A stretch of 64,000 bases of DNA, taken from NCBI RefSeq assembly GCF_009663685.2, contig NZ_RCOG02000036.1, positions 1 to 64,000 of the forward strand. The letters run 5' to 3'. This DNA comes from Cupriavidus sp. U2 (GTDB taxonomy: Bacteria; Pseudomonadota; Gammaproteobacteria; Burkholderiales; Burkholderiaceae). The translations under genes and the position numbers were made by a program. The notes below the pieces were generated by a model that saw only the letters and a list, made by a program, of their open reading frames with translations, made no database searches and was not told the DNA's origin. Positions 1-64,000 of the stretch are shown here, piece after piece (the first letter of the stretch is position 1; the number at the start of each line of letters is the position of its first letter).

Positions 1-505
1 CCTCGGGCCGCTCGTGGATCGAGCGCATATCCTGCAGCTTGCCTCGGCGATCGTTCCCCGCGCCCCGTGAACGACGCTCCTTGTGGGCCTTACGCAGGCT
101 GCCGATTAGCTCGCGGCGCAGCTCACCGCGCGGCGTGGCGTAGATCACGCAGTAGATCGTCTCGTGGGACACATGGAACTCCGGCTGGTGGGCATACATG
201 CGCCGGAGTCTGCCTGCAATCTGTTGCGGTGAATAGCCCACGCGCAGCCATGCTCTCACCAGTTTCAGCAGCGCCGTGCCTGCTGCCAGCTTGCGCGGCC
301 CACGTCGACGCCGTCTCAGCGCCATACCCTGCGCGCTCGCAGCATCGTAGGAACGATGACCTCCGGCCCGGGCAACCTCGCGTGAAATAGTCGACGGACT
401 TCGCCCCACCACTCTCGCGACCTGACGCAGGCTGCACCCCTCGTTTAGCAGGCGATGAATACAGTTACGCTCTTCGATACCCAGTTGACTGTAGCATTGT
501 CCCAT
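1..505 (-). CDS. IS30-family transposase, N-terminal 168 codons (partial)
   Basis: The protein starts at an ATG whose complement is at 503-505 and runs off the left edge after about 168 of the expected 336 codons. It carries the N-terminal helix-turn-helix segment of IS30 transposases, with the EERNCIHRLL and SPSTISREV stretches. The visible part ends before the main catalytic D and E residues seen in the 22.7 kb copy. A hairpin with 8-bp arms (AACACCCT/AGGGTGTT, 509-530) lies just upstream of the start, as in the other copy. Transposases of this family bind the inverted repeats and catalyse DDE transposition. Confidence 0.9.
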   Translation of the reverse strand, partial: MGQCYSQLGIEERNCIHRLLNEGCSLRQVARVVGRSPSTISREVARAGGHRSYDAASAQGMALRRRRRGPRKLAAGTALLKLVRAWLRVGYSPQQIAGRLRRMYAHQPEFHVSHETIYCVIYATPRGELRRELIGSLRKAHKERRSRGAGNDRRGKLQDMRSIHERPE

Positions 506-552
506 CCCAACACCCTAACATCAGGGTGTTGCACTTCATTCTAGAGACCGCC
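1..552 (-). mobile_element. IS30-family insertion sequence, left copy, truncated by window edge
   Basis: This segment is the reverse complement of the first half of the complete IS30 element at 22710-23774. The outer 25-bp inverted repeat lies at 528-552 and the transposase reads leftward out of the window. The two copies align without indels over the visible part. One visible difference is codon 2 (GGA here, AGA there). The near identity implies recent duplication. The flanking three bases at 553-555 (TGA) show no evident target duplication. With the inverted copy at 22.7 kb it could form a composite transposon; the far end is outside the window. Confidence 0.93.
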
Positions 553-832
553 TGAGGTTGGAAAATCGACAGGGAACGATAGGCCATGGCGCCTGAGATA
601 AAGACGGCGCTCGCCCCTATTCGTGGCGCCTGAAGGCGGATCAGATCACGATGGACGCCACCGTTGTCAGCCAGGCTGACGTTGAGCGTGTACGAACATA
701 TTCTCGCTGAGAGAAGGCTGTGTCCCTCGAGTACAGAGATTCAAACCTTCTCAAAGGAAGCTTTGAAGCCGCGCGACTTGCCCGTCGTAGGATTCACTAG
801 CACCCATCGGCAAATCGGCCGAACCACCCTTG

Positions 833-930
833 CAAGAAATCAAGAGATCGCAGGGCAGGATGGCCACGTCAATTCACCGTTGGCCCAGCAAAACAGCCTT
901 GGTAGCTGCTGGGCGGCTTCTCTGGCGCAT
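833..930 (+). pseudogene. Possible TetR-family HTH remnant
   Basis: One reading frame encodes a peptide of the form EIKRSQG...SIHRWPSKTALV, which matches the recognition-helix end of TetR regulators (typically EIARRAG...TIYRRWPSKxALV). No N-terminal helix or ligand domain continues in frame on either side, so this is at best a decayed fragment. The rest of 553-1095 shows nothing that I can recognise. The match is short, so chance resemblance remains possible. Confidence 0.3.
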
Positions 931-1095
931 TCGGTCCCAACGTCACGTAGCTGACCGTTTCGGATGGTCAGACGGCGATTTCTGGCGACATTGGTTGCGG
1001 ACTCAACCGTCAACCGACGGGGCGCACAACGATGCCCACGGGGCACGGGCGTCGCCTATGATTTTTCAGAGACGTCCCGTTACCAGGAGGTGATG

Positions 1096-1344
1096 ATGAA
1101 TAGAGTCGTGAAAAACAAGGCGGAGGTGCGAGCAATGGTCCGCGCGGCGCAGGACAAGATTGCGGTCTGTGCAAACACCTGCTTTGGAGATGTATGTTGG
1201 CACCCGGCGGATTCGGACGGCTGCAATTGGTCGATCTCGACCATGGAGGGCGACGCTAGCGCTGCGTGCCTGCAGGCGCTAAAGCCCCATATTGATGATC
1301 TGCGCAAGCGCTATAACATCCGAGAAGAGGCAGAACGACAGTGA
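1096..1344 (+). CDS. Small four-cysteine protein (family A, copy 1)
   Basis: This 82-aa protein starts at the second of two adjacent ATGs; AGGAGG at 1085-1090 gives a 5-nt spacing to it. It aligns without gaps to the 80-aa product at 56459-56701. Four cysteines are shared (C25, C29, C43, C58), together with a CFGD motif, a tryptophan-histidine pair, and the stretches GCNWS and STMEG. The shared Cys/His pattern would suit metal binding or disulfides, but that is inference. There is no signal peptide. I do not recognise a named family. It sits in one of three islands of small orphan genes in this window. Confidence 0.75.
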   Translation: MNRVVKNKAEVRAMVRAAQDKIAVCANTCFGDVCWHPADSDGCNWSISTMEGDASAACLQALKPHIDDLRKRYNIREEAERQ

Positions 1345-1618
1345 GTTTTCTGCCCTCTGACGTTGTGTGGCGGATAGCAGGGGAGAGCGGCGCCGCCTCG
1401 GAGGTTCTCCGCTGCCCTTCTTCTATTTCGCTCGCACGATCGGCAGACGCCTCCGAGCGGACGATTTCAACAAGCTGCCGTGTTGACCGGTTTAAGCCAC
1501 GAAGGTGCCGTTCCACCAAGTAAATATAGGCGCCGTGGCTTTCTTTGGTCCGCATCTGGTCGATGCGTACTATCCGCCGTTCGGCGTCTTTCCAGCTCGG
1601 CTTCCGCACTTTTTTCAT
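1256..1618 (-). CDS. Hypothetical basic protein
   Basis: A 120-aa reading frame starting MKKVRKPSWKDAERR. Its 3' end overlaps convergently with the four-cysteine protein at 1096-1344. The N-terminal half is charged and looks helical; the C-terminal half is compositionally unremarkable. No Shine-Dalgarno sequence is clear. Its upstream region (1623-1681) contains a striking set of inverted and direct repeats that could be an operator, which is the main reason to keep it. I do not recognise it; it may be a shadow frame. Confidence 0.3.
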   Translation of the reverse strand: MKKVRKPSWKDAERRIVRIDQMRTKESHGAYIYLVERHLRGLNRSTRQLVEIVRSEASADRASEIEEGQRRTSEAAPLSPAIRHTTSEGRKLTVVLPLLGCYSACADHQYGALAPAGTQR

Positions 1619-1623
1619 ATCGG

Positions 1624-1681
1624 GGCCATGTTAGATATCGTGGCCGAGTTAATTAACATGGCCTAGATAGGTATCGTGGCC
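1624..1681. repeat. Nested inverted and direct repeats (GGCCATGTTA / TATCGTGGCC)
   Basis: GGCCATGTTA at 1624-1633 is the exact inverse of TAACATGGCC at 1654-1663, separated by 20 nt. A direct repeat of the form AGRTATCGTGGCC overlaps it at about 1633-1645 and 1669-1681. The arrangement lies directly upstream of the minus-strand frame starting at 1618. It could be an operator, a site-specific recombination site or an old transposon end. Confidence 0.5.
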
Positions 1682-1733
1682 ACAATATCCTAAGGTGTCG
1701 GTTATCGAGTGGACGGAGAGAAAGCTTATACTT

Positions 1734-1758
1734 AAAAAGTGCCTTATGAGCACTTTTT
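1734..1758. terminator. Symmetric hairpin AAAAAGTGC-N7-GCACTTTTT
   Basis: Perfect 9-bp arms around a 7-nt loop, with A and T runs at the outer ends, as expected for a small bidirectional intrinsic terminator. It lies in a gene-poor stretch downstream of the first small-gene pair. A 38-codon frame starting at 1746 overlaps it but has no support. The GC part of the stem is only four pairs, so strength is doubtful. Confidence 0.35.
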
Positions 1759-2067
1759 CGAGATTGGGCCTTCCATATCGCGGGGCGACGCTGGACCCGG
1801 GGCTCAGAAAAGATGGTCGCGTCTATAGTGTCACGCCCGACGGCTGGGCGAGCGGCATCTGAGCAAATGGACCCGCGCGTCGCGAGGTAGAGTGGTCAGC
1901 CGGGCCCCCTCTTGATAAGCCGGACGTTATCGCATTGCGCTCACACACCGGTAGACCAGGTTCCACTTTGTATCTGGCGGCGCCTTCGTATCCTTTGCCG
2001 CGGATCCGTTTGGCGGCTGGCGCGAAGCTTTCAAGGTCGGGGCACTCCCGCTCTCCGCTAAGGGCCG

Positions 2068-2376
2068 TTATGAGACTCGAAAATGCTCGATGGTTTGGCC
2101 CGAATTGATCGCCCGTTGCAACCAATCGGGTACACCGGGCCCGTCCCAAACATGGCCGATTGCGTCCATGTACCTGGCACTCTGCTGGGGCGAGGCCTCC
2201 GATTCGGCAGAGATAAAGCACCCAGCGAATTCAGGTTGCTGCGGGGTTATGCCATGGCGAGCGATGGCTGACTTGATCGAGAGAACAGCTTCGGCCCTTG
2301 CCCAAACCGGAGACGGCATCGGCTGGAGAGGCAAAATTAACTGGCGATAGTGGCTTAAATCGAGTTCCTCACCCAA
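2068..2376 (-). CDS. H-NS C-terminal-domain-like small protein (copy 1)
   Basis: About 102 aa, starting at a TTG (complement 2374-2376) or at the internal ATG at 2319. The C-terminal half reads as a diverged H-NS DNA-binding motif: DAIGHVWDGPGVPDWLQRAI corresponds to the DPKTGSTWSGRGRAPAWL of the full H-NS at 3416. The middle (AEAVLSIKSAIARHGITP) resembles the H-NS linker region. A close relative is at 24232-24486. The arginine of the usual GRGR core is lost, so DNA binding is uncertain. The role could be modulation of H-NS; this is inference. Confidence 0.6.
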   Translation of the reverse strand: MGEELDLSHYRQLILPLQPMPSPVWARAEAVLSIKSAIARHGITPQQPEFAGCFISAESEASPQQSARYMDAIGHVWDGPGVPDWLQRAINSGQTIEHFRVS

Positions 2377-2454
2377 GGGATGCTAATAGTGCGGGCAGCA
2401 AGCGCAAGCCGCCAGCCCGGGACCATAGGTACGGATTTCAAAAGACTTCCTCAT

Positions 2455-2706
2455 TCACAAGTTTGGATTTGCCGGCGCCTCATCAGGCGCAGCTGGAGTA
2501 AAATCGAAATGTGCTGCTGCATACGTAGCGTTGCACGCCCACACCTCGTTGCCGTCACGAATAAATCGAGCCCACTTCCCGTCGCTGATACATTCCGCGC
2601 CAGGAAAAACCTCGTCGTGACCGTTGGGGCCATCCAAAGGGAAGGGGGCGTGAGGAATCGCCCAGTAGCGCCCCGCTGGTAGTGCGTCAATCTGCTTTTT
2701 GGTCAT
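2455..2706 (-). CDS. Hypothetical 83-aa protein
   Basis: The frame is open to 2796, but the internal ATG at 2706 (MTKKQIDALPAGRYWAIP...) gives a more natural soluble start. The product is rich in aromatic residues and contains GKWARFIRDGNEVWACNA and an acidic proline-rich tail. It has no signal peptide or membrane segment. It lies in the first small-gene island between two H-NS-related genes. I do not recognise a family; the amino-acid composition looks coding rather than random. Confidence 0.45.
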   Translation of the reverse strand: MTKKQIDALPAGRYWAIPHAPFPLDGPNGHDEVFPGAECISDGKWARFIRDGNEVWACNATYAAAHFDFTPAAPDEAPANPNL

Positions 2707-2848
2707 GCGTTTCGTTCGATTTACAATTTGCTGTGACACGATTCCGGGACGTGACTGCAAGCGTGTGCCCTGCTGTGCTGGGAGAGACAGCACCATGCAC
2801 TCTCACCCTCGCAATTTCCGCAGGAACGAATCTTGACAGATCCAATCG

Positions 2849-3100
2849 TTGATTCGAAATATGGCCCTAATCTTGTCGCTCACAGTCCGAGGAATCGGTA
2901 TTTGTACGCTGGTGGCGGTCGCTGCCGTTGCCTCGCGACAACTATATCTCCGACTCGCCGAGGATGGCGACTCTGAAAAAGAGGATCATTCAAATCCAAC
3001 GATGGAGTTATGCAATGGGATGTCCGGTCAGTTCGACCGTTCGCGGATGTCCACTCCCGCGAGCTATCCTCTTGAGCAAGGACGGTGTCTTGAGTCGTAG
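2849..3100 (+). CDS. Doubtful small membrane-anchored hypothetical
   Basis: An 83-aa frame whose first 35 residues form a hydrophobic segment (MALILSLTVRGIGICTLVAVAAVAS), followed by a charged acidic stretch. Its N-terminus is similar in style to the frame starting at 24008. There is no convincing ribosome-binding site and the C-terminus looks random. The following stretch 3101-3415 has no gene that I can support and contains the H-NS promoter region. Confidence 0.25.
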   Translation: MIRNMALILSLTVRGIGICTLVAVAAVASRQLYLRLAEDGDSEKEDHSNPTMELCNGMSGQFDRSRMSTPASYPLEQGRCLES

Positions 3101-3415
3101 CGCCGCTCGAGATCGATATGCCACCCGAAGCATAACTCTGGTGTGCCGCCCGCATCGGTAAGGTGCACGCCAAAAACTCGGTTCGGCTCTTGCAGTGATT
3201 ACATGGCTAACACCAATCGTCAGCCTACGTTGTAGGTCGCGGGCGTAGTTAGACCGCGGTCATCACTAGGACCACTGGTTTTCACGACGTGCTCACCCAC
3301 TTTCCAACCAGCGGTGAAGATATCGTCGGCATGAGCATGGCTAAAAAGTTAGCCTATACTTCGCAATACGCAGCAGAATTCCGTTTTGATTCCACCACTC
3401 CAATTAGGATGTAGC

Positions 3416-3730
3416 ATGGCAACGTACAAGCAATTGCTGGCTCAGAAGGAAATTTTGGAGGCGCAGTTGGCAGAAGTTCGGGCAAATGAAGTGTCGAGCG
3501 TTATTGGTCAAATCCGCACTCTAATGGAGCAATATGGTCTTTCGGTCGAAGACATACAAGGTAAGCGCCGTCGTGGACGACCTGTGGGAAGTGGGGCAGC
3601 AAAAGCGGCCAAAGAGCCGTTGCCTGCAAAATATCGCGATCCGAAGACGGGTAGCACTTGGTCGGGGCGGGGCCGGGCTCCTGCGTGGCTAGGTAAGAAT
3701 CGAAATCGGTTCTTGATCGCACAGGAGTAA
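3416..3730 (+). CDS. H-NS family nucleoid-associated protein
   Basis: A 104-aa H-NS protein. The N-terminal oligomerisation helix (MATYKQLLAQKEILEAQLAE) is followed by a linker with GLSVEDI, a basic AT-hook-like RRRGRPVG, and a canonical C-terminal DNA-binding motif, YRDPKTGSTWSGRGRAPAWL. It would bind AT-rich DNA and silence acquired genes. The ATG at 3416 is preferred because the coiled coil begins there; the frame is open upstream to 3386. The upstream region is AT-rich and holds a small palindrome (GGCTAA/TTAGCC near 3340). Accessory H-NS copies are often carried by islands and plasmids to dampen the cost of new DNA. Confidence 0.93.
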   Translation: MATYKQLLAQKEILEAQLAEVRANEVSSVIGQIRTLMEQYGLSVEDIQGKRRRGRPVGSGAAKAAKEPLPAKYRDPKTGSTWSGRGRAPAWLGKNRNRFLIAQE

Positions 3731-3937
3731 CTCCCTAACGAGCCGGGCGTCCGTCGAAACCCTCGTTCTCCGCCAGGGCATCGGAGGTAAGACGGGCGGC
3801 GAATTACCAAGGAGCGCGGACGGCAGGTGTCGTCCACGTTGTGTGAACTGACCTGGTCCATTGTTTCGGCAGCGTCCGGTCCGCACTCATGGCACAGCGC
3901 CCGGCGATTGCCTGATGGTCGCGGGCAAGTCTGGGCC

Positions 3938-5503
3938 TTAGACTTGTCCACGCAGCGCAGGCGTGCTCTTCGGTGGTTGGCGATGTTGTGTGAACTGCTC
4001 AAAGGCTGCGGTCATGGCAAGGAGGGAAGCATCGGCCCCCGCACGCCCCAGCCAGGACACGCCAGCAGGCACACCTGATCTGGTGAATCCCATCGGGACG
4101 CTGATTTCTGGAAGCCCTGTGGCGCTGGCAATGTGCATAGCTGCCAAGGGCTGTAAGGCTAGGCATTGATAGCTGCTATCAGCCTGGTCGAAACGAGGGG
4201 ATGCCGGGCATGCCTGAGTCGGATAAATCAACGCCTCCACGCCGTATGTGTTGAAGATGTCATCGGCAAGCGCTCGCAAGCGTCGCAAAGCGGCCTCCTC
4301 CACCTCGGATGCCATACCTCTGGTCTCGATTGCCCGGCGCAATGCGTCTACGGTCCGGGGATTAGTCTGGCGGCCGCCGCTGTCGATGTCCTCTTCTATA
4401 CGCTCCAGCAGTTCGGCAGAATTTTGCGGACCACCGGCCTCTGACTGCATCAGGTATTGGTCAAGCGCTACCACCCACTGAGCGCGGGTGACCTCGCCGA
4501 GCAGTTCGGCATAAAGATTCAGGAACGCTGTTGGCAAACGTACGTGGCATAACTTGGCGCCCGCATATTTGAGGGAAGTAGCGACTTCACCAAACAACGC
4601 GTCGATTTCCGGGTTTCCTCCTGCAAAGTCTGAGACGAGGGCCAACGTTCGGCCAGCCAGTGTCGCGAACTGCAAGCCGAACCCCTGACCCGGGGCCAGC
4701 ACATCCATGACGATCGCCACGTCCGATGCGCTTCGAGCCAATGGGCCCACGGTGTCGAACGAAGGCGCCAGCGGTAGCACGCCGGTATTGTCTAGCAGTC
4801 CGTGTGTCGGACGAAATCCAACAAGGGCGTGGACGCAAGCCGGGCCGCGTACAGAGCCAAAGGAGTCGGTCCCTAACCCGAAGGCTGCCAGGCTTGCCGC
4901 GACGGCTGCGCCGGCACCACTACTGGATCCGCTCGCATTGCGCGACAGTCGGTACGGATTCAGCGTGAGGCCGCCGGCCGAGCTATATCCGAACCACCCA
5001 TTCGATGCTGCCAATTCCGACATGTTGGCTTTGGCAAGCACGATCGCCCCTGCTGCCCGAAGTCGCGCAACACAGGGTGCATCTGCGTTGGGAAACGCAT
5101 TCTTCAACGCTAAGCAACCCGCTGTAGTGGGCATGCCCTCCGTATCGATGTTGTCTTTCACCACCATGGGGATGCCGTGCAATGGCCCGCGAGGGCCATG
5201 GACGCGCATTTCATTATCCATTGCCGTCGCTTCTTCCTGAGCCATCGGGTTCAATTGGCTGATGGCGTTGATAGCCGGCCCATTTTTGTCGAAGGCGTTG
5301 ATACGCTCGAGGTACGTGGTTACCAGCGCATGCGCGCTTGTTTGGCCAGCGCACATGGCGGAAGCTAATTCGGCAATCGAACGCTCAAAGGGATCAAACT
5401 CAATGTTGGCATCTGAAGTAGCAGGGGGCATGGGTGTTCCCGGGCGACTGTATCGAAACATCTTGACGGTGCAACTTGGCGTGGGCAATCGATCTTTTAT
5501 CAT
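3938..5503 (-). CDS. Amidase-signature family amidase
   Basis: A 521-aa amidase of the amidase-signature family (related to GatA), which hydrolyses C-N amide bonds. The catalytic triad is visible: the lysine in VVKDN near residue 107, the cis-serine in GSSSGAGAA, and the nucleophile in DSFGSVRGPA. The last motif normally reads GGS; here one glycine is replaced by phenylalanine, which may change substrate range. The ATG at 5503 is chosen because AAGGA lies about 10 nt upstream; the frame is open to 5590. It is divergent from a LysR and near a D-aminoacylase, which suggests amide or N-acyl amino-acid use. Confidence 0.88.
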   Translation of the reverse strand: MIKDRLPTPSCTVKMFRYSRPGTPMPPATSDANIEFDPFERSIAELASAMCAGQTSAHALVTTYLERINAFDKNGPAINAISQLNPMAQEEATAMDNEMRVHGPRGPLHGIPMVVKDNIDTEGMPTTAGCLALKNAFPNADAPCVARLRAAGAIVLAKANMSELAASNGWFGYSSAGGLTLNPYRLSRNASGSSSGAGAAVAASLAAFGLGTDSFGSVRGPACVHALVGFRPTHGLLDNTGVLPLAPSFDTVGPLARSASDVAIVMDVLAPGQGFGLQFATLAGRTLALVSDFAGGNPEIDALFGEVATSLKYAGAKLCHVRLPTAFLNLYAELLGEVTRAQWVVALDQYLMQSEAGGPQNSAELLERIEEDIDSGGRQTNPRTVDALRRAIETRGMASEVEEAALRRLRALADDIFNTYGVEALIYPTQACPASPRFDQADSSYQCLALQPLAAMHIASATGLPEISVPMGFTRSGVPAGVSWLGRAGADASLLAMTAAFEQFTQHRQPPKSTPALRGQV

Positions 5504-5566
5504 CCGTTCTTTCCTTCCCGGAATAGATGGCCGACAATCCCGGCGTGTCCCCTTTCTCGGAAGCGT

Positions 5567-6478
5567 ATGAAGAGCACCACCGGACGTCACCTGCCTGCAC
5601 TGGCGAACCTCGTGGCCCTGGAAGCTACCGCCCGTATTGGCAGCGTCACAGGGGCCGCCGAGGAGCTATGCCTGACGCAAAGCGCCGTAAGCAAGCAAAT
5701 TACGGAACTGGAAGATTTTTTAGGCACGCGATTGCTCAGCCGGCGAAAGGGAGCCGTGGCCGCAACCCCCGTCGGAGAGGAGTACCTGAGGAGTGTGCGC
5801 AAGGCGCTGGCGATGCTCGAGGAAGCAACGCTGGAAGTACAGTCCGGTCGCGGTGCCGGCGGGCGCCTAAACCTCTCGGTGCCAGTGTCGCTGGGCAATA
5901 TCTGGCTGCTGCCCAGGTTGCTCCGATTCGCGAAGGAGCAGCCGCACATCCAGCTCAACGTCACCACCAAAGTTGGCCCCGTTGACTTGGAGAGTGCCGC
6001 GTTGGACGCGGCGATTATGTATTGCGTCGAACCTCCATCTCGTCATTTCGCGCTAAAGGTAATGCCCCTGGAGCTGTATCCGGTTTGCGCACCAGAATTG
6101 CTGCCTGGCGGCGGTACATTAGCCAAGGCACTCAGAGGCATGCCCTTGCTGCATCAGAACGCCGCGCTTGAAGCGTGGCCGGCCTATCTGCGGCAAATGG
6201 ATATCAAGCTGACGCACCCCGAAGACGGTCCGCGCTATGGTTTGCTCACCATGGGACTGCAGGCCGCTATTAGCGGCCTGGGTATGGCGCTGCTGCCGGA
6301 CTATGTGGCGGGCGACGACATCCGCGCCGGGAAATTGCTCTGCGTGGCGACGGAGCCCTATGTCTCGCCCAAGTCCTACTATTTTGTCTGTCAGGAAGAG
6401 AAGCTTGCCAGCCCAGCGATGCAAACGTTTATCACTTGGCTCCAAAAGCAAAGCGCGACAGAAACGTCGGTTCCTTGA
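5567..6478 (+). CDS. LysR-family transcriptional regulator
   Basis: A 303-aa LysR-type regulator. The N-terminal winged HTH reads GSVTGAAEELCLTQSAVSKQI, followed by the linker helix, and the effector domain begins around residue 95 (LNLSVPVSLGNIWLLP). It resembles the GcvA/AmpR branch. It is divergent from the amidase with a 63-bp gap, and convergent with the D-aminoacylase, so it most likely controls the amidase and perhaps the deacylase/Bug pair. No clear LysR box could be picked in the short gap. Confidence 0.9.
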   Translation: MKSTTGRHLPALANLVALEATARIGSVTGAAEELCLTQSAVSKQITELEDFLGTRLLSRRKGAVAATPVGEEYLRSVRKALAMLEEATLEVQSGRGAGGRLNLSVPVSLGNIWLLPRLLRFAKEQPHIQLNVTTKVGPVDLESAALDAAIMYCVEPPSRHFALKVMPLELYPVCAPELLPGGGTLAKALRGMPLLHQNAALEAWPAYLRQMDIKLTHPEDGPRYGLLTMGLQAAISGLGMALLPDYVAGDDIRAGKLLCVATEPYVSPKSYYFVCQEEKLASPAMQTFITWLQKQSATETSVP

Positions 6479-6502
6479 AACCGGTAACGAGTCCCCTGCG
6501 CG

Positions 6503-7966
6503 TCACTGGCCCACACTAGTTTCCAAGCTTGCCTTTACCAGCGTAGACGAAACGAACCGACCAGGACGGCTGCCAATGGGCACCCCATCACGCAATGTTG
6601 CCTCGCCCGCCACGAAGACATGTCGCACGCCGACAGCGGGCTGTCGTGGCTCGTCGAATGTGGCGCGGTCTGCGATCGTCGCAGGGTCGAATACCGTGAT
6701 GTCGGCAATATTGCCGATTCGCAGCTCGCCCCGGCGCTCCAGCCCGAATCGTTGCGCGGCCAACCCAGTCATCTTGTGAACGGCGCGCTCTAACGGAAAC
6801 AGGCCGAGATCGCGTGAATATAAGCCCAGGACACGTGGGAAGGTGCCCCACAGGCGCGGGTGAGGCGTCTCGTCAGAAGGAATCCCGTCCGAACCGACCA
6901 TGGTGTCCGGATATGCAAGGATGTCGCGCACGTCCCCTTCGTCCATGATGAAGTACACGGCACCTCCGGGCACCAGCATCTGTGCCACATCGTGGCGCGT
7001 TCGGCCCCACTCTTCGGCGAGGTCTTCCAGATAGCGACCAGCGGCATCGGGGTGAGTCGCCGACCATGTAATCAGGATGCGATCACATTGTGTTACCCGC
7101 GCCGGGCGGAGCATGGTCGACGACGCCGCATACGGGTAGCAGTCCATGCAAAGTGGCATGGTCTGGGCGAGTTCCCTGACCTGCGCGAGCGTCTCGCGGC
7201 TCCGCCCGTGATTTTTCTTTCCCACGAGCTTGTGGTGGGAAATTACCGTGGAAACACCTAACGCCTTCCCGATACGAGCAGTCTCGTCGATTGACTCCCG
7301 AATGTTGTCGCTTTCATCGCGCATATGAGAGACCAGCACGCCTCCGAGGCGGCGCATCGGCTCGCACATGCGCACGATTTCGTCCTCGGGGGCGGCAGAC
7401 GAGGGTGGATAGAACGTACCTGTAGACACACCGATCGCGCCTTGTCGTAATGCGGTTTCCACGTCCTGGCGCATACCCTCGATTTCCGATTCGCTCGCCG
7501 CCGCGCCCAGCTGAGTTACGTGTCTAGCCCGAAGCGTTGACTGACCTATGAGGACCGCGACGTTTACAGCCGCAGGGTTTTCGGTGAACATCTCCCGATA
7601 CGCCCGAACCGAGTCGAACCGATAGCCACCACGCATGATATCGAGCGGTGCGGGGGGTATCGCATCAGTAACCAACGGGAAAAGGCTGATGCCGCAATTG
7701 CCGGCAATAATGGTTGTGACACCCTGTGTCACCTTCGGCAGCATGTCCGGGGACTGGAAAACCATCCAGTCGTCGTGGGTATGGGTATCGATGAACCCCG
7801 GCGTGACTGCAAGCCCTGTTGCGTCGATGATAGTTTCTGCGCCCGCGGCACTGAGGTCTCCCAATGCCGCGATTTGTCCATGACGAACTGCGACGTCGGC
7901 GGTCCGTCGCGGCGCACCGGTACCGTCGATCAGGTCGCCATTGCGGATAATCAGATCGTATTGCAT
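6503..7966 (-). CDS. N-acyl-D-amino-acid deacylase (D-aminoacylase)
   Basis: A 487-aa amidohydrolase that would release D-amino acids from N-acyl-D-amino acids. Seen are the metal-binding THTHDD near residue 62, the family motif GNCGISLFPL, SHMRDE and ISHHK, and the C-terminal GSDGIPSDETPHPRLWGTFP typical of D-aminoacylases. Length matches the family. Transcription follows the Bug gene (11-bp gap), so receptor and enzyme form one operon; the nearby amidase points to the same substrate class. Cytoplasmic; no signal peptide. Confidence 0.9.
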   Translation of the reverse strand: MQYDLIIRNGDLIDGTGAPRRTADVAVRHGQIAALGDLSAAGAETIIDATGLAVTPGFIDTHTHDDWMVFQSPDMLPKVTQGVTTIIAGNCGISLFPLVTDAIPPAPLDIMRGGYRFDSVRAYREMFTENPAAVNVAVLIGQSTLRARHVTQLGAAASESEIEGMRQDVETALRQGAIGVSTGTFYPPSSAAPEDEIVRMCEPMRRLGGVLVSHMRDESDNIRESIDETARIGKALGVSTVISHHKLVGKKNHGRSRETLAQVRELAQTMPLCMDCYPYAASSTMLRPARVTQCDRILITWSATHPDAAGRYLEDLAEEWGRTRHDVAQMLVPGGAVYFIMDEGDVRDILAYPDTMVGSDGIPSDETPHPRLWGTFPRVLGLYSRDLGLFPLERAVHKMTGLAAQRFGLERRGELRIGNIADITVFDPATIADRATFDEPRQPAVGVRHVFVAGEATLRDGVPIGSRPGRFVSSTLVKASLETSVGQ

Positions 7967-7977
7967 TGCCGTTGTCC

Positions 7978-8952
7978 TTAATCCACCTTGGCGCCGCTCT
8001 TGCGTACCAGCTCGCCGAATTTCACGGTTTCTGACGCAATCAGCGTCTGGAAGTCCCGCTGACCTCCACCCAGAGGATCGAACGAAAGTTTGTCGAGTTG
8101 CGCGCGAAATGCTGGGTCACGAATGATTGCGTTGACTTCACGGTTGAGTCGCTCGACCACTTCGCCAGGCGTACCGGGCGCGGCGACTAGGCCAGCCCAG
8201 GCGGTCAGCTCATAGCCGTTGAGGCCGGCCTCGGCCATGGTTGGAAGATCAGGATAATGGGGCGAGCGCCTGTTCGATGTGACTGCCAGCGCCCGTAGGC
8301 GATTCGATGCCACATACGGCCCAATTGAAGGGACGTTGTCGAACATCAACTGGACGTTGTTGCCAACTAGATCCTGCAAAGCCGGAGTGCTGCCTTTGTA
8401 AGGAACGTGGGTGATATTCACGTGGGCCATGACCTTGAACAGTTCGCCGCCAAGGTGGCTGGTGGTGCCGTTTCCCGCTGACCCCATCGACAGCTTCCCT
8501 GGATTGGCTCGTGCATAGGCGACCAGTTCCTGCACGGATTTGACGGGCAGCGATGGGTTGACGGCAAGAATGTTATAGGTTGTCACCAGCCCCACGATGG
8601 GCAGGAGCTTGTCCGGGTCATACGGCAGCTTGCTGTAGAGAAAACGATTTGTGGAAAGCGTCGCATTGTTGCCGTAGGCGATGGTGTAGCCATCGGCCGG
8701 CGCCGCGAGGAGGGCCTGCATGCCAATGTTGCCGCCTGCGCCTGGGCGATTTTCAATCACGACGGCCTGCCCCAGGCGCCGCGACAACGCATCCCCGAAA
8801 AGTCGCGCCACGATGTCCGGTGCGCCGCCGGGCGCCGTGGGAACGATGAGTCTCACCGGCTTTTCTGGCCACGCCGCATGTGCAATACCCGAGCCCAGCG
8901 TGATGAAGCCGATGATGGCTAAGGCCAGGGCTTTCTTTGCCAAATCCTTCAT
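7978..8952 (-). CDS. Bug (TctC) family tripartite-type periplasmic receptor
   Basis: A 324-aa secreted solute receptor. The start at 8952 gives a good signal peptide (MKDLAKKALALAIIGFITLG... cleaved after AHA) and is preceded by GGGGAGAAAGA. The mature part begins WPEKPVRLIVPTAPGGAPD, the Bug ligand-loop signature, and has PADGYT and HVPYKGS. Bug proteins bind small carboxylates in the periplasm; many are orphans without TctAB. It heads the operon with the D-aminoacylase, so N-acyl amino acids are a plausible ligand. Confidence 0.93.
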   Translation of the reverse strand: MKDLAKKALALAIIGFITLGSGIAHAAWPEKPVRLIVPTAPGGAPDIVARLFGDALSRRLGQAVVIENRPGAGGNIGMQALLAAPADGYTIAYGNNATLSTNRFLYSKLPYDPDKLLPIVGLVTTYNILAVNPSLPVKSVQELVAYARANPGKLSMGSAGNGTTSHLGGELFKVMAHVNITHVPYKGSTPALQDLVGNNVQLMFDNVPSIGPYVASNRLRALAVTSNRRSPHYPDLPTMAEAGLNGYELTAWAGLVAAPGTPGEVVERLNREVNAIIRDPAFRAQLDKLSFDPLGGGQRDFQTLIASETVKFGELVRKSGAKVD

Positions 8953-9084
8953 TCTTTCTCCCCTCGTTTTTGTGAGATACCGGCATTTAGTATCCGCGCC
9001 GCGTCCCAAGGAGGCCAATGACGTTTTGTCGGTGATAGTTTCCGCGCCGGAATACATCCAGCTCGGTTCAGCGCTTTCTCGCCC

Positions 9085-10008
9085 TTGCCAGATACTAGGC
9101 GTCGCCACCACGAATCCCGACGGCAAGGGGGCCGAGTTCTGGCTCGGCACACAAAGTCAGGCCCTTTCCATCGCGGCTGCCGCCCAGACGCTAGAGACCG
9201 CGCCCGACCGCATCCGCTTCCACGCCATGCAAATGGGCGGAGGCTTCGGGCGTCGCACCTTCTTCGCCCGCGACATACTGCGCGACACGCTTCTGCTGTC
9301 CCGCGCGGTAAAACGGTCTGTGAAAGTGATGTGGATTCGTGAGGACGATGTGAAAAACGGCTGGCTGCGGCCTGCGACAGCGCACAAGCTGCAGGCAGCT
9401 CTCGATGACAGGGGGCGGGTTATCGCCCTGAAACACCGCGTCGGCAGCTCCTCCATCCTGGCCTTCGCCGCACCGCAGCGCTGGGCAAATGCCAACTACC
9501 GGGACATCCTGGTGATGGAGGGCACTGGAAGTCGAGACTAATTGTCATTCCAGACTTTCTGGCCGAGCTTGTCATCACGGAGCGCCGAGCTCGGATATCG
9601 GCATGGCGAGGCACATCGGCTGGGTCCCAAACTGCTTTGCACGGGAATGCTCCCTAGACGAACTTGCGCAAGTGACCAACGCCAGCCCGGTCGATTTCAG
9701 GCAGCAGCTTTTGGCCGACAGCTCACGCGGCCGCGCGGTGCTTGACGCCGTCGTCGCCATGTCCAACTTCGGCAACGCGCCGGAGGGCCGTGCTCACGGA
9801 CTGTCAAGACTACTCTCGGAGCCGGCGTCGCGGATATCTCGCGCGACCGGTCCTCCGGCCAGATCCGTGTCCAACGTTTCTGGGCGGCAGTCGATCCCGG
9901 CATAGCCAGCCGGCCGCATGCTGTCCCTGGGCAGCGGTCTATATCCGACTCCTTCTCCTTCTCGGTCATTGCCTCTCAAACGATCCCAATGACGGCTTCC
10001 GAGTAGAA
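9085..10008 (+). pseudogene. Decayed molybdopterin-binding (IorB-like) oxidoreductase subunit
   Basis: Pieces of the large subunit of isoquinoline-1-oxidoreductase / aldehyde dehydrogenase-type molybdenum hydroxylases lie in different frames. First comes GKGAEFWLGTQSQAL with the MGGGFGRR cofactor motif and IREDDVKNGWLRPATAH (to 9541), then DELAQVTNASPVDFRQQLL (9660-9720), then VADISRDRSSGQIRV with the AVDPGIA stretch, ending at a stop near 10008. The N-terminal half is missing, and internal deletions and at least two frame changes separate the pieces. No small 2Fe-2S partner is visible. The following stretch 10009-10424 contains nothing I can assign. Confidence 0.8.
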
Positions 10009-10424
10009 ATGCCGTCGTTCCCCCATTGCTTACCGTTGAGGCGCAGCATTAGACAAAATCCGAATCAGTCCAGGGTCGTAGCTAGGCAGGCCGGTTCGGT
10101 TCCGCGAACGCCGAGCGGTAACCCATGCTGCGGCGCCACGGCAAATCGTGGAAGCGTTGTCGCGCGTGCTGCCGGTGCCCGATGGCGAACCGCTCGCCGA
10201 TGCCAGCGTGGGCGCCCCGCGCCAACCGGAGCCAGCAACATGACCCATTTTGTTGTGTCCGGTGCATACCGAGCAAGGCCATCGCCGCCAGGGCTGACAT
10301 CGCGCTGGGCGTAGACGTCGGCACAGCCCGCGGCCGTGCGCTGGCGGTATCACCGGGATGGAGTGGATGAAGGTCAGTGCGATGAAACTGGATAGATTCG
10401 TCCGTGAAGACACGTCCGAAGTAA

Positions 10425-10643
10425 TTAGCGCGAACTTTTCCGCTGCTTCTTGCCCCGATCTGCACGGTCTTCCTTACCAGCCGTAGTCTCGCTCTTAGCC
10501 TTCTTTCCGCTCTTCGACTTCTTAGCCGACGCCGAAGCACGATCGCTGGACTTTTTGTCCATCTTTTTGTCTTCGGATTTCTTCTCCACCTTCTTGTCCT
10601 TCTTCTTAGTATCGTCACTCGCTGTCCCTTTGTCCTTCCTCAT
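10425..10643 (-). CDS. Lysine-rich small basic protein
   Basis: A 72-aa protein dominated by lysine, serine, aspartate and glutamate, with repeated KKxxKK blocks and no hydrophobic core. CAGGAG sits 6 nt before the ATG at 10643, a good ribosome-binding site. It resembles the low-complexity histone-H1-like or spacer proteins of Burkholderiales in composition only. It may bind nucleic acid; this is inference. The stretch 10644-11258 downstream on the other side has no supported gene. Confidence 0.6.
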   Translation of the reverse strand: MRKDKGTASDDTKKKDKKVEKKSEDKKMDKKSSDRASASAKKSKSGKKAKSETTAGKEDRADRGKKQRKSSR

Positions 10644-11258
10644 GATGGTCTCCTGGGAAATGTATTCAGCGTGAGAAAGGCCCACGCTGGTCGTGACCTC
10701 GCAAGGGCTATGCCAAGTCGTTTCACATCACAAAGTTCACGAAAACACTGGAGGGCCAGCCACGGCGAGTCTGTTCTCGAAAGGCCAATGAGGAAAATTG
10801 CCGTGTAAAGTCGCGCCACGCATTTGCGGCTCTCCCCAATTGCGCTTCGACCGCTGCCACGCCTGCGGTCTGTCCGCCGCGGCGGTTGTCGTCGTTTCGC
10901 TTCGGATCGCACCCTTGCCTTCGCCACCATCCATCCCGTGCGACTCAAGCATTTCTTTCCGTCTGACTTGCCGATAATGGTGAGCATGGCAGGCGCCTTT
11001 TACGACGTCCGCGATTGCGACTGCGCAAGAGGTGTCGCCGAAGTCGCCGAGATCGGAAGCGTCCCGAACCGAAGTCCACTTGTTTGGCCGACCGCGGCCA
11101 TGGATGGCGGTGCGGCTGCTGCCGCCGCTGCTTATTATGAGAGTCGGGAAGAGTCCTCCCACGAGCGAAGGACCGCTTCTAAAGCGGAATTGCCCAGTCT
11201 GCTCGGCCGTCTGATGCTGCTAGTGTTGGCTGCACGCGGAGTCCCATGGTCTCCTTAC

Positions 11259-11540
11259 TTACATAGCCACGATTGCACTCGCTTTGCTGCCGGGCGCCGG
11301 ATTGACTGCGGCGGCATCGACCGTTAGGGCATCCGGTACTTCCACCTCGCGGATACCAATGCCTTGCACCGCTAAAAGTGCCCCGGGAAGCGAAGTGCCG
11401 TCGCCGTGGCTTGCGCAGAAATGTGTGCCCTCCACGTGAAAGTTGACCGTGAGTGCCCATAGGCCCCGATGTATCCCATGGTGGCGAATCAAGATGGTCG
11501 TGAGTTCAAGCGGGCTATTGATCAATGTGGTGGCAGTCAT
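11259..11540 (-). CDS. Hypothetical 93-aa protein
   Basis: The sequence begins MTATTLINSPLELTTILIRH and has a HHGIHRGLWALTVNFHVEG segment followed by an alternating hydrophobic C-terminal half ending VNPAPGSKASAIVAM. The composition and regular alternation look like a real beta-rich domain. I do not recognise a named family with certainty. No strong ribosome-binding site. It stands alone; 11541-12099 beyond it shows no gene I can support. Confidence 0.45.
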   Translation of the reverse strand: MTATTLINSPLELTTILIRHHGIHRGLWALTVNFHVEGTHFCASHGDGTSLPGALLAVQGIGIREVEVPDALTVDAAAVNPAPGSKASAIVAM

Positions 11541-12099
11541 GGGGGAGTTCCAAATGGGGGCCTATCGACATTCAACCATGAGGACGTACAACTGGGAAGA
11601 TGGCTCCGGCATCGGCATCGGCATCATTGGACGTCGGTTTTACTACGTCGTCGCGCGGGACTGACAGTAGGTTGCCTGGTGGAGGTGCCTAGCCATGCTG
11701 CGGCTGCAGCCTGCGACGAGCCCTCGGTGGAAACGCGCATCGCGAGATAGGCGCGGAAAAAATCTCCGTGAGCGGGCGCTTCGGGCGGAGCGGTTGGCGC
11801 AGTCCGCCAAGGCGCGACGCGGGTGCCCCTCGCTCCAGGAACCTAGCTCTCTGCAAAGACGATTTTTCCGGCCGGGGTTATCGGCGCCGCAGACAGCGCG
11901 CTGAGCAGCGAAGGACTATTCCACGCATTCGGGAGCTCTTGGATCTTTGCAAGCGATCTAGATCGGCTTGGCTGACCATATGCGGTCCGCGCATATCCGC
12001 ATGACGATTTGCAGCTTCGTTGTGTAGCTACGTCTCCATACAATGGCCCGACGCAGTGAACGCTCCACCTTACGAACGCCAACTTCAAGACAGACTCTT

Positions 12100-12915
12100 A
12101 TGCAACGCCGCAAACTCATCCAACTCATTTCGGCCGCCGCGATCGCCGTGGCTGGCTCCGCCGCGGGCGGCTCGGCCGTTGCCGCCGACCAGACCATCCG
12201 CCTCGGCACCATGAGCGGACCGGACGCCCAGATCTGGGAAGTAGTCAAAACCGTGGCCAAGCGCAAGGGCCTCGATATCAAGATCGTAGAATTCAACGAC
12301 TACGCCCAGCCAAATGCCGCCCTCGATGCCGGCGACCTCGACGCCAACGGCTTTCAGCACCAACCGTTCCTCGACAGCCAGATCCAGGCTCGTCACTACA
12401 AGATCGTCAATGTCGGACTGACGTATGTGGCTCCGATGGGCTTCTATTCGCGCAAGGTCAAGTCGCTCAAGGACTTGAGCGAAGGGGCAAAAATCGGCAT
12501 CCAGAACGACCCATCAAATGGAAACCGCGCGCTGCGCCTGTTGCAGGCGCAAGGCGTGCTGAAGCTGAAGCCGGGTGCCGGCGAGAATGGCAGGAACGCT
12601 ACGCCGCTGGACATCGCTTCCAACCCGAAAAAGCTCAAGATCGTCGAACTCGATTCGGCAATACTGCCGCGCTCGCTGGACGATCTTTCTGCCGCGTCGA
12701 TCAATACCGATTACGCGGTCAAGGCCGGACTGCAGCCCACACGCGACGCGATTGCCATCGAGGATTTGAAGGGGCCTTATGCTAACCTGATTGCCGTGCG
12801 CGAACAGGACCGCAACAAGCCATGGGTCAAGGACCTGGTCGCCGCATACCAGTCTCAGGAAGTGCGAGATTTCCTGGCGAAGCAGTTCAACGGATCGATT
12901 TTGCCGGCGTTTTGA
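12100..12915 (+). CDS. NlpA/MetQ-family ABC substrate-binding protein
   Basis: A 271-aa periplasmic binding protein of the MetQ/NlpA class. The start at 12100 gives a Sec signal (MQRRKLIQLISAAAIAVAGS... ending AVAA) without a lipobox cysteine. Mature sequence shows WEVVKTVAKRKGLDIKIVEF, then DANGFQHQPFLD and IGIQNDPSNGNRALRLL, all typical of the family, which usually binds methionine. No MetN or MetI gene is adjacent, so the transporter partners must be elsewhere. The nearby flavin monooxygenase operon suggests a sulfur-scavenging context. The frame is open to 12043. Confidence 0.9.
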   Translation: MQRRKLIQLISAAAIAVAGSAAGGSAVAADQTIRLGTMSGPDAQIWEVVKTVAKRKGLDIKIVEFNDYAQPNAALDAGDLDANGFQHQPFLDSQIQARHYKIVNVGLTYVAPMGFYSRKVKSLKDLSEGAKIGIQNDPSNGNRALRLLQAQGVLKLKPGAGENGRNATPLDIASNPKKLKIVELDSAILPRSLDDLSAASINTDYAVKAGLQPTRDAIAIEDLKGPYANLIAVREQDRNKPWVKDLVAAYQSQEVRDFLAKQFNGSILPAF

Positions 12916-13016
12916 ATGACTACGGCATGAGGCATGTTCCCAGCGTGACGGATCGCTGACGCTCACCCTCTGCAGACGCCGGCATCGTGCGTGCCTATTG
13001 GGTCGCGCCGGCGTGA

Positions 13017-13170
13017 TTGATCGGATAGCGCAACAACGCCCTTCAGGGCGGGGAGGGATAGCGCCGCAGGCGTCCTTTGCAGAAGCTAGTGCGGCGTTTT
13101 CTCTTGCTCGATGTACTGGCGCACGATCTCGATGGGTAGGCGGCATGCACGCGACCATTTTGCCGATAAA
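13017..13170 (-). pseudogene. IS200/IS605-type transposase remnant with terminal hairpin
   Basis: On the minus strand a short peptide ending LPIEIVRQYIEQEKTPH matches the C-terminal helix of IS200/IS605 TnpA-type proteins, which carry the sequence PIxIxRQYIEQQ near their end. Just beyond it a hairpin (CGCCC TTCA GGGCG, about 13037-13050) resembles the subterminal stem of such elements. The rest of the transposase is absent. The assignment rests on about 17 residues. Confidence 0.45.
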
Positions 13171-13378
13171 TGCGCGGCCCGGTCGCTACCGGGTATCAGC
13201 GGTGTAGTCGCGTATCTTTTGCCGAAACTGCACTCTTGTTGATCAATCTGCTGAAATCCCGGCGAGGGCCTACGGTGACGCAAAGTGTCAGATTCAGTAC
13301 AGACTTCGAGCCGAAGTGACGCTTTTATTGAGCTAGGAGTTAAACCATTATAATTCCACTATGTTTTAGCAGATGATG

Positions 13379-14578
13379 TCACAGGCTATCCCCCTCGATG
13401 ATCTTCAAGGCGTGCTCAAGTGCTTTGCGCGGTGGGCATTTCGGGCACTCATCCAAGGTTGCCGTCATGCTCTGCAATGCGATCTCGCGACACTGTGCTT
13501 GCATTTGAACGACGTCAACATTGTGGCAATGACTGAGAGAGGCGAGGCGCTCCAGCTCAAGCTGATCCAGCCATTTTTCCGTACCCCTCGGGTCGGTCTT
13601 TTGCATCGCCAGCGCGGGCACGTCTTGCGAAAACCATACCTTGGTGGTCAGTACGTCGTAAACGGGGGAGAGCCGCGGGCGCATGACATCGTCATAGACC
13701 AAACCAAAGTTTTTCATATGTGCATCGCCGTTGCGTAGTGCGTCGTTCATCATGACCAGTTTCAGCATGGCCACGTAATCTGTCGCCTGGTCGTCTGGAT
13801 GTACGAAGAAGCGGATCATCTCAAACAGGTGTTCAATCGATCCGTTATATTTCCCACTACGAAACAAGCCCGACAGCGCACATGCATCTTCGAATCCGCG
13901 ACGTGATCCGTCAGGGGCGATATCAAATCGGCTCGTCGTCAGTGACGTGCGATCCGGGCTTATTTCAATCGCCGGAACGTCTAGTCCCGCTGCCGAGCAT
14001 GCTTTCAAGCATGCATACTCAACCAAACTCGCGCCCACATAATGAGGCGAGTCGAATTTAACGATGGAGCCGTGCGCGGCGACAGTCCCAGGGCGAGTAT
14101 TTTCCGTCTGAAATGTCGACATCTTTGGCATGACGCCAGACACGCCAAACATCTCTGGGGATGTCTTCAGAATTTCGGTCAGCCGCTGTGCCGCACCCTC
14201 TGTTCTGGCGGCATCCAAAATTTTTTGTTGAAGCGTGGCGTCCGAGTCGAGCGCGCCGCCGAAAGTATTGCGGCCGATAGTGTGACGACCGACAAGACGG
14301 AGCAGCGACATATCGTTATCAACGTCGATATGCTTGGCGAAGCGGGTTCTAATGGCTTCCAGCACGATGCCTTCGGGCAGGGATATCTGAAAGGGTGGGG
14401 GCACCCCGTTGTATCCAAGATACTCTTCTGCTAGCGCGCTGGGCGGCATCAGTAGCGAGACTGCCATTTGATCCGGGACATCCGGAAGGTAACGAAAATC
14501 AATCAGGCCCGTCTTGATGTCTTCACTGAGCAAGCCGACAGGATAGTCCGAAACGAAAACCTCGAGTTCGCTACTCAT
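13379..14578 (-). CDS. hipA: HipA-family serine/threonine kinase toxin
   Basis: A 399-aa HipA-like kinase. Seen are the P-loop-like VSGVMPKMS near residue 145, the ATP-binding lysine in GSIVKF, the catalytic NGDAHMKNFGLVYDD near residue 290, and the metal-binding aspartate of LSPVYDVLTT. Such toxins phosphorylate targets such as glutamyl-tRNA synthetase and arrest growth. Its start codon overlaps the hipB stop by 4 nt (ATGA, 14575-14578), so the pair is translationally coupled. It is somewhat shorter than E. coli HipA (440 aa) but all kinase motifs remain. Confidence 0.92.
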   Translation of the reverse strand: MSSELEVFVSDYPVGLLSEDIKTGLIDFRYLPDVPDQMAVSLLMPPSALAEEYLGYNGVPPPFQISLPEGIVLEAIRTRFAKHIDVDNDMSLLRLVGRHTIGRNTFGGALDSDATLQQKILDAARTEGAAQRLTEILKTSPEMFGVSGVMPKMSTFQTENTRPGTVAAHGSIVKFDSPHYVGASLVEYACLKACSAAGLDVPAIEISPDRTSLTTSRFDIAPDGSRRGFEDACALSGLFRSGKYNGSIEHLFEMIRFFVHPDDQATDYVAMLKLVMMNDALRNGDAHMKNFGLVYDDVMRPRLSPVYDVLTTKVWFSQDVPALAMQKTDPRGTEKWLDQLELERLASLSHCHNVDVVQMQAQCREIALQSMTATLDECPKCPPRKALEHALKIIEGDSL

Positions 14579-15054
14579 TGAGATACTTTGTTCAAGAGAT
14601 TCGTCTGGAGCATTGCTTGACGCTCCCGCTCCGCTCGCATCATTTCCCTGAGCGTGGGGCGACGCCTTATGTTGCTTTCCGGGTAGGAAACTGGGGCGGT
14701 AAAGGACGCCGATCCCACGCGCTGCCGGCTGGATAATTTCGCCTGGAGCATTGCCTGGCGCTCCCGCTCCGCTCGCATCATTTCCCTGAGCATGGGGCGA
14801 CGTGGTGGCGTGGCGATTGCCGGGTCTGGTTGAGAGGTAAGGTTCACGCCGACCGCAGCCGCCACCAGGAGCAGATTCAACGTCGAGACGCTTTGACCGC
14901 TCTCGATTGCAATGACGGTTGCCCGAGACACGCCCACTTTCTGGGCGATGTCGGATTGCTTGCTACCTTGTCGCTCGCGCTCGGAGCGCAAGACTTCCCC
15001 GATCTTGCGCCGCATTTCGTCCGCTTTATCATGCAGCTGTCGTCGATGGTCCAT
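14575..15054 (-). CDS. hipB: HipB-like antitoxin with repeated C-terminal motif
   Basis: A 159-aa antitoxin and autorepressor. The Xre-type HTH spans about residues 16-72 (IGEVLRSERERQGSKQSDIA, then VGVSRATVIAIESG). The C-terminal half is unusual: a 23-residue motif containing LREMMRAERERQAMLQ occurs at residues 85-107 and again at 131-153 with three differences. HipB of E. coli is only about 88 aa, so this one carries roughly 75 extra residues. The repeat may provide two HipA-contacting helices, which is inference. Two perfect palindromes upstream fit autoregulation. Confidence 0.9.
   Translation of the reverse strand: MDHRRQLHDKADEMRRKIGEVLRSERERQGSKQSDIAQKVGVSRATVIAIESGQSVSTLNLLLVAAAVGVNLTSQPDPAIATPPRRPMLREMMRAERERQAMLQAKLSSRQRVGSASFTAPVSYPESNIRRRPTLREMMRAERERQAMLQTNLLNKVSQ
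14596..14802 (-). repeat. In-frame 138-bp-spaced duplicated segment inside hipB
   Basis: The DNA at 14734-14802 and 14596-14664 is nearly identical, offset by 138 bp, exactly 46 codons, so both copies encode the same helical motif. High nucleotide identity, including wobble positions, indicates a recent internal duplication rather than ancient convergence. Confidence 0.85.
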
Positions 15055-15087
15055 TTGACCCCTTACCGGGCGGATTCGTCAGATGTG

Positions 15088-15135
15088 ATGTCAACAATAA
15101 TTGACATCCAATTTTATGTCAATTTTTTTTGACAT
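15088..15135. promoter_or_regulatory. Two tandem perfect 20-bp operators of hipBA
   Basis: ATGTCAA-N6-TTGACAT occurs at 15088-15107 and again at 15116-15135, 8 bp apart, both perfect palindromes with AT-rich spacers. They sit 33 bp upstream of the hipB start and overlap the likely promoter (TTGACA is also a perfect -35 hexamer). HipB binding here would give cooperative autorepression; this role is inferred from position. Confidence 0.8.
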
Positions 15136-15144
15136 TCAGAACTA

Positions 15145-15420
15145 GGCTCGCGCTTCGAGGCGATAGACACAATGCCTCGCGCCCGCACTGCCCATGGCAA
15201 CGGCGGAAGCAGCCGCTACCTGGATACGTGGAACGCGAGGACTTGATTCACACACCGGCGGGGACCACGTGCTGCGCATGTCGCGGCGCCTCCGAAATCC
15301 TCGCCGAAGGCAAGTCCGAACCACTGGAACCGGTCCGGGCACGGCTACGTATCATCCGACATCGGCGCGTGAAGCTCGCCTGCACGGGATGTAATCATCA
15401 TGCAGGTTCCCGCACCCCCG
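15145..15420 (+). pseudogene. IS66-type transposase (TnpC) fragment
   Basis: One frame encodes PLPGYVEREDLIHTPAGTTC, a CxxC, then SEPLEPVRARLRIIRHRRVK and LACTGC. This matches the zinc-finger-like N-terminal part of IS66-family transposases, where two CxxC pairs flank an EVLEYVPARFKVIRHVRPK-type stretch. The HTH before it and the catalytic domain after it are missing. Confidence 0.65.
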
Positions 15421-15499
15421 TCAGGGTCGATCGTTTCGATGGCGCTGGACGCCCACCGGCCGGGCCATGGTCAGCTGGTCAGAACGCTCGTGAGCCGCG

Positions 15500-16780
15500 T
15501 TATCTCGGCAGCGGCGGCGGCAGTCCCAGGTGATCCCGCAATGTGTACCCTTCATAGTCGCGCCGAAACACGCCGCGCTCTTGCAGGATCGGCACCACTT
15601 CGCGGGCGAAGTCGTCGAGGCCGCCCGGAAAGTAGGCAGGCATGATATTGAAGCCATCGGCAGCGCCGGCACGTACCCATTCGATCATGTGGTCGGCCAC
15701 CTGGACGGCCGTGCCGACCACGATCTGGTGCCCTCGCGCACTCGCCACAAGGTGATAGAGCTGACGCAGCGTCAGCCCGCGCTCGCGCGCCAGCCTGATC
15801 AGCAGTGCACTGCGACTATGCACGACCACATCGGTGGACAAGGGTGGCAACGGCGCATCGAGCGCGAAGCCGGACACATCGATCGCCAGTTGCTCGGACA
15901 GGATGGCCAGGGCATTGGACTGGTCGGTGAACGATTGCAGTTGGGCCAGCTTTTCGTGTGCCTCGGCCTCGGTGCGACCGATGATCGGCATCAGGCCCGG
16001 CATGATCAGGCAGTGCCGCGGATCGCGTCCCGCTGCGGCCACCTGCCTGCGCAGGCCAGTGGCGAACTCGATGGCGGACGCGATGTCCTGCTGTGCGGTG
16101 AAGACGACTTCGGCATGGCGAGCGGCCAATGCCTGGCCGGGGCCCGACGAGCCGGCCTGGATCAGCACGGGCTGGCCCTGCTCGCTGTTCGTGACGTTGA
16201 GCGGACCGGCGACGGAAAAGTGCCGGCCCTCGTGGTTCAGCGCATGCATCTTGCCGACGTCGATATAGACGCCGCGTTCCTTGTCCTGAATGTACGGGTT
16301 GGGATCCCAAGAACGCCAGAGTCCCTTCACAACCGAAACGAATTCTTCGGCAATGGCATAGCGTTCCGCGTGATCGGGATGACGGCTGCGGCTGAAGTTC
16401 ACCGAACCATCCGCGAACGTGGTGACGATGTTCCAGGCGGCGCGGCCGCGCGACAGCTTGTCGACCGTGGCCAGCGTTCTTGCCAGGTTGAATGGCTCGC
16501 TGTACGTGGTCGACGCGGTGGCTGCCAGGCCGATGCGGGTGGTCACCATCGACAGCGCGGCAAGCATGGCCAACGGGTCGGGGCGCGTAATCATCGACGG
16601 GTGAGCGTCGGCGGAAGTCAGCAGCCGGTCGCCGAAGAACACCATGTCGAACATGGCCCGCTCGGCGGCCTGCGTAATACGCACGACGAGATCGATGTTC
16701 TCGGTGCCGGATTCGGCGCCCGGGTAGCGCCAGCCGGCGGCATGGTGGCCCGCTGCGAGCAGGAACAATCCAAGTTTCAT
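15500..16780 (-). CDS. NtaA/SnaA/DszA-family FMN-dependent monooxygenase (1)
   Basis: A 426-aa flavin monooxygenase of the bacterial luciferase superfamily. It shows the family opening LGLFLLAAGHHAAGWRYPGA, then LVVRITQAAERAMFDMVFFGD, GRAAWNIVT and RHAEVVFTAQQ. Members such as DszA and NtaA use reduced FMN from a separate reductase to cleave C-S or C-N bonds in sulfones, aminopolycarboxylates or similar. It is the last gene of a minus-strand operon, 12 bp after a Bug receptor. No flavin reductase gene is visible nearby. The substrate is unknown; organosulfur is the leading idea. Confidence 0.9.
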   Translation of the reverse strand: MKLGLFLLAAGHHAAGWRYPGAESGTENIDLVVRITQAAERAMFDMVFFGDRLLTSADAHPSMITRPDPLAMLAALSMVTTRIGLAATASTTYSEPFNLARTLATVDKLSRGRAAWNIVTTFADGSVNFSRSRHPDHAERYAIAEEFVSVVKGLWRSWDPNPYIQDKERGVYIDVGKMHALNHEGRHFSVAGPLNVTNSEQGQPVLIQAGSSGPGQALAARHAEVVFTAQQDIASAIEFATGLRRQVAAAGRDPRHCLIMPGLMPIIGRTEAEAHEKLAQLQSFTDQSNALAILSEQLAIDVSGFALDAPLPPLSTDVVVHSRSALLIRLARERGLTLRQLYHLVASARGHQIVVGTAVQVADHMIEWVRAGAADGFNIMPAYFPGGLDDFAREVVPILQERGVFRRDYEGYTLRDHLGLPPPLPR

Positions 16781-16792
16781 GATCGCGTCGGC

Positions 16793-17791
16793 TCAGTTGC
16801 CCTGGGCGGTGCTGTCCTTGACGACACGCGCGGCAATCTCGTGCACCTGGCGGATACGCTGCGCCGTCTGTTCGGGTGTCAGCGTCTGCACGTCCACCTG
16901 CACGCGGCTCAGGGCCGCCACCGTGTCAGGCTCGGCGAGGATCTCGCCGATCCACTGGCGCAGTTTCGCCAGCACCTCTGGTGGCACATTGCGTGGCGCC
17001 GTGATAAAGAAAGCCCCGGCCAGCGAGTCTTCCCAGCCCTTGACGCCGGCGTCGCGGATGCTCGGCACGTTAGGAAGATCCGGCGAACGTGCGCCGCCAA
17101 AATACGCCAGCGCCCGCAGCTTGCCTTGCTTGATGAACTGCGTGCTGAGCGGATCGAACACCATGTCCACGTGTCCGGCCACCACGTCGGCCACGGCGGG
17201 GGCACTGCCTTTGTATGGCACGTGGCGAATGTCGATATTGGCCAGCCGCTTGAGCAATTCCCCGGCCAGGTGCCCCGGCGTGCCGTTCCCCGAGCTGGCG
17301 AACGTGATCTTGCCCGGGTTGGCGCGCGCGTAGGCAATCAGCTCCGGCAGCGTGCGGATCGGCAGTGAAGGGTTGATCGCCACCGTTGCCAGCGAGTTGC
17401 CGATGTAGGCTACCGGCACGAGATCGTGGAACGGATCGAACTTCACGGTCATCAGCTGCGGCGCGATGGCCAGGTTGCCGATGGACGTATTGAGCAGCGT
17501 ATAGCCGTCGGCCGGTGACGACGCCACGTAACCCGCACCGAGCGTGCCGCCTGCGCCGGCCTTGTATTCGACCACCACCGGTTGCCCGGCCTTTTCGGCG
17601 AGCCGCTTGGCGATGATCCGCGCGACGTTGTCATTGGTGCCGCCGGGCGTATAGGGCACCACGTAGTTGATCGGTTTCGACGGAAACGGTTGTTGGGCCG
17701 CCGCGCTCACAGTGGCGACATGGAGTACGGCGGGTATCGCCAGTACGGATAGCGCGACGCGCAGGGCGGTGGGGCAGGCGGGGAAGCGCAT
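16793..17791 (-). CDS. Bug family periplasmic receptor
   Basis: A 332-aa secreted receptor: signal segment ending VSAAAQQ, then FPSKPINYVVPYTPGGTNDN, PADGYTLL, HVPYKGSAPA and the C-terminal lobe. It lies between flavin monooxygenase genes, so it probably captures their substrate in the periplasm. The gap to the upstream gene is 153 bp, so an extra promoter is possible, while the next gene follows at 12 bp. No TctA or TctB partner is present. Confidence 0.92.
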   Translation of the reverse strand: MRFPACPTALRVALSVLAIPAVLHVATVSAAAQQPFPSKPINYVVPYTPGGTNDNVARIIAKRLAEKAGQPVVVEYKAGAGGTLGAGYVASSPADGYTLLNTSIGNLAIAPQLMTVKFDPFHDLVPVAYIGNSLATVAINPSLPIRTLPELIAYARANPGKITFASSGNGTPGHLAGELLKRLANIDIRHVPYKGSAPAVADVVAGHVDMVFDPLSTQFIKQGKLRALAYFGGARSPDLPNVPSIRDAGVKGWEDSLAGAFFITAPRNVPPEVLAKLRQWIGEILAEPDTVAALSRVQVDVQTLTPEQTAQRIRQVHEIAARVVKDSTAQGN

Positions 17792-17944
17792 GACGATCGG
17801 GAGGGGACGCAGGAAGGTTTGGAAGCCGGAGTGAATGCGTGAAGCAGACCGGTCATCGTAGGTGGATACGCCTTGGCCCGGAACTGCCGATTTGTCATGT
17901 CGTTAGCCGCTCTGGTGATAAGCGGCCGGGGGCTCGGAACGATG

Positions 17945-19054
17945 TCAGGCCGCGTGGTGGTGCTGCTGTGCGTCGATCTGCCGTGCACCGTCGCGCAGCA
18001 ACGGAATCAGCGCACGGCCGAACTCGACAGCATCGGTACGCGGATCGAATCCGCGAAACAAGAAGCCGCTGATGCCTGCGCGGTAGTACTCCAGAATCGA
18101 TTCCGCCACCTGTGTGGCCGTGCCGACGATCGCGGTGGTGTTGCCGGGGGCGTTGGTGGCCTTTGCCACGCCCATGAACAGCCGCTTATCGAGCACGTCG
18201 CCCTGCGCGGCCTGTCGCAGCAGGCGGCGAGAGCCTTCGTTCTCCGCACTGGCGGACGGCGTATGGCCGCCAAACACACGGGAAGCCGGGCTCCATAGTC
18301 CGACATCCCGCGTCGCTTGCTCGATCTCGCGCGCGCGTTGCCACGCTTCATGCTCCGTCGCCCCGAGAATCACCCGGATGGAGATGCTGAACCGGGGTCT
18401 GCGCCCGAGCGGCCGCGCCGCATCGCGCACGGATGCTGTCAGCTCCCTGGCGCCGTCGAGTGACTCGCCCCACAGCGCGAAAATATCGGCGCGTCGGGCC
18501 GCAACGGCGATGGCAGGTTCCGATGCGCCACCGAACGAGATGGGGATGGCTGCCTGCAAGGGCTTGAGTTCCGAGAAGGCATTCTCGAAGCGGTAATGCG
18601 TGCCTTCGTGGCTGAACGGTTCACGGCGGGTCCAGACGTTGTGAAGGATTTCGAGGTATTCGTCCGTGCGGGCATAGCGGTCGTCATGCTCGAGATAGTC
18701 ACCATCGCGGCGCTGTTCGGCGTTACGCCCGCCTGTGATGATATGGATCAGCAGGCGCCCGCCCGTGTAATGATCCAGCGTGGCGAGCTTGCGAGCCGCA
18801 AGGGTGGGCGAGAGGAAGCCAGGCCGATGTGCCAGCAGGAACTTCAACCGCTTTGTGACGCCTGCCGCCCGGGCGGTCGTCAGGAAGTTGTCGGCCCAGC
18901 CGGAGTTGTGCGGCAGCAGTACCCCGTCGAAATCCGCCGCTTCATGCTCGCTGGCGCGCTGCTCGATGTGAGCGATATCGAAGGCTGGCCCTTCCGCCGG
19001 GATGACCTCCGAAAACAGACGCGGGTAGAGCGTCCCATACAGTTCTACAGGCAT
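17945..19054 (-). CDS. SsuD-like LLM-class flavin-dependent monooxygenase
   Basis: A 369-aa luciferase-like monooxygenase resembling alkanesulfonate monooxygenase. It has HNSGWADNFLTTARAAGVTK, LLAHRPGFLSPTLAARKLAT, GGRLLIHIITGGRNAEQRRD and FSFGG-like SFGGASEP motifs. SsuD releases sulfite from sulfonates with reduced FMN. It is the second gene of the operon (24 bp after the first), grouped with two NtaA/DszA-type enzymes and a Bug receptor. Whether the substrate is a sulfonate, sulfone or amine cannot be told from sequence alone. Confidence 0.9.
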   Translation of the reverse strand: MPVELYGTLYPRLFSEVIPAEGPAFDIAHIEQRASEHEAADFDGVLLPHNSGWADNFLTTARAAGVTKRLKFLLAHRPGFLSPTLAARKLATLDHYTGGRLLIHIITGGRNAEQRRDGDYLEHDDRYARTDEYLEILHNVWTRREPFSHEGTHYRFENAFSELKPLQAAIPISFGGASEPAIAVAARRADIFALWGESLDGARELTASVRDAARPLGRRPRFSISIRVILGATEHEAWQRAREIEQATRDVGLWSPASRVFGGHTPSASAENEGSRRLLRQAAQGDVLDKRLFMGVAKATNAPGNTTAIVGTATQVAESILEYYRAGISGFLFRGFDPRTDAVEFGRALIPLLRDGARQIDAQQHHHAA

Positions 19055-19078
19055 TGTGCGTCTCCGGTGAGAATGGGT

Positions 19079-20449
19079 TCAGATCGAGGCCGTCCCGGCC
19101 GCGTTCGGAGCCAGGGTCGCCGGATGTGGCGGCCGCTTCAGCCCAAGGTGATCGCGCAGTGTGGTGCCCGTGTACTCGGTGCGGAACAGGCCCCGACGGC
19201 GCAGTTCAGGCAGCACCAGGCGGATGAAGTCATGCAGGCCGCCCGGCAGAAACGGCGCCATGATGTTGTATCCGTCCGCGCCATATCGTCGGAACCGCTC
19301 CTCGAGCTGGTCGGCGATTTGCGGGGCGGTGCCCACCAGCTGCCAGTGACCGCGCGCACCGGCCACCCGCTGGTATAGCTGGCGGATGGTGAGGTTTTCG
19401 CGGCGCGCGAGGTCCACCACCAGCCGCTGGCGGCTTTTGGTCCCGTTGGTTTCGGGCAGATCCGGAATCGGGCCGTCGAGAGGATATGAGGACAGGTCAA
19501 AGCCGCCGGTCAGGTTCGACACCAGCGTCAATCCCACCACGGGATCGATCAGCGCCTGCAGTTGTTCAAATTTCTCCTGTGCTTCGGCTTCCGAATCCGC
19601 GACCACCGGGAACACGCCCGGCATGATCTTCAGATCGGCGGGCGTCCGGCCGTGACGGGCCAACCGCGACTTGAGGTCGGCATAGAACGCCACGGCCTCG
19701 TCTAGCGTCTGCTGGGCGGTGAACACGACCTCTCCGCAGCGCGCGGCCAGTTCCTTGCCGGCTTCCGACGATCCGGCCTGGACGACGACAGGGTGTCCCT
19801 GTGGCGGCCGCGAAACATTGAGCGGCCCCCGCACCTGGAAATGCTCGCCCTTGTGGTGCAGGACGTGGCGCTTGTCGCGTTCGAAGTAGATGCCGGCGGT
19901 CTTGTCGCGCACGAAGGCGTCGTCTTCCCAGCTATCCCATAACCCTGCCACGACGTCCACGAATTCGGTGGCGCGCGCGTAGCGATCGGCGTGCAGAAGG
20001 TTGTCGTCACGGTTGAAGTTGCGGGCTTCGTGATCGTTGCCCGTGGTGACCACGTTCCAGCCGGCGCGGCCACCGGACAGGTGATCAAGCGACGCGAACT
20101 TCCGGGCGACGTGATACGGCTCGTTGAACGACGTCGACGCCGTTGCCACCAGGCCGATGCGGTCGGTCACGACCGACAGCGCCGACAGCAACGTGATGGG
20201 TTCGAACTGCGCCTGATAGTTGTGGGCCACCCGACTCAGGAATTCGACGTTGTCCCCGCGCGTGCCGACGCCGTCGGCCAGGAAGACCAGATCGAACTTG
20301 GCGGCTTCCGCTGCACGGGCAAGGTCTGCGTAAAAGCGAAGATCGGTGCCGCCATCGGCCTGCGCCTGGGGATGCCGCCACGCGGCGATGTGATGGCCCG
20401 AAGGGTACAGGAAGGCCCCCAGGCTCAATTGACCGGTACGTTGCGACAT
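19079..20449 (-). CDS. NtaA/SnaA/DszA-family FMN-dependent monooxygenase (2)
   Basis: A 456-aa flavin monooxygenase and first gene of the operon. It opens LSLGAFLYPSGHHIAAWRHP and contains GGRAGWNVVTTGN, RDKTAGIYFERDK, VVQAGSSEAGKELAARCGEV and the C-terminal GTTLRDHLGL shared with its paralog at 15500. It belongs to the subgroup with dimethylsulfide and dibenzothiophene-sulfone monooxygenases. The segment 20450-20854 upstream would hold the operon promoter. Confidence 0.9.
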   Translation of the reverse strand: MSQRTGQLSLGAFLYPSGHHIAAWRHPQAQADGGTDLRFYADLARAAEAAKFDLVFLADGVGTRGDNVEFLSRVAHNYQAQFEPITLLSALSVVTDRIGLVATASTSFNEPYHVARKFASLDHLSGGRAGWNVVTTGNDHEARNFNRDDNLLHADRYARATEFVDVVAGLWDSWEDDAFVRDKTAGIYFERDKRHVLHHKGEHFQVRGPLNVSRPPQGHPVVVQAGSSEAGKELAARCGEVVFTAQQTLDEAVAFYADLKSRLARHGRTPADLKIMPGVFPVVADSEAEAQEKFEQLQALIDPVVGLTLVSNLTGGFDLSSYPLDGPIPDLPETNGTKSRQRLVVDLARRENLTIRQLYQRVAGARGHWQLVGTAPQIADQLEERFRRYGADGYNIMAPFLPGGLHDFIRLVLPELRRRGLFRTEYTGTTLRDHLGLKRPPHPATLAPNAAGTASI

Positions 20450-20638
20450 GTCTGGAGAAGTCTGGCACGAAAGAGTCTCTCAGCGTAACCAATCTCGGTT
20501 GCATGACTAAGCGCGAATACCGCATTTCGATACCGCTGTCAGCCTTTGATGGATATTCGGATTTAAACCGCAGGCGCAGGAGCGGCGATCTGCATTGCAT
20601 ATGCGTCAGGGTGGCTTTTCCATATCCGTAATCGGTCG

Positions 20639-20802
20639 TTTGTGCGGGAGGCGTGGATCCGGGAGCAGATCAGCGTTCCCGTCGCGGCTGGACCCCGGGA
20701 TGCCGAGGTATTGGCTTCAGACCCGGTATGCCGCAACCTCAAGGCGCACGCGCTCCATCTCGTACGGGATGAAGCGCGGCGCCATCTGGCAGTTCAGTGA
20801 AT
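20639..20802 (+). pseudogene. Unassigned short coding-like remnant upstream of the monooxygenase operon
   Basis: A frame reading VREAWIREQISVPVAAGPRD and LKAHALHLVRDEARRHLAVQ ends with TGA at about 20800. It lacks a start and looks like the C-terminal tail of a deleted protein, possibly a regulator of the divergent operon. The identity is not established. Confidence 0.25.
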
Positions 20803-20854
20803 ATGATTTTGTCTAGGGGCTTCTGAAATGTCACCCCGCCCGCTACATTCAATG

Positions 20855-21888
20855 TCAGTCTGAGCGTGCTTTTTGTGCGGGGGCATGTTCTTTCTGGGCT
20901 TTATTGGTCGGGCGGTGGCGCTGGCCGGACGCGCCTGGGCTGGGTGCAGAGTGGGGCGGTTGCCTGGCGGCGGGCAAAGTTAAAATGTCCGCGGCGCGCG
21001 GATTCAGCGGGGCCGCAACCAGCGCACGCTCCAGATCCAGCCGGTTGATCAGCCGCTGGCGCTTGACGTTCAGGGGCACCTTGGCCGGGCGCGGCGGTTC
21101 GCCCAGGAGCGTGCGCGACGGGCCCGCCTGATGCCGGCTGTCAAGTAGCGCCTGCACCTGTGCGGCGATAGCCAGCATAGGTGGTGTAGAGCAGGGACGC
21201 GCCCTCGATCCACAGCTCGACGCGTCCATCCGATACTCGGCCACCTCGATGTAGCGATGGATCAGGCGCCGATGCTCGGGCCGATCTTCGATCAGGTACA
21301 TCACCTTGGCGTACTGCAGCGTCAGGCTCTGCGAGACCTTGCGCCATTCGCGCCAGCTGAAGATGCGCGCCAGGTCTTCGTCACCACGCAGCGGCCGGTG
21401 TGCATCGAAGTCGCGCTTCGGCACCTTGGCAAAACGCGCATTGAAGGCGGCGATAAAGGTCGGCGCATAGGCATTGGCGGCTTCCATGCTGGAGATGCCG
21501 CGCAACCGTAGCTCCTTGACCAGCCGGTCCTGCAGGGTGACGTTCATCCGCTCGACACGCCCCTTGGCCGGGCTGGAATTGGCACACAGGATGTCGATAT
21601 TGAGTTCGAACCGGGGCCGCCCGAACTGCGTATACCCGCCCCTCGGCGGCATCCTTGGCATTGACGCGGAAGATCCCGGCCTTGTCCGAATAGAACGCCA
21701 TCGGCTTGCCGTAGCGCTCGACATAGGCGCGCGTGGCGATGAAGTACGCCGGTGTCGATTCGGTCGGCACGAAACAGCAACTGCATCAGGCGGCTGGTCG
21801 CGTCGTCCACGTAGACCAGCAGCGTGCAGGCTGGCGCCAGGTCCTCGAACCAGGCGTGGTCGCTGCCGTCTATCTGCAACAGGCGCTA
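20855..21888 (-). pseudogene. IS1202/ISNCY-type transposase, frameshifted and truncated
   Basis: Three frames are needed to read this DDE transposase. QIDGSDHAWFEDLAPACTLL and VYVDDATSRL (from about 21885), then PTESTPAYF and YVERYGKPMAFYSDKAGIFR, then ANSSPAKGRVERMNVTLQDR with LVKELRLRGISSMEAANAY and the C-terminal part to 20855. These are the typical D, D and E blocks of the IS1202-like ISNCY group. The N-terminal HTH domain is missing. The frame changes make it inactive. Confidence 0.85.
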
Positions 21889-22344
21889 CGCCAAATCAAT
21901 AGCCACTGGTCCGCCGGTCGGCTCGCTTTCTGGCTTCCTCGGCGTGCTTGTGTCCTTCGTCTTTCGCAGTGAACTACGTGCCTTGCTGACCCGTTCCAGC
22001 GCCAAATCGTCGCCCTGGTGGTCGCGCAGGTCGGCAACGCTGCGGGTGGCGGCGCTGAACCGATCCATGCGGCGCGGGCTCCGACCATCGTCCCAAACAT
22101 CCTCCGCTTCGTCGCCCAGTGCGTCCAGGTCCAAGTCCGATTTGATGCGGTGGCGCAGCGGGGCGATGTTTTCCGCCTCATTGCGTGCCGGACGATCGTG
22201 CAGGCGTCGCGCCTGTTCGTCGTCCATGTCTGGCGCTGACAGGATCGCGGCGCGCTTCTCGTCGCGCAGAATCGGCGCGGATTGCGCGTAGCTCGGCCAC
22301 TTTCGCTTCATCCCGCACCACTTCCAGGCGATCGCTCCTCCCAT
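21886..22344 (-). CDS. Hypothetical acidic/basic protein abutting the broken transposase
   Basis: A 152-aa frame rich in charged residues (RDEKRAAILSAPDMDDEQAR, then LDLDALGDEAEDVWDDGRSP). It runs exactly up to the truncated transposase, so its stop may be created by the IS junction. I do not recognise a family. The stretch 22345-22709 that follows has no supported gene, only hairpins. Confidence 0.35.
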   Translation of the reverse strand: MGGAIAWKWCGMKRKWPSYAQSAPILRDEKRAAILSAPDMDDEQARRLHDRPARNEAENIAPLRHRIKSDLDLDALGDEAEDVWDDGRSPRRMDRFSAATRSVADLRDHQGDDLALERVSKARSSLRKTKDTSTPRKPESEPTGGPVAIDLA

Positions 22345-22642
22345 TGGGGCGGCGTCATGCGCAAAGCGTTGGCTACTCGGACGGGCAAACCGGGTGGTCG
22401 TGTCTGTATCAACTGGCCAGAACCGGGGCCATTCTTAGCGTGATGGCATCAAGTTAGCTGTGGAGATTCAGCACTCCTAGGGGCGCGGCGGGCACAAGTT
22501 CTACGACGACGCGGGTCCTACTGGATAGGGACTCGCGTTGAGGATAATACGAAGAATCGCCGCTCCGGATCAGAGGAATGCTGGCGATGCGTCACCCCTT
22601 TCGAGGGATGCGCTGCAGTAAGCACTATGCCAATCTTCGAGG

Positions 22643-22705
22643 GCCGAGCGATCGGCCCTTTGCATTGATGAGCCACGACCACTGCGGCCGTGACTCTTTT
22701 TTTTG
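22643..22705 (+). terminator. GC hairpin and T-run upstream of IS30
   Basis: AGGGCCGA-N4-TCGGCCCT near 22639-22658 is a perfect 8-bp stem, followed about 30 nt later by a second weak stem (CACGACC...GGCCGTG) and an eight-T run ending about 22704. The second structure with its T-run has the form of an intrinsic terminator. It would insulate the IS30 transposase from upstream transcription, or be the end of an unidentified transcript. Confidence 0.4.
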
Positions 22706-22731
22706 GCCGGGCGGTCTCTAGAATGAAGTGC

Positions 22732-22753
22732 AACACCCTGATGTTAGGGTGTT
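22732..22753 (+). promoter_or_regulatory. Hairpin over the transposase translation start region
   Basis: AACACCCT-N6-AGGGTGTT forms a perfect 8-bp stem ending 3 nt before the transposase ATG at 22757. The same hairpin is at 509-530 in the other copy. If transcripts enter from outside, it would hide the ribosome-binding region, a known way for insertion sequences to limit transposase made by read-through. The role is inference. Confidence 0.5.
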
Positions 22754-22756
22754 GGG

Positions 22757-23767
22757 ATGAGACAATGCTACAGTCAACTGGGTATCGAAGAGCGTAACTG
22801 TATTCATCGCCTGCTAAACGAGGGGTGCAGCCTGCGTCAGGTCGCGAGAGTGGTGGGGCGAAGTCCGTCGACTATTTCACGCGAGGTTGCCCGGGCCGGA
22901 GGTCGTCGTTCCTACGATGCTGCGAGCGCGCAGGGTATGGCGCTGAGACGGCGTCGACGTGGGCCGCGCAAGCTGGCAGCAGGCACGGCGCTGCTGAAAC
23001 TGGTGAGAGCATGGCTGCGCGTGGGCTATTCACCGCAACAGATTGCAGGCAGACTCCGGCGCATGTATGCCCACCAGCCGGAGTTCCATGTGTCCCACGA
23101 GACGATCTACTGCGTGATCTACGCCACGCCGCGCGGTGAGCTGCGCCGCGAGCTAATCGGCAGCCTGCGTAAGGCCCACAAGGAGCGTCGTTCACGGGGC
23201 GCGTGGAACGATCGCCGAGGCAAGCTGCAGGATATGCGCTCGATCCACGAGCGGCCCGAGGAGGTGTTCGATCGGCTGGTGCCCGGACATTGGGAAGGCG
23301 ACCTGATCAAGGGCGCGGGCAATCGCAGCGCAGTGGCGACGCTGGTGGAACGCAAGACGCGCTTCGTGGTGCTGGCGAAGATGGACGGTTGCGGGGCGGA
23401 GGCAGCGCTGGAGGCGTTGACCAAGAAGTTTCGTCGTGTGCCGCTGGCGCTTCGCAAGAGCTTGACCTACGACCAGGGCAAAGAGATGGCGCATCACGCA
23501 GAACTGACCAGGCGAGTCAGTATCGAAGTGTTCTTTGCCGACCCGCACAGTCCGTGGCAGAGGCCAAGCAACGAGAACATGAACGGACTGGTTCGGGAGT
23601 ATCTACCGAAAGGCGACGATCTATCGGTCTTCTCGCAGGGGTACTTGAACAGAGTCGCGAAGGCGCTGAACTATCGCCCTCGGGCGGTTCTCGACTTCGC
23701 CACTCCCGCCGAAGCCATGGCCGAAGAGATCAACAAATTACGAACTGGTGTTGCATCTCAGACTTGA
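22757..23767 (+). CDS. IS30-family transposase
   Basis: A 336-aa DDE transposase. The N-terminal HTH region contains EERNCIHRLLNEGCSLRQVA and SPSTISREVARAGG. The catalytic domain shows the first aspartate in GHWEGDLIKG, the second in LTYDQGKEMAHH, and the final glutamate in NENMNGLVREYLPKG, all typical of IS30. Length equals intact family members. It acts on the 25-bp terminal repeats. Confidence 0.96.
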   Translation: MRQCYSQLGIEERNCIHRLLNEGCSLRQVARVVGRSPSTISREVARAGGRRSYDAASAQGMALRRRRRGPRKLAAGTALLKLVRAWLRVGYSPQQIAGRLRRMYAHQPEFHVSHETIYCVIYATPRGELRRELIGSLRKAHKERRSRGAWNDRRGKLQDMRSIHERPEEVFDRLVPGHWEGDLIKGAGNRSAVATLVERKTRFVVLAKMDGCGAEAALEALTKKFRRVPLALRKSLTYDQGKEMAHHAELTRRVSIEVFFADPHSPWQRPSNENMNGLVREYLPKGDDLSVFSQGYLNRVAKALNYRPRAVLDFATPAEAMAEEINKLRTGVASQT

Positions 23768-23798
23768 AACCGCCGGGTCATTCTTCTCACGGTGCTGA

Positions 23799-24011
23799 GC
23801 CTCTGATTGGCTTGAATTTGGCGGCGACAAAAATTTTATAGAAAAATATATCGTTAGAAGTGCCGCCGTTGAATATACCGCCAATGTCGTCTTCTTCATG
23901 ATGACCCTGATGTATTCGTTGCGTTATATGCTAGAACGGATGAGGTTTTGTTTGCCACCCCCAAGAGGTCTGGTGCGCGATTACATTTTTAGAAATCTGC
24001 TATTAGAATGA
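23799..24011 (+). pseudogene. Coding remnant cut by IS30, membrane-type C-terminus
   Basis: An open frame of 70 codons without a start runs from just after the IS30 right end to a TGA at 24009-24011. It reads FGGDKNFIEKYIVRSAAVEY, then a hydrophobic stretch TANVVFFMMTLMYSLRYML and RGLVRDYIFRNLLLE. The composition is convincingly coding and AT-rich. It appears to be the C-terminal part of a membrane protein truncated by the element. The next frame's ATG overlaps the stop (ATGA), as in an operon. Confidence 0.45.
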
Positions 24012-24231
24012 TGAAATCGCTCCGATACGGCGCTGCCCTCATTTGCGTCGTCGCTGGTGTGGTTTTCGCTGTGTTACATATGCACCTTGTCGTATTACGG
24101 CACCGATTCACGGCGCGCGTTTTTACTGACCGAAGGGACAAGCTACGCCATATGCAAACGTCTCCGGGTGAACCATTCGCTCGCCCTTTGCACTACCAAC
24201 TGCTTATCACGAAATCGCCGGGGCCCAGTCC
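24008..24231 (+). pseudogene. Small membrane-anchored N-terminus running into an H-NS-like remnant
   Basis: The frame starts MMKSLRYGAALICVVAGVVF, a likely membrane anchor coupled by ATGA overlap to the preceding remnant. Near 24196-24230 it encodes LHYQLLITKSPGPSP, which matches the N-terminal LSHYRQLILPLQPMPSP of the H-NS-like gene at 2068-2376. The continuing homology then moves into the frame annotated at 24232, so a one-base frame change around 24228 is likely. Confidence 0.35.
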
Positions 24232-24486
24232 TTGCGCGAGCGCGCTGACGCCGTTCTGTGGATCAAGTCCCAGATGGCCCGCCTCGGGCTGACGTACGAG
24301 CACCTCCTGGCGGCAGGCTGCTTCGAGGCTCCCGGCGTGGCCGGAGACTCTGCCTCCGGCGCGGTCCGGTTCCGGGACGCCGATGGCCACGTCTGGAATG
24401 GCGTTGGCGATCTGCCGGATTGGCTGCAGCGCGCCGTCAATGCCTTGCAGTCGATCGAGCATTTCCGCGTCGAGCGAAAGGCTTAG
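24232..24486 (+). CDS. H-NS C-terminal-domain-like small protein (copy 2, possibly frameshifted)
   Basis: 84 aa from a TTG. It aligns with the product at 2068-2376: ADAVLWIKSQMARLGLTYEH, a shared AGCF, then RDADGHVWNGVGDLPDWLQR and SIEHFR. The DGHVW-G-G-PDWL pattern is a diverged H-NS DNA-binding motif. The N-terminal part of the homology lies in the preceding frame, so the native gene may be broken. If the TTG is used, a short protein would still contain the whole C-terminal domain. Confidence 0.55.
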   Translation: MRERADAVLWIKSQMARLGLTYEHLLAAGCFEAPGVAGDSASGAVRFRDADGHVWNGVGDLPDWLQRAVNALQSIEHFRVERKA

Positions 24487-24617
24487 CTTGGGCGGAAGGC
24501 CGTACCCGACCCATCCCGGCCTTTGATGAACGAAGATTGGATGTCCAATGTCAACGTCAAATCGGACGCTGGCCGCAATTGGGCCGATGATGGTGCGAAT
24601 GTAAGCATCACATTCGC

Positions 24618-24962
24618 TTAGCCACGCGGGTTTCCGGGCAGCGTGCCCTCGCCACGTAGCAAGTTCGTAGCAGTGGCGTCCGCATCCCGGCCGATCTCCA
24701 CCGTGAAATCCACGGGCGGCGGCATCTCGAACCCCCGCACCACGCCGTACAAGTCCAGTGCACAGAAGCCTCTCTGGAGGATCTCGGCCAGCACCAAGGG
24801 CGGCGAGATGCCCGGCAGCGGCGTCTCGATTGTCAGTTGGGTCGCGCTCAGCGTGTAGGGCGCCCCCAGCCAGTGGCGTACCAACAGCGGGCAGTCGATC
24901 AGGTCCTTGTCGTGCGGCAAGATCAGCGCACGGGTGCCGCGGCGCAGCAGGATAATGTCCAT
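24618..24962 (-). CDS. Hypothetical 114-aa protein
   Basis: The sequence starts MDIILLRRGTRALILPHDKD and contains PLLVRHWLGAPYTLSATQLT, then ISPPLVLAEILQRGFCALDL and VDFTVEIGRDADATATNLLR. It looks like a regular alpha/beta domain and is probably coding. Earlier starts at 24995 and 25037 are possible; none has a strong ribosome-binding site. I do not recognise the family. It lies in the second small-gene island. Confidence 0.45.
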   Translation of the reverse strand: MDIILLRRGTRALILPHDKDLIDCPLLVRHWLGAPYTLSATQLTIETPLPGISPPLVLAEILQRGFCALDLYGVVRGFEMPPPVDFTVEIGRDADATATNLLRGEGTLPGNPRG

Positions 24963-25144
24963 GGCGGTGGCTCGATGGGAGCGTGCGGGAGACATTTCAT
25001 CGTAATCCGGTTGCGCGGTGTTCGCTAGGGCACCCATATTCCTGAGGAAGTTTTCCGAAATTGCTGCATTGCGGACGTGGGGCGTGCGACGTTCGGGGCC
25101 TACAGTCGTCTGCAGGCGGACGGGAAAAGGGCGAGGGGTCGCAG

Positions 25145-25357
25145 ATGTGGGTGTGGGACCGAGAAATAGCCGAAGCGCGCCGGCGCGTGAGGGAGCAGGT
25201 GCGGCGCGTGCGCGCCACGCGTCAGGACGGCGGCGATGTGTTCCTCGCGGAACGGGTGTTGCGCTACCTCTGGCGTAGCTATGGCGCCATGATCACCGGT
25301 CGACGTGTGTGGGCAGATCGGCATCCTTCCGATCATGCCCATGCAGATTGGCGATGA
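25145..25357 (+). CDS. Small helical arginine-rich protein (family B, copy 1)
   Basis: A 70-aa protein with GAGGGG 6 nt before its ATG. Its core RRRVREQVRRVRATRQDGGD followed by ERVLRYLWRSYGAMI aligns without gaps to products at 55388 and 58293. The pattern suggests two amphipathic helices. It is convergent with the gene at 25361-25591, leaving 3 bp; that partner is itself a distant relative, and the same convergent arrangement recurs at 58.3-58.6 kb. The function is unknown. Confidence 0.65.
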   Translation: MWVWDREIAEARRRVREQVRRVRATRQDGGDVFLAERVLRYLWRSYGAMITGRRVWADRHPSDHAHADWR

Positions 25358-25360
25358 ATT

Positions 25361-25591
25361 TCAAGAGCGCAGGCACAACTTTTCCAAAAGCGCCAGGTGC
25401 GTCCGATCGACGGCAAGCGATTGGCGCAATAGCCGCAGGACCTCCAACGCGAGCGCGCAGTCCAGTTCATGGGCCTGAAGCCGTCGGATCAGTGCAATTT
25501 GACGTCGGACGCGCGCGCGGGCGTTCACCACATGGAGCAGACCGAGTGTCATGTGTGCTTCATACATCATTCTCGCGTCGCTCGAAGCCAT
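25361..25591 (-). CDS. Small helical protein, convergent partner (family B', copy 1)
   Basis: A 76-aa protein with core RRQIALIRRLQAHELDCALA followed by LEVLRLLRQSLAVDRTHL. It aligns with the minus-strand product at 58438-58647 (RRQITLIRRLQRRAEDTG) and, more weakly, with its convergent neighbours: R-x-Q-x-x-x-IR, then D-x-ALA-x-EVLR-x-LR-x-S is shared. This implies that both genes of the pair descend from one ancestor. No membrane segment or signal. Confidence 0.6.
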   Translation of the reverse strand: MASSDARMMYEAHMTLGLLHVVNARARVRRQIALIRRLQAHELDCALALEVLRLLRQSLAVDRTHLALLEKLCLRS

Positions 25592-25717
25592 CCGGAAGTC
25601 TTTTAGACAAATTGCGGACTGTGCCGCCAGTCCTTCTAGGATAGGCGTGCAACAGCCGATCTACGTGCTGCACGCCGGCGCTTGAGGGGAAATCTTGCCT
25701 TCATAAAGGAGCCCACA

Positions 25718-25962
25718 ATGCTACCCGGTCAATTCCGTACATCGTGCTGCTGGAGCGCCGCTGCAAGGACTTGCGTCGGGATTGCGAACGCCAGCAGGCC
25801 GCGGTAGAGGCGCTGCAGCGTCGGGGGCCTAGATGCTACCGACGCGGGCGCGGCGATGGCCGGCCTGACGGCCACCCTGCAGGCCCTTGAATTGCGCCTC
25901 CAGACGTTGCGCGGTGGGTCGCCCTATGTCGGCTATGTGAGTCCGCGGTGCCCACCAAGGTG
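25718..25962 (+). pseudogene. Decayed coiled-coil-like small gene
   Basis: AAGGAG precedes an ATG at 25718, but the frame fails within about 10 codons. In the next frame the sequence reads IVLLERRCKDLRRDCERQQA and AVEALQRRG, and after another frame change DAGAAMAGLTATLQALELRL. The pieces together look like one amphipathic helical protein broken by two frameshifts. The rest of 25592-26199 shows nothing else. Confidence 0.4.
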
Positions 25963-26199
25963 AGCGGGCCCAAAAGAATACCCACCGCAGGTAGCGCGGC
26001 AGGTTACGACGGGCCAAGGGGAGGGCCGATACAGCGGAAATTTGGTTCGACTCGGCGAATTGCGTCCGATTAGGCAACTGAGCGGCCGGTGAGGAGCATG
26101 CCCGGTAGCGGGGGTGCCGTGCAGGAGACGCGCCCCCCGCGGACTCTGCTGTGTCTGCGCCTGGGCTATGCGGAACTACGTCGCTGCGGCATGAGAAGC

Positions 26200-26466
26200 T
26201 CAGATAGTACCAAGTAGAAGGTCAACGGCAAGATGTCCTCGCTGCAGGCAAGCTGTATGGGCCTCCGCGGAGGACGGGTATGGAGATGATTGACAGTAAG
26301 GTCCACATAAATACGGACTCTCTGCATTCGCTGGCTCGCCGACTGCCACGCGGTATCCCCAACTGTGGTGGCCGGGTAGCTCCTCATCGACATCAATCTG
26401 AAACACCGCCATATGCAGTATCAGTCCCCGATACTGCTCCACTTTTCGTATGTTGAGCGTGTCCAT
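26200..26466 (-). CDS. Small YRG-type protein (family C, copy 1)
   Basis: 88 aa with YRGLILHMAVFQID near the N-terminus, WGYRVAV in the middle, LCGPYC, and a C-terminal HLAVDLLLG. The same order (YRG, hydrophobic strand, GWGYE, GPY, helix, xAxDxxLG) appears in products at 55614, 57560 and 57816. It is probably a small alpha/beta domain. I do not recognise it by name. It lies in the second small-gene island; 26467-26810 next to it contains no supported gene. Confidence 0.6.
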   Translation of the reverse strand: MDTLNIRKVEQYRGLILHMAVFQIDVDEELPGHHSWGYRVAVGEPANAESPYLCGPYCQSSPYPSSAEAHTACLQRGHLAVDLLLGTI

Positions 26467-26810
26467 GACGAAGACCCCCGATAGTAAAGTCCGTGCGAGG
26501 CACGCCCAGCGTCACATCTGTCTCAGCGTCGATCGCCCTTTCGTGACATCGTGCGCGCTGCAACTCAATGTTGATGCCCGACGCTGTCCTACGCCCCGCA
26601 AGCCCGTGGGAGCGAGGAATGGCTGATGAACGCAATAGTGCCGAATGCAGAAACTGGATGTCGAGCGGCAGCAAATGGCCGAGATCGGAAGCCCAACGGC
26701 AACCTGTCCGCGCCGCGGCGCCAAACTTCCGTAGCCGACCCTAAGCTGCCTATCGCAACCGTTCGAATGAATGTCGGTTCTAGTGTTAGCAAGCGACGAT
26801 CGACGATGGC

Positions 26811-27734
26811 TTACTCGCTGCGCTTCTTCTGCATTTTGGCGAGTCCTTTGAACTTCTCTATCAGAAAGTCGATAAACGCTCTGGCTCGTGCCGTTTGATT
26901 GCGACGTTGAGAGTAGTAGACGAATAAGTCAGCCGACGGCAACTTGTAATCCGGTAGGACAACTCTCAGCCTGCCGCTTTCCAGATACTTGGCGAGGTCC
27001 CATTCTGACCGAATCAGGATGCCATGCCCGTCCAAGGCCCAGCCTAGAACAATATCGCCGTCGTTGCTCGAAAGTGCACCGTTGACCTTTATGGTTTCCG
27101 GGTGTGAATCGTGGTCGAAACGCCAGACACCGTAGGCGCTGTCATTTTGTCGATGAATGATGCAACGGTGTTGTGCCAGGTCTGCGAGCGACTGTGGCGT
27201 ACCGAATGTCTCAAGGTAGCGGGGCGACGCACATAGAAATCGGCGATTGGACATGATCCGCCTTGCCGTCAGGCGCCGGTCGGGAAGCTCGCCGAACCTG
27301 ATGGCCAGATCAATTCCGCTGTCAACAAGGTCCACCGGCCGGTCGGTGACCTCCAGTTGAACCTCCACATGGGAGTACCGTTTCGCAAATTCGGACACCA
27401 ATGGGGCAATAGTCGTCCGGCCAAAACCCAACGTCGCGTTGACGCGCAATGGGCCGCGCGGTTCAGCACTACTGCTGCTGACGACGTTTTCCATTTCCCG
27501 CAGGTCCGCAAGGATCCTGGTGGCATAGGAAAGGTAGGTCTCACCTTCATTGGTTAGGCTGATACTCCGGGTGGTTCGATTAAGAAGCCGAACACCGAGC
27601 CTTGATTCCATCAAGTTGAGACGTTTTGTTGCGGCTGGCGGAGTGATGTCGAGTTCACGTGCCGCCCCCGACAGCGACCCTAGCTTCGCGATGAGGACGA
27701 AAAACTCAAGTTCCGAAGCAAGTTCAGTTTTCAC
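26811..27734 (-). CDS. LysR-family regulator of the D-tartrate cluster
   Basis: A 307-aa LysR regulator. HTH: LGSLSGAARELDITPPAATK. Effector domain starts around residue 90 with LRVNATLGFGRTTIAPLVSE, and GHGILIRSEWDLAKYLESGR near the end. It is closely related to the LysR at 44140, which is divergent from the other tartrate/malate cluster; both resemble the DmlR group. It is divergent from the dehydratase operon with a 111-bp gap containing a symmetric site at 27739-27767. Confidence 0.92.
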   Translation of the reverse strand: MKTELASELEFFVLIAKLGSLSGAARELDITPPAATKRLNLMESRLGVRLLNRTTRSISLTNEGETYLSYATRILADLREMENVVSSSSAEPRGPLRVNATLGFGRTTIAPLVSEFAKRYSHVEVQLEVTDRPVDLVDSGIDLAIRFGELPDRRLTARRIMSNRRFLCASPRYLETFGTPQSLADLAQHRCIIHRQNDSAYGVWRFDHDSHPETIKVNGALSSNDGDIVLGWALDGHGILIRSEWDLAKYLESGRLRVVLPDYKLPSADLFVYYSQRRNQTARARAFIDFLIEKFKGLAKMQKKRSE

Positions 27735-27738
27735 AATG

Positions 27739-27767
27739 ATTCAACAATGTTTTGACTGCAGTTGAAT
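27739..27767. promoter_or_regulatory. Candidate LysR operator (ATTCAAC-N15-GTTGAAT)
   Basis: A 7-bp perfect inverted repeat with a 15-bp spacer lies immediately upstream of the LysR start, in the divergent region before the dehydratase gene. Position and symmetry are typical of LysR recognition sites. Binding is not shown. Confidence 0.55.
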
Positions 27768-27845
27768 TCTAAAACAGATTGGTGCGCCTAAGCTACGGAC
27801 TCCCACGCTGGTCGCGTGCGCATTCCGTGTATTAGGAGACACATT

Positions 27846-29012
27846 GTGAGAATCGTAGAAATCCGCGAGAAGACTTTCCCCATCAGCTCGCCTATCCGCA
27901 ACGCCTACATCGACTTCAGCAAGATGACCCTCAGCCTGGTTGCCGTGATCACCGACGTGATCCGTGACGGCAAGCCGGTCGTGGGCTACGGCTTCAATTC
28001 CAACGGCCGGTACGGTCAAGGCACGCTGATGCGCGAGCGCTTCATCCCCCGCATCATGGAAGCCGACCCGGATTCGCTGGTCGACGCCACAGGCAACAAC
28101 CTGGATCCCCACAAGATCTGGGACACCATGTTCAAGAACGAGAAGCCGGGCGGCCACGGTGAGCGCTCCGTCGCCATCGGTACGATCGACATGGCGATCT
28201 GGGATGCCGTTGCAAAGATCGAGGGCAAGCCTCTGTTCCAGTTGCTGGCCGATCGTTATGGCAATGGCCAGCCGGACCGCAAGGTGTTCGTGTATGCCGC
28301 AGGCGGCTACTACTACCCGGGCCAAGATCATAGCAAGCTGAAGGACGAAATGCGCAGCTACATTGATCGCGGCTACACCGTTGTCAAGAAGAAGATTGGC
28401 GGCGCGTCGCTGGACGAAGACCTGCGTCGCATTGACTCGATCCTGAGCGTGCTACAGGACGGCCAGAAGCTGGCCGTTGACGCCAACGGCCGTTTCGATC
28501 TGGACACCGCAATCCAGTATGCCAAGGCACTTTCGCAGTACGACCTGTTTTGGTACGAAGAGCCGGGCGACCCGCTGGACTTCGAGCTGCAGGCCACGCT
28601 GCGCAATTACTACGATAAGCCGATGGCCACCGGTGAAGATCTGTTCTCGATGCAGGACGCCCGTAACCTCATTCGCTACGGCGGCATGCGCGCGGACCGC
28701 GACTGGCTGCAGTTCGACTGCGCGTTGAGCTATGGCCTGGTGGAGTATCTGCGCACGCTGGAAATGCTCAAGGAGCACGGTTGGTCGGCTAGCCGCTGCA
28801 TTCCGCACGGTGGGCACCAGATGTCGTTGAACATCGCTGCAGGTCTGGGCTTGGGCGGCAATGAGAGCTACCCGGATCTGTTCCAACCTTTCGGCGGCTT
28901 CCCGGATGGCGTCAAGGTCGAGAAGGGTTACCTGACGATGCCCGATCTGCCTGGCATCGGATTCGAAGGCAAGTCGGACCTCTTCAGCGTCATGCAGCAA
29001 CTGTCGGCCTAA
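27846..29012 (+). CDS. tarD: D(-)-tartrate dehydratase, enolase superfamily
   Basis: 388 aa. The start is GTG at 27846 because AGGAG lies about 9 nt upstream and VRIVEIREKTFPISSPIRNA matches the family N-terminus. Motifs seen: NEKPGGHGERSVA, the catalytic lysine region VVKKKIGGA, metal ligands in VDANGRF, YEEPGDP and ATGEDL, and the catalytic histidine in IPHGGHQMSLN. This set is characteristic of tartrate dehydratase, which converts D-tartrate to oxaloacetate. It is followed by Bug, DctA, malic enzyme and a FAH-fold gene, giving uptake and onward metabolism. Confidence 0.9.
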   Translation: MRIVEIREKTFPISSPIRNAYIDFSKMTLSLVAVITDVIRDGKPVVGYGFNSNGRYGQGTLMRERFIPRIMEADPDSLVDATGNNLDPHKIWDTMFKNEKPGGHGERSVAIGTIDMAIWDAVAKIEGKPLFQLLADRYGNGQPDRKVFVYAAGGYYYPGQDHSKLKDEMRSYIDRGYTVVKKKIGGASLDEDLRRIDSILSVLQDGQKLAVDANGRFDLDTAIQYAKALSQYDLFWYEEPGDPLDFELQATLRNYYDKPMATGEDLFSMQDARNLIRYGGMRADRDWLQFDCALSYGLVEYLRTLEMLKEHGWSASRCIPHGGHQMSLNIAAGLGLGGNESYPDLFQPFGGFPDGVKVEKGYLTMPDLPGIGFEGKSDLFSVMQQLSA

Positions 29013-29051
29013 GCCGCAGCAATACCTAAGAAAACATAAACGGAGACAACC

Positions 29052-30044
29052 ATGTGGATTAAGCAAGCGGCAGTCCGTGCCGCAACCTTCTGCCTTGTCA
29101 GTGGCTTTTTCCTCGCCCCGAGCCTAGCCCGGGCCGAGTATCCGGAAAAACCTGTCACACTGGTTGTCCCGTTTGTGGCCGGCGGCCCGAGCGACAAGAT
29201 TGCACGCGACGTTGCGGAGTCGCTGCGTAAGACGCTCGGCACCACGGTTGTCGTCGAGAATACAGCAGGTGCTGGCGGTACCATCGGCACCGCACGGGTG
29301 GCACGCGCAAATCCTGATGGATACACACTGCTGGTGCATCACATCGGACTCGCAACTGCCCCAGCGCTATATAAAAAGCTCGGATACAAGAACTCGGATC
29401 TCGAGTTCCTTGGCCTGATAAACGAAGCGCCTTCCACGTTGATTGGGAAGCTCGCTTTGCCGCCGAACAACGTGGCCGAACTTCGCAAGTTCATCGCTGC
29501 CAACGGTGGCAAGCTGAACCTCGCCAACGCGGGTGTAGGCTCCGCCTCCCATCTTTGCAGCCTGTTGTTGCAAAGCACGCTGAAGAGCGACATGACCTTT
29601 GTGCCATATAAAGGCACAGCGCCCGCGATGTCTGACATCATGGGCGGCCAGGTCGATCTGATGTGCGAGCAAGCCACCAACAGTACGCCACAAATCGAGG
29701 CCAAGAAGGTCAAAGCATACGGCGTAACTAGCCCGCAGCGTTCAACCGTCCCCGCCTTGGCAAGCATTCCGACGTTTAGCGAGTCCGGTCTTCCTGGATT
29801 CAACTTTACGGTTTGGCACGGGCTCTACGCGCCCAAGGGCACTCCCCCGGCAGTACTGGAGAAAATTAACAAGGCGCTGCGTGCGGCATTGAAGGATCCG
29901 GCGCTCATCAAGCGCGAGGAGGCACTTGGCATTACGGTTGTTGCCGATGATCGCCTCTCACCGGCTGGGCACAAGAGATTCTTCGACGACGAAGTGAATC
30001 GCTGGACGAAGGTCATCAAGGACGCAGGCATTCAACCAGAGTGA
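29052..30044 (+). CDS. Bug family periplasmic receptor, D-tartrate cluster
   Basis: A 330-aa secreted receptor. GGAGA sits 6 nt before the ATG. Signal peptide ends SLARA, then EYPEKPVTLVVPFVAGGPSD, NPDGYTLLVHH and FVPYKGTAPA follow. It lies 39 bp after the dehydratase gene and probably binds tartrate or a related C4 acid in the periplasm. The downstream DctA symporter could take up the same ligand directly, so the Bug may act as a sensor component rather than as transporter part. Confidence 0.92.
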   Translation: MWIKQAAVRAATFCLVSGFFLAPSLARAEYPEKPVTLVVPFVAGGPSDKIARDVAESLRKTLGTTVVVENTAGAGGTIGTARVARANPDGYTLLVHHIGLATAPALYKKLGYKNSDLEFLGLINEAPSTLIGKLALPPNNVAELRKFIAANGGKLNLANAGVGSASHLCSLLLQSTLKSDMTFVPYKGTAPAMSDIMGGQVDLMCEQATNSTPQIEAKKVKAYGVTSPQRSTVPALASIPTFSESGLPGFNFTVWHGLYAPKGTPPAVLEKINKALRAALKDPALIKREEALGITVVADDRLSPAGHKRFFDDEVNRWTKVIKDAGIQPE

Positions 30045-30204
30045 TTGCTTAGCGTCCGCATCTTGAGCGGTGCCAGTTAAGGGACCGCTCGCTTTTAAAT
30101 TGTGACCAATCGCCGGACGGCCAAGCGCTCTCGCTGCCGTCCGAGGGCCCCTGTTGTCCGAAATTGGCGATTGCGTTACGAATCGCACATGCAGGAGACA
30201 GACC

Positions 30205-31551
30205 GTGCGGCCTTCCTTCTTTAAGAAGCATCTTTCAAAGCTATACGTCCAAGTTCTGATTGGCATTATTGCTGGCATCCTCCTAGGACACTTCGCACCG
30301 GACATCGGCCAGCAACTGAAGCCGCTTGGTGACCTGTTCATCAAGCTCATCCGGATGCTGCTGGCGCCTATCATCTTCGCGTCGGTTGTCGTTGGCATCG
30401 CCCGGATGAACGACATTCACGAAGCCGGTCGGGTCGGCATGAAGGCCGTCATCTACTTCGAGATCGCATCCTCAGTCGCGCTGGCAATCGGGCTAGTCGT
30501 TGTGAATGTATTCAAGCCAGGTCACGGCATGAACATCGACCCCGCGCACCTCGACGGTGGCGCGATTAAGGCCTACACAACAGCTGCGGAACACCATTCG
30601 CTGCTCGACTTCTTGATGAGTATTGTGCCGAACACGGTGGTCGGCGCATTCGCCAACGGGGAGATGTTGCCGATCATCTTCTTCTCGATGCTTCTGGCTA
30701 TCGCGTTGGCACGTTTGGGCCCCCGCACTGCGCCCTTCGTCGACATGCTGGATATGTTCCTTCATGCCATGTTCGGTGTCGTACGAATCGTCATGCACGT
30801 CGCGCCCATTGGCGCCTTCGGCGGCATGGCGTTTACCGTCGCGAAGTATGGGATCGGTACGCTGGCTTCCTACGGCGAACTGATGCTGTGCCTCTATCTG
30901 ACATCGGCAGCGTTTATTGTCTTTGCGCTCGGCGCAGTCATGCGCGCCTCTGGGCTTTCGCTGTGGAAATTTCTGCGGTACATCAAGGACGAGATATTCG
31001 TCACGCTGGGGACTGCTTCGACGGAGGCAGTGCTTCCGCAGATGTTGGTCAAGCTCGAGAAACTCGGCTGCGCCAAGCCCGTGGTAGGGATGGTTCTGCC
31101 GACCGGCTACACGTTCAATGCTGACGGAACAGCCATCTATCTCACGATGGCAACGATCTTCGTGGCGCAAGCCATGAACATCGACCTTTCGATCTGGGAT
31201 CAACTGATTGTCTTAGGCGTTCTCCTCTTGACCTCCAAGGGATCCGCGGGCGTCGCTGGAGCTGGATTTGTTGCGCTCGCCGCGACACTTGCCTCGATGA
31301 ACAAGATTCCCGCTTCTGGGCTGGTTCTCCTGCTGGGCATCGACCGGTTCCTCAACGAGGCACGCGCCGTGACCAACCTCATCGGGAATGGCGTCGCCAC
31401 TATCGCCGTTGCTCGCTGGGAGGGCGCTATCGATATGGAGCAGGCCCAGGCAGTCTTGAATGGCCACCAAGACGATGATGTCACGGAAGAGGCCAATGCC
31501 GGCGATCCTCCGCCGGCCATCCCTCCGCGGGCACATCAATACGACTTGTAA
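30205..31551 (+). CDS. dctA: DctA-family C4-dicarboxylate symporter (1)
   Basis: 448 aa. A GTG at 30205 is chosen, with AGGAG 8 nt upstream and a start VRPSFFKKHLSKLYVQVLIG matching DctA. The multi-spanning protein contains FIKLIRMLLAPIIFASVVVG, the re-entrant-loop motif LGTASTEAVLPQ, the ion-binding LPTGYTFNADGTAIYLTMAT and IDRFLNEARAVTNLIGNGVA. DctA proteins import C4-dicarboxylates with protons or sodium. A paralog is in the second cluster (41326). The C-terminus has an acidic tail. Confidence 0.94.
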   Translation: MRPSFFKKHLSKLYVQVLIGIIAGILLGHFAPDIGQQLKPLGDLFIKLIRMLLAPIIFASVVVGIARMNDIHEAGRVGMKAVIYFEIASSVALAIGLVVVNVFKPGHGMNIDPAHLDGGAIKAYTTAAEHHSLLDFLMSIVPNTVVGAFANGEMLPIIFFSMLLAIALARLGPRTAPFVDMLDMFLHAMFGVVRIVMHVAPIGAFGGMAFTVAKYGIGTLASYGELMLCLYLTSAAFIVFALGAVMRASGLSLWKFLRYIKDEIFVTLGTASTEAVLPQMLVKLEKLGCAKPVVGMVLPTGYTFNADGTAIYLTMATIFVAQAMNIDLSIWDQLIVLGVLLLTSKGSAGVAGAGFVALAATLASMNKIPASGLVLLLGIDRFLNEARAVTNLIGNGVATIAVARWEGAIDMEQAQAVLNGHQDDDVTEEANAGDPPPAIPPRAHQYDL

Positions 31552-31598
31552 CGCACGCGCCAAGACCGCACGCGCCAAAGCAACATCAAGGATCCGAC

Positions 31599-33905
31599 AT
31601 GACCACAAAGACCGCCGCCACTAGCCTGCGCGAAGCAGCGCTTGATTACCACCAGTTCCCTTCCCCAGGAAAGCTGACGGTCGCGCCCACCAAGCAGTTG
31701 CTCAATCAGCGCGATCTGTCCCTCGCCTACTCGCCGGGCGTTGCCTACCCATGCGAGGAGATCGTTGCCGACCCTCTCAATGCGGCGCGCTATACAGCGC
31801 GTAGCAACCTGGTTGGCGTTGTTACGAACGGCACCGCTGTACTCGGACTGGGGAATATTGGGCCACTGGCGGCGAAGCCGGTAATGGAGGGCAAGGCTGT
31901 TCTGTTCAAGAAATTCGCCGGCATCGACGTCTTCGACATTGAACTCAATGAGAGCGATCCCGAGAAGCTGGTAGAGGTGATCGCCGCGCTCGAGCCTACC
32001 TTTGGCGGCATTAATCTCGAGGACATCAAGGCTCCGGATTGCTTCACCGTGGAGCAAGGCTGTCGCTCGCGCATGAAGATTCCGGTGTTCCATGACGATC
32101 AACACGGTACTGCCATTGTTGTCGCGGCCGCCATTGCGAATGGGCTGCGCGTGATTGGCAAGCACATGGCTGAAGTCAAACTGGTAGCCTCGGGCGCAGG
32201 TGCGGCCGCGCTAGCGTGCCTGGATCTGCTCGTCGATATGGGGATGCCGATCGAGAACATCTTTGTGACCGATCTCGCCGGCGTCGTTTATAAGGGACGC
32301 GCAGAGCTCATGGATCCTCACAAGGAGCGTTTCGCCCAAGAAACCTCGCAGCGCAAGCTCTCCGAAGTGATTGCCGATGCAGACATCTTCCTCGGGCTGT
32401 CGGCCGGTGGCGTGCTGAAGGAAGACATGGTCAAGGTGATGGCCCCACGGCCGCTCATCTTTGCTCTGGCCAATCCGACTCCGGAAATCTCGCCGGAGGC
32501 TGCGATGGCCGTACGGCCGGACGCCATCCTCGCAACGGGCCGCGCTGATTACCCGAACCAGGTCAACAATGTCCTGTGCTTTCCGTTCATTTTTCGCGGT
32601 GCACTGGACGTGGGCGCGACGACGATCACGCGCGAGATGGAAATCGCGACGGTCAACGCCATCGCTGAGCTGGCGAGGCAAGAACAAAGCGACATTGTTT
32701 CATCGGCCTACGGCATCAAGGATCTGAGCTTCGGGCCAGAGTATCTGATTCCGAAGCCTTTTGATCCCCGCCTCATTGTGAAAATTGCGCCGGCAGTCGC
32801 GCAAGCCGCGATGGATTCCGGCGTCGCCACGCGCCCAATAGAGGATATGGAGGCGTATCGTCAACACCTCCAGCAATTCGTCTATCACAGTGGCAGCGCG
32901 ATGAAGCCGGTGTTCCAGGCGGCCAAGGCGGCGGAGGCAACCCACAAGCGCGTCGTGTTTGCCGAAGGCGAGGAGGAACGCGTACTACGAGCTGTACAGA
33001 TCGCCGTCGATGAACAGCTTGTAATGCCCATCCTGGTTGGCCGCCCCGCGGTCATCGAAAACCGTATCGAGAAGCTTGGATTGCGACTTCGCGCTGGCAC
33101 CGACTTCACCGTTGTCAACCCGGAACAAGACGTACGGTACAAAGATTTTTGGCAGTCGTACTACAAGAAGATGTCGCGCCGGGGTATCAGCGAGCAGATG
33201 GCCCGCCTGGAGATGCGGCGTCGCACCACCCTGATTGCCGCCATGCTGGTCGAGAAGGGTGAGGCGGACGGCATGATTTGCGGGACCGTTAGCACCCCTC
33301 ATCGCCATCTTCATTTCATCGATCAGGTCATCGGCAAGCGGCCGGGCGCAAACGTGTATGCCGCATTGACCGGTTTGGTGCTTCCGGGACGTCAGGTTTT
33401 CATTGCTGACACGCATGTAAACCTTGACCCTTCCGCAGAGCAACTTGCGGATATCGCAATCATGGCTGCGGAGCAGGTACGGCGTTTTGGCATTGAGCCG
33501 AAGATTGCCTTCGTCTCCCACTCAGACTTCGGCACAAGTGACTCTCCGTCCGCACAGAAGATGAGGGCCGCCCTCCAGCTCTTGCGGGAAAAGGCGCCCG
33601 GCCTATTGGCGGATGGCGAGATGCACGCTGATGTGGCGCTCGATGCGAGTCTTCGAAGGACCAACTTCGAGTTCGGCTTCGAAGGCGACGCTAACGTACT
33701 CATCTTGCCCAACATCGACGCGGCAAACATTTCATACAACTTCCTGAAGGCAGCCGCCGGCAACAACGTAGCAATTGGCCCCATCCTGCTCGGCGCCGCC
33801 AAGCCGGTTCACGTATTGACCGAATCCGCTACCGTGCGACGGATCGTTAATGTGACGGCGCTGCTGGTAGCTGAGGCTGGCGATCATGAACACTCCAAAG
33901 TCTAA
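31599..33905 (+). CDS. maeB: NADP-dependent malic enzyme with phosphotransacetylase-like domain
   Basis: 768 aa, the length of MaeB. The malic-enzyme half (about residues 1-430) has [30 protein letters not shown] and the NADP-binding [13 protein letters not shown]. The C-terminal half (about 435-768) is the phosphotransacetylase-like domain, starting [16 protein letters not shown]. It converts malate to pyruvate and CO2. In this operon it would draw off C4 acid from tartrate-derived oxaloacetate/malate. Translation starts 48 bp after dctA. Confidence 0.95.
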
Positions 33906-33917
33906 GAGGGGCGCGAT

Positions 33918-34706
33918 ATGACAATGGAAGAAACGTTTTCACCTATGGCCGCTGCCCATCGGCTCGCATCGGCATCGCTTACCGGCTTGGCGCTGAAGGC
34001 GCTGCCGGAAGACGAGCGTCCGAAAAACCTAGTGCAAGCCTACGCTGTCCAAGCAGCCTTGGTGGAGAAGCTTGGCGAGGGCGTTGCTGGCTGGAAGCTC
34101 GCGGGGGCATCTCCACGCGGTCTGCGTGGGGAGCTCCCAAACTCCCCAGCAACTGGAATACTCCTTCCCTCGCGCGTGGTTGGGTCCGGGGCGGAAATCC
34201 AGATCCCGCCCGGCCGAAATGCCACGATGGAAGTGGAGGTGGTATTCCGATTTGGTCGGGAAGTGTTGCCGGCCGAGGAGCCGTTTGATACTTCCATGCT
34301 TGACTGTGCAATGCTGGCCGTGGAAGTCGTTTGCAGTCGGTTTACGGATCGCAAGTCCGTTGGCCAGGCCAGCTTCGTCGCAGACAACATCGGCTTCCAC
34401 GCTCTCATATGCGGCGATGAGCTCCAGCCTGTCACTCAATCCACGTTCGACGATGAGGTTGGACTTTGGCGAGACGGAGAGCGCATCGCTGTCGGGCTCC
34501 AGGGCGAAGATCGTACCAAACCGTTCCTTTCGCTCGGATTCCTGTGGGAGTCGCTTGGTAAGCGAGGCGTGGTTATGCCCTTAGGGGCAGCAGTTACTAC
34601 GGGTTCTTTAACGGTACCCGCCGATGTTAGCGGGAGGGGGGATTTTGAGGCTCGACTGGGGAATGCAAAAGTGAGGTTTTCATTGACCTCGAGCGATAGT
34701 TTTTGA
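33918..34706 (+). CDS. FAH-superfamily hydratase/decarboxylase-like protein
   Basis: 262 aa, 12 bp after maeB. It resembles 2-keto-4-pentenoate hydratase (MhpD-like): VAGWKLAGASPRGLRGEL, then MEVEVVFRFGREVLPAEEPF with metal-binding acidic residues, and GFLWESLGKRGVVMPLGAAV. The FAH fold also includes oxaloacetate decarboxylases, so in an operon whose first enzyme makes oxaloacetate, decarboxylation to pyruvate is an attractive role; this is inference. It closes the operon. Confidence 0.8.
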   Translation: MTMEETFSPMAAAHRLASASLTGLALKALPEDERPKNLVQAYAVQAALVEKLGEGVAGWKLAGASPRGLRGELPNSPATGILLPSRVVGSGAEIQIPPGRNATMEVEVVFRFGREVLPAEEPFDTSMLDCAMLAVEVVCSRFTDRKSVGQASFVADNIGFHALICGDELQPVTQSTFDDEVGLWRDGERIAVGLQGEDRTKPFLSLGFLWESLGKRGVVMPLGAAVTTGSLTVPADVSGRGDFEARLGNAKVRFSLTSSDSF

Positions 34707-34806
34707 ACTGCATGCGAGCCCTAGCGACTCAGTGTGGCCGGTTAGAGGGTGAGAACAGACCTACGGTCACTATCTTCAAAAGGCCGCAACTGGCCGGCCT
34801 CGGTCT

Positions 34807-35163
34807 TCAGTCTACCTGCGCAGGGGTTGCCGTCGCCATCGGCGACTTCCGACCCTTAGCGGGAAGGAGCCGGGCGTGCCTCGGGATGACCATCCGCGTT
34901 CCAATACGTCTAGTTCCTACCTCATTTCCCTGATCATAGTTACCTGACGCTGCAATGCTGCGGCCTGGGTGGGAATCCGTCCATGGACCATGTTCGACTC
35001 CACGGTCATAGTTTCCCTCGGAAACTACAGTGCCATTTTCACGGTATGCGACGAATAGGCCGTGCCTAATCCACCGACTGCCATCGGAAGCGAGGTACCA
35101 AGAGTAACGATATTTGACGGCGCCGTTCTCGTATAAGATCTCCGCGATTTCGAAATCAGCCAT
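34807..35163 (-). CDS. MORN-repeat-like small protein
   Basis: 118 aa. The ATG at 35163 has GGAGAA 4 nt upstream. The sequence has repeats of the type ENGAVKYRYSWY, GLFVAYRENGTVVSEGNYDR and EHGPWTD...GNYDQG, resembling antitoxin-like MORN/toxin_15-type repeats found in many bacterial proteins with G-x-Y-x-x-G-x-x-x-G spacing. Soluble. The function is unknown. The C-terminal 25 residues look unrelated to the repeats. Confidence 0.6.
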   Translation of the reverse strand: MADFEIAEILYENGAVKYRYSWYLASDGSRWIRHGLFVAYRENGTVVSEGNYDRGVEHGPWTDSHPGRSIAASGNYDQGNEVGTRRIGTRMVIPRHARLLPAKGRKSPMATATPAQVD

Positions 35164-35268
35164 GCTATTCTCCGGCGCGCCCATAGCGCTTGTCCGAGCG
35201 TCTTGTCTGTCAAAGCATATCAGTCACTGTTCTTGGCCGAATCCGACCGCCCAAGGCGCGTCCGTCCA

Positions 35269-35799
35269 TTACATAACGCTCCCCACACTCTGACTCTTGG
35301 AAGTCGCAACCGATTCCTCCGGTCTAACCACCGATGCAAAATCCAACAAAATTACCTTGAAATCTACGTCCTTCGACGTGTACCGCCTGATCGGAATCCC
35401 CGCCGATTCCAGCACCTGATTCTTCTGCCCATCCCGCTTCTTCGCCCGCGCGCTGCCATGCGAAGCGCCGTCAAGCTCGATCACATACAGCGGTCGCATT
35501 GTCCCGCGTTCACACACGAGATAATCGACGTACTTCTGCGAGAAAAGACTCCGGGCGCCGTACTCCTTCCCTTTGTGCTGCACGAAAGACGACATGGCCA
35601 CCTGTGGAAACACATGCGCGTTTCGCAGGGCAATGACTAACCGTTCGTAGAGATAGATTTCGTCGTCGCGCATGAATGGTGCCCTGCGGGAAAACTGATA
35701 GCGCTGCGAAGACCCGTCCCGGCGACGCTTTGTCTTCATCGCGCCTAGCACGATAAAGACGAGCGCCATGAACAACGCTAGGCCGAACAATGCCTTCAT
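35269..35799 (-). CDS. DUF2726-type membrane-anchored protein
   Basis: 176 aa. An N-terminal transmembrane helix (ALFGLALFMALVFIVLGAM) is followed by a basic patch and a nuclease-like alpha/beta domain. The latter has NAHVFPQVAMSSFV, the YVDYLVCERGTMRPLYVIEL-DGASH stretch and the late IPIRRY, matching DUF2726 proteins that resemble restriction-endonuclease-like folds (D, E-x-D). Such proteins may act on DNA or be inactive. The following stretch 35800-36254 has no clear gene. Confidence 0.75.
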   Translation of the reverse strand: MKALFGLALFMALVFIVLGAMKTKRRRDGSSQRYQFSRRAPFMRDDEIYLYERLVIALRNAHVFPQVAMSSFVQHKGKEYGARSLFSQKYVDYLVCERGTMRPLYVIELDGASHGSARAKKRDGQKNQVLESAGIPIRRYTSKDVDFKVILLDFASVVRPEESVATSKSQSVGSVM

Positions 35800-36181
35800 A
35801 TGACCCCTCGATATTTTTGCTCTGTGCGCCGCATTAGCTGGCGATATCGGTGCCCGGAGGCCCGACCGCCGATTATGGCGAGAGGACTATAACCTCGCAT
35901 GCCCCAAACGGAGGGTTCCATCCACACTTGCCAAAGCGATCACAGCACTGGAAGAGGCAATCCTCGCAGGAGGCCGGCCTTCGCTGCCCCAAGGCAATGG
36001 CGGGCGTTGTCTCAGGATTGTGTGCAATCGAGGCGAGCATGTCGACCGGCGGCTATTGGCTGTGGATTCAACCGGTCGTAGCAATACCAAGAGGGGTGAC
36101 GATACGGAACTCCCGTTGGATCGATCCATCGTCTTGACGCTTGCCAAGCCCTCGCTGGGCAGGATCTCGGCCTAGGGGACT

Positions 36182-36201
36182 GACTGTCACTGGTGACAGT
36201 C
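36182..36201. promoter_or_regulatory. Perfect 20-bp palindrome GACTGTCAC-TG-GTGACAGTC
   Basis: Nine-bp perfect arms with a 2-nt centre lie 54 bp downstream of the end of the Bug gene at 36255 (which reads away). There is no T-run, so it is not an obvious terminator; it resembles an operator. An open frame nearby (about 35870-36174, ending VLTLAKPSLGRISA) looks faintly coding but has no start. Confidence 0.4.
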
Positions 36202-36254
36202 GAGGCGAGAGCATGAGTTGCGTGCGTCTGCTCCCGTCAATCCCCGTTCACCTG

Positions 36255-37247
36255 CTATTCGATAGTCACTTTACCTTCCTTCACCAAGGTAGCAAACTTC
36301 ACAGTCTCGTCGCCAATGCGCTTGGCAAACGCCTCGGGAGTGCTCGACATTGGCTCTGCGCCCGCAGCAATCATCCGTTGCTGGAAGTCCGGCGACCCTA
36401 CGATCTTGACAATCTCCGCGTTCAGTCGATTGACTATCGGCTTCGAAGTCGCCGCGGGGGCGAGGACACCGAACCAGGTACCTATATCGAAGCCCTTGAT
36501 ACCTGCTTCCTCCATAGTTGGAACGTCAGGCAAGGAAGTCGACCGTTTAGCCGTGGTGACTGCCAGCGCCTTGAGCTTGCCAGCCTTGATATGCGGCAGC
36601 ACCGTGGTCAGGGTGTCGAACGACATCGTGACCTGTCCGCCCAGCAGGTCGGTGGTCAGCGGGCCGCTGCCCTTGTAGGGCACGTGCAGCAACCGGGTGC
36701 CCGTGGCCGCCTGGAACTGCGTGCCGATCAGGTGCTGCGCGGTGCCGTTGCCGTTCGAGCCGTACGACAGCTCGGGCGACGCCTTCTTCGCCAGCGTCAC
36801 CAGATCGCCCACGTTCCTCGCGGGCGTCTTCGCGCTGTTGATGACCAGCACGTTGGGCACCATGGCCAGCGTCGACACCGGCGCCAGGTCCTTCTGGAAG
36901 CTGTACGGCAGCTTGCGATACACCGAGGTAGCAATCGTGTGATGCACCGCACCCATCAGCAGCGTGTAGCCATCGGGTTTGGCCTTGGCTACGTAGTCGG
37001 CGCCCACCGTGGCGCCCGCCCCGGGCCGGTTCTCGACGATCACCGGCTGGCCGAGGTTCTTCGACAGCTGGTCGCCCAGTGCGCGGGCCAGGATGTCCGT
37101 GGTGCCGCCCGCCGGGAAGGGAACCACCAGACTAATCGGCTTGGCAGGCCATTCCTGCGCCATGGCCATCGACGCACTGCCCAGCCCGATGGCGCACAGC
37201 GACAGGCCGAAGGCCCGGCGCATCGTCCGAAGGTTGAAGTTGCACAT
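36255..37247 (-). CDS. Bug family periplasmic receptor, second tartrate/malate cluster
   Basis: A 330-aa secreted receptor with signal MCNFNLRTMRRAFGLSLCAI... ending SMAMA, then PAKPISLVVPFPAGGTTDIL, KPDGYTLL and LHVPYKGSGPLTTDLL. It is the last gene of the six-gene operon (42 bp after enolase). The coding DNA changes style near 36.6 kb: the N-terminal part uses GC-rich third positions, while the C-terminal part (36255-36600) is clearly lower in GC, suggesting that recombination replaced the gene's end. Confidence 0.93.
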   Translation of the reverse strand: MCNFNLRTMRRAFGLSLCAIGLGSASMAMAQEWPAKPISLVVPFPAGGTTDILARALGDQLSKNLGQPVIVENRPGAGATVGADYVAKAKPDGYTLLMGAVHHTIATSVYRKLPYSFQKDLAPVSTLAMVPNVLVINSAKTPARNVGDLVTLAKKASPELSYGSNGNGTAQHLIGTQFQAATGTRLLHVPYKGSGPLTTDLLGGQVTMSFDTLTTVLPHIKAGKLKALAVTTAKRSTSLPDVPTMEEAGIKGFDIGTWFGVLAPAATSKPIVNRLNAEIVKIVGSPDFQQRMIAAGAEPMSSTPEAFAKRIGDETVKFATLVKEGKVTIE

Positions 37248-37289
37248 GGTTGTCTCCTCTTCTTGTAGTGGTTGGAAAAAGCGTGGATA

Positions 37290-38603
<1,314 letters not shown>

Positions 38604-40022
38604 TTACTGCACCTGCGCGATGCGCAGCAGATTGGTGGTGCCGGCCACCGCGAACGGCAGGCCGGCGGAGATCACGATGGACTGGCCGCGCTCGCCAAAA
38701 CGCTCCTTGAGCACGGTGCGGCTGGCCAGCTCGGTCATCTCCAGCACATCGACCACTTCATGGCATAGCACCGCATGGACGCCCCAGGCCAGCGCCAGCC
38801 GGCGCGCGGTTGCCATGCGCGGCGTCATGCCGAGGATCGGCACCTCGGGGCGTTCGCGCGCCATGCGCAGCGCGGAGTAGCCCGAGCTGGTGTAGGCCAC
38901 GGTGGCCGGCACCTTGAGCAGCCCCGCCACATGGCGCACTGCGTGGCCGATGGCATCGGCGGCTTCGGCGCGCGGCGGCGTATGAGACGCCTGGATCGCG
39001 TCGTGATAGAGCGGGTCGGACTCGGTGCGCGTGATGATGCTGTCCATCATCTTTACGGCCTCCACCGGATAGCGGCCCGATGCCGATTCGGCGGAAAGCA
39101 TCACGGCGTCGGCACCGTCGTAGACGGCCGTGGCCACGTCGGAGGCCTCGGCGCGCGTGGGCACCGGCGCGGCGATCATCGATTCCAGCATCTGCGTGGC
39201 GACGATCACCGGCTTGCCGGCCTTGCGGCAGGCACGCACGATCTGCTTCTGCAGCGAAGGCACCTGTTCGGCCGGCATCTCCACGCCCAGGTCGCCGCGC
39301 GCCACCATCACGGCGTCGGCCTCGGCAACGATGGCTTCCAGGCTCTGGATGGCGGCGGGCTTCTCCAGCTTGGCGACGATGCCCGCGCGGCCCTGCACGA
39401 TGGCCTTGATCTCCTGGATGTCCTCGGCGCGTTGCACGAACGACAGGGCAATCCAGTCCACGCCCAGCGTCAGGCCGAAATCCAGGTCGCGGCGGTCTTT
39501 TTCGGTCATCGCCGACAGCGGCAGGACCACACCGGGCACATTGACGCCCTTGCGGTCGGACAGCGGCCCGCCGTTGATGACCGTGGTCTCCGCGAACTCG
39601 GCGCCGCAGCGGTCCACGCGCAGGCGGATCTTGCCGTCGTCCAGCAGCAGCTCCGCGCCTTCGCGCAGCGCGGCGAAGATCTCGGGATGCGGCAGGCTGA
39701 CGCGCGTGGCCGATCCCGGCGTATCGCGGTCCAGGTCGAGCCGGAACGGTGCTTGTGCCGTCAACTGGATCGGACCATCTGCAAACGTGCCAATGCGCAG
39801 CTTCGGGCCCTGCAGGTCCAGCAGCACGCCGATCGGACGGCCACGCTGCTGTTCGATGGCGCGGATGGTGTCCAGTCGCTGCCGGTGGTCGTCATGGCTG
39901 CCGTGGCTGAAGTTCAGGCGGAAGACATCGGCGCCGGCTTCGAACAGGGCATCGATGATCTCGGGTGACGTGCTGGCCGGGCCCAGCGTGGCCACGATCT
40001 TCGCGTTGCGAAGGCGTCTCAT
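38604..40022 (-). CDS. pyk: Pyruvate kinase (operon-specific copy)
   Basis: 472 aa, full length. Seen: KIVATLGPASTSPEIIDALF, FRLNFSHGSHDDH, GPKLRIG, ALSFVQRAEDI, the active-site segment MVARGDLGVEMPAEQVPSLQ with the preceding AKLEKP lysine, and the C-terminal allosteric domain. It converts PEP and ADP to pyruvate and ATP. It lies 13 bp after the glycerate kinase and 27 bp before enolase, so the three are clearly co-expressed. Confidence 0.96.
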   Translation of the reverse strand: MRRLRNAKIVATLGPASTSPEIIDALFEAGADVFRLNFSHGSHDDHRQRLDTIRAIEQQRGRPIGVLLDLQGPKLRIGTFADGPIQLTAQAPFRLDLDRDTPGSATRVSLPHPEIFAALREGAELLLDDGKIRLRVDRCGAEFAETTVINGGPLSDRKGVNVPGVVLPLSAMTEKDRRDLDFGLTLGVDWIALSFVQRAEDIQEIKAIVQGRAGIVAKLEKPAAIQSLEAIVAEADAVMVARGDLGVEMPAEQVPSLQKQIVRACRKAGKPVIVATQMLESMIAAPVPTRAEASDVATAVYDGADAVMLSAESASGRYPVEAVKMMDSIITRTESDPLYHDAIQASHTPPRAEAADAIGHAVRHVAGLLKVPATVAYTSSGYSALRMARERPEVPILGMTPRMATARRLALAWGVHAVLCHEVVDVLEMTELASRTVLKERFGERGQSIVISAGLPFAVAGTTNLLRIAQVQ

Positions 40023-40035
40023 GGTGTTGCTCCCA

Positions 40036-41310
40036 TCAGGGCGCGATCAGAATCGCGCGGAAGTCGTTGACGTTGGTGAGGGTGGGGCCGGTGATGACGG
40101 CATCGCCCAGTGCTGCAAAGAAGCCGTGTCCGTCGTTGTTGGCCAGGGCGTCCTGCGGCCGGATGCCGAGGGCCCAAGCGCGCCGCAGCGTGTCGGGGCC
40201 GATGACGGCGCCGGCGATTTCTTCCTGGCCATCGACGCCATCGGTATCGCCGGCCAGTGCATGGATGTCGGCGTGGCCGCGCAGCGTCATGGCCAGCGCC
40301 AGCAGGAATTCGACGTTGCGGCCGCCGCGCCCGTTGCCACGCACGGTGACCGTGGTCTCGCCGCCGGACAGCAGCACGCAGGGCGTGGGAAACAGCCGGT
40401 GGTCGGCCGCTTCGAGCGCGATGCCGCCCAGCACCAGGCCCACGTCGCGGGCCTCGCCTTCGATGGCATCGCCGAGCAGGTGAACGGACAGCCCTGCGTC
40501 GCGCGCCACCGCCGCGGCCGCTTCCAGCGCCATGCGCGGCGTGGCGATCAGCGTGGTGTCGATGCGCGGCAGGCGCGGGTCCCCGGGTTTGACGGCTTCG
40601 GCCGCCTCGGACGCCAGCACGCGCAGGACGTGCGCGGGCAGGTCCAAGCCATAGCGGCGGATGATGTCCAGCGCATCGTGCCGCGTGGTGGGATCGGCCA
40701 CCGTCGGCCCCGACGCAATATCGATCGGGTCGTCGCCCGGCACATCGGACAGCAGCAGGTTGCAGATGCGCGCCGGATGGCATGCCGCCGCCAGGCGGCC
40801 GCCCTTGATGGCCGACAGATGCCGGCGCACGCAGTTCATCTCGGTGATGGTGGCACCGGAATTCAGCAGCGCGCGATTCACGGCCTGCTTGTCTTCGAGC
40901 GACACGCCGGCCAGCGGCAGTGGCAGCAGCGATGATCCGCCGCCCGAGATCAGGCTGACCACGAGGTCATCTTCGGTCAGCCCCGAGACCAGTTCCAGCA
41001 TGCGGCGTGCAGCCTCGTGCCCGGCGGTGTCGGGTACCGGATGCGCGGCTTCGACGATCTCGATGCGCTGGCACGGCACCGCGTAGCCGTAGCGCGTGAC
41101 TACCAGCCCTTTGAGCGGCCCCGGCCAGGCGGCCTCGAAGGCCTGGGCCATCGCGGCGGATGCCTTGCCGGCACCGATCACGATGGTGCGGCCCCTGGGT
41201 GATTGCGGCGGCTCCGGCAGATAGTGGGCCAGCGTGAGCGACGGTTTCGCGGCGGCGATGGCGGCATCGAACATGCGGCGCAGCAGCGCACGGGCCTGTG
41301 AGGTTTCCAT
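40036..41310 (-). CDS. ttuD: Glycerate 2-kinase (TtuD/GckA type, MOFRL family)
   Basis: 424 aa. Motifs: IVIGAGKASAAMAQAFEAAW, VSLISGGGSSLLPLP, MNCVRRHLSAIKGGRLAAAC, SDVPGDD and the C-terminal MOFRL part with LSGGETTVTVRGNGRGGRNV and AGDTDGVDG. This family phosphorylates D-glycerate to 2-phosphoglycerate and was historically annotated as hydroxypyruvate reductase in tartrate (ttu) operons. Its product is the direct substrate of the enolase two genes downstream. 15 bp after dctA. Confidence 0.93.
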   Translation of the reverse strand: METSQARALLRRMFDAAIAAAKPSLTLAHYLPEPPQSPRGRTIVIGAGKASAAMAQAFEAAWPGPLKGLVVTRYGYAVPCQRIEIVEAAHPVPDTAGHEAARRMLELVSGLTEDDLVVSLISGGGSSLLPLPLAGVSLEDKQAVNRALLNSGATITEMNCVRRHLSAIKGGRLAAACHPARICNLLLSDVPGDDPIDIASGPTVADPTTRHDALDIIRRYGLDLPAHVLRVLASEAAEAVKPGDPRLPRIDTTLIATPRMALEAAAAVARDAGLSVHLLGDAIEGEARDVGLVLGGIALEAADHRLFPTPCVLLSGGETTVTVRGNGRGGRNVEFLLALAMTLRGHADIHALAGDTDGVDGQEEIAGAVIGPDTLRRAWALGIRPQDALANNDGHGFFAALGDAVITGPTLTNVNDFRAILIAP

Positions 41311-41325
41311 GGCGATGTCATCCTG

Positions 41326-42699
41326 TCAGTGCATCAGGCCGGCGTGGGCATCGGCGGCGCGGGTCAGGTGCGTGCCGATCGATGGTGCGGACGCCGGTGC
41401 GGAAGCCGGCGCCGGATCGGCCAGCACTTCGGGGTCGTCCTGCAGTTTGCCGTCGAGCGCGTCTTCGAGCCGCTGCTGGTCGATGGCGCCGACCCAGCGC
41501 GCAATTGCCAGCGTGCCCACGGCGTTGCCGATCGTGTTGGTGATGGCGCGGGCCTCGGACATGAAGCGGTCGACACCCAGCAGCAGCACCATGCCGGCCA
41601 CAGGAATCTTGCCCATCGACGCCAGCGTGGCGGCCAGCGTGATGAAGCCGGAGCCGGTCACGCCAGCCGACCCCTTCGAGGTCAGCAACAGCACGCCCAG
41701 TACCACGATCTGGTCGGTCAGCGTCAGCGGGGTGTTGGTGGCCTGGGCGATAAAGATGGCTGCCATCGTGTAGTAGATGCACTGGCCGTCGGGGTTGAAC
41801 GTGAGGCCGGACGGCACCACCAGGCCCACCACCGGCTTTGACACGCCCGCGTTCTCGAGCTTGCGCATCAGCTGCGGCACCACCGATTCCGAAGAGCTGG
41901 TGCCAAGCACCGTGAACAGTTCGTCGCAGATATAGCGCAGGAATTTCCAGAGGCTGAAGCCCGCCATGCGCGCCACGCCGCCAAGCACGATGACCACGAA
42001 CAACAGGCACGTGAGGTACATGGTGCCCATCAGCTTGCCCAGCGACACCACCGAGCCCAGGCCGTACTTGCCAACCGTGAAGGCCATGGCGCCGAAGGCC
42101 GCCAGAGGGGCCAGGCGCATGATCATGCCGACCACCGAGAAGATGCCGTGCGTAAACGAGTCGAGGAAGTCGACCACGGGCCGTGCACGTGGCCCGATAT
42201 GCGATAGCGCGATGCCGAACAGCGTGGCGAAGACCAGGATCTGGAGGATGTCGTTGCGGGCCAGCGCGTCGATCACGCTGGTGGGTACCATGTTCATCAG
42301 GAAATCGATGAAGGAGTGGGGTTTCTCCGCAGCGTGGGTGTAGGTGGCGATGGCCTTGGCGTCGAGGTGCGCGGGGTCGACGTTCATGCCCGCACCGGGC
42401 TGCACCACGTTCACGACGATCAGGCCAAGGGCCAGGGCGAACGTGGACAGTACTTCGAAATAGAGCAGGGCGCGCACGCCGACGCGGCCCAGTTCCTTCA
42501 TGTTCTCCATGCGCGCGATGCCCAGCACCACGGTGGCGAAGATGATCGGCGCGAAGACCATCTTGATGAGCTTGATGAACACGTCGCCGAATGGCTTGAG
42601 GCTGCTGCCGAAGTCCGGGTAGAACACGCCGAGCGCAATGCCGGCCGATACGCCGAGCAATACCTGCACATACAGGTTGCCCAATAGCCTTTGAATCAT
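41326..42699 (-). CDS. dctA: DctA-family C4-dicarboxylate symporter (2)
   Basis: 457 aa multi-spanning symporter, paralog of the protein at 30205. [20 protein letters not shown], the [12 protein letters not shown] re-entrant loop, [20 protein letters not shown] and [20 protein letters not shown] are visible. The ion-site loop differs slightly from DctA-1 ([11 protein letters not shown] against TGYTFNADGTA), which may reflect a different ligand isomer. It is second in the operon and probably imports tartrate or malate. Confidence 0.94.
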
Positions 42700-42779
42700 G
42701 GCTGTCTCCTGCTGATTCGAGGTGATTCGCCTGCAGTCGGGGCTCTGGTGGCCGTTGTCTGGGACTGCAGGGTTTGGGG

Positions 42780-42910
42780 GCGTGGGGTCCCCTCTCCCGC
42801 CCGCGGGAGAGGGGTTGGGGGAGAGGGCAAGCCTCTCTGGACGCTACGGTGGCTATCGAGGGGCCACACCCTTTCCCCCGGCCCCTCTCCCGCAATCAGG
42901 AGAGGGGAGT
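42780..42910. repeat. REP-like CCCCTCTCCCGC / GCGGGAGAGGGG repeats
   Basis: Between the dehydrogenase and dctA there are two facing copies of a GC-rich element: CCCCTCTCCCGC with its inverse within about 42787-42812, and another CCCCTCTCCCGC-AATCA-GGAGAGGGG at about 42882-42906. Such intergenic palindromic repeats occur in many Burkholderiales and Xanthomonadales genomes and may attenuate transcription or stabilise mRNA. They divide the operon after its first gene. Confidence 0.75.
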
Positions 42911-42917
42911 CGGACAA

Positions 42918-44006
42918 TCAGGCGGCCTTGGCCTGCTTGTTGTCGGCCAGGAAGTCGCACACGGCCTTGGTGACGTCGACGGTGTTTGCCTTGCCGCCCA
43001 GGTCGCCCGTGTGCAGGGCCGGGTTGGCCGTCACGGCTTCGATGGCGGCCATCACGCGCTGGGCAGCTTCGTTTTCGCCGAGGTGCTCCAGCAGCATGAC
43101 GACGGACCAGAAGGTACCCACCGGGTTGGCGAGGCCCTTGCCCATGATGTCGAAGGCTGAGCCGTGGATCGGCTCGAACATCGACGGATAGCGGCGTTCC
43201 GGGTCGATATTGCCGGTCGGGGCGATGCCCAGGCTGCCGGCCAATGCGGCGGCCAGGTCGCTCAGGATGTCGGCGTGCAGGTTTGTGGCGACGATGGTGT
43301 CCAGCGTCTGCGGACGGTTCACCATGCGCGCGGTGGCGGCATCGACCAGTTCCTTGTCCCACGCGACATCGGGGAAGTCCTTTGCCACCTGCACGGCCAC
43401 CTCGTCCCACATCACCATGGCATGGCGCTGGGCGTTGGACTTGGTAATGACGGTCAGGAGCTTGCGCGGCCGCGACTGTGCAAGCTTGAAGGCAAAGCGC
43501 AGGATGCGCTCCACGCCCACGCGGGTCATCATCGACACATCGGTGGCGACCTCGATCGGATGGCCCTGGTGCACGCGGCCGCCCACGCCCGAGTATTCGC
43601 CTTCGGAGTTCTCGCGAACGATCACCCAGTTCAGGTCTTCGGGCGCGCAGCGCTTGAGCGGGCCATCGATGCCGGGCAGGATACGCGTCGGGCGCACATT
43701 GGCGTACTGGTCGAAGCCCTGGCAGATCTTCAGGCGCAGGCCCCAGAGCGTGATGTGGTCGGAAATCTGGTTGTCGCCGGCCGAGCCGAACAGGATCGCG
43801 TCCTTGTCGCGCAGCGCGTCGAGGCCGTTGGCGGGCATCATCACGCCGTGCTGGCGGTAGTAGTCGCCGCCCCAGTCGAAGTTCTCGAACTCGAAGCGGA
43901 AGCCGGCGCCAGTGGCTGCCAGGGCTTCCATGACTTCGCGGCCTGCCGGTACCACTTCCTTGCCGATGCCGTCGCCCGGGATGGTTGCGATCTTGTAGGT
44001 CTTCAT
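42918..44006 (-). CDS. ttuC: Tartrate dehydrogenase / D-malate dehydrogenase family
   Basis: 362 aa beta-decarboxylating dehydrogenase. Opening YKIATIPGDGIGKEVVPAGR, the NWVIVRENSEGEYSGVGGRV active-site segment, VTKSNAQRHAMVMWDE, and the metal-binding VATNLHADILSDLAAALAGS followed by LGIAPTGNI. Members oxidise D-malate to pyruvate, (+)-tartrate to oxaloglycolate, or convert meso-tartrate to D-glycerate. With the glycerate kinase downstream the tartrate-to-glycerate reaction is favoured. It is the first gene of the operon, divergent from LysR. Confidence 0.93.
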   Translation of the reverse strand: MKTYKIATIPGDGIGKEVVPAGREVMEALAATGAGFRFEFENFDWGGDYYRQHGVMMPANGLDALRDKDAILFGSAGDNQISDHITLWGLRLKICQGFDQYANVRPTRILPGIDGPLKRCAPEDLNWVIVRENSEGEYSGVGGRVHQGHPIEVATDVSMMTRVGVERILRFAFKLAQSRPRKLLTVITKSNAQRHAMVMWDEVAVQVAKDFPDVAWDKELVDAATARMVNRPQTLDTIVATNLHADILSDLAAALAGSLGIAPTGNIDPERRYPSMFEPIHGSAFDIMGKGLANPVGTFWSVVMLLEHLGENEAAQRVMAAIEAVTANPALHTGDLGGKANTVDVTKAVCDFLADNKQAKAA

Positions 44007-44099
44007 CTTGCGTCTCCTGTCTGGTCTGGGAATCTGCTTCGCCGCTGCGTTGAGCGTTGGACGAATTCTGGACGGTGGACGAAGTTTTGGATCGGCACT

Positions 44100-44122
44100 A
44101 AAGTTAAACCATTCTTAACTTT
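44100..44122. promoter_or_regulatory. Palindrome AAAGTTAA-N7-TTAACTTT, candidate LysR operator
   Basis: Perfect 8-bp arms with a 7-nt spacer lie 18 bp upstream of the LysR start, in the divergent region before the dehydrogenase operon. A further GGTTAAAGG half-site-like stretch follows at 44125. Such symmetric AT-rich sites are typical LysR targets. Binding is inferred. Confidence 0.65.
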
Positions 44123-44139
44123 CAGGTTAAAGGTGAGGG

Positions 44140-45063
44140 ATGGCCTCCAGTAGCGCGATCCAGCCGGCGGAACTGGGTTTCTTTACGGCCCTGGCCACGG
44201 CGGGCAGTCTTAGCGCGGCGGCGCGGGATCTGGGCATCACCACGGCGGCGGTCAGCAAGCGGCTGGGGCAGATGGAAACCCGCATCGGCACGCCGCTGGT
44301 CACGCGCACCACACGGCGCATGAGCCTGACCCCCGAAGGCGAGGTCCTGCTGGAACACGCACGCCGCATCCTGGGCGAACTGGATGATTTGGAACAGCTG
44401 CTGACCAGCGCCCGGGGCCGGCCCAGCGGCCTGCTGCGCGTGAATGCGACGCTGGGCTTCGGCCGCATGCACGTGGCGCCGGTGATTTCCGAGTACAGCC
44501 GCATGTACCCGGACGTGGATGTCCAGCTGCAGCTGTCGGCCGATCCGCCGCCGCTGACCGAGGATGCCTTCGATGTCTGCGTGCGTTTCGGCGAGCCGCC
44601 CGACGCGCGCATCGTGGCACGGCTGCTGGCGCCGAACCGCCGGCTGCTGTGTGCGTCGCCACGCTATCTGCGCGAGCACGGCACGCCGCAGACACCGGGC
44701 GATCTGCCGCGCCACAACTGCATCGGCATCCGGCAGGGCAGCGACGCCTACGGGGTATGGCGGCTGGCGCCGGTCAAGGGGGCGAAGGTGCGCACCGAAT
44801 CGGTCCACGTACGGGGCAACCTGACGACCAACGACGGCGAGATCGCCGTGAACTGGGCGCTGGAAGGGCACGGCATCGTGCTGCGCGCCGAATGGGATGT
44901 CGACCGATACCTGCGCAGCGGCCGGCTGGTACAGGTGCTGCCCCAGTTTGCGACGCCCGAGGCCAATATCTACGCGGTGTACCAGCAGCGGCACCAACTG
45001 TCGTCGCGCATCCGTCTGTTCGTGGATTTCCTTGCGGAAAGATTCGCAGCCTTTGGCCGGTAG
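44140..45063 (+). CDS. LysR-family regulator (DmlR/TtuA-like)
   Basis: 307 aa. HTH: AGSLSAAARDLGITTAAVSK; effector domain LRVNATLGFGRMHVAPVISE, then PNRRLLCASPRYLREHGTPQ and GHGIVLRAEWDVDRYLRSGR. It is a close paralog of the regulator at 26811. Divergent from the tartrate/D-malate dehydrogenase operon with a perfect palindrome in the gap, so it should respond to tartrate or malate and activate that operon. Confidence 0.92.
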   Translation: MASSSAIQPAELGFFTALATAGSLSAAARDLGITTAAVSKRLGQMETRIGTPLVTRTTRRMSLTPEGEVLLEHARRILGELDDLEQLLTSARGRPSGLLRVNATLGFGRMHVAPVISEYSRMYPDVDVQLQLSADPPPLTEDAFDVCVRFGEPPDARIVARLLAPNRRLLCASPRYLREHGTPQTPGDLPRHNCIGIRQGSDAYGVWRLAPVKGAKVRTESVHVRGNLTTNDGEIAVNWALEGHGIVLRAEWDVDRYLRSGRLVQVLPQFATPEANIYAVYQQRHQLSSRIRLFVDFLAERFAAFGR

Positions 45064-45132
45064 CGAATCAATGTCCTAGGCGTTGCCGAAAGACCATCAG
45101 CCCGCCAGTTGTCGTCCGCGCATGCCTTGGGA

Positions 45133-46122
45133 TCATTCGGCCTGGATATTGGCCTCCTTGACCACCTTGCCCCACTTCGCCAGGTCCGACCTGATGACGG
45201 CGGCGTACTCCTGCGGGGTGCCGCCCTGGATTTCGATGCCAGCCGTCTCCAGCTTGGCGCGCACTTCCGGCAGCTTTAGCGCGGCGTTGATCTCGGCATT
45301 GAGCCTGGCCACGATGGCCTTGGGCGTGCCGGCCGGGGCCAGGAACCCGCCATTGGTGCTGGCGTCGTAGCCCTTCAGGCCCTGTTCGTCGGCGGTTGGT
45401 ACGTTTGGCAGCGCCTTCGAGCGTTTGCGGGTGGATACGGCAAGCGCGCGGACGTTGCCGGACTTCACCTGTTCCTGGATGGCGCTGATGGTGTCGATAT
45501 AGAGCGCCGTGCGGCCGGCGATCAGGTCGGGGTGGGCTGCGGACGAGCCTTTGTACGGCACCAGCAGCACCGGCGCGCCACTGACCATGCGGAACATCTC
45601 GGCGGCCATTTCCTGCGCGCTGCCGCGGCCCGAGGTGGCCACCTTGGCTTCGGCCGGATTGGCCTTCATCCACGTCACCAGTTCGGGCACGGTCTTCACG
45701 GGCAGCTTGGGATAAGCCGCGAACACCAGCGGAATCTCGTGCGTGTACACGATGGGCTCGAAGCTCTTTTCGGGGTCCCAGCCGAGGTTCTTGAACAGGA
45801 ACTTGTTGATGTTATGGCTGCCGCCGACGATGCCGACCGTATAGCCGTCGGGCTTGGCGTTGGCCAACACGGCCGTGCCGAGGTTGTTCGAGGCGCCCGG
45901 GCGGTTCTCGACGATAAACGGTTGGCCGAGCTTGACCGAGAGCTTTTCGCCAACCACGCGTGCAATCAGGTCGATGCCGCCGCCGGCCGGCGCCGGGACG
46001 ATGATCGTGACCGGACGGGTCGGATAATTCTGAGCCGAGGCGGCGCCCGGTGCCGCCAGCAACGCGGCGCTGCAAGCCAGGGTGCCGGCCAGGGCGACGA
46101 GCTTTCGTGTGGTGAACTGCAT
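45133..46122 (-). CDS. Bug family periplasmic receptor
   Basis: 329 aa. The ATG at 46122 has AAGGAG 6 nt upstream and starts a signal peptide (MQFTTRKLVALAGTLACSAA...) ending ASAQ. Mature: YPTRPVTIIVPAPAGGGIDL, KPDGYTVGIVGGSHNINKFL and LVPYKGSSAAHPDLIAG. It is convergent with the LysR at 44140 and probably the last gene of a four-gene unit with the SDR, FAH and 2-hydroxyacid dehydrogenase genes upstream. Confidence 0.93.
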   Translation of the reverse strand: MQFTTRKLVALAGTLACSAALLAAPGAASAQNYPTRPVTIIVPAPAGGGIDLIARVVGEKLSVKLGQPFIVENRPGASNNLGTAVLANAKPDGYTVGIVGGSHNINKFLFKNLGWDPEKSFEPIVYTHEIPLVFAAYPKLPVKTVPELVTWMKANPAEAKVATSGRGSAQEMAAEMFRMVSGAPVLLVPYKGSSAAHPDLIAGRTALYIDTISAIQEQVKSGNVRALAVSTRKRSKALPNVPTADEQGLKGYDASTNGGFLAPAGTPKAIVARLNAEINAALKLPEVRAKLETAGIEIQGGTPQEYAAVIRSDLAKWGKVVKEANIQAE

Positions 46123-46207
46123 GGGGTCTCCTTTGGGAAATCGGTCAACTTGAGTCAACTCTGGGTGGTGCCGCCGGGATGCGAGGCTCCGGGGGCGCGG
46201 TCGGGTG

Positions 46208-46966
46208 TCAGCCGCGGCCGACGAACGGCATGGCGCTGGCCATGACCGTCATGTTCAATACGTTGGCGTCCAGCGGCAGCGATGCCATGTGCCGCACGGC
46301 ATTGGCCACGTGGCGCGCGTCCATCATCGGCTCCGGTGCGGTGGCGCCATTGGCCTGCAGCACGCCCCGCGTCATGCGTTCGGACAGTTCGGTCAGGGCA
46401 TTGCCGATGTCGATCTGGCCCGCCGCGATGTTGAAGGCACGGCCATCGAGCGCCAGCGCCTTGGTCAGGCCGCTGACTGCGTGCTTGCTGGCCGTGTAGG
46501 GTGCGGTGAATGGGCGCGGCGTTTGCGACGACACCGAGCCGTTGTTGATGATCCGCCCGCCCTGGGGGGACTGCCGGCGCATCAGGCCGAAGGCGGCCCG
46601 CGCGCACAGGAACACGCCGGTCACGTTGGTGTTCACCACGTTGAACCACTTGTCCAATGGCAGTTCGTCCATCGGTACGGCCGGCGCGTTGACGCCGGCG
46701 TTGTTGAATATCAGGTCGATGCGGCCGAACGCCTGCTCGATGGTGTCGAACAGCGCCTGCACGCTGGCGGGGTCGGTGACATCGCTCGGGACAGCCAGCG
46801 CCGTCTGGCCGCGCGCGGCGGCATCGGCCGCCAGTGTTTGCAGCGGGTCGGCACGGCGGCCGGCCAGCACGACAGTCCAGCCATCGTCCAGCAGGGCCAG
46901 CGCGGTCAGCCGGCCGACGCCGCTGCCGGCGCCGGTGACTAGCGCGATTCGTCGGGAAGGGTGCAT
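46208..46966 (-). CDS. Short-chain dehydrogenase/reductase
   Basis: 252 aa from the ATG at 46966, which has GGAGA upstream; the frame is open to 46978. Classical SDR features: the [15 protein letters not shown] cofactor loop, NNAGVN, the catalytic serine in [10 protein letters not shown] and YTASK with tyrosine and lysine. The arginine after the first strand (LAGRRADP) suggests NADP preference. Likely acts on a hydroxy acid or keto acid intermediate with the neighbouring enzymes; substrate unknown. Confidence 0.9.
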
Positions 46967-47038
46967 TACGGTCTCCAAATGCGTTATGCGAGGTCTGTGT
47001 CCGTTCTTGTTCGTCCGGGCAGGCAGCCGCCGCCGGCG

Positions 47039-47716
47039 CTACGTGACCGTCAGCGAGATGTGGCCGATGCCCCCCACGCTGGCGTCGACGACATCGCCGC
47101 GCTGCAGCGGGCCGACGCCAGCGGGCGTGCCAGTGAATATCAGGTCGCCGGCACGCAGCGTTACCGAGCGCGACAACATGGCAATCAGGTCTGCCACGGG
47201 CCAGATCAGGTCGGCCAGCGTGGCGCGCTGGCGCTGCGCGCCGTTGATCGCCAGCCGGATCTCGGCATCGCGCGGATGACCGACCGTGGCAGCCGGAACG
47301 ATCGGACTGCACGGTGCCGAATGGTCGAAGGCATTTGCCGGCTCCCAGGGGCCTCCGGCACGCTTGGCCTGCTGCTGCAGGTCGCGGCGCGTCATGTCGA
47401 GGCCGACGGCATAGCCCCAGATATGCGATTCGGCGTGCGCGGGGTCGATATCGCGCCCATCGCGGCCGATGGCCACCACCAGCTCCACTTCATGGCAGAA
47501 ATCGTCGGTGCCGGGCGGGTAGGGCAGCGTGCCGGTCGCGGGCGCCACGGCGGTGAACGGCTTCATGAACCAGGCGGGCATGTCGGCCGGGGCCAGCTCG
47601 TTCGCGGTCCAGCGGTAGTTGCGCCCGATGCAGAACACCCGGCCGACCGGGAAATGCGCATTGCTATTGGCCACGGCCAGGGCGCAGGGCGCCGGTGCGG
47701 GCAGGACGAATTCCAT
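47039..47716 (-). CDS. Fumarylacetoacetate hydrolase-family protein (fumarylpyruvate hydrolase-like)
   Basis: 225 aa. FCIGRNYRWTANELAPADMP, metal-site residues in FCHEVELVVAIGRDGRDI, WGYAVGLDMTRRDLQQQAKR and IFTGTPAGVGPLQRGDVV fit the FAH fold with the E-x-E...D metal site. The closest named type is fumarylpyruvate hydrolase, but the family also includes acylpyruvases and oxaloacetate decarboxylases. It lies between the SDR and the 2-hydroxyacid dehydrogenase. Confidence 0.88.
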   Translation of the reverse strand: MEFVLPAPAPCALAVANSNAHFPVGRVFCIGRNYRWTANELAPADMPAWFMKPFTAVAPATGTLPYPPGTDDFCHEVELVVAIGRDGRDIDPAHAESHIWGYAVGLDMTRRDLQQQAKRAGGPWEPANAFDHSAPCSPIVPAATVGHPRDAEIRLAINGAQRQRATLADLIWPVADLIAMLSRSVTLRAGDLIFTGTPAGVGPLQRGDVVDASVGGIGHISLTVT

Positions 47717-47749
47717 CTTCGCGCTCCAGTTGGGATCCGTCGGGCCGTA

Positions 47750-48703
47750 TCAGGTGGTCAGGCTCGCGGCGGGGCGCTTGCCCGCCAGGCCGTCGGCCAC
47801 GCTGTCGAGCACCATGCGGATCATCGCGGCGCGAGTTTCCCATGTGGCGCTGGCGCGGTGGGCCTGCAGCGTGGTGCGGTCGGACCGGCGCAGCGCTAGT
47901 GGCACGCGCGGTTCGTCCACGAAGACATCCAGGCCCGCGCCCGCAATGCGGCCGGCCTCGATCGCCTGTGCCAGGTCGTCTTCATTGACCAGACGCCCTC
48001 GGGCCACGTTGACCAGGAAGCCGCGCGGCCCCAGCGCGTCGAGCACGGCGGCATTGACGATACCTTCGGCCTTGTCGGCCGCGGCGCACAGCACCAGGGC
48101 GTCGCTGTGGCGTGCCAAATCAACCAGGTTGGGGACGAATTCGTGCGGCAGGTCGTCCATGGCGCGCAAATCCGTGTAGCGGATCGGGCACCCGAACGCC
48201 GCGGCCCGCGTGGCTACCGCGCGGCCTACGCGGCCCATGCCGACGATGCCCACCCGCATGCCGCTGAAGCGGCGTGCCAGCGGGATGGCCGACGGCTGCG
48301 GAAAGCGTTCCCATTGGCCATCGCGGACAAAGCGGTCGCCCGCGGCGATGTTGCGGCAGGTGGCAATCAGCAGGCCGATCGCCAGGTCGGCCACGTCTTC
48401 GGTCAGGGCGCCGATGGTGGCGGTGACCGGCAGCTTGCGCTCACGGCAATAGGCCAGATCGACCGCGTCGGTACCCACGCCGTTGACGGCCACCACCTTC
48501 AGGGCCGGCAGGCGTTCCAGCATCGCGTGCGAAATGCCGGTGTGACCGCCCGTGATGACAGCCTGGATCGACGGGCCGTGCTGCGCGAACCAGGCATCCT
48601 GGTCGTCGATCTCGAACAGCTTGTGTACCTGGTACAGCGAAGCCAGTTCGTCATTGGCGGCGGGAATCAAGATGGGATTCAGTTGCAGGATCTGAGGCTT
48701 CAT
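47750..48703 (-). CDS. D-2-hydroxyacid dehydrogenase (hydroxypyruvate/glyoxylate reductase type)
   Basis: 317 aa from the ATG at 48703. Motifs: DVADLAIGLLIATCRNI, Rossmann loop VGIVGMGRVGRAVATRAAAF, NVARGRLVNEDDL with the catalytic arginine, a glutamate in DVFVDEP, and the catalytic histidine in QAHRASATWETR. It reduces or oxidises 2-hydroxy acids with NAD(P). First gene of the unit, divergent from the HTH-citrate synthase. Confidence 0.9.
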   Translation of the reverse strand: MKPQILQLNPILIPAANDELASLYQVHKLFEIDDQDAWFAQHGPSIQAVITGGHTGISHAMLERLPALKVVAVNGVGTDAVDLAYCRERKLPVTATIGALTEDVADLAIGLLIATCRNIAAGDRFVRDGQWERFPQPSAIPLARRFSGMRVGIVGMGRVGRAVATRAAAFGCPIRYTDLRAMDDLPHEFVPNLVDLARHSDALVLCAAADKAEGIVNAAVLDALGPRGFLVNVARGRLVNEDDLAQAIEAGRIAGAGLDVFVDEPRVPLALRRSDRTTLQAHRASATWETRAAMIRMVLDSVADGLAGKRPAASLTT

Positions 48704-48747
48704 GAGCGGTCCGTTGTCGGCTGGAATGTGGAACTCATGGTAGTTAA

Positions 48748-48788
48748 ATGTTGATTCAGTACGCAATATTGATATATAAAATCAACAT
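48748..48788. promoter_or_regulatory. TTGAT/ATCAA repeats in the divergent promoter
   Basis: ATGTTGAT at 48748-48755 is the inverse of ATCAACAT at 48781-48788, and an inner TTGAT at 48769-48773 pairs with the same right arm over a 7-nt spacer. The region is strongly AT-rich inside GC-rich flanks and holds the likely promoters of both divergent genes. It is a candidate operator for the HTH domain of the adjacent citrate synthase fusion. Confidence 0.5.
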
Positions 48789-48821
48789 AAATAAGATGCC
48801 GCAGGGCGTGCAGGAGTGCAG

Positions 48822-49961
48822 ATGGGAGCCTGGATATCGATGGACGAAGCGTGCTCGCGCCTTGGCGTGCGGCCGCAGACGGTCTATGCGTACGTGAGCC
48901 GGGGCAAGATCGAGGTGACGTCGGACCCGGCGGATACCCGCCGCAGCCTGTATCGGGCCGAGGATGTGGCGACGCTGGCCAGGCGCAAGCAGGCCGGCCG
49001 CAAGCACGAGACGCTGGCCACCAACACGCTGTTTGGTGCCGAGCCCAGCATCCCCACGTCGATCTCGACGTTCGTGCGCGAGCGGCTCTACTTCCGGGGG
49101 CGCGACGCCGTGGCGCTGGCCGACACGGCCACGCTGGAAGACGCGGCGCGCTTGCTGTGGGATTCGGCGCAGGCGGTGGATCTGTCGTCGTCCGTGCGGA
49201 TCGACAAGCCGGGGCGTGTGGCGGCGTTCATGGCATTGGCCGAACTGGCCGCCACCGGCCATTCCACACATGGCCGCATGACGCGCGTGCTGCATGGGGA
49301 AGGTCAGGCGTTGGTGGGGCTGCTGGCCAACGCATTCGGCGCGCAGCCGGGGCAGGCACCGCTGCACGAACGCTTCGCACAGGGCTGGGGTCAGGGGCCA
49401 AACGTGGCGGAACTGCTACGTGTGGCCATGGTGCTACTGGTCGATCACGAACTGACCAGTTCGGCATTTGCCGCGCGCATCGCGGCGTCGAACGGCGCGT
49501 CGTTGCCAGCCTGCCTGCTCTCGGGGCTGTCCACGCTGTCGGGGCCGCTGCACGGCGACGCCTCGGGGCGCGTCAAGGCGCTATTCAGCGAAGTCGAGCG
49601 GCAGGGCGAAGACCAGGTCATCACGCAGTACCTGTCTACCGGTCAGCCGCTCCCAGGCTTCGGTCACCATCTCTACCCCGACGGCGACCCGCGTGCCGTG
49701 GCGCTGCTGAGCCGGTTCGCACCGCCGCCGGGTATTGCCCGGTTTATCGAACAGGCGACGCGGCTCACGGGATTGCAGCCCAATATCGATGTGGCGCTGG
49801 CGACACTGGTGACCCATTGCGCACTGCGCGACGACGCCGCGTTCGCCATGTTTGCCACGGCACGCAGCATTGGGCTCCTGGCGCACAGCCTGGAGCAGCT
49901 GGGGGTTGGGCAGGTCATTCGCCCGAGGGGCCGCTATGTCGGTGCGAGGCCTGATATGTGA
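48822..49961 (+). CDS. Citrate synthase family protein with N-terminal HTH domain
   Basis: 379 aa from the ATG at 48822 (AGGAG 5 nt upstream). The first 65 residues form a MerR/excisionase-like HTH: ISMDEACSRLGVRPQTVYAY, then RRSLYRAEDVATLARRK. The rest is a citrate synthase domain retaining its catalytic residues: histidine in GPLHGDASG, histidine in PGFGHHLYPDGDPRA and aspartate in PNIDVALATLV. It may be an enzyme, a metabolite-sensing regulator, or both. It is divergent from a hydroxyacid dehydrogenase unit, whose promoter it could control. Confidence 0.88.
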   Translation: MGAWISMDEACSRLGVRPQTVYAYVSRGKIEVTSDPADTRRSLYRAEDVATLARRKQAGRKHETLATNTLFGAEPSIPTSISTFVRERLYFRGRDAVALADTATLEDAARLLWDSAQAVDLSSSVRIDKPGRVAAFMALAELAATGHSTHGRMTRVLHGEGQALVGLLANAFGAQPGQAPLHERFAQGWGQGPNVAELLRVAMVLLVDHELTSSAFAARIAASNGASLPACLLSGLSTLSGPLHGDASGRVKALFSEVERQGEDQVITQYLSTGQPLPGFGHHLYPDGDPRAVALLSRFAPPPGIARFIEQATRLTGLQPNIDVALATLVTHCALRDDAAFAMFATARSIGLLAHSLEQLGVGQVIRPRGRYVGARPDM

Positions 49962-49976
49962 GGCCGGACGTGCTTT

Positions 49977-50010
49977 AAACCGCCCCTCTTCGAATTTCCT
50001 TGGGCGGTTT
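49977..50010 (+). terminator. Hairpin terminator after the HTH-citrate synthase
   Basis: AAACCGCCC at 49977-49985 pairs perfectly with GGGCGGTTT at 50002-50010 across a 16-nt loop, 16 nt after the stop codon. The stem ends in TTT but no longer T-run follows, so it may work as a modest intrinsic terminator. Confidence 0.6.
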
Positions 50011-50129
50011 ATAGGCTCGATATCACAGGGTGCTAGACACCCTGCATGACCGCGTAGGAAGAACGCTGATAGCCGCAGCCGTTTCGACGGACCAGACTGG
50101 GCAGCACTGCAGGCATCACGGCGATCGAT

Positions 50130-51338
50130 ATGGCAAAAAGCGAACGACTTGGCGACTGGCTGCCAAAAGAAGAGAAGGAGATCGAAGACTTTCGACGGAT
50201 TGTGGCGGCTACTGCCATGGCCCGTCACACGCGCTGGCATCCCGAAACGGTGTCCTTTCAGCGGTTCCTGGAAACCAATCCGGTGCCGCGCATGGAACTC
50301 GAGCGCGCGATCGCAGAGGCCGTTGACGAAGGTCGCACACTTGGATACCGCAATCGCGACGAGTTACTACGCGTGGTGGACTATCTACTAACCTACGCGC
50401 CGCCGTTCAGCGAGCAAAGCATGGTCGTTTGTCCGCTGAATGCGGTACTGGACTGGTTGATGTGCATGCCGTCCGGATATGCCTTCTTTCGTCGGCCCGA
50501 AGTGAACGTCCATATGCGTGCGCTGTTGAATGCGTGGTCGCGCTTTCTTTCCGGTCCCGAATCTCGTACGCACCTGAATGCCGAGAAGAATGGCTGGCTG
50601 AGCGATGCCGCCATCGAGAAGCTTGGCTTGCAGGAGTATTGTTGGGCGCCGGCCGAACCCTATGGCGGTTTTCCGTCGTGGAATACGTTCTTTACTCGCA
50701 AGTTCCGTGACGCAGCACGGCCGGTGGCTTCGCCCGATGACGATCGGTTCATCGTGAATGCTTGCGAATCTACCCCTTACCACTTTTCGGTTGGAGCGAC
50801 GGCAACCGATAAATTCTGGATGAAATCCCAGCCTTACTCCCTCGGCGACATGTTCGGCCATCGTGACCAGGCTCTCGTGGACCACTTCACCGGTGGAACC
50901 GTCTACCAGGCGTTCCTAAGTGCCTTCAACTATCACCGGTGGCATGCGCCGGTATCCGGCACGGTTGTTCATGCGTATCTCGTGCCGGGTACTTACTATT
51001 CATGCATGGAAGGCGTAGGCGAAGACCCCGAAGGGTTAAATGATTCGCAGGGCTATACCACTGCGGTGGCAACCCGGGCGGTGATTGTCATTGACCATGG
51101 TGACGCCGTGCTGGGCCAAGTGGCGTGCCTGTTCGTCGGCATGGCCGAGGTTTCGTCGTGCGTCATCGCGGTCGAGGAAGGTCAGCGAGTGGAGAAGGGC
51201 CAGGAACTTGGCCATTTTCAGTACGGGGGCTCGACCTGGTGCCTGGTGACAGGAGCCGAATTGGGTTTTGATTTGCACCATGCTCCCGGTTCAGGCGAAG
51301 TGGTTCGCGTCAATGCGTCCCTTGCGAAGTTGCGATAG
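50130..51338 (+). CDS. Phosphatidylserine-decarboxylase family protein (PsiD-like)
   Basis: 402 aa. The C-terminal half carries the pyruvoyl-enzyme core: FNYHRWHAPVSGTVVHAYLV, VGMAEVSSC and the self-cleavage region FQYGGSTWCLV, where GGST replaces the common LGST with the serine retained. The N-terminal extension with WNTFFTRKFRDAARPVASP resembles the fungal/bacterial PsiD-like subgroup that decarboxylates phosphatidylserine or aromatic amino acids. It lacks membrane helices. Standalone; the 430 bp after it (51339-51767) holds nothing I can assign. Confidence 0.85.
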   Translation: MAKSERLGDWLPKEEKEIEDFRRIVAATAMARHTRWHPETVSFQRFLETNPVPRMELERAIAEAVDEGRTLGYRNRDELLRVVDYLLTYAPPFSEQSMVVCPLNAVLDWLMCMPSGYAFFRRPEVNVHMRALLNAWSRFLSGPESRTHLNAEKNGWLSDAAIEKLGLQEYCWAPAEPYGGFPSWNTFFTRKFRDAARPVASPDDDRFIVNACESTPYHFSVGATATDKFWMKSQPYSLGDMFGHRDQALVDHFTGGTVYQAFLSAFNYHRWHAPVSGTVVHAYLVPGTYYSCMEGVGEDPEGLNDSQGYTTAVATRAVIVIDHGDAVLGQVACLFVGMAEVSSCVIAVEEGQRVEKGQELGHFQYGGSTWCLVTGAELGFDLHHAPGSGEVVRVNASLAKLR

Positions 51339-51767
51339 GCTCGAAAAGCCATTCGATGGTCAAGGACCGTCTTGGGATGGAAACCGGGCGCTGGAATTGG
51401 AACACTCAATGGCAGCTACTGGCCGGTCCCGGCCGTCGGCCCACGATCACAGGCTGGCCTGGCTCAGTTGGCGGCTCGCGACCCTAAGGCGCCATTGGGG
51501 TGTCGGATCGCGACCGTCAGCAACGAACCAAGAAGGCGCCATTCAATTATCGATGCGCGGATACAGTCGATAGGGCTTGCGATCCAATTCAGCCGGTTGC
51601 GCGCATCTCGGAGATGACTGCCCCTGCTCTGACGCGAGATAACTGCTTACGAAGAAGTCCGCAAGACCAAAGCGCGGAGGAAGGCAAGGTAGCGGTACAC
51701 TGTTATCGCCGTCTCGATACGTGCGGGGCGGACGCTCTACGCTTCCGCCTGGAACGCAAGGTCAACT

Positions 51768-52628
51768 ATGAACCGCATCCGATACTTGGTGAACTTGTCC
51801 TACGAGATCGCGGATCCCACGGCCGACTTCATTTTGTGCATCGAAGCGGCGAGGACATGCCGACAGTCGATAGTCTCCGAACACCTCGTGATCTCGCCAG
51901 AGATACCCGCCACACGCTACACTGACCCTCTCCTGTGCAACCGTATGCTGCGCATTCGGGCGAACAAGGGCCGCTTGGGAATTCGGTATGAGGCCGTGGT
52001 GGAGATCGAGCATCGGCTCGATGATGGCGAAACGCTATCGCAGGTCGCGGTCGCCGACCTGCCTTTCGAAGTGCTGCCCTACCTGTCCCCGAGCCGTTAT
52101 TGCGAATCTGACCGCATGATGGAATTTGCGATGCGCGAGTTTGGCAGCATGCGGCAGGGCTACCCGCGCGTGTATGCGATAAGGGAGTGGGTGCGCAACC
52201 ATGTGCGCTTTCTTTCACGGTCGACCAACGAGCGGACATCGGCGATCGATACGCTCGTGGAGCGTACGGGGGTGTGCCGGGATTTCGCTCATTTGATGAT
52301 CGCCATCTGTCGCGCGCTGAGCATCCCGGCCCGTATTTCCAGCAGCCTGGACTATGGCGCGGATCCGGCGATGGGTCCACCCGATTTCCATGCGGTGGTA
52401 GAGGTGTATCTCTCGAACGGCTGGTATTTGCTTGATCCGTCGGGGGTGTCCATTCCGACCGGCCTGCTGCGCATCGGCACCGGCCGGGATGCCGCCGATG
52501 TTCCCTTTGCCGCGATATTCGGCAAGGTCGAGTCGGAGCGGCCCTACATCGAAATCGAGGCGCTGACCGATTCTGCCGCCGGCATTGGCATGCCGCTTGC
52601 CACAACCCGCGCCATCTCGACTTGGTGA
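51768..52628 (+). CDS. Transglutaminase-like protease-fold protein
   Basis: 286 aa. An N-terminal beta domain (to about residue 120) precedes the transglutaminase-like core with the catalytic cysteine in ERTGVCRDFAHLMIAICRAL, histidine in PPDFHAVVEVYLSNGWYLLD and aspartate in LLDPSG. Such proteins act as cysteine proteases or amidases in the cytoplasm. No signal peptide. Substrate unknown. Confidence 0.88.
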   Translation: MNRIRYLVNLSYEIADPTADFILCIEAARTCRQSIVSEHLVISPEIPATRYTDPLLCNRMLRIRANKGRLGIRYEAVVEIEHRLDDGETLSQVAVADLPFEVLPYLSPSRYCESDRMMEFAMREFGSMRQGYPRVYAIREWVRNHVRFLSRSTNERTSAIDTLVERTGVCRDFAHLMIAICRALSIPARISSSLDYGADPAMGPPDFHAVVEVYLSNGWYLLDPSGVSIPTGLLRIGTGRDAADVPFAAIFGKVESERPYIEIEALTDSAAGIGMPLATTRAISTW

Positions 52629-52635
52629 ACTGCGC

Positions 52636-52932
52636 TCAGCGCTGACCGTCTTTCATGCTCTCTGGTTCCATCGCGGCGTTCCACTCGGTCGGTTCCATGG
52701 CTTCATCGAAAGAACGCTGCGGCACGTTCCGCTGCAGCGACGCGTTCCAGCGGGGTGCCCCGCGTCGCCATCCTCGATGATGAGTGGCAGCAACATATCC
52801 GCCAGCATCTCCAGCAATTCCGAGGTATCCCATGGCAGGCCCTGCCGCGCCTGATAGTGACGAACTTGCGATCGCTGCCCGGGGGGTAAGTGGCAGCCCC
52901 AGGAATGTCGAGCCAAAGTCTTGATGGATCAT
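52636..52932 (-). pseudogene. Small protein with two compensating frame changes
   Basis: The start (MIHQDFGSTFLGLPLTP) and the end (WNASLQRNVPQRSFDEAMEP) are in one frame, but the middle of the likely product, GQRSQVRHYQARQGLPWDTS and ELLEMLADMLLPLIIEDG, is in another. The first switch falls at a run of six G near 52880 and the second at the GGGG-rich stretch near 52755. One native protein of about 99 residues would result from two one-base corrections. This may be real mutation or sequence error. Confidence 0.5.
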
Positions 52933-52979
52933 GATGTGCCTTCCTCAGCGGTCGGCTTCTTTCAGGGGACGGTGCCGCG

Positions 52980-53126
52980 TCAGTAGCTAGTCCTGATTAC
53001 GACTTCCGCTTGCCTACACCGTCGTTGCCGATGCCCGAGCGCGGCGCGCGGTTGCTGCGCCGACCGGCTTTTTTTGGGCTGTTTCGGCTTCTTTGCTTCA
53101 CGGTTTCCGCGTTGGCTTTTCGCCAT
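52980..53126 (-). CDS. MAKSQRGNRE-type small basic protein
   Basis: 48 aa starting MAKSQRGNREAKKPKQPKKS. Proteins beginning MAKSQRxNREAKKPK are widespread tiny basic proteins in betaproteobacteria; no function is established. A run of seven A at the KKP...KKS region makes the C-terminus uncertain: losing one A would give an alternative tail ending GIGNDGVGKRKS. Confidence 0.7.
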   Translation of the reverse strand: MAKSQRGNREAKKPKQPKKSRSAQQPRAALGHRQRRCRQAEVVIRTSY

Positions 53127-53355
53127 GGTCCACTCCCAATGCATTTGTTGCCGATTGGCAGTCCCCGCATACGCGCTTGTTGGGCGAAAAGGGATATATC
53201 ACTCGGAGTCGAGAGGACTGGCTGGGGAGGGGTGGATGGACTTGGACGCTCCACCTCCAGCCATTGGGTCTTTCGAAGTGCGCTAACGCATCACTCTATC
53301 GATCGGCGGGCCCTCGGCCGTTCCCCTTTGGCGGCCGAGCCGAAGCGAATGCGCG

Positions 53356-54471
53356 CTATTTGCTACGAGGTAGGGTGACAGAGAACACCGTTTCTGCCGC
53401 GTCGGATCGCGCTTTAATTTCGCCTCCATGTGCCTTGGCAATCTCCCGCGCGATATACAGTCCGAGCCCCAGGCTGCCGTCGGCATTTGTGCCTTGGTTC
53501 GGGCCGCGATGGAGCGGGTGAAAAATAAGGTCGAAAGCTGAACGCTCAATAGGGGTACCAGTGTTCTTCACTTCCAATAGGACTTCCGATCCCTTGTCAG
53601 TCACTGTGACATGCACGGGCGCGTTTTGCGCTCCGTACTTAATCGCGTTTAGTACCAGGTTGCCCACCAATTGCTGCAGACGTTGACCATCCCAGACGCC
53701 TCTGCAGTGGCCGACCACGCCCAGCTCGATCCGGTGCTCAGGATGTACTATCCGCAACTGGTCCAGCGTATCTCCAATTAACTGGCCCAGATCAATATCG
53801 CTCGGCGCGATATTGATACCGAGACCGAGTTTGGTTCGGTTGAAATCGACCATGTCGTCTAGCAGCGCCTGCATGCGAGCTCCGCTTCTGATCAAGCGGG
53901 ACGCTGCTCCCGTCACTTGTTCGCCCGCATTCAACGCTGCCAAATACGACGCTGTCGTCTGGATAGTCTGAAGTGGACTGCGCATGTCATGCCCCAACAT
54001 TCCGAGGAACAAATTACGGGCCAAGTCTACTTGCATGCTGAAGAAGTCTACCGATTCAGCGATCGCCTGATCGATGGCCTCGTTGAAACGGATCATATCG
54101 TCCTCTCGATGACTGTCAGGCGCGGACTCGTCTATCCACAGTCGGAGAACGCTCGCGCGGAGGGCGCGGTACTCAGCAACCATCTGATTGATATCGAAAC
54201 CGCTTCGCGCGCGCAGAAGGGCATGCATCTGGGCGGCGGTCTCTGGCGCACCGGCCAGTTTTGGCGCGTGCCCCGTGGACTTTTCAAACTGTTCTTTTCT
54301 GCTTTGAGCATGAGACAGATCCTTGGCCACGGCCACCAGAATCTGCGGCGCATGGTCCCGTAGGGCCAGCGGTCTCATATCTGCGGCTGCCGGTAACAAG
54401 GTGCGCGCAAATGCTTCCCACTCCGACAGAATGGCGTCCGTACGGCGGAGGATAAAGTCGGCTAATCGCAT
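53356..54471 (-). CDS. Sensor histidine kinase, soluble
   Basis: 371 aa from the ATG at 54471 (GGGAG upstream). The N-terminal 140 residues are helical and RsbRD_N-like (LADFILRRTDAILSEWEAFA). H-box: GHDMRSPLQTIQTTASYL around residue 178. The HATPase part has NLVLNAIKYGAQ (N-box), EVKNTGTPIERSAFDLIF and GSLGLGLYIAREIAKAHGG. There is no transmembrane segment, so it senses a cytoplasmic cue. Divergent from a response regulator 123 bp away, its likely partner. Confidence 0.92.
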   Translation of the reverse strand: MRLADFILRRTDAILSEWEAFARTLLPAAADMRPLALRDHAPQILVAVAKDLSHAQSRKEQFEKSTGHAPKLAGAPETAAQMHALLRARSGFDINQMVAEYRALRASVLRLWIDESAPDSHREDDMIRFNEAIDQAIAESVDFFSMQVDLARNLFLGMLGHDMRSPLQTIQTTASYLAALNAGEQVTGAASRLIRSGARMQALLDDMVDFNRTKLGLGINIAPSDIDLGQLIGDTLDQLRIVHPEHRIELGVVGHCRGVWDGQRLQQLVGNLVLNAIKYGAQNAPVHVTVTDKGSEVLLEVKNTGTPIERSAFDLIFHPLHRGPNQGTNADGSLGLGLYIAREIAKAHGGEIKARSDAAETVFSVTLPRSK

Positions 54472-54594
54472 GTCTGCTCCCGAAGGACGGAAAACGCATC
54501 CCATAGCGCATTTTTGCGAAATCCAGGGTGCAAAACTGCTGCCTGATTTTTGTCGGGTACATCTATTGCGTAGAGTAGGTAATTGGAGAACCTT

Positions 54595-55014
54595 ATGCCT
54601 ATCCCAAGCGCTGTGCGTGTTCTAATCGCGGACGATGACCCCAATGCATTGGAAGCATACGAGTTGTTCTTCGGCGCTCAAGGTTACGAAACCCGCACAA
54701 AAGGGGTCGGCGCGGACGCCCTCGTGGAGTACTGTGCGTGGCGCCCGGACGCTGTTGTTCTCGACGTTCAGATGCCCGGTTTGGACGGGCGCGCGGTGGC
54801 AAGGGAGATCCGGCGCCTAAAATTCGTGCCGGCCCCTTTACTGGTGGCGATAACTGCTTTGACATCACCTTGGGAGCAGGATGAATCAATCAGAGCTGGG
54901 TTCGATCATCATTTTGTAAAGCCCGCCGATCTGCCTGCTGTCCACGCTGCAATAGTGACGGGCATCGGCTCTGGCGCCACGTGCCTCTCGCCCCGCTCAA
55001 GGCGGAGCATGTGA
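54595..55014 (+). CDS. Single-domain response regulator
   Basis: 139 aa. The ATG at 54595 has GGAG 7 nt upstream. A receiver domain only: acidic pocket ADDDPNALEAYELFFGAQGY, phospho-acceptor aspartate in VVLDVQMPGLDG, threonine in AITALTSP and lysine in FVKPADLPA. With no output domain it probably works in a phosphorelay or by protein contact with the divergent kinase's pathway. 55015-55387 after it has no gene that I can support. Confidence 0.9.
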   Translation: MPIPSAVRVLIADDDPNALEAYELFFGAQGYETRTKGVGADALVEYCAWRPDAVVLDVQMPGLDGRAVAREIRRLKFVPAPLLVAITALTSPWEQDESIRAGFDHHFVKPADLPAVHAAIVTGIGSGATCLSPRSRRSM

Positions 55015-55387
55015 CGGGATGAATGTTCGGTTATGTGTAAGGACTGCGCGTGCGCTCAACTCAACGGATCTATGCAAGTCTCCGTCCGGCTGTATCGGTT
55101 CGACGGCTTTCCCCCGTCGAATTGTCGCAAGCCTTCTCAGTTATCTCTCAGTTGTGCGCTTGATGAAGCTGAGTTTGTCGTGAGAACCTGCCGGCAGTCA
55201 TATTGCGGGCACGAGCCAATGGGAGCATCCAGCGACGGCGGAAATACTGTCGTCAAGGGAATGCCGGGCAGACCCCACCCGTTGTGTTCTGCGGTGATAG
55301 CGCATCGTCCGAATTCCACACATTCTGGACAAAATCGCCGCGCCGACAATTGAGTACCCTCCTCGAAGAATTCGAGGAGAGGCGACG

Positions 55388-55747
55388 ATGCAATACATGC
55401 ACGACGTCTTTATCAGGGCACGGGGAGCGCATCTGGATGCGCAGTCGGCGCCAAGCAGAAGGCGGATTCGCCAGCAGGTCCAGCGGATCCGACAGACCAG
55501 GCGCGAAGCGGGAGACGTCGCGTTAGCGGTGGAGGTGCTTCGCTACCTGCGACGAAGCTATTCGGATCTGGTGCGGCACAGACGCAATCTACCTGGTAAG
55601 CAACGACGAGTCGCTAGCGGAACGCCATCTCACCACGAAGTGGCGCCGTCATGCGACTTATATGGGTGCATGAGTGAAGGGGTCCCCAAACACGTGTGCT
55701 GTGCTGCACCTCCTCGACGGAGATCTCATAGCCCCAGCCAGTCCTGA
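55388..55747 (+). CDS. Small helical arginine-rich protein (family B, copy 2, extended)
   Basis: 119 aa. Residues about 24-65 (RRRIRQQVQRIRQTRREAGD then VEVLRYLRRSYSDLVRHRR) align without gaps to products at 25145 and 58293. The C-terminal 50 residues are unique, cysteine- and serine-rich, and read across the antisense gene at 55614, so the native stop may have been lost. GAGAGG lies upstream. Function unknown. Confidence 0.55.
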   Translation: MQYMHDVFIRARGAHLDAQSAPSRRRIRQQVQRIRQTRREAGDVALAVEVLRYLRRSYSDLVRHRRNLPGKQRRVASGTPSHHEVAPSCDLYGCMSEGVPKHVCCAAPPRRRSHSPSQS

Positions 55748-55838
55748 ATTTCGCGGGATCGGAGTCGTCAAGAAAAACTTGCACGGACAGTACTAGCCCG
55801 CGATAGCCTTGCGCGGTCGAGTCTGCTGGATCGGTCAA
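55614..55838 (-). CDS. Small YRG-type protein (family C, copy 2)
   Basis: 74 aa from a TTG. It carries GYRGLVLSVQVFLDDSDP, then TGWGYEISVEE and WGPLHSC, in the order seen in the other YRG-type products. The C-terminal helix with AxDxxLG is absent, replaced by a short tail, so this copy may be truncated. It overlaps antisense with the end of the family B gene at 55388. Confidence 0.5.
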   Translation of the reverse strand: MTDPADSTAQGYRGLVLSVQVFLDDSDPAKFRTGWGYEISVEEVQHSTRVWGPLHSCTHISRMTAPLRGEMAFR

Positions 55839-56048
55839 GAGCTACGCCCCGGTGAGTTGCTCGATGCTGTGGTTAGCCGGTGTCGCACGCATTTGCGAGA
55901 CACTGTCATGCTGGAGGGGGACATCTTCGAGAGATGTCGGTCGTTGTCCTACATCGTCCTTCTAGGGCGCGCCGGGGCCAAAGAAATAAATGCGAGCGGT
56001 CAATGACAATCGGCGTAGAGTGGGTAGCCTACCCATTGGGAGCATGGC

Positions 56049-56333
56049 ATGGACACTTATCCGGCAGCAAACAGCAAAGGCTTCGACATTTACCCGCTAG
56101 TCTACAAATACGATCCGCCGCGTGAATGGCATGAACGACGGCCGGATCGCAGCTACAGCGCCTCCGTAGTGATCTGCCGGGAGGGGTTCGCGCCGACGGC
56201 CGACAGCGGGCGGGTCTTCCAAGTGCCGGACGCACAGTGGGCCGATTTGGGTGTGGCGAAGCGCGCAGCGGTCCAGCACGGGGCGGACATCATCGAAGGA
56301 CTGGTCACCGGCGAATCGCTGGCGGGCCTTTGA
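56049..56333 (+). CDS. Small protein related in outline to the YRG type (family C-like)
   Basis: 94 aa with GGGAG 6 nt before the ATG. SKGFDIYPLVYKYDPPREWH, then YSASVVICREG and a C-terminal helix VAKRAAVQHGADIIEGLVTG. The N-terminal GFDIYP and final helix resemble the GFDIHV and C-terminal helix at 57560, but the centre differs. It is probably a small alpha/beta domain. It lies 125 bp before the second four-cysteine gene. Confidence 0.6.
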   Translation: MDTYPAANSKGFDIYPLVYKYDPPREWHERRPDRSYSASVVICREGFAPTADSGRVFQVPDAQWADLGVAKRAAVQHGADIIEGLVTGESLAGL

Positions 56334-56458
56334 AACATGGATGCCGCTTGCCATGCTTACCGGGCCGGGCCAACATGCTGGACCATCGCTGATCGGGTGA
56401 CCCAGCGCCCAAGCGGCCATACGAAAAGCGTTGGTTTGAGAAGAAGGAGAAAGACTCT

Positions 56459-56701
56459 ATGTCGAGACAGCTCAAGAACAAGGCCGAATTGCGCGCCATG
56501 CTTCGTGCGGAACAGGCAAAGTTTTCTGAATGTGAAGGTGCCTGCTTCGGTGACGTGTTATGGCATTCCGCCGACGCAGGCGGTTGCAACTGGAGTCTGT
56601 CAACGATGGAAGGTGGCAACAGCGCTGCATGCCTAGAGGCGATCCGCCCCTTTGAAAATCGGCTGCGCGAACTGTACAACATACCGGACGAAGGGATCTA
56701 A
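56459..56701 (+). CDS. Small four-cysteine protein (family A, copy 2)
   Basis: 80 aa with GAAGGAG about 10 nt upstream of its ATG. It aligns without gaps with the product at 1096-1344: KNKAELRAML, ACFGDVLWHSADAGGCNWSL, STMEGG, SAACLEAI and LYNI. Four cysteines, one histidine and both tryptophans are conserved. Two copies 55 kb apart with clear but partial identity indicate an old dispersed family. The function is unknown. Confidence 0.75.
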   Translation: MSRQLKNKAELRAMLRAEQAKFSECEGACFGDVLWHSADAGGCNWSLSTMEGGNSAACLEAIRPFENRLRELYNIPDEGI

Positions 56702-56875
56702 CGCACTGGCCGCGATACGATCAGAGAGTTATGACCTGGAATGTCTCGCATCCCGACGAAGGCTGGCCAGACCTGCGGTCACCGTCCTGCACCCCGGACC
56801 AGGGCCATCAGTAGCATGGGCCGCAGCCGTCAAGCAAGCATCCGCCGGCTCGCGGGAAATGGAAACTGAGATTGC

Positions 56876-57350
56876 GTGAGGTATTTCGTGCGTACGCTGC
56901 TGTATTTTAGTCTGAGAGATAAGGCCAGCGCGCGACTGGGCAATCTGGCCAGTACCCCGGCACTCGTCGCAGGGCCGTGGTTTGTCCAGCGCGACAATCC
57001 ACCCATCGAGGGATTGCCGAGGAACGACGTCGCTCAGACCACGTACCGCGAAGGCGGCGATCACAGGAATCTTCGTCGGCGCGATTGTCGGCTCGCTTGT
57101 CATCTTCGGATACGGCGTTTCGGCCGGCGCTAGCACCCCTGCCGTGGCGTATGTTGGCGCTGTCATGCTTGGCGCGATGATCGGATGGTGGGTCGGCGGA
57201 TTGGTCGGCGCCAGGATCGGCCGCTTTGCACTGTGGCGGCAGAATGCGCGAAGGGCACCCGGCCAGTTGCTGATGGATCGCCAGTTGCGAATCGCGATCG
57301 AAGGAAGCCCTGAAGGAGATCGTAAGCGAACTGCGCGCATAGTGACCTGA
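56876..57350 (+). pseudogene. Glycine-zipper membrane protein, apparently frameshifted
   Basis: The first part (GTG at 56876, RTLLYFSLRDKASARLGNLA and VQRDNPPIEGLPRND) is in one frame. From about 57050 the coding character moves to another frame: AAITGIFVGAIVGSLVIFGY, then YVGAVMLGAMIGWWVGGLVG, two membrane helices rich in glycine-zipper spacing, and a basic tail. A single base change near 57050-57060 would join them into a protein of about 157 aa. An independent short gene starting at 56982 is possible but has no ribosome-binding site. Confidence 0.5.
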
Positions 57351-57559
57351 TGCCGAATTTCAGATGGATATGATTGCCGCTTCGGATCGGACGTGCCGAT
57401 GCGGCCCCGCAAACGTATGTTTTGCAGCCTGATCGAGAAAGAAGTTTGGCGGCCGAATCCCCAGGTACCTATGGTGGGATCCTACTGCTCCGGACTCACA
57501 TCAACTTCAATCCATACTGGTCGTGGTACTACATTGAAAAAAACTCCTAGAAGGTGAAG

Positions 57560-57802
57560 ATGGCTATGGATCGCGTGACGGAGTACCGTGGATTCGATAT
57601 CCATGTCGATCTCAATCTGGCATCCAAAGACATGTTCGACGTCTGGTTCCAGGTTGAGGGACCCATGAGTCCGCCAGGCGTCGCAGCGATTGGCAAGCGA
57701 ATCAAAGTCTTTGGCGGGCCGTACTCCAGACGTTGGGCTTACCTGGTGGCGGAGTTGGCAGGACGGGCCGCCGTGGACGTTATTCTTGGGCCGGATGAAT
57801 GA
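57560..57802 (+). CDS. Small YRG-type protein (family C, copy 3)
   Basis: 80 aa. GAAGG lies 5 nt before the ATG at 57560. VTEYRGFDIHVDLNLASKDM, then WFQVEGP, FGGPYSRRWAYLVAE and a C-terminal AAVDVILG. It is the best-preserved member of the family here and is followed after 13 bp by a further, frameshifted member, so the two look like a tandem pair. Confidence 0.7.
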   Translation: MAMDRVTEYRGFDIHVDLNLASKDMFDVWFQVEGPMSPPGVAAIGKRIKVFGGPYSRRWAYLVAELAGRAAVDVILGPDE

Positions 57803-57815
57803 GCGGGGGTCAGAT

Positions 57816-58063
57816 ATGCAACGACGCGTCACGATTGGTAAATATGAAGTGCTGATCGAAGCTGAGCAACACCTCGGTCCCGCCCAGTCGGTCGGAGCGG
57901 GTGGATACGTTGGGGCTACGAGGCGACGCTGGAGAATGAGGACCGGGTGCGGCTGTGCGGGCCATATTTTTCCTTGTCGGGGTATGACAACCAGCGCGCG
58001 GCCGAACAGGCTTCCGTCCAACGTGCGGGGATTGCAGCGGACGGCTGGCTTGGGGACATTTGA
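57816..58063 (+). pseudogene. Small YRG-type protein (family C, copy 4), frameshifted
   Basis: The first 29 codons (MQRRVTIGKYEVLIEAEQHL and GPAQSVGAG) are in one frame; from about 57895 the family sequence continues in another: SGWIRWGYEATLENEDRVRL, CGPYFSLSGYDNQRAAEQAS and IAADGWLGDI, ending at TGA 58061-58063. One base near 57893-57896 (GGAGCGGG) accounts for the shift. With the correction it would be a full-length member of about 82 aa. Confidence 0.65.
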
Positions 58064-58292
58064 ACGGGCGCTTCCTAGGCGCGCGCAGCGCGCTGGCCCG
58101 GCCCGTCGCCTCGGTGCTGACGCTTTTGGATGCACTAAAGCTCAAGCCGGGCGCAGGTCCATCGAGTCTTGTTGTCCGTGGAGACGCGCATTCTCATGGA
58201 TGCCGGCACGGCCCGGTACAGCCGGCACGCCGAAACCTACATTAAGAAATTCTCGCATGCAACGCAGCCGCACCTTTTCCACCGACGATAGC

Positions 58293-58457
58293 ATGGATGA
58301 ACCTGTGGCCCGCTCGCGAACGCGTATGCGCCAGTAGGTCGTGCGGGTCAGGCAGGCGCAGCACGACGGGGGCGAGGTCGCACTGGCCATGCAGGTGTTG
58401 CACCATCTGCGGCGCAGCTATTCCGAGCTGGTGCGGCTCAAACGGCGATCAGGCTAG
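58293..58457 (+). pseudogene. Small helical arginine-rich protein (family B, copy 3), amber mutant
   Basis: Starting from the ATG at 58293 the frame reads MDEPVARSRTRMRQ, then an in-frame TAG at 58335-58337, then VVRVRQAQHDGGEVALAMQV and LHHLRRSYSELVRLKRRSG. Both sides of the stop align with the other family B members, so a single sense codon (CAG in the copy at 55388) has become TAG. It overlaps convergently with the gene at 58438-58647. Confidence 0.6.
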
Positions 58458-58647
58458 GGTTGCGCGGCATGTGGCACATTTGCTGGATCAGCCTGAGATG
58501 CTCGCGCTCGGACGTCAGTGAGTCGAGAAGCGAGGCCGGCAGTTTTGTGGCATTGCCCGTATCCTCGGCACGCCGCTGCAGCCGGCGGATCAGCGTGATC
58601 TGTCGCCTGATCATGGCGCGGCACAGGGCGACGTGCTGCACGCCCAT
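58438..58647 (-). CDS. Small helical protein, convergent partner (family B', copy 2)
   Basis: 69 aa. RRQITLIRRLQRRAEDTGNA, then LTSEREHLRLIQQMCH, corresponds to the product at 25361-25591. As there, it faces a family B gene end to end (20-bp overlap of the 3' ends). The middle differs from copy 1. An upstream extension of the start is possible. The stretch 58648-58997 has no gene that I can support. Confidence 0.55.
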   Translation of the reverse strand: MGVQHVALCRAMIRRQITLIRRLQRRAEDTGNATKLPASLLDSLTSEREHLRLIQQMCHMPRNPSLIAV

Positions 58648-58997
58648 TTCGTAATGGGCATCGGGCGGGTGGGGTCCACGGCAGGGGGCGACGAACGCTG
58701 TCGGTTGAAGGACATGCCTCTACTATAGATTGCCGCTTGGCGATCGCTGAACCTCTTTGGCCTGCTGCGGGCGCAGTCCTCTCCTGCCCATCCATGGCGG
58801 CAATAGGAAGCGGGCCCGATGGATGACGGCTGCTTGCCGGGACCCGGTCGACTACCCGGCACCAGGCTACGGTCGTCTCTCGTCGACCCTAAGCGGTCTG
58901 CGACTCGTGGTCAAAGGAGTCGCCACTTTGAAGCCGAGCAATCTAGTTCCTAAACCGCAGAAGAAAGAGGACAATTAACGTGAAAATGAGGTCCGCT

Positions 58998-59468
58998 TTA
59001 GGTGGTCCGATCGATAGGCATGTTATCCGTCGTGACGAAGCGGTAGACGGACCCATTACCTTCCGCGTGTTCGGAGCGTCCGTTCTCGGGTATCACTTCC
59101 CGCCAAAACACCTCCGCCGCCACATTGCCAGGGTAACTTGAAACGACCCACTCACCTGGATGTGCTCGAAAAAGCTCTATGGCCGCTGCCCGACCGATGC
59201 CAGCGCGCCGATAGGCAGGAGCCACCCAAAATTCGGCCATTTCCTGCACGGATCTCGCCACCTCGCGAACGAGCGCAAAGCCAGCAACTCTGCCTTCTAT
59301 AAAGAAGAGATATGGCTTGCGACCTGCTTCTTCCCAGTACAACGGCAGATACGGGTACTCAGTGCTCGCGCCAAGTTCGATAAGACAATCGCGCAGTAAC
59401 GTCCCCAAGATTTCAGCCTGTTCAATCGTTGCATGGACGACGCTGAGAGCGAGGCGCGCCTTGTTCAT
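58998..59468 (-). CDS. GNAT-family N-acetyltransferase
   Basis: 156 aa from the ATG at 59468 (a GTG at 59480 is also possible). The acetyl-CoA binding motif is visible in AEFWVAPAYRRAGIGRAAAI (R-x-x-G-I-G-x-A type), preceded by the strand RVAGFALVREVARS. It transfers acetyl groups to an amine; the substrate is not predictable. It stands next to a small kinase on the same strand. Confidence 0.88.
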   Translation of the reverse strand: MNKARLALSVVHATIEQAEILGTLLRDCLIELGASTEYPYLPLYWEEAGRKPYLFFIEGRVAGFALVREVARSVQEMAEFWVAPAYRRAGIGRAAAIELFRAHPGEWVVSSYPGNVAAEVFWREVIPENGRSEHAEGNGSVYRFVTTDNMPIDRTT

Positions 59469-59556
59469 AACGGATAACACTGAAATGACCGGACCACCTT
59501 TGCGTCCGTGTCGATTTCGTGGTTAAAAATGCTAAAACGAGATTGGCTGTTCATAT

Positions 59557-60081
59557 CTAATGGCTTCCTTGGATGATGGCGTTTCGGGCTGCGAGAACGC
59601 TCTGTAGCCTGCTTTCTACCGACTCGTCGCGCTCCAAGCAGAGCACAGGGCAATTCAGCTTCTTCATCCACTGCCTGTGGCGTTCAAGACTACGACCTTC
59701 TGCAGTGCCAGCGTCATACTGGGTGGCCCACGCCATAAATTCCGGATCAGCCTGCCCAAAGCGGCGCTCTTCACGCAGCTTGAGCCGAGCTAGACGGATA
59801 GCGGTGGGAAGGTAGAGAAAGACCACAAGATCAAAAGCATTCTCAAGTTCTTGGCCCCAATGGATTACAGCGCCCGCCACGACAGCTTCGGGACTCGTGT
59901 GCAAGTCGTTCAGCAGTAAGGAGCAGCGTTCCTCGGCTCCGAACTTCTGTTGGTACGGTGGATCGGTGGGGCGCCAGAAATAGTCGTCGGTTTCGAGGAC
60001 ACGCGCGTGGGCAGCTTCGCCAAGGGCGGTAGCCAACGTTGATGTGCCGGAGCCCGCCGCCCCTGTGATCAGGATATACAT
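59557..60081 (-). CDS. P-loop nucleoside/nucleotide kinase-like protein
   Basis: 174 aa. Walker A at the N-terminus: ILITGAAGSGTSTLATALGE, followed by ETDDYFW and a lid-like basic region LARLKLREERRFG. It has the size and order of adenylate-kinase-like or AAA_18-type small kinases. Cytoplasmic. Substrate unknown. It is 88 bp upstream of the GNAT gene, so they may be co-transcribed. Confidence 0.85.
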   Translation of the reverse strand: MYILITGAAGSGTSTLATALGEAAHARVLETDDYFWRPTDPPYQQKFGAEERCSLLLNDLHTSPEAVVAGAVIHWGQELENAFDLVVFLYLPTAIRLARLKLREERRFGQADPEFMAWATQYDAGTAEGRSLERHRQWMKKLNCPVLCLERDESVESRLQSVLAARNAIIQGSH

Positions 60082-60325
60082 GCCAGCAATCGGAATTGAA
60101 GTGAAGGGCCGATTATATCGATGTGCTGTCGTGGCTACGAAGCATCCGGATCCTGCGGCTTCTAATTAATGCCGGCGAAACTTTTGACATGACTACGCCG
60201 AATCTCGTATGGGCACCGCCCCGCCGCCTTCATGGATTGCCCCGTGTTGATTAGGACAACGTTCCGACTGACTGCTCATGGGCCGCTCGCAGTCCTTCCC
60301 CTGAATCGATGCCACGAAGGGCGCC

Positions 60326-61258
60326 TCACGAATCTCCAGCTTGCGTAACGCCAGTCTGTGGATTTGCCCGAGCCTCGAGAAAATCCACCAGCATCTTTCC
60401 GACCGGCGACAGCGTATCGAAGTCGCGCGAGCAAATGGCAAACCGGCGGCGGGCCCAATCGTCGCGCAAGGGGATTGCGCGAATACCAAGTGCCTGTGCA
60501 ACGGGTTCCGCTATCTCCTGCGGGATGATGGCCAATCCCAGATTTGCGCGAACGCAGCGCAGGGCGGCATCGAATGTGGATACGACTGCCCGGTAGTCGA
60601 TACGTCGGCCAAGAATTGCGGCATGTCGATTCAGCATGGTCTGGACGGCTGTTTGCGCCGGCATGCCGATATGCCGATGATCCAGCGTCTGGGCGAACGC
60701 GCAATTGTCAGCCCGGGCGAGCGCATGCGAACCATGGAGGATCGCTGCCAGATGGTCTGCCCGATACGGGCGGGTCTGAAATCCTTCCAGATCGGCCGCA
60801 TCCCAGCAAATCGCTAGTGGTGCCGAGCCTTCGCGGAGCGACCGCACAACGTCGATGCTCAGGCTTTCCTCGATCGTGACACCCACATCCTGATGACCCG
60901 GGATCTGCAGGAAGGCAGCGATGTCGTCCGGCAGCGATTCCGCCATCGACGATACCGTCGCCAGCAGGCGCACCTGACCCCGAATGCCCGAGCCAAAGTC
61001 AGCCATGTCGCGCGACACGCGGTCGGCTGCGGCCAGCATTGCGCGTGCATGAGTCAGCACAATTTCGCCGGCGGCGGTAGGCACCACGCCACGGCGGCGA
61101 CGGTCCAGCAGGCTTGTGCCGACCGTCTCCTCAAGCTGCGCCAGCCGCTTGCTGATTGCGGACGCCACGATATGTTGCTGCTCGCCGGCGCGCGCGATGT
61201 TCTGGGTTTCGCACACGGCGACGAATAGCCGGAGGGTGGTCAGGTCGAGATCTCGCAT
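60326..61258 (-). CDS. LysR-family regulator
   Basis: 310 aa. HTH: TQNIARAGEQQHIVASAISK; effector domain from about residue 90 (GQVRLLATVSSMAESLPDDI). It is divergent from the HMG-CoA lyase / CoA-transferase / Bug operon. The 129-bp gap holds two short palindromes, TTCC-N5-GGAA (61281-61293) and CGGAAG-ATCG-CTTCCG (61306-61321), candidates for its operator. Confidence 0.92.
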   Translation of the reverse strand: MRDLDLTTLRLFVAVCETQNIARAGEQQHIVASAISKRLAQLEETVGTSLLDRRRRGVVPTAAGEIVLTHARAMLAAADRVSRDMADFGSGIRGQVRLLATVSSMAESLPDDIAAFLQIPGHQDVGVTIEESLSIDVVRSLREGSAPLAICWDAADLEGFQTRPYRADHLAAILHGSHALARADNCAFAQTLDHRHIGMPAQTAVQTMLNRHAAILGRRIDYRAVVSTFDAALRCVRANLGLAIIPQEIAEPVAQALGIRAIPLRDDWARRRFAICSRDFDTLSPVGKMLVDFLEARANPQTGVTQAGDS

Positions 61259-61280
61259 GCCCGGATTGTAGGCTCAAACA

Positions 61281-61321
61281 TTCCGATATGGAACGATAGC
61301 GATGGCGGAAGATCGCTTCCG
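61281..61321. promoter_or_regulatory. Two palindromes in the LysR/lyase divergent region
   Basis: TTCC-GATAT-GGAA at 61281-61293 and CGGAAG-ATCG-CTTCCG at 61306-61321 share GGAA/TTCC half-sites and lie between the divergent starts. They are plausible LysR contact sites; not demonstrated. Confidence 0.45.
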
Positions 61322-61387
61322 ATTGTTTTTGGAACGGCATAGAGTGGCAGTTATCACGTGTCTCTTCCCGGCGTCCCGCCGCAAGCC

Positions 61388-62360
61388 ATGACCCCTGCAT
61401 CGCATCACCAGAAACCGGCCGCCTGGCCGTCGCGCGCCGTCGTCCGGGAAGTCGGATTGCGTGACGGGCTGCAGAGTATTCAGACCATCGTCCCCACCGA
61501 ACACAAGAAGCGCTGGATTCGTGCTGCCCACGCGGCAGGCCAGCGCGAGATGGAGGTGGGCTCATTCGTCCCCGCACGACTGTTGCCGCAACTGGCCGAT
61601 ACCGCCGAGCTGGTGGCGTTCGCCCGCACGCTGCCGGGGCTGTTCGTCTCGGTGCTCGTGCCCAACCTGCGCGGCGCCCAGGATGCCATCGCCAGCGGTG
61701 CCGACCTGATGATCGTGCCGTTGTCCGCCAGCCACGCGCAATAGCCTTGCCAATCTGCGTAAGACCCCCAACGACGTGGTGGCCGAGGTGGCACGTATCC
61801 GCGCGGCGCGCGACGCCGCGGGGTCGAGGACGCTTATCGAAGGTGGCGTGGGCACGGCCTTTGGCTGCACGCTACAGGGTCGCGTGGAGCCCGATGAAGT
61901 GCTGCGGCTGATGCAGGCGCTGCTCGACGCGGGCGCCGATCGCGTGAGCCTGGCCGACACGGTGGGCTACGCCGATCCGCGCATGGTCCGTGAACTGTTC
62001 GAGCGCGCCGTGGCGATTGCCGGCGACCGCTTCTGGTGCGGCCATTTCCACGATACGCGCGGACTGGGCCTGGCCAATGTGCTGGCGGCCATGCAAACCG
62101 GTGTCACGCGATTCGATGCCTGCCTGGCCGGCATCGGCGGCTGCCCGCACGCGCCCGGCGCCAGCGGCAACGTGACGACCGAAGACCTGGCCTACATGCT
62201 CGGCAGCATGGGCATCGAGACCGGCGTCGATATCGATGCACTGCTGGCATTGCGACAGCAGGTGAAAGGCTGGCTTGCCGGGGAAACGCTGCACGGCACG
62301 CTCTGGCGCGCTGGATTGCCCAAAACCTTTGCTGCCGGCGCCCATCGCGCGGTGGCTTGA
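61388..62360 (+). pseudogene. Hydroxymethylglutaryl-CoA lyase, 1-nt frameshift
   Basis: The N-terminal part (VVREVGLRDGLQSIQTIVPT, ending VPLSASHAQ then TAG at 61742) and the C-terminal part (SLANLRKTPNDVVAEVARIR, LADTVGYADPRM, CGHFHDTRGLGLANV, CLAGIGGCPHAPGASGN) are in different frames. Removing one A in GCGCAATAGCC near 61739 restores SASHAHSLANLRKTP, the expected family sequence. Metal and catalytic residues (RD, HFHDT, the GGCP cysteine) all remain. The intact enzyme splits HMG-CoA-like thioesters. Either a recent mutation or a sequencing error. Confidence 0.85.
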
Positions 62361-62380
62361 TCGACATCCTGGACCGTACC

Positions 62381-63762
62381 ATGCAACAAGAGAACCCATC
62401 GCTGCCGTTGGCCGGCATCCGCGTCGTCGAATTTACCCACATGGTGATGGGGCCCACCTGCGGCATGATCCTGGCCGACCTGGGCGCCGAGGTCATCAAG
62501 GTGGAGCCGCCCGGTGGTGACAAGACCCGCAATCTGCCCGGGCTGGGCATCGGCTTTTTCCGTGCCTTCAACCGCAACAAGAAGAGCGTGGTGCTGGACA
62601 TCACGACCGAAGAAGGGCGCGCGGCCGCGGCCGAACTGGCCGGGCAGAGCGATGTGCTGCTGGAAAACTTCCGGCCCGGCCTGATGGAAAAGCTCGGTCT
62701 CGACTACGCAACGTTGTCCGCAAGGTACCCGCACCTGATCTACGTTTCCCACAAGGGCTTCCTGCCCGGACCGTACGAAAAACGCCTGGCGCTCGATGAA
62801 GTCGTGCAGATGATGGGCGGCCTGTCCTACATGACAGGGCCGAAAGGACGGCCGCTGCGCGCGGGCACTTCGGTCAACGACATCATGGGCGGCATGTTCG
62901 GCGCCATCGGCGTGCTGGCCGCGCTGCGCGAACGTGATCGTACCGGCCGTGGTCAGGAGATCCAGAGCGCGCTGTTCGAAAACTGCGTGTTCCTCCCGGA
63001 CCGTACGAAAAACGCCTGGCGCTCGATGAAGTCGTGCAGATGATGGGCGGCCTGTCCTACATGACAGGGCCGAAAGGACGGCCGCTGCGCGCGGGCACTT
63101 CGGTCAACGACATCATGGGCGGCATGTTCGGCGCCATCGGCGTGCTGGCCGCGCTGCGCGAACGTGATCGTACCGGCCGTGGTCAGGAGATCCAGAGCGC
63201 GCTGTTCGAAAACTGCGTGTTCCTGGCGTCGCAGCATATGCAGCAGTTCGCGATAACGGGCGAAGCGCCGCCGCCGATGCCCTCGCGCGTGTCGGCCTGG
63301 AGCGTCTATGACGTCTTCACACTGGCGGACGGCGAGCAGCTCTTCATCGGTGCGGTCAGCGACAAGCAGTTCGTTACGCTCTGCCACGTGCTCGGGCATT
63401 CAGAACTGGTCCACCGGCCCGAGTACCGCGATAACGCGTCCCGTGTGGCCGTGCGGCCCCAGTTGCTGGAAGAACTGGGCACCATTCTTCAGCACCATCG
63501 CCCCGAAGCATTGATGCCCCAACTCGAGGCCGCAGGCATCCCTTATGCGCCGATCGTCCGCCCGGACCAGTTGCTCGACGATCCACACCTGAAGGAAAGT
63601 GGCGGGCTGGTGCCGATGCAGATGGACGACGGCTCGATGGCGCCTACGGTCCTGTTGCCGCTGTTGATGGGCGGCAGGCGCCCGGGAGTCAGGCATCCGT
63701 TGCCCAGGGCCGGCGAGCACAACGACGAAGTGCTCGGACGCATGCCAAGACCAGGTGACTGA
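62381..63762 (+). pseudogene. CaiB/family III CoA-transferase disrupted by a tandem duplication
   Basis: Family III CoA-transferase: LAGIRVVEFTHMVMGPTCGM, ADLGAEVIKVEPPGGD, NRNKKSVVLDITT, LLENFRPGLMEKLGLD with the catalytic-region aspartate. A perfect 230-bp segment (62765-62994) is repeated at once (62995-63224). As 230 is not a multiple of 3, the frame shifts and stops at 63043. Deleting one copy restores 383 codons ending RMPRPGD, a normal length. The gene follows the lyase by 20 bp and precedes a Bug receptor. Confidence 0.9.
62765..63224 (+). repeat. Perfect 230-bp tandem direct duplication
   Basis: Two back-to-back identical copies, both beginning CCCGGACCGTACG and ending GTGTTCCT. TTCCTG occurs just before the first copy and at the end of the second, giving short homology that could explain slippage; a G present at the first boundary is absent at the middle junction. 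Confidence 0.93.
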
Positions 63763-63813
63763 GCCAGGCCAAATTGCCTTACCGCTGTTCCCATAAAAAA
63801 GACGGAGACAACC

Positions 63814-64000
63814 ATGATTTCACGCCCCTACTGGAGGGCCGTGGCGGCTGCCACGGGCTTTCTACTCTGCGCCGCGTTGCCCGCGCTGGCTCAAGTCGGC
63901 AAGCCGGTGCGGCTGATCCTGCCGATCAGCGCGGGCTCCGGCGTCGATGCCATCGCCCGTACCGCTGGCCCCGCGCTGGGCAAGGCCATGGGGCAACCCG
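63814..64000 (+). CDS. Bug family periplasmic receptor, 5' part
   Basis: The first 62 codons of a Bug receptor; the rest is beyond the window. GGAGA lies 6 nt before the ATG. Signal peptide MISRPYWRAVAAATGFLLCA... ending ALAQ, then GKPVRLILPISAGSGVDAIA, the Bug opening strand and ligand loop. Third gene of the lyase/CoA-transferase operon and presumably the carboxylate capture protein for that pathway. Confidence 0.92.
   Translation, partial: MISRPYWRAVAAATGFLLCAALPALAQVGKPVRLILPISAGSGVDAIARTAGPALGKAMGQP

Follow-up and report, generated by a model that had tools for sequence, protein, structure and literature searches.

In a 64,000-nucleotide stretch of DNA from Cupriavidus sp. U2 (the window), we identify a gene whose product joins an N-terminal helix-turn-helix (HTH) to a citrate synthase (CS) domain, and we propose that this protein, HTH-CS, is a one-component transcription regulator in which the HTH acts on a conserved operator and the CS fold serves as the sensor, a reading to which we assign a probability of roughly 0.78. 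The established elements are the fusion itself, the CS fold (by model), intact active-site residues, and an operator sequence that follows the gene into different neighbourhoods; from these we infer DNA binding, the class of ligand, a closure switch, the sign of regulation, and autoregulation.

Domain structure of the fusion protein

The coding sequence begins with ATG at 48822, stops at 49961 and encodes 379 amino acids; this ATG is a suitable start because an alternative in-frame GTG at 48816 overlaps the sequence AGGAG (48812-48816). A prior sequence-only reading of this DNA had described an HTH joined to a CS domain at 48822-49961, and the ORF, Pfam matches and family-level HTH matches bear this out. 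Features of the gene are as follows.

48822..49961, + strand: HTH-citrate synthase fusion gene, 379 amino acids (ORF list, sequence, Pfam; relatives)
48822..48995, + strand: N-terminal winged HTH of MerR/excisionase type, residues 1-58 (Pfam near cut-off, family matches, model)
48873..48899, + strand: second HTH helix, residues 18-26 (PQTVYAYVS), followed by Arg27 (family conservation)
48996..49043, + strand: linker, residues 59-74 (pLDDT below 50, full-length model)
49044..49958, + strand: citrate-synthase-fold domain, residues 75-379 (Pfam 4.1e-48; Foldseek to M. tuberculosis CitA)
49551..49553, + strand: codon of His244, first active-site histidine (alignment and sequence)
49665..49667, + strand: codon of His282, second active-site histidine (alignment and sequence)
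49788..49790, + strand: codon of Asp323, active-site aspartate (alignment and sequence)

Membership of the CS family is given by Pfam Citrate_synt (PF00285; E-value 4.1e-48, 164.7 bits against a cut-off of 27) over residues 177-369; the first half of the domain (about residues 75-176), reduced in length and more diverged relative to ordinary CS, has no Pfam match. Among NCBIfam equivalogs for CS functional types the best score was 124.7 bits against a cut-off of 332 (PRK12350), and the remaining CS and citryl-CoA lyase NCBIfam models listed all scored below their cut-offs. The full-length model (mean pLDDT 91.3, pTM 0.78) retrieved M. tuberculosis CitA as a Foldseek match for the CS domain (E 4e-14, TM 0.71).

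Taken alone, the window protein falls below the Pfam cut-offs for HTH_17 (1.9e-5; 25.2 bits, just under 27), MerR_1 (20.0 bits, under 21.6) and MerR (16.2 bits, under 28.2). The assignment is firmer at the family level, where 44 of the 56 members aligned reach E <= 1e-3 against HTH_17 (best 3.2e-11), and it is this family-level similarity, together with the winged-HTH fold, that places the domain with the MerR/excisionase type. The HTH is modelled with the topology b-H-H-b-b-H (pLDDT 86.7). Submitted alone to Foldseek, this model returned weak matches to Xis (the top match), RacA-DNA, BldC-DNA and SoxR, the best at E 0.017 and none reaching E 0.001. The second helix is presumed to be the DNA-recognition helix. 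Across the family rows Arg27 occurs in 150/150, Thr20 in 149/150 and Ser or Thr at position 26 in 150/150, and the motif T-[LVI]-Y-x-x-[VAI]-[ST]-R is present in 149/150, the single exception (L137) having a misplaced start.

Active-site residues

Alignment with the two full-length CS genes of the same genome revealed all seven CS active-site positions (His209, His244, His282, Arg291, Asp323, Arg348 and Arg367), comprising the two active-site histidines, the one aspartate, and the oxaloacetate-binding histidine with three arginines; the prior statement that both histidines and the aspartate are intact therefore holds. The full set of seven is found in 137 of 150 family rows and, when distinct CS parts are counted (six sister-group rows included), in 135 of 146, and His244 is retained in 143 of the 150 rows.

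Two groups depart from this set. In the HTH-less CS proteins encoded opposite HTH-CS in many loci (L081-L139, described below), Glu replaces the active-site Asp323 in 45 of 45; these partners probably include Caulobacter CitB, which nonetheless complements E. coli gltA. A sister clade (L021, L022, L024, L026, L027 and L029) has kept the HTH and lost both His244 and Asp323. The DNA around L021, L022, L024/L151, L026 and L029 contained no exact copy of the core operator defined below, and members of this clade are candidate pseudo-enzyme regulators having another operator.

Distribution and phylogeny

The nearest named relatives of the window protein are from Cupriavidus (C. pauculus, 83%; Cupriavidus sp. 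EM10, 91%). Queried with this protein, 106 of 200 family genomes gave a match at E <= 1e-30, as did 30 of 300 order genomes at E <= 1e-20, some of the latter matches being CS without HTH. From a scan of named genomes, 80 loci were kept out of 545 confirmed; these span Cupriavidus, Achromobacter, Variovorax, Burkholderia, Rhizobium, Mesorhizobium, Caulobacter, Methylobacterium, Devosia and others, and in the genus Caulobacter a relative occurs in 56 of 61 genomes.

The genome of origin contains six CS-family open frames: one gltA-like, one prpC-like, HTH-CS, and three short citryl-CoA-lyase-like frames in which no HTH was seen by eye. The three short citryl-CoA-lyase-like CS proteins of this genome (L004, L005 and L006; C26, C23 and C33) adjoin genes resembling class III CoA-transferase, acyl-CoA ligase and CitE-type lyase, again by eye.

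In an unrooted tree of 78 rows from which the HTH had been removed, a branch supported at 100/99 has all 54 of the HTH-bearing CS domains on the same side, which is most simply explained by one fusion event. Within this set, 48 rows of operator type form one group (89/99) and the remaining six, which correspond to the degenerate clade noted above, form its sister group. Recent duplication of a partner CS to give the regulator was rejected, since the 100/99 branch parts the partners from HTH-CS.

Divergent neighbouring genes

The prior description of a unit encoding a hydroxyacid dehydrogenase, FAH, SDR and Bug protein, divergent from HTH-CS, was upheld by Pfam.

47750..48703, - strand: D-2-hydroxyacid dehydrogenase, first gene of the divergent unit and predicted target (Pfam; conserved beside HTH-CS)
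47039..47716, - strand: FAH-family hydrolase (FAA_hydrolase; Pfam)
46208..46978, - strand: SDR oxidoreductase (Pfam)
45133..46158, - strand: Bug/TctC periplasmic binding protein (Pfam)

The divergent dehydrogenase and Bug genes are kept in seven of eight loci of the window's clade (L065-L067, L069-L071 and L126), with losses of FAH in L066 and of SDR in L070; in the eighth (L068) the contig ends at 165 bases. Elsewhere the divergent gene differs. It encodes a second CS in 45 of the 80 loci, the HTH motif being present in none of these 45 partners, and Pfam scans of ten neighbour proteins from other lineages identified six class III CoA-transferases and one member of a citrate-transporter family; the divergent neighbour of L140 had no Pfam match. 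In L075, HTH-CS comes last in an operon that also encodes SDR, MFS transporter and glyoxalase-fold proteins. Judged by sequence, the divergent neighbours are all of predicted acyl-CoA or oxo/hydroxy-acid type, and targets that would handle such compounds fit a ligand of CS type.

Several features of these surroundings were recorded incidentally. The six divergent CoA-transferase genes (L092, L109, L128, L134, L143 and L144) are about 460-520 codons long, and Pfam matches nothing but their second half. Adjoining the Bug unit in the window (42918-45063) is a gene for tartrate dehydrogenase (TIGR02089, 550 bits versus 470) divergent from that of a TtdR-like LysR regulator, and, taken together, the region seems geared to hydroxy-dicarboxylic acids. 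Downstream of HTH-CS, a phosphatidylserine decarboxylase with a PSDC domain is encoded at 50130-51338; in L066, too, such a gene lies downstream of HTH-CS.

A predicted operator in the intergenic region

TTGAT/ATCAA repeats had been noted between the divergent genes, and we find them within 48751-48785, where they form part of the following arrangement.

48764..48788, no strand: predicted operator, CAATATTGATATATAAAATCAACAT (conserved across loci)
48769-48785, no strand: core inverted repeat TTGAT-N7-ATCAA within the predicted operator (conserved across loci)
48751..48756, + strand: further TTGATT repeat, possible -35 of the HTH-CS promoter (conserved in clade alignment; promoter role by eye)
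48737..48766, - strand: possible promoter of the divergent unit (alignment inspected by eye)

The extended site CAATNTTGAT-N7-ATCAA has one exact occurrence in the window. Allowing up to two mismatches there are three, against 0.15 in shuffled sequence; these include a reading of the same place from the opposite strand and one at 42558. In the 6.45 Mb genome the core TTGAT-N7-ATCAA occurs at five places, and the four beyond the operator each lie within an open frame of more than 150 codons, so that control looks local; a wider regulon in this genome was rejected on these grounds.

Inspected by eye, TATAAA at 48775-48780, inside the operator, could partner the -35 TTGATT in an HTH-CS promoter, and the divergent unit could be served by TTGCGT (48766-48761) and TACCAT (48742-48737) with an 18-nt spacing, its -35 overlapping the operator edge. 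A consensus scan did not reproduce these hexamers and for HTH-CS proposes 48769/48797 instead. The TATAAA within the operator suggests that HTH-CS represses its own gene, if the promoter chosen by eye, and not the pair given by the scan, is used. Activation in the manner of MerR across a long spacer was rejected: no consistent 19-20 nt spacer was seen by eye in the upstream regions.

Association of the predicted operator with HTH-CS across genomes

With no more than one mismatch, TTGAT-N7-ATCAA occurs within 135 bp upstream of HTH-CS in 66 of the 80 named loci, including 45 of 45 having a divergent HTH-less CS, compared with 17 of 3807 random windows from the same loci. In 58 of the 80 loci an exact core is found no further than 130 bp upstream; elsewhere in 1.109 Mb there are just 13. 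Ten of these 13 come as pairs, near -2.7 and -2.9 kb, in five loci of Burkholderia type; there HTH-CS stands further down an operon, and the paired cores sit at that operon's own divergent promoter. When 70 upstream regions outside the window's clade were surveyed for their most frequent repeat, without searching for this sequence, TTGAT-N7-ATCAA ranked first, with 49 of the 70 (shuffled maximum, 2), again with a spacer of seven bases. The TCAA at positions -6 to -3, outside the search seed, is kept in 54, 57, 58 and 58 of 58 distinct sites; the full sign is accordingly RTCAATMTTGAT-N7-ATCAAYAT, with three TCAA-type half sites. Among 20 sequences of the window's clade, a block around CAATATTGAT-N7-ATCAAYAT is conserved within an otherwise variable intergenic region, L070 having TTGAC where others have TTGAT.

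Fourteen of the 80 loci have no site (up to one mismatch) within 135 bp upstream. Five of these have a site upstream of the operon instead; in L137 it lies at +46 of the misplaced start, three Duganella loci have TTGAC/GTCAA, and L078 begins 484 bases into its contig. By the same search, L098, L114, L122 and L124 have no site nearby.

Across the 200 family genomes the extended pattern gave 123 matches, of which 104 are less than 5 kb upstream of an HTH-CS gene and 19 lie away from one, many of them in small genomes; a reversed control pattern gave none in all 200. The pattern is present in 81 of 106 genomes with HTH-CS and in 11 of 94 without (Fisher 2.6e-21, related genomes being non-independent), and within 5 kb of 37 of the 125 HTH-CS match rows there is no exact extended site. 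In the window's genus, 12 of 14 gene-bearing genomes have the exact extended site beside HTH-CS (of the exceptions, G360 has no match, being one base off, and G481 has a match far away); it is absent from all eight genomes lacking the gene. These distributions mark, at the level of sequence, a conserved and putatively cognate operator at the promoters of neighbouring genes, as expected of a one-component regulator.

Proposed mechanism and alternatives

Citrate synthase closes around oxaloacetate and then acyl-CoA. We envisage that the MerR/excisionase-type winged HTH would bind the operator in the divergent promoter region, with the C-terminal CS-fold domain forming the usual CS dimer and acting as sensor. 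A ligand of CS type, whether a 2-oxo- or 2-hydroxy-dicarboxylate (e.g., oxaloacetate), an acyl-CoA, or a hydroxyacyl-CoA (a relative of citryl- or malyl-CoA), would close the two CS sub-domains; closure would move the two HTHs and alter their grip on the operator, and thereby switch both the divergent metabolic gene and that of the regulator itself. The predicted flexibility of the linker (pLDDT under 50) counts against a rigid switch. In a broader and more tentative form, HTH-CS may represent a widespread and so far unrecognised family of proteobacterial transcription factors in which a catalytically competent CS senses oxaloacetate-like acids and acyl-CoA by its open-to-closed movement, while the MerR-like head reads the operator and sets expression of alternative CS, class III CoA-transferase and hydroxyacid-pathway genes.

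That the protein is an ordinary citrate or methylcitrate synthase, its HTH vestigial or structural and without a part in gene regulation, would agree with its intact active site and with public plasmid records, which name it citrate synthase or nothing among the 30 matches listed. We consider this very improbable: the HTH residues are kept at least as well as the catalytic ones (compare Arg27, 150/150, with His244, 143/150), the operator is conserved, and the genome already has gltA-like and prpC-like genes. A vestigial HTH, or one used for dimerization only, was rejected as unlikely, each fitting the operator data poorly. The TTGAT/ATCAA site might alternatively belong to another, linked factor, the HTH having some other role, and TATAAT-like letters in the spacer allow that part of the conservation may reflect a promoter. 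However, the site tracks HTH-CS across different partners and into positions upstream of operons, it is missing from eight of eight genus members without the gene, and invariantly spaced TCAA and TTGAT arms would be unnecessary for a promoter alone; the attribution to a different regulator is therefore improbable.

The sequence-only reading had suggested a possible trigger enzyme, reporting the level of acyl-CoA or oxaloacetate to the neighbouring promoter; on this view an active CS-type enzyme is also a DNA-binding regulator, with substrate supply or turnover tuning its binding to DNA. One half of that proposal, an HTH that reads the neighbouring promoter, gains strong support from the co-conserved operator. 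For the enzymatic half the evidence is mixed. The seven active-site positions are kept in most family rows and distinct CS parts (137/150 and 135/146), and the modelled fold matches M. tuberculosis CitA by Foldseek, but the same residues would also serve mere ligand binding, and the sister clade has kept the HTH while losing His244 and Asp323. In the published account, moreover, C. crescentus CitC, a probable HTH-CS, failed to rescue E. coli lacking gltA, whereas CitB succeeded; this failure leaves room for another substrate. Catalysis coupled to regulation is on balance unlikely, if less so than the two alternatives above, and we retain the sensor-regulator as the preferred reading.

If this reading is true, citrate synthase, the enzyme that opens the TCA cycle, would have been converted into a transcription factor with a precisely predicted operator; gene control would then read acyl-CoA or oxo-acid status directly, and the protein would offer a ready biosensor scaffold. 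It would also explain why Caulobacter CitC resembles citrate synthase yet fails in complementation. Databases name members of the family citrate synthase, so that regulators may be entered as TCA enzymes in genome-scale models.

Comparison with known systems

One-component regulators with an enzyme-derived sensor are already known. No paper on a CS-HTH fusion regulator was found in searches of an open-access collection that omits most subscription journals and preprints. By model, HTH-CS has the winged-HTH fold common to the MerR superfamily (Xis, BldC, RacA, SoxR) and is without the long MerR dimerization helix pair, in place of which the CS domain presumably dimerizes. The best structural match of that domain, M. 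tuberculosis CitA (citrate synthase 2), is an enzyme without HTH and has 25% identity in the structural alignment. PutA, a trigger enzyme, combines an enzyme and DNA binding in one chain, a plan it shares with HTH-CS; the ribbon-helix-helix and flavin redox chemistry are peculiar to PutA, and catalysis by HTH-CS is putative.

In Caulobacter crescentus, the adjacent genes citB (CCNA_03757) and citC (CCNA_03758) were published as CS paralogues, with 30% and 32% identity to CitA, respectively; an E. coli strain without gltA was complemented by CitB but not by CitC, and neither "helix-turn-helix" nor "MerR" appears in the main text on these proteins (PMC7083601). In another study the CCNA_03757 promoter served as a negative control for IscR (PMC11475020). 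We find three CS genes in C. segnis: a citA-like gene, an HTH-less CS (320 bits), and a divergent HTH-CS (173 bits) with the operator, the latter two having 31.6% and 32.5% identity, respectively, to C. segnis CitA. Because this layout and these identities parallel the values published for CitB and CitC, the HTH-CS of C. crescentus is probably CitC. The predicted target there is a CS, as against a dehydrogenase unit in the window.

The closest plan is that of MocR/GabR regulators, in which, as their abstracts describe, a winged HTH of about 60 amino acids precedes an aminotransferase-fold domain of about 350 (PMC4944035, PMC5734734, PMC6917764, PMC5320631). Common to both is a short N-terminal winged HTH followed by an enzyme-fold sensor of about 320-350 amino acids with its active site largely kept. 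HTH-CS differs in having a CS fold and not a PLP aminotransferase, a MerR/excisionase-like and not a GntR HTH, and no PLP; with HTH_17/MerR and Citrate_synt as its Pfam domains it is no member of that family, and we liken it to MocR/GabR in its proposed manner of working.
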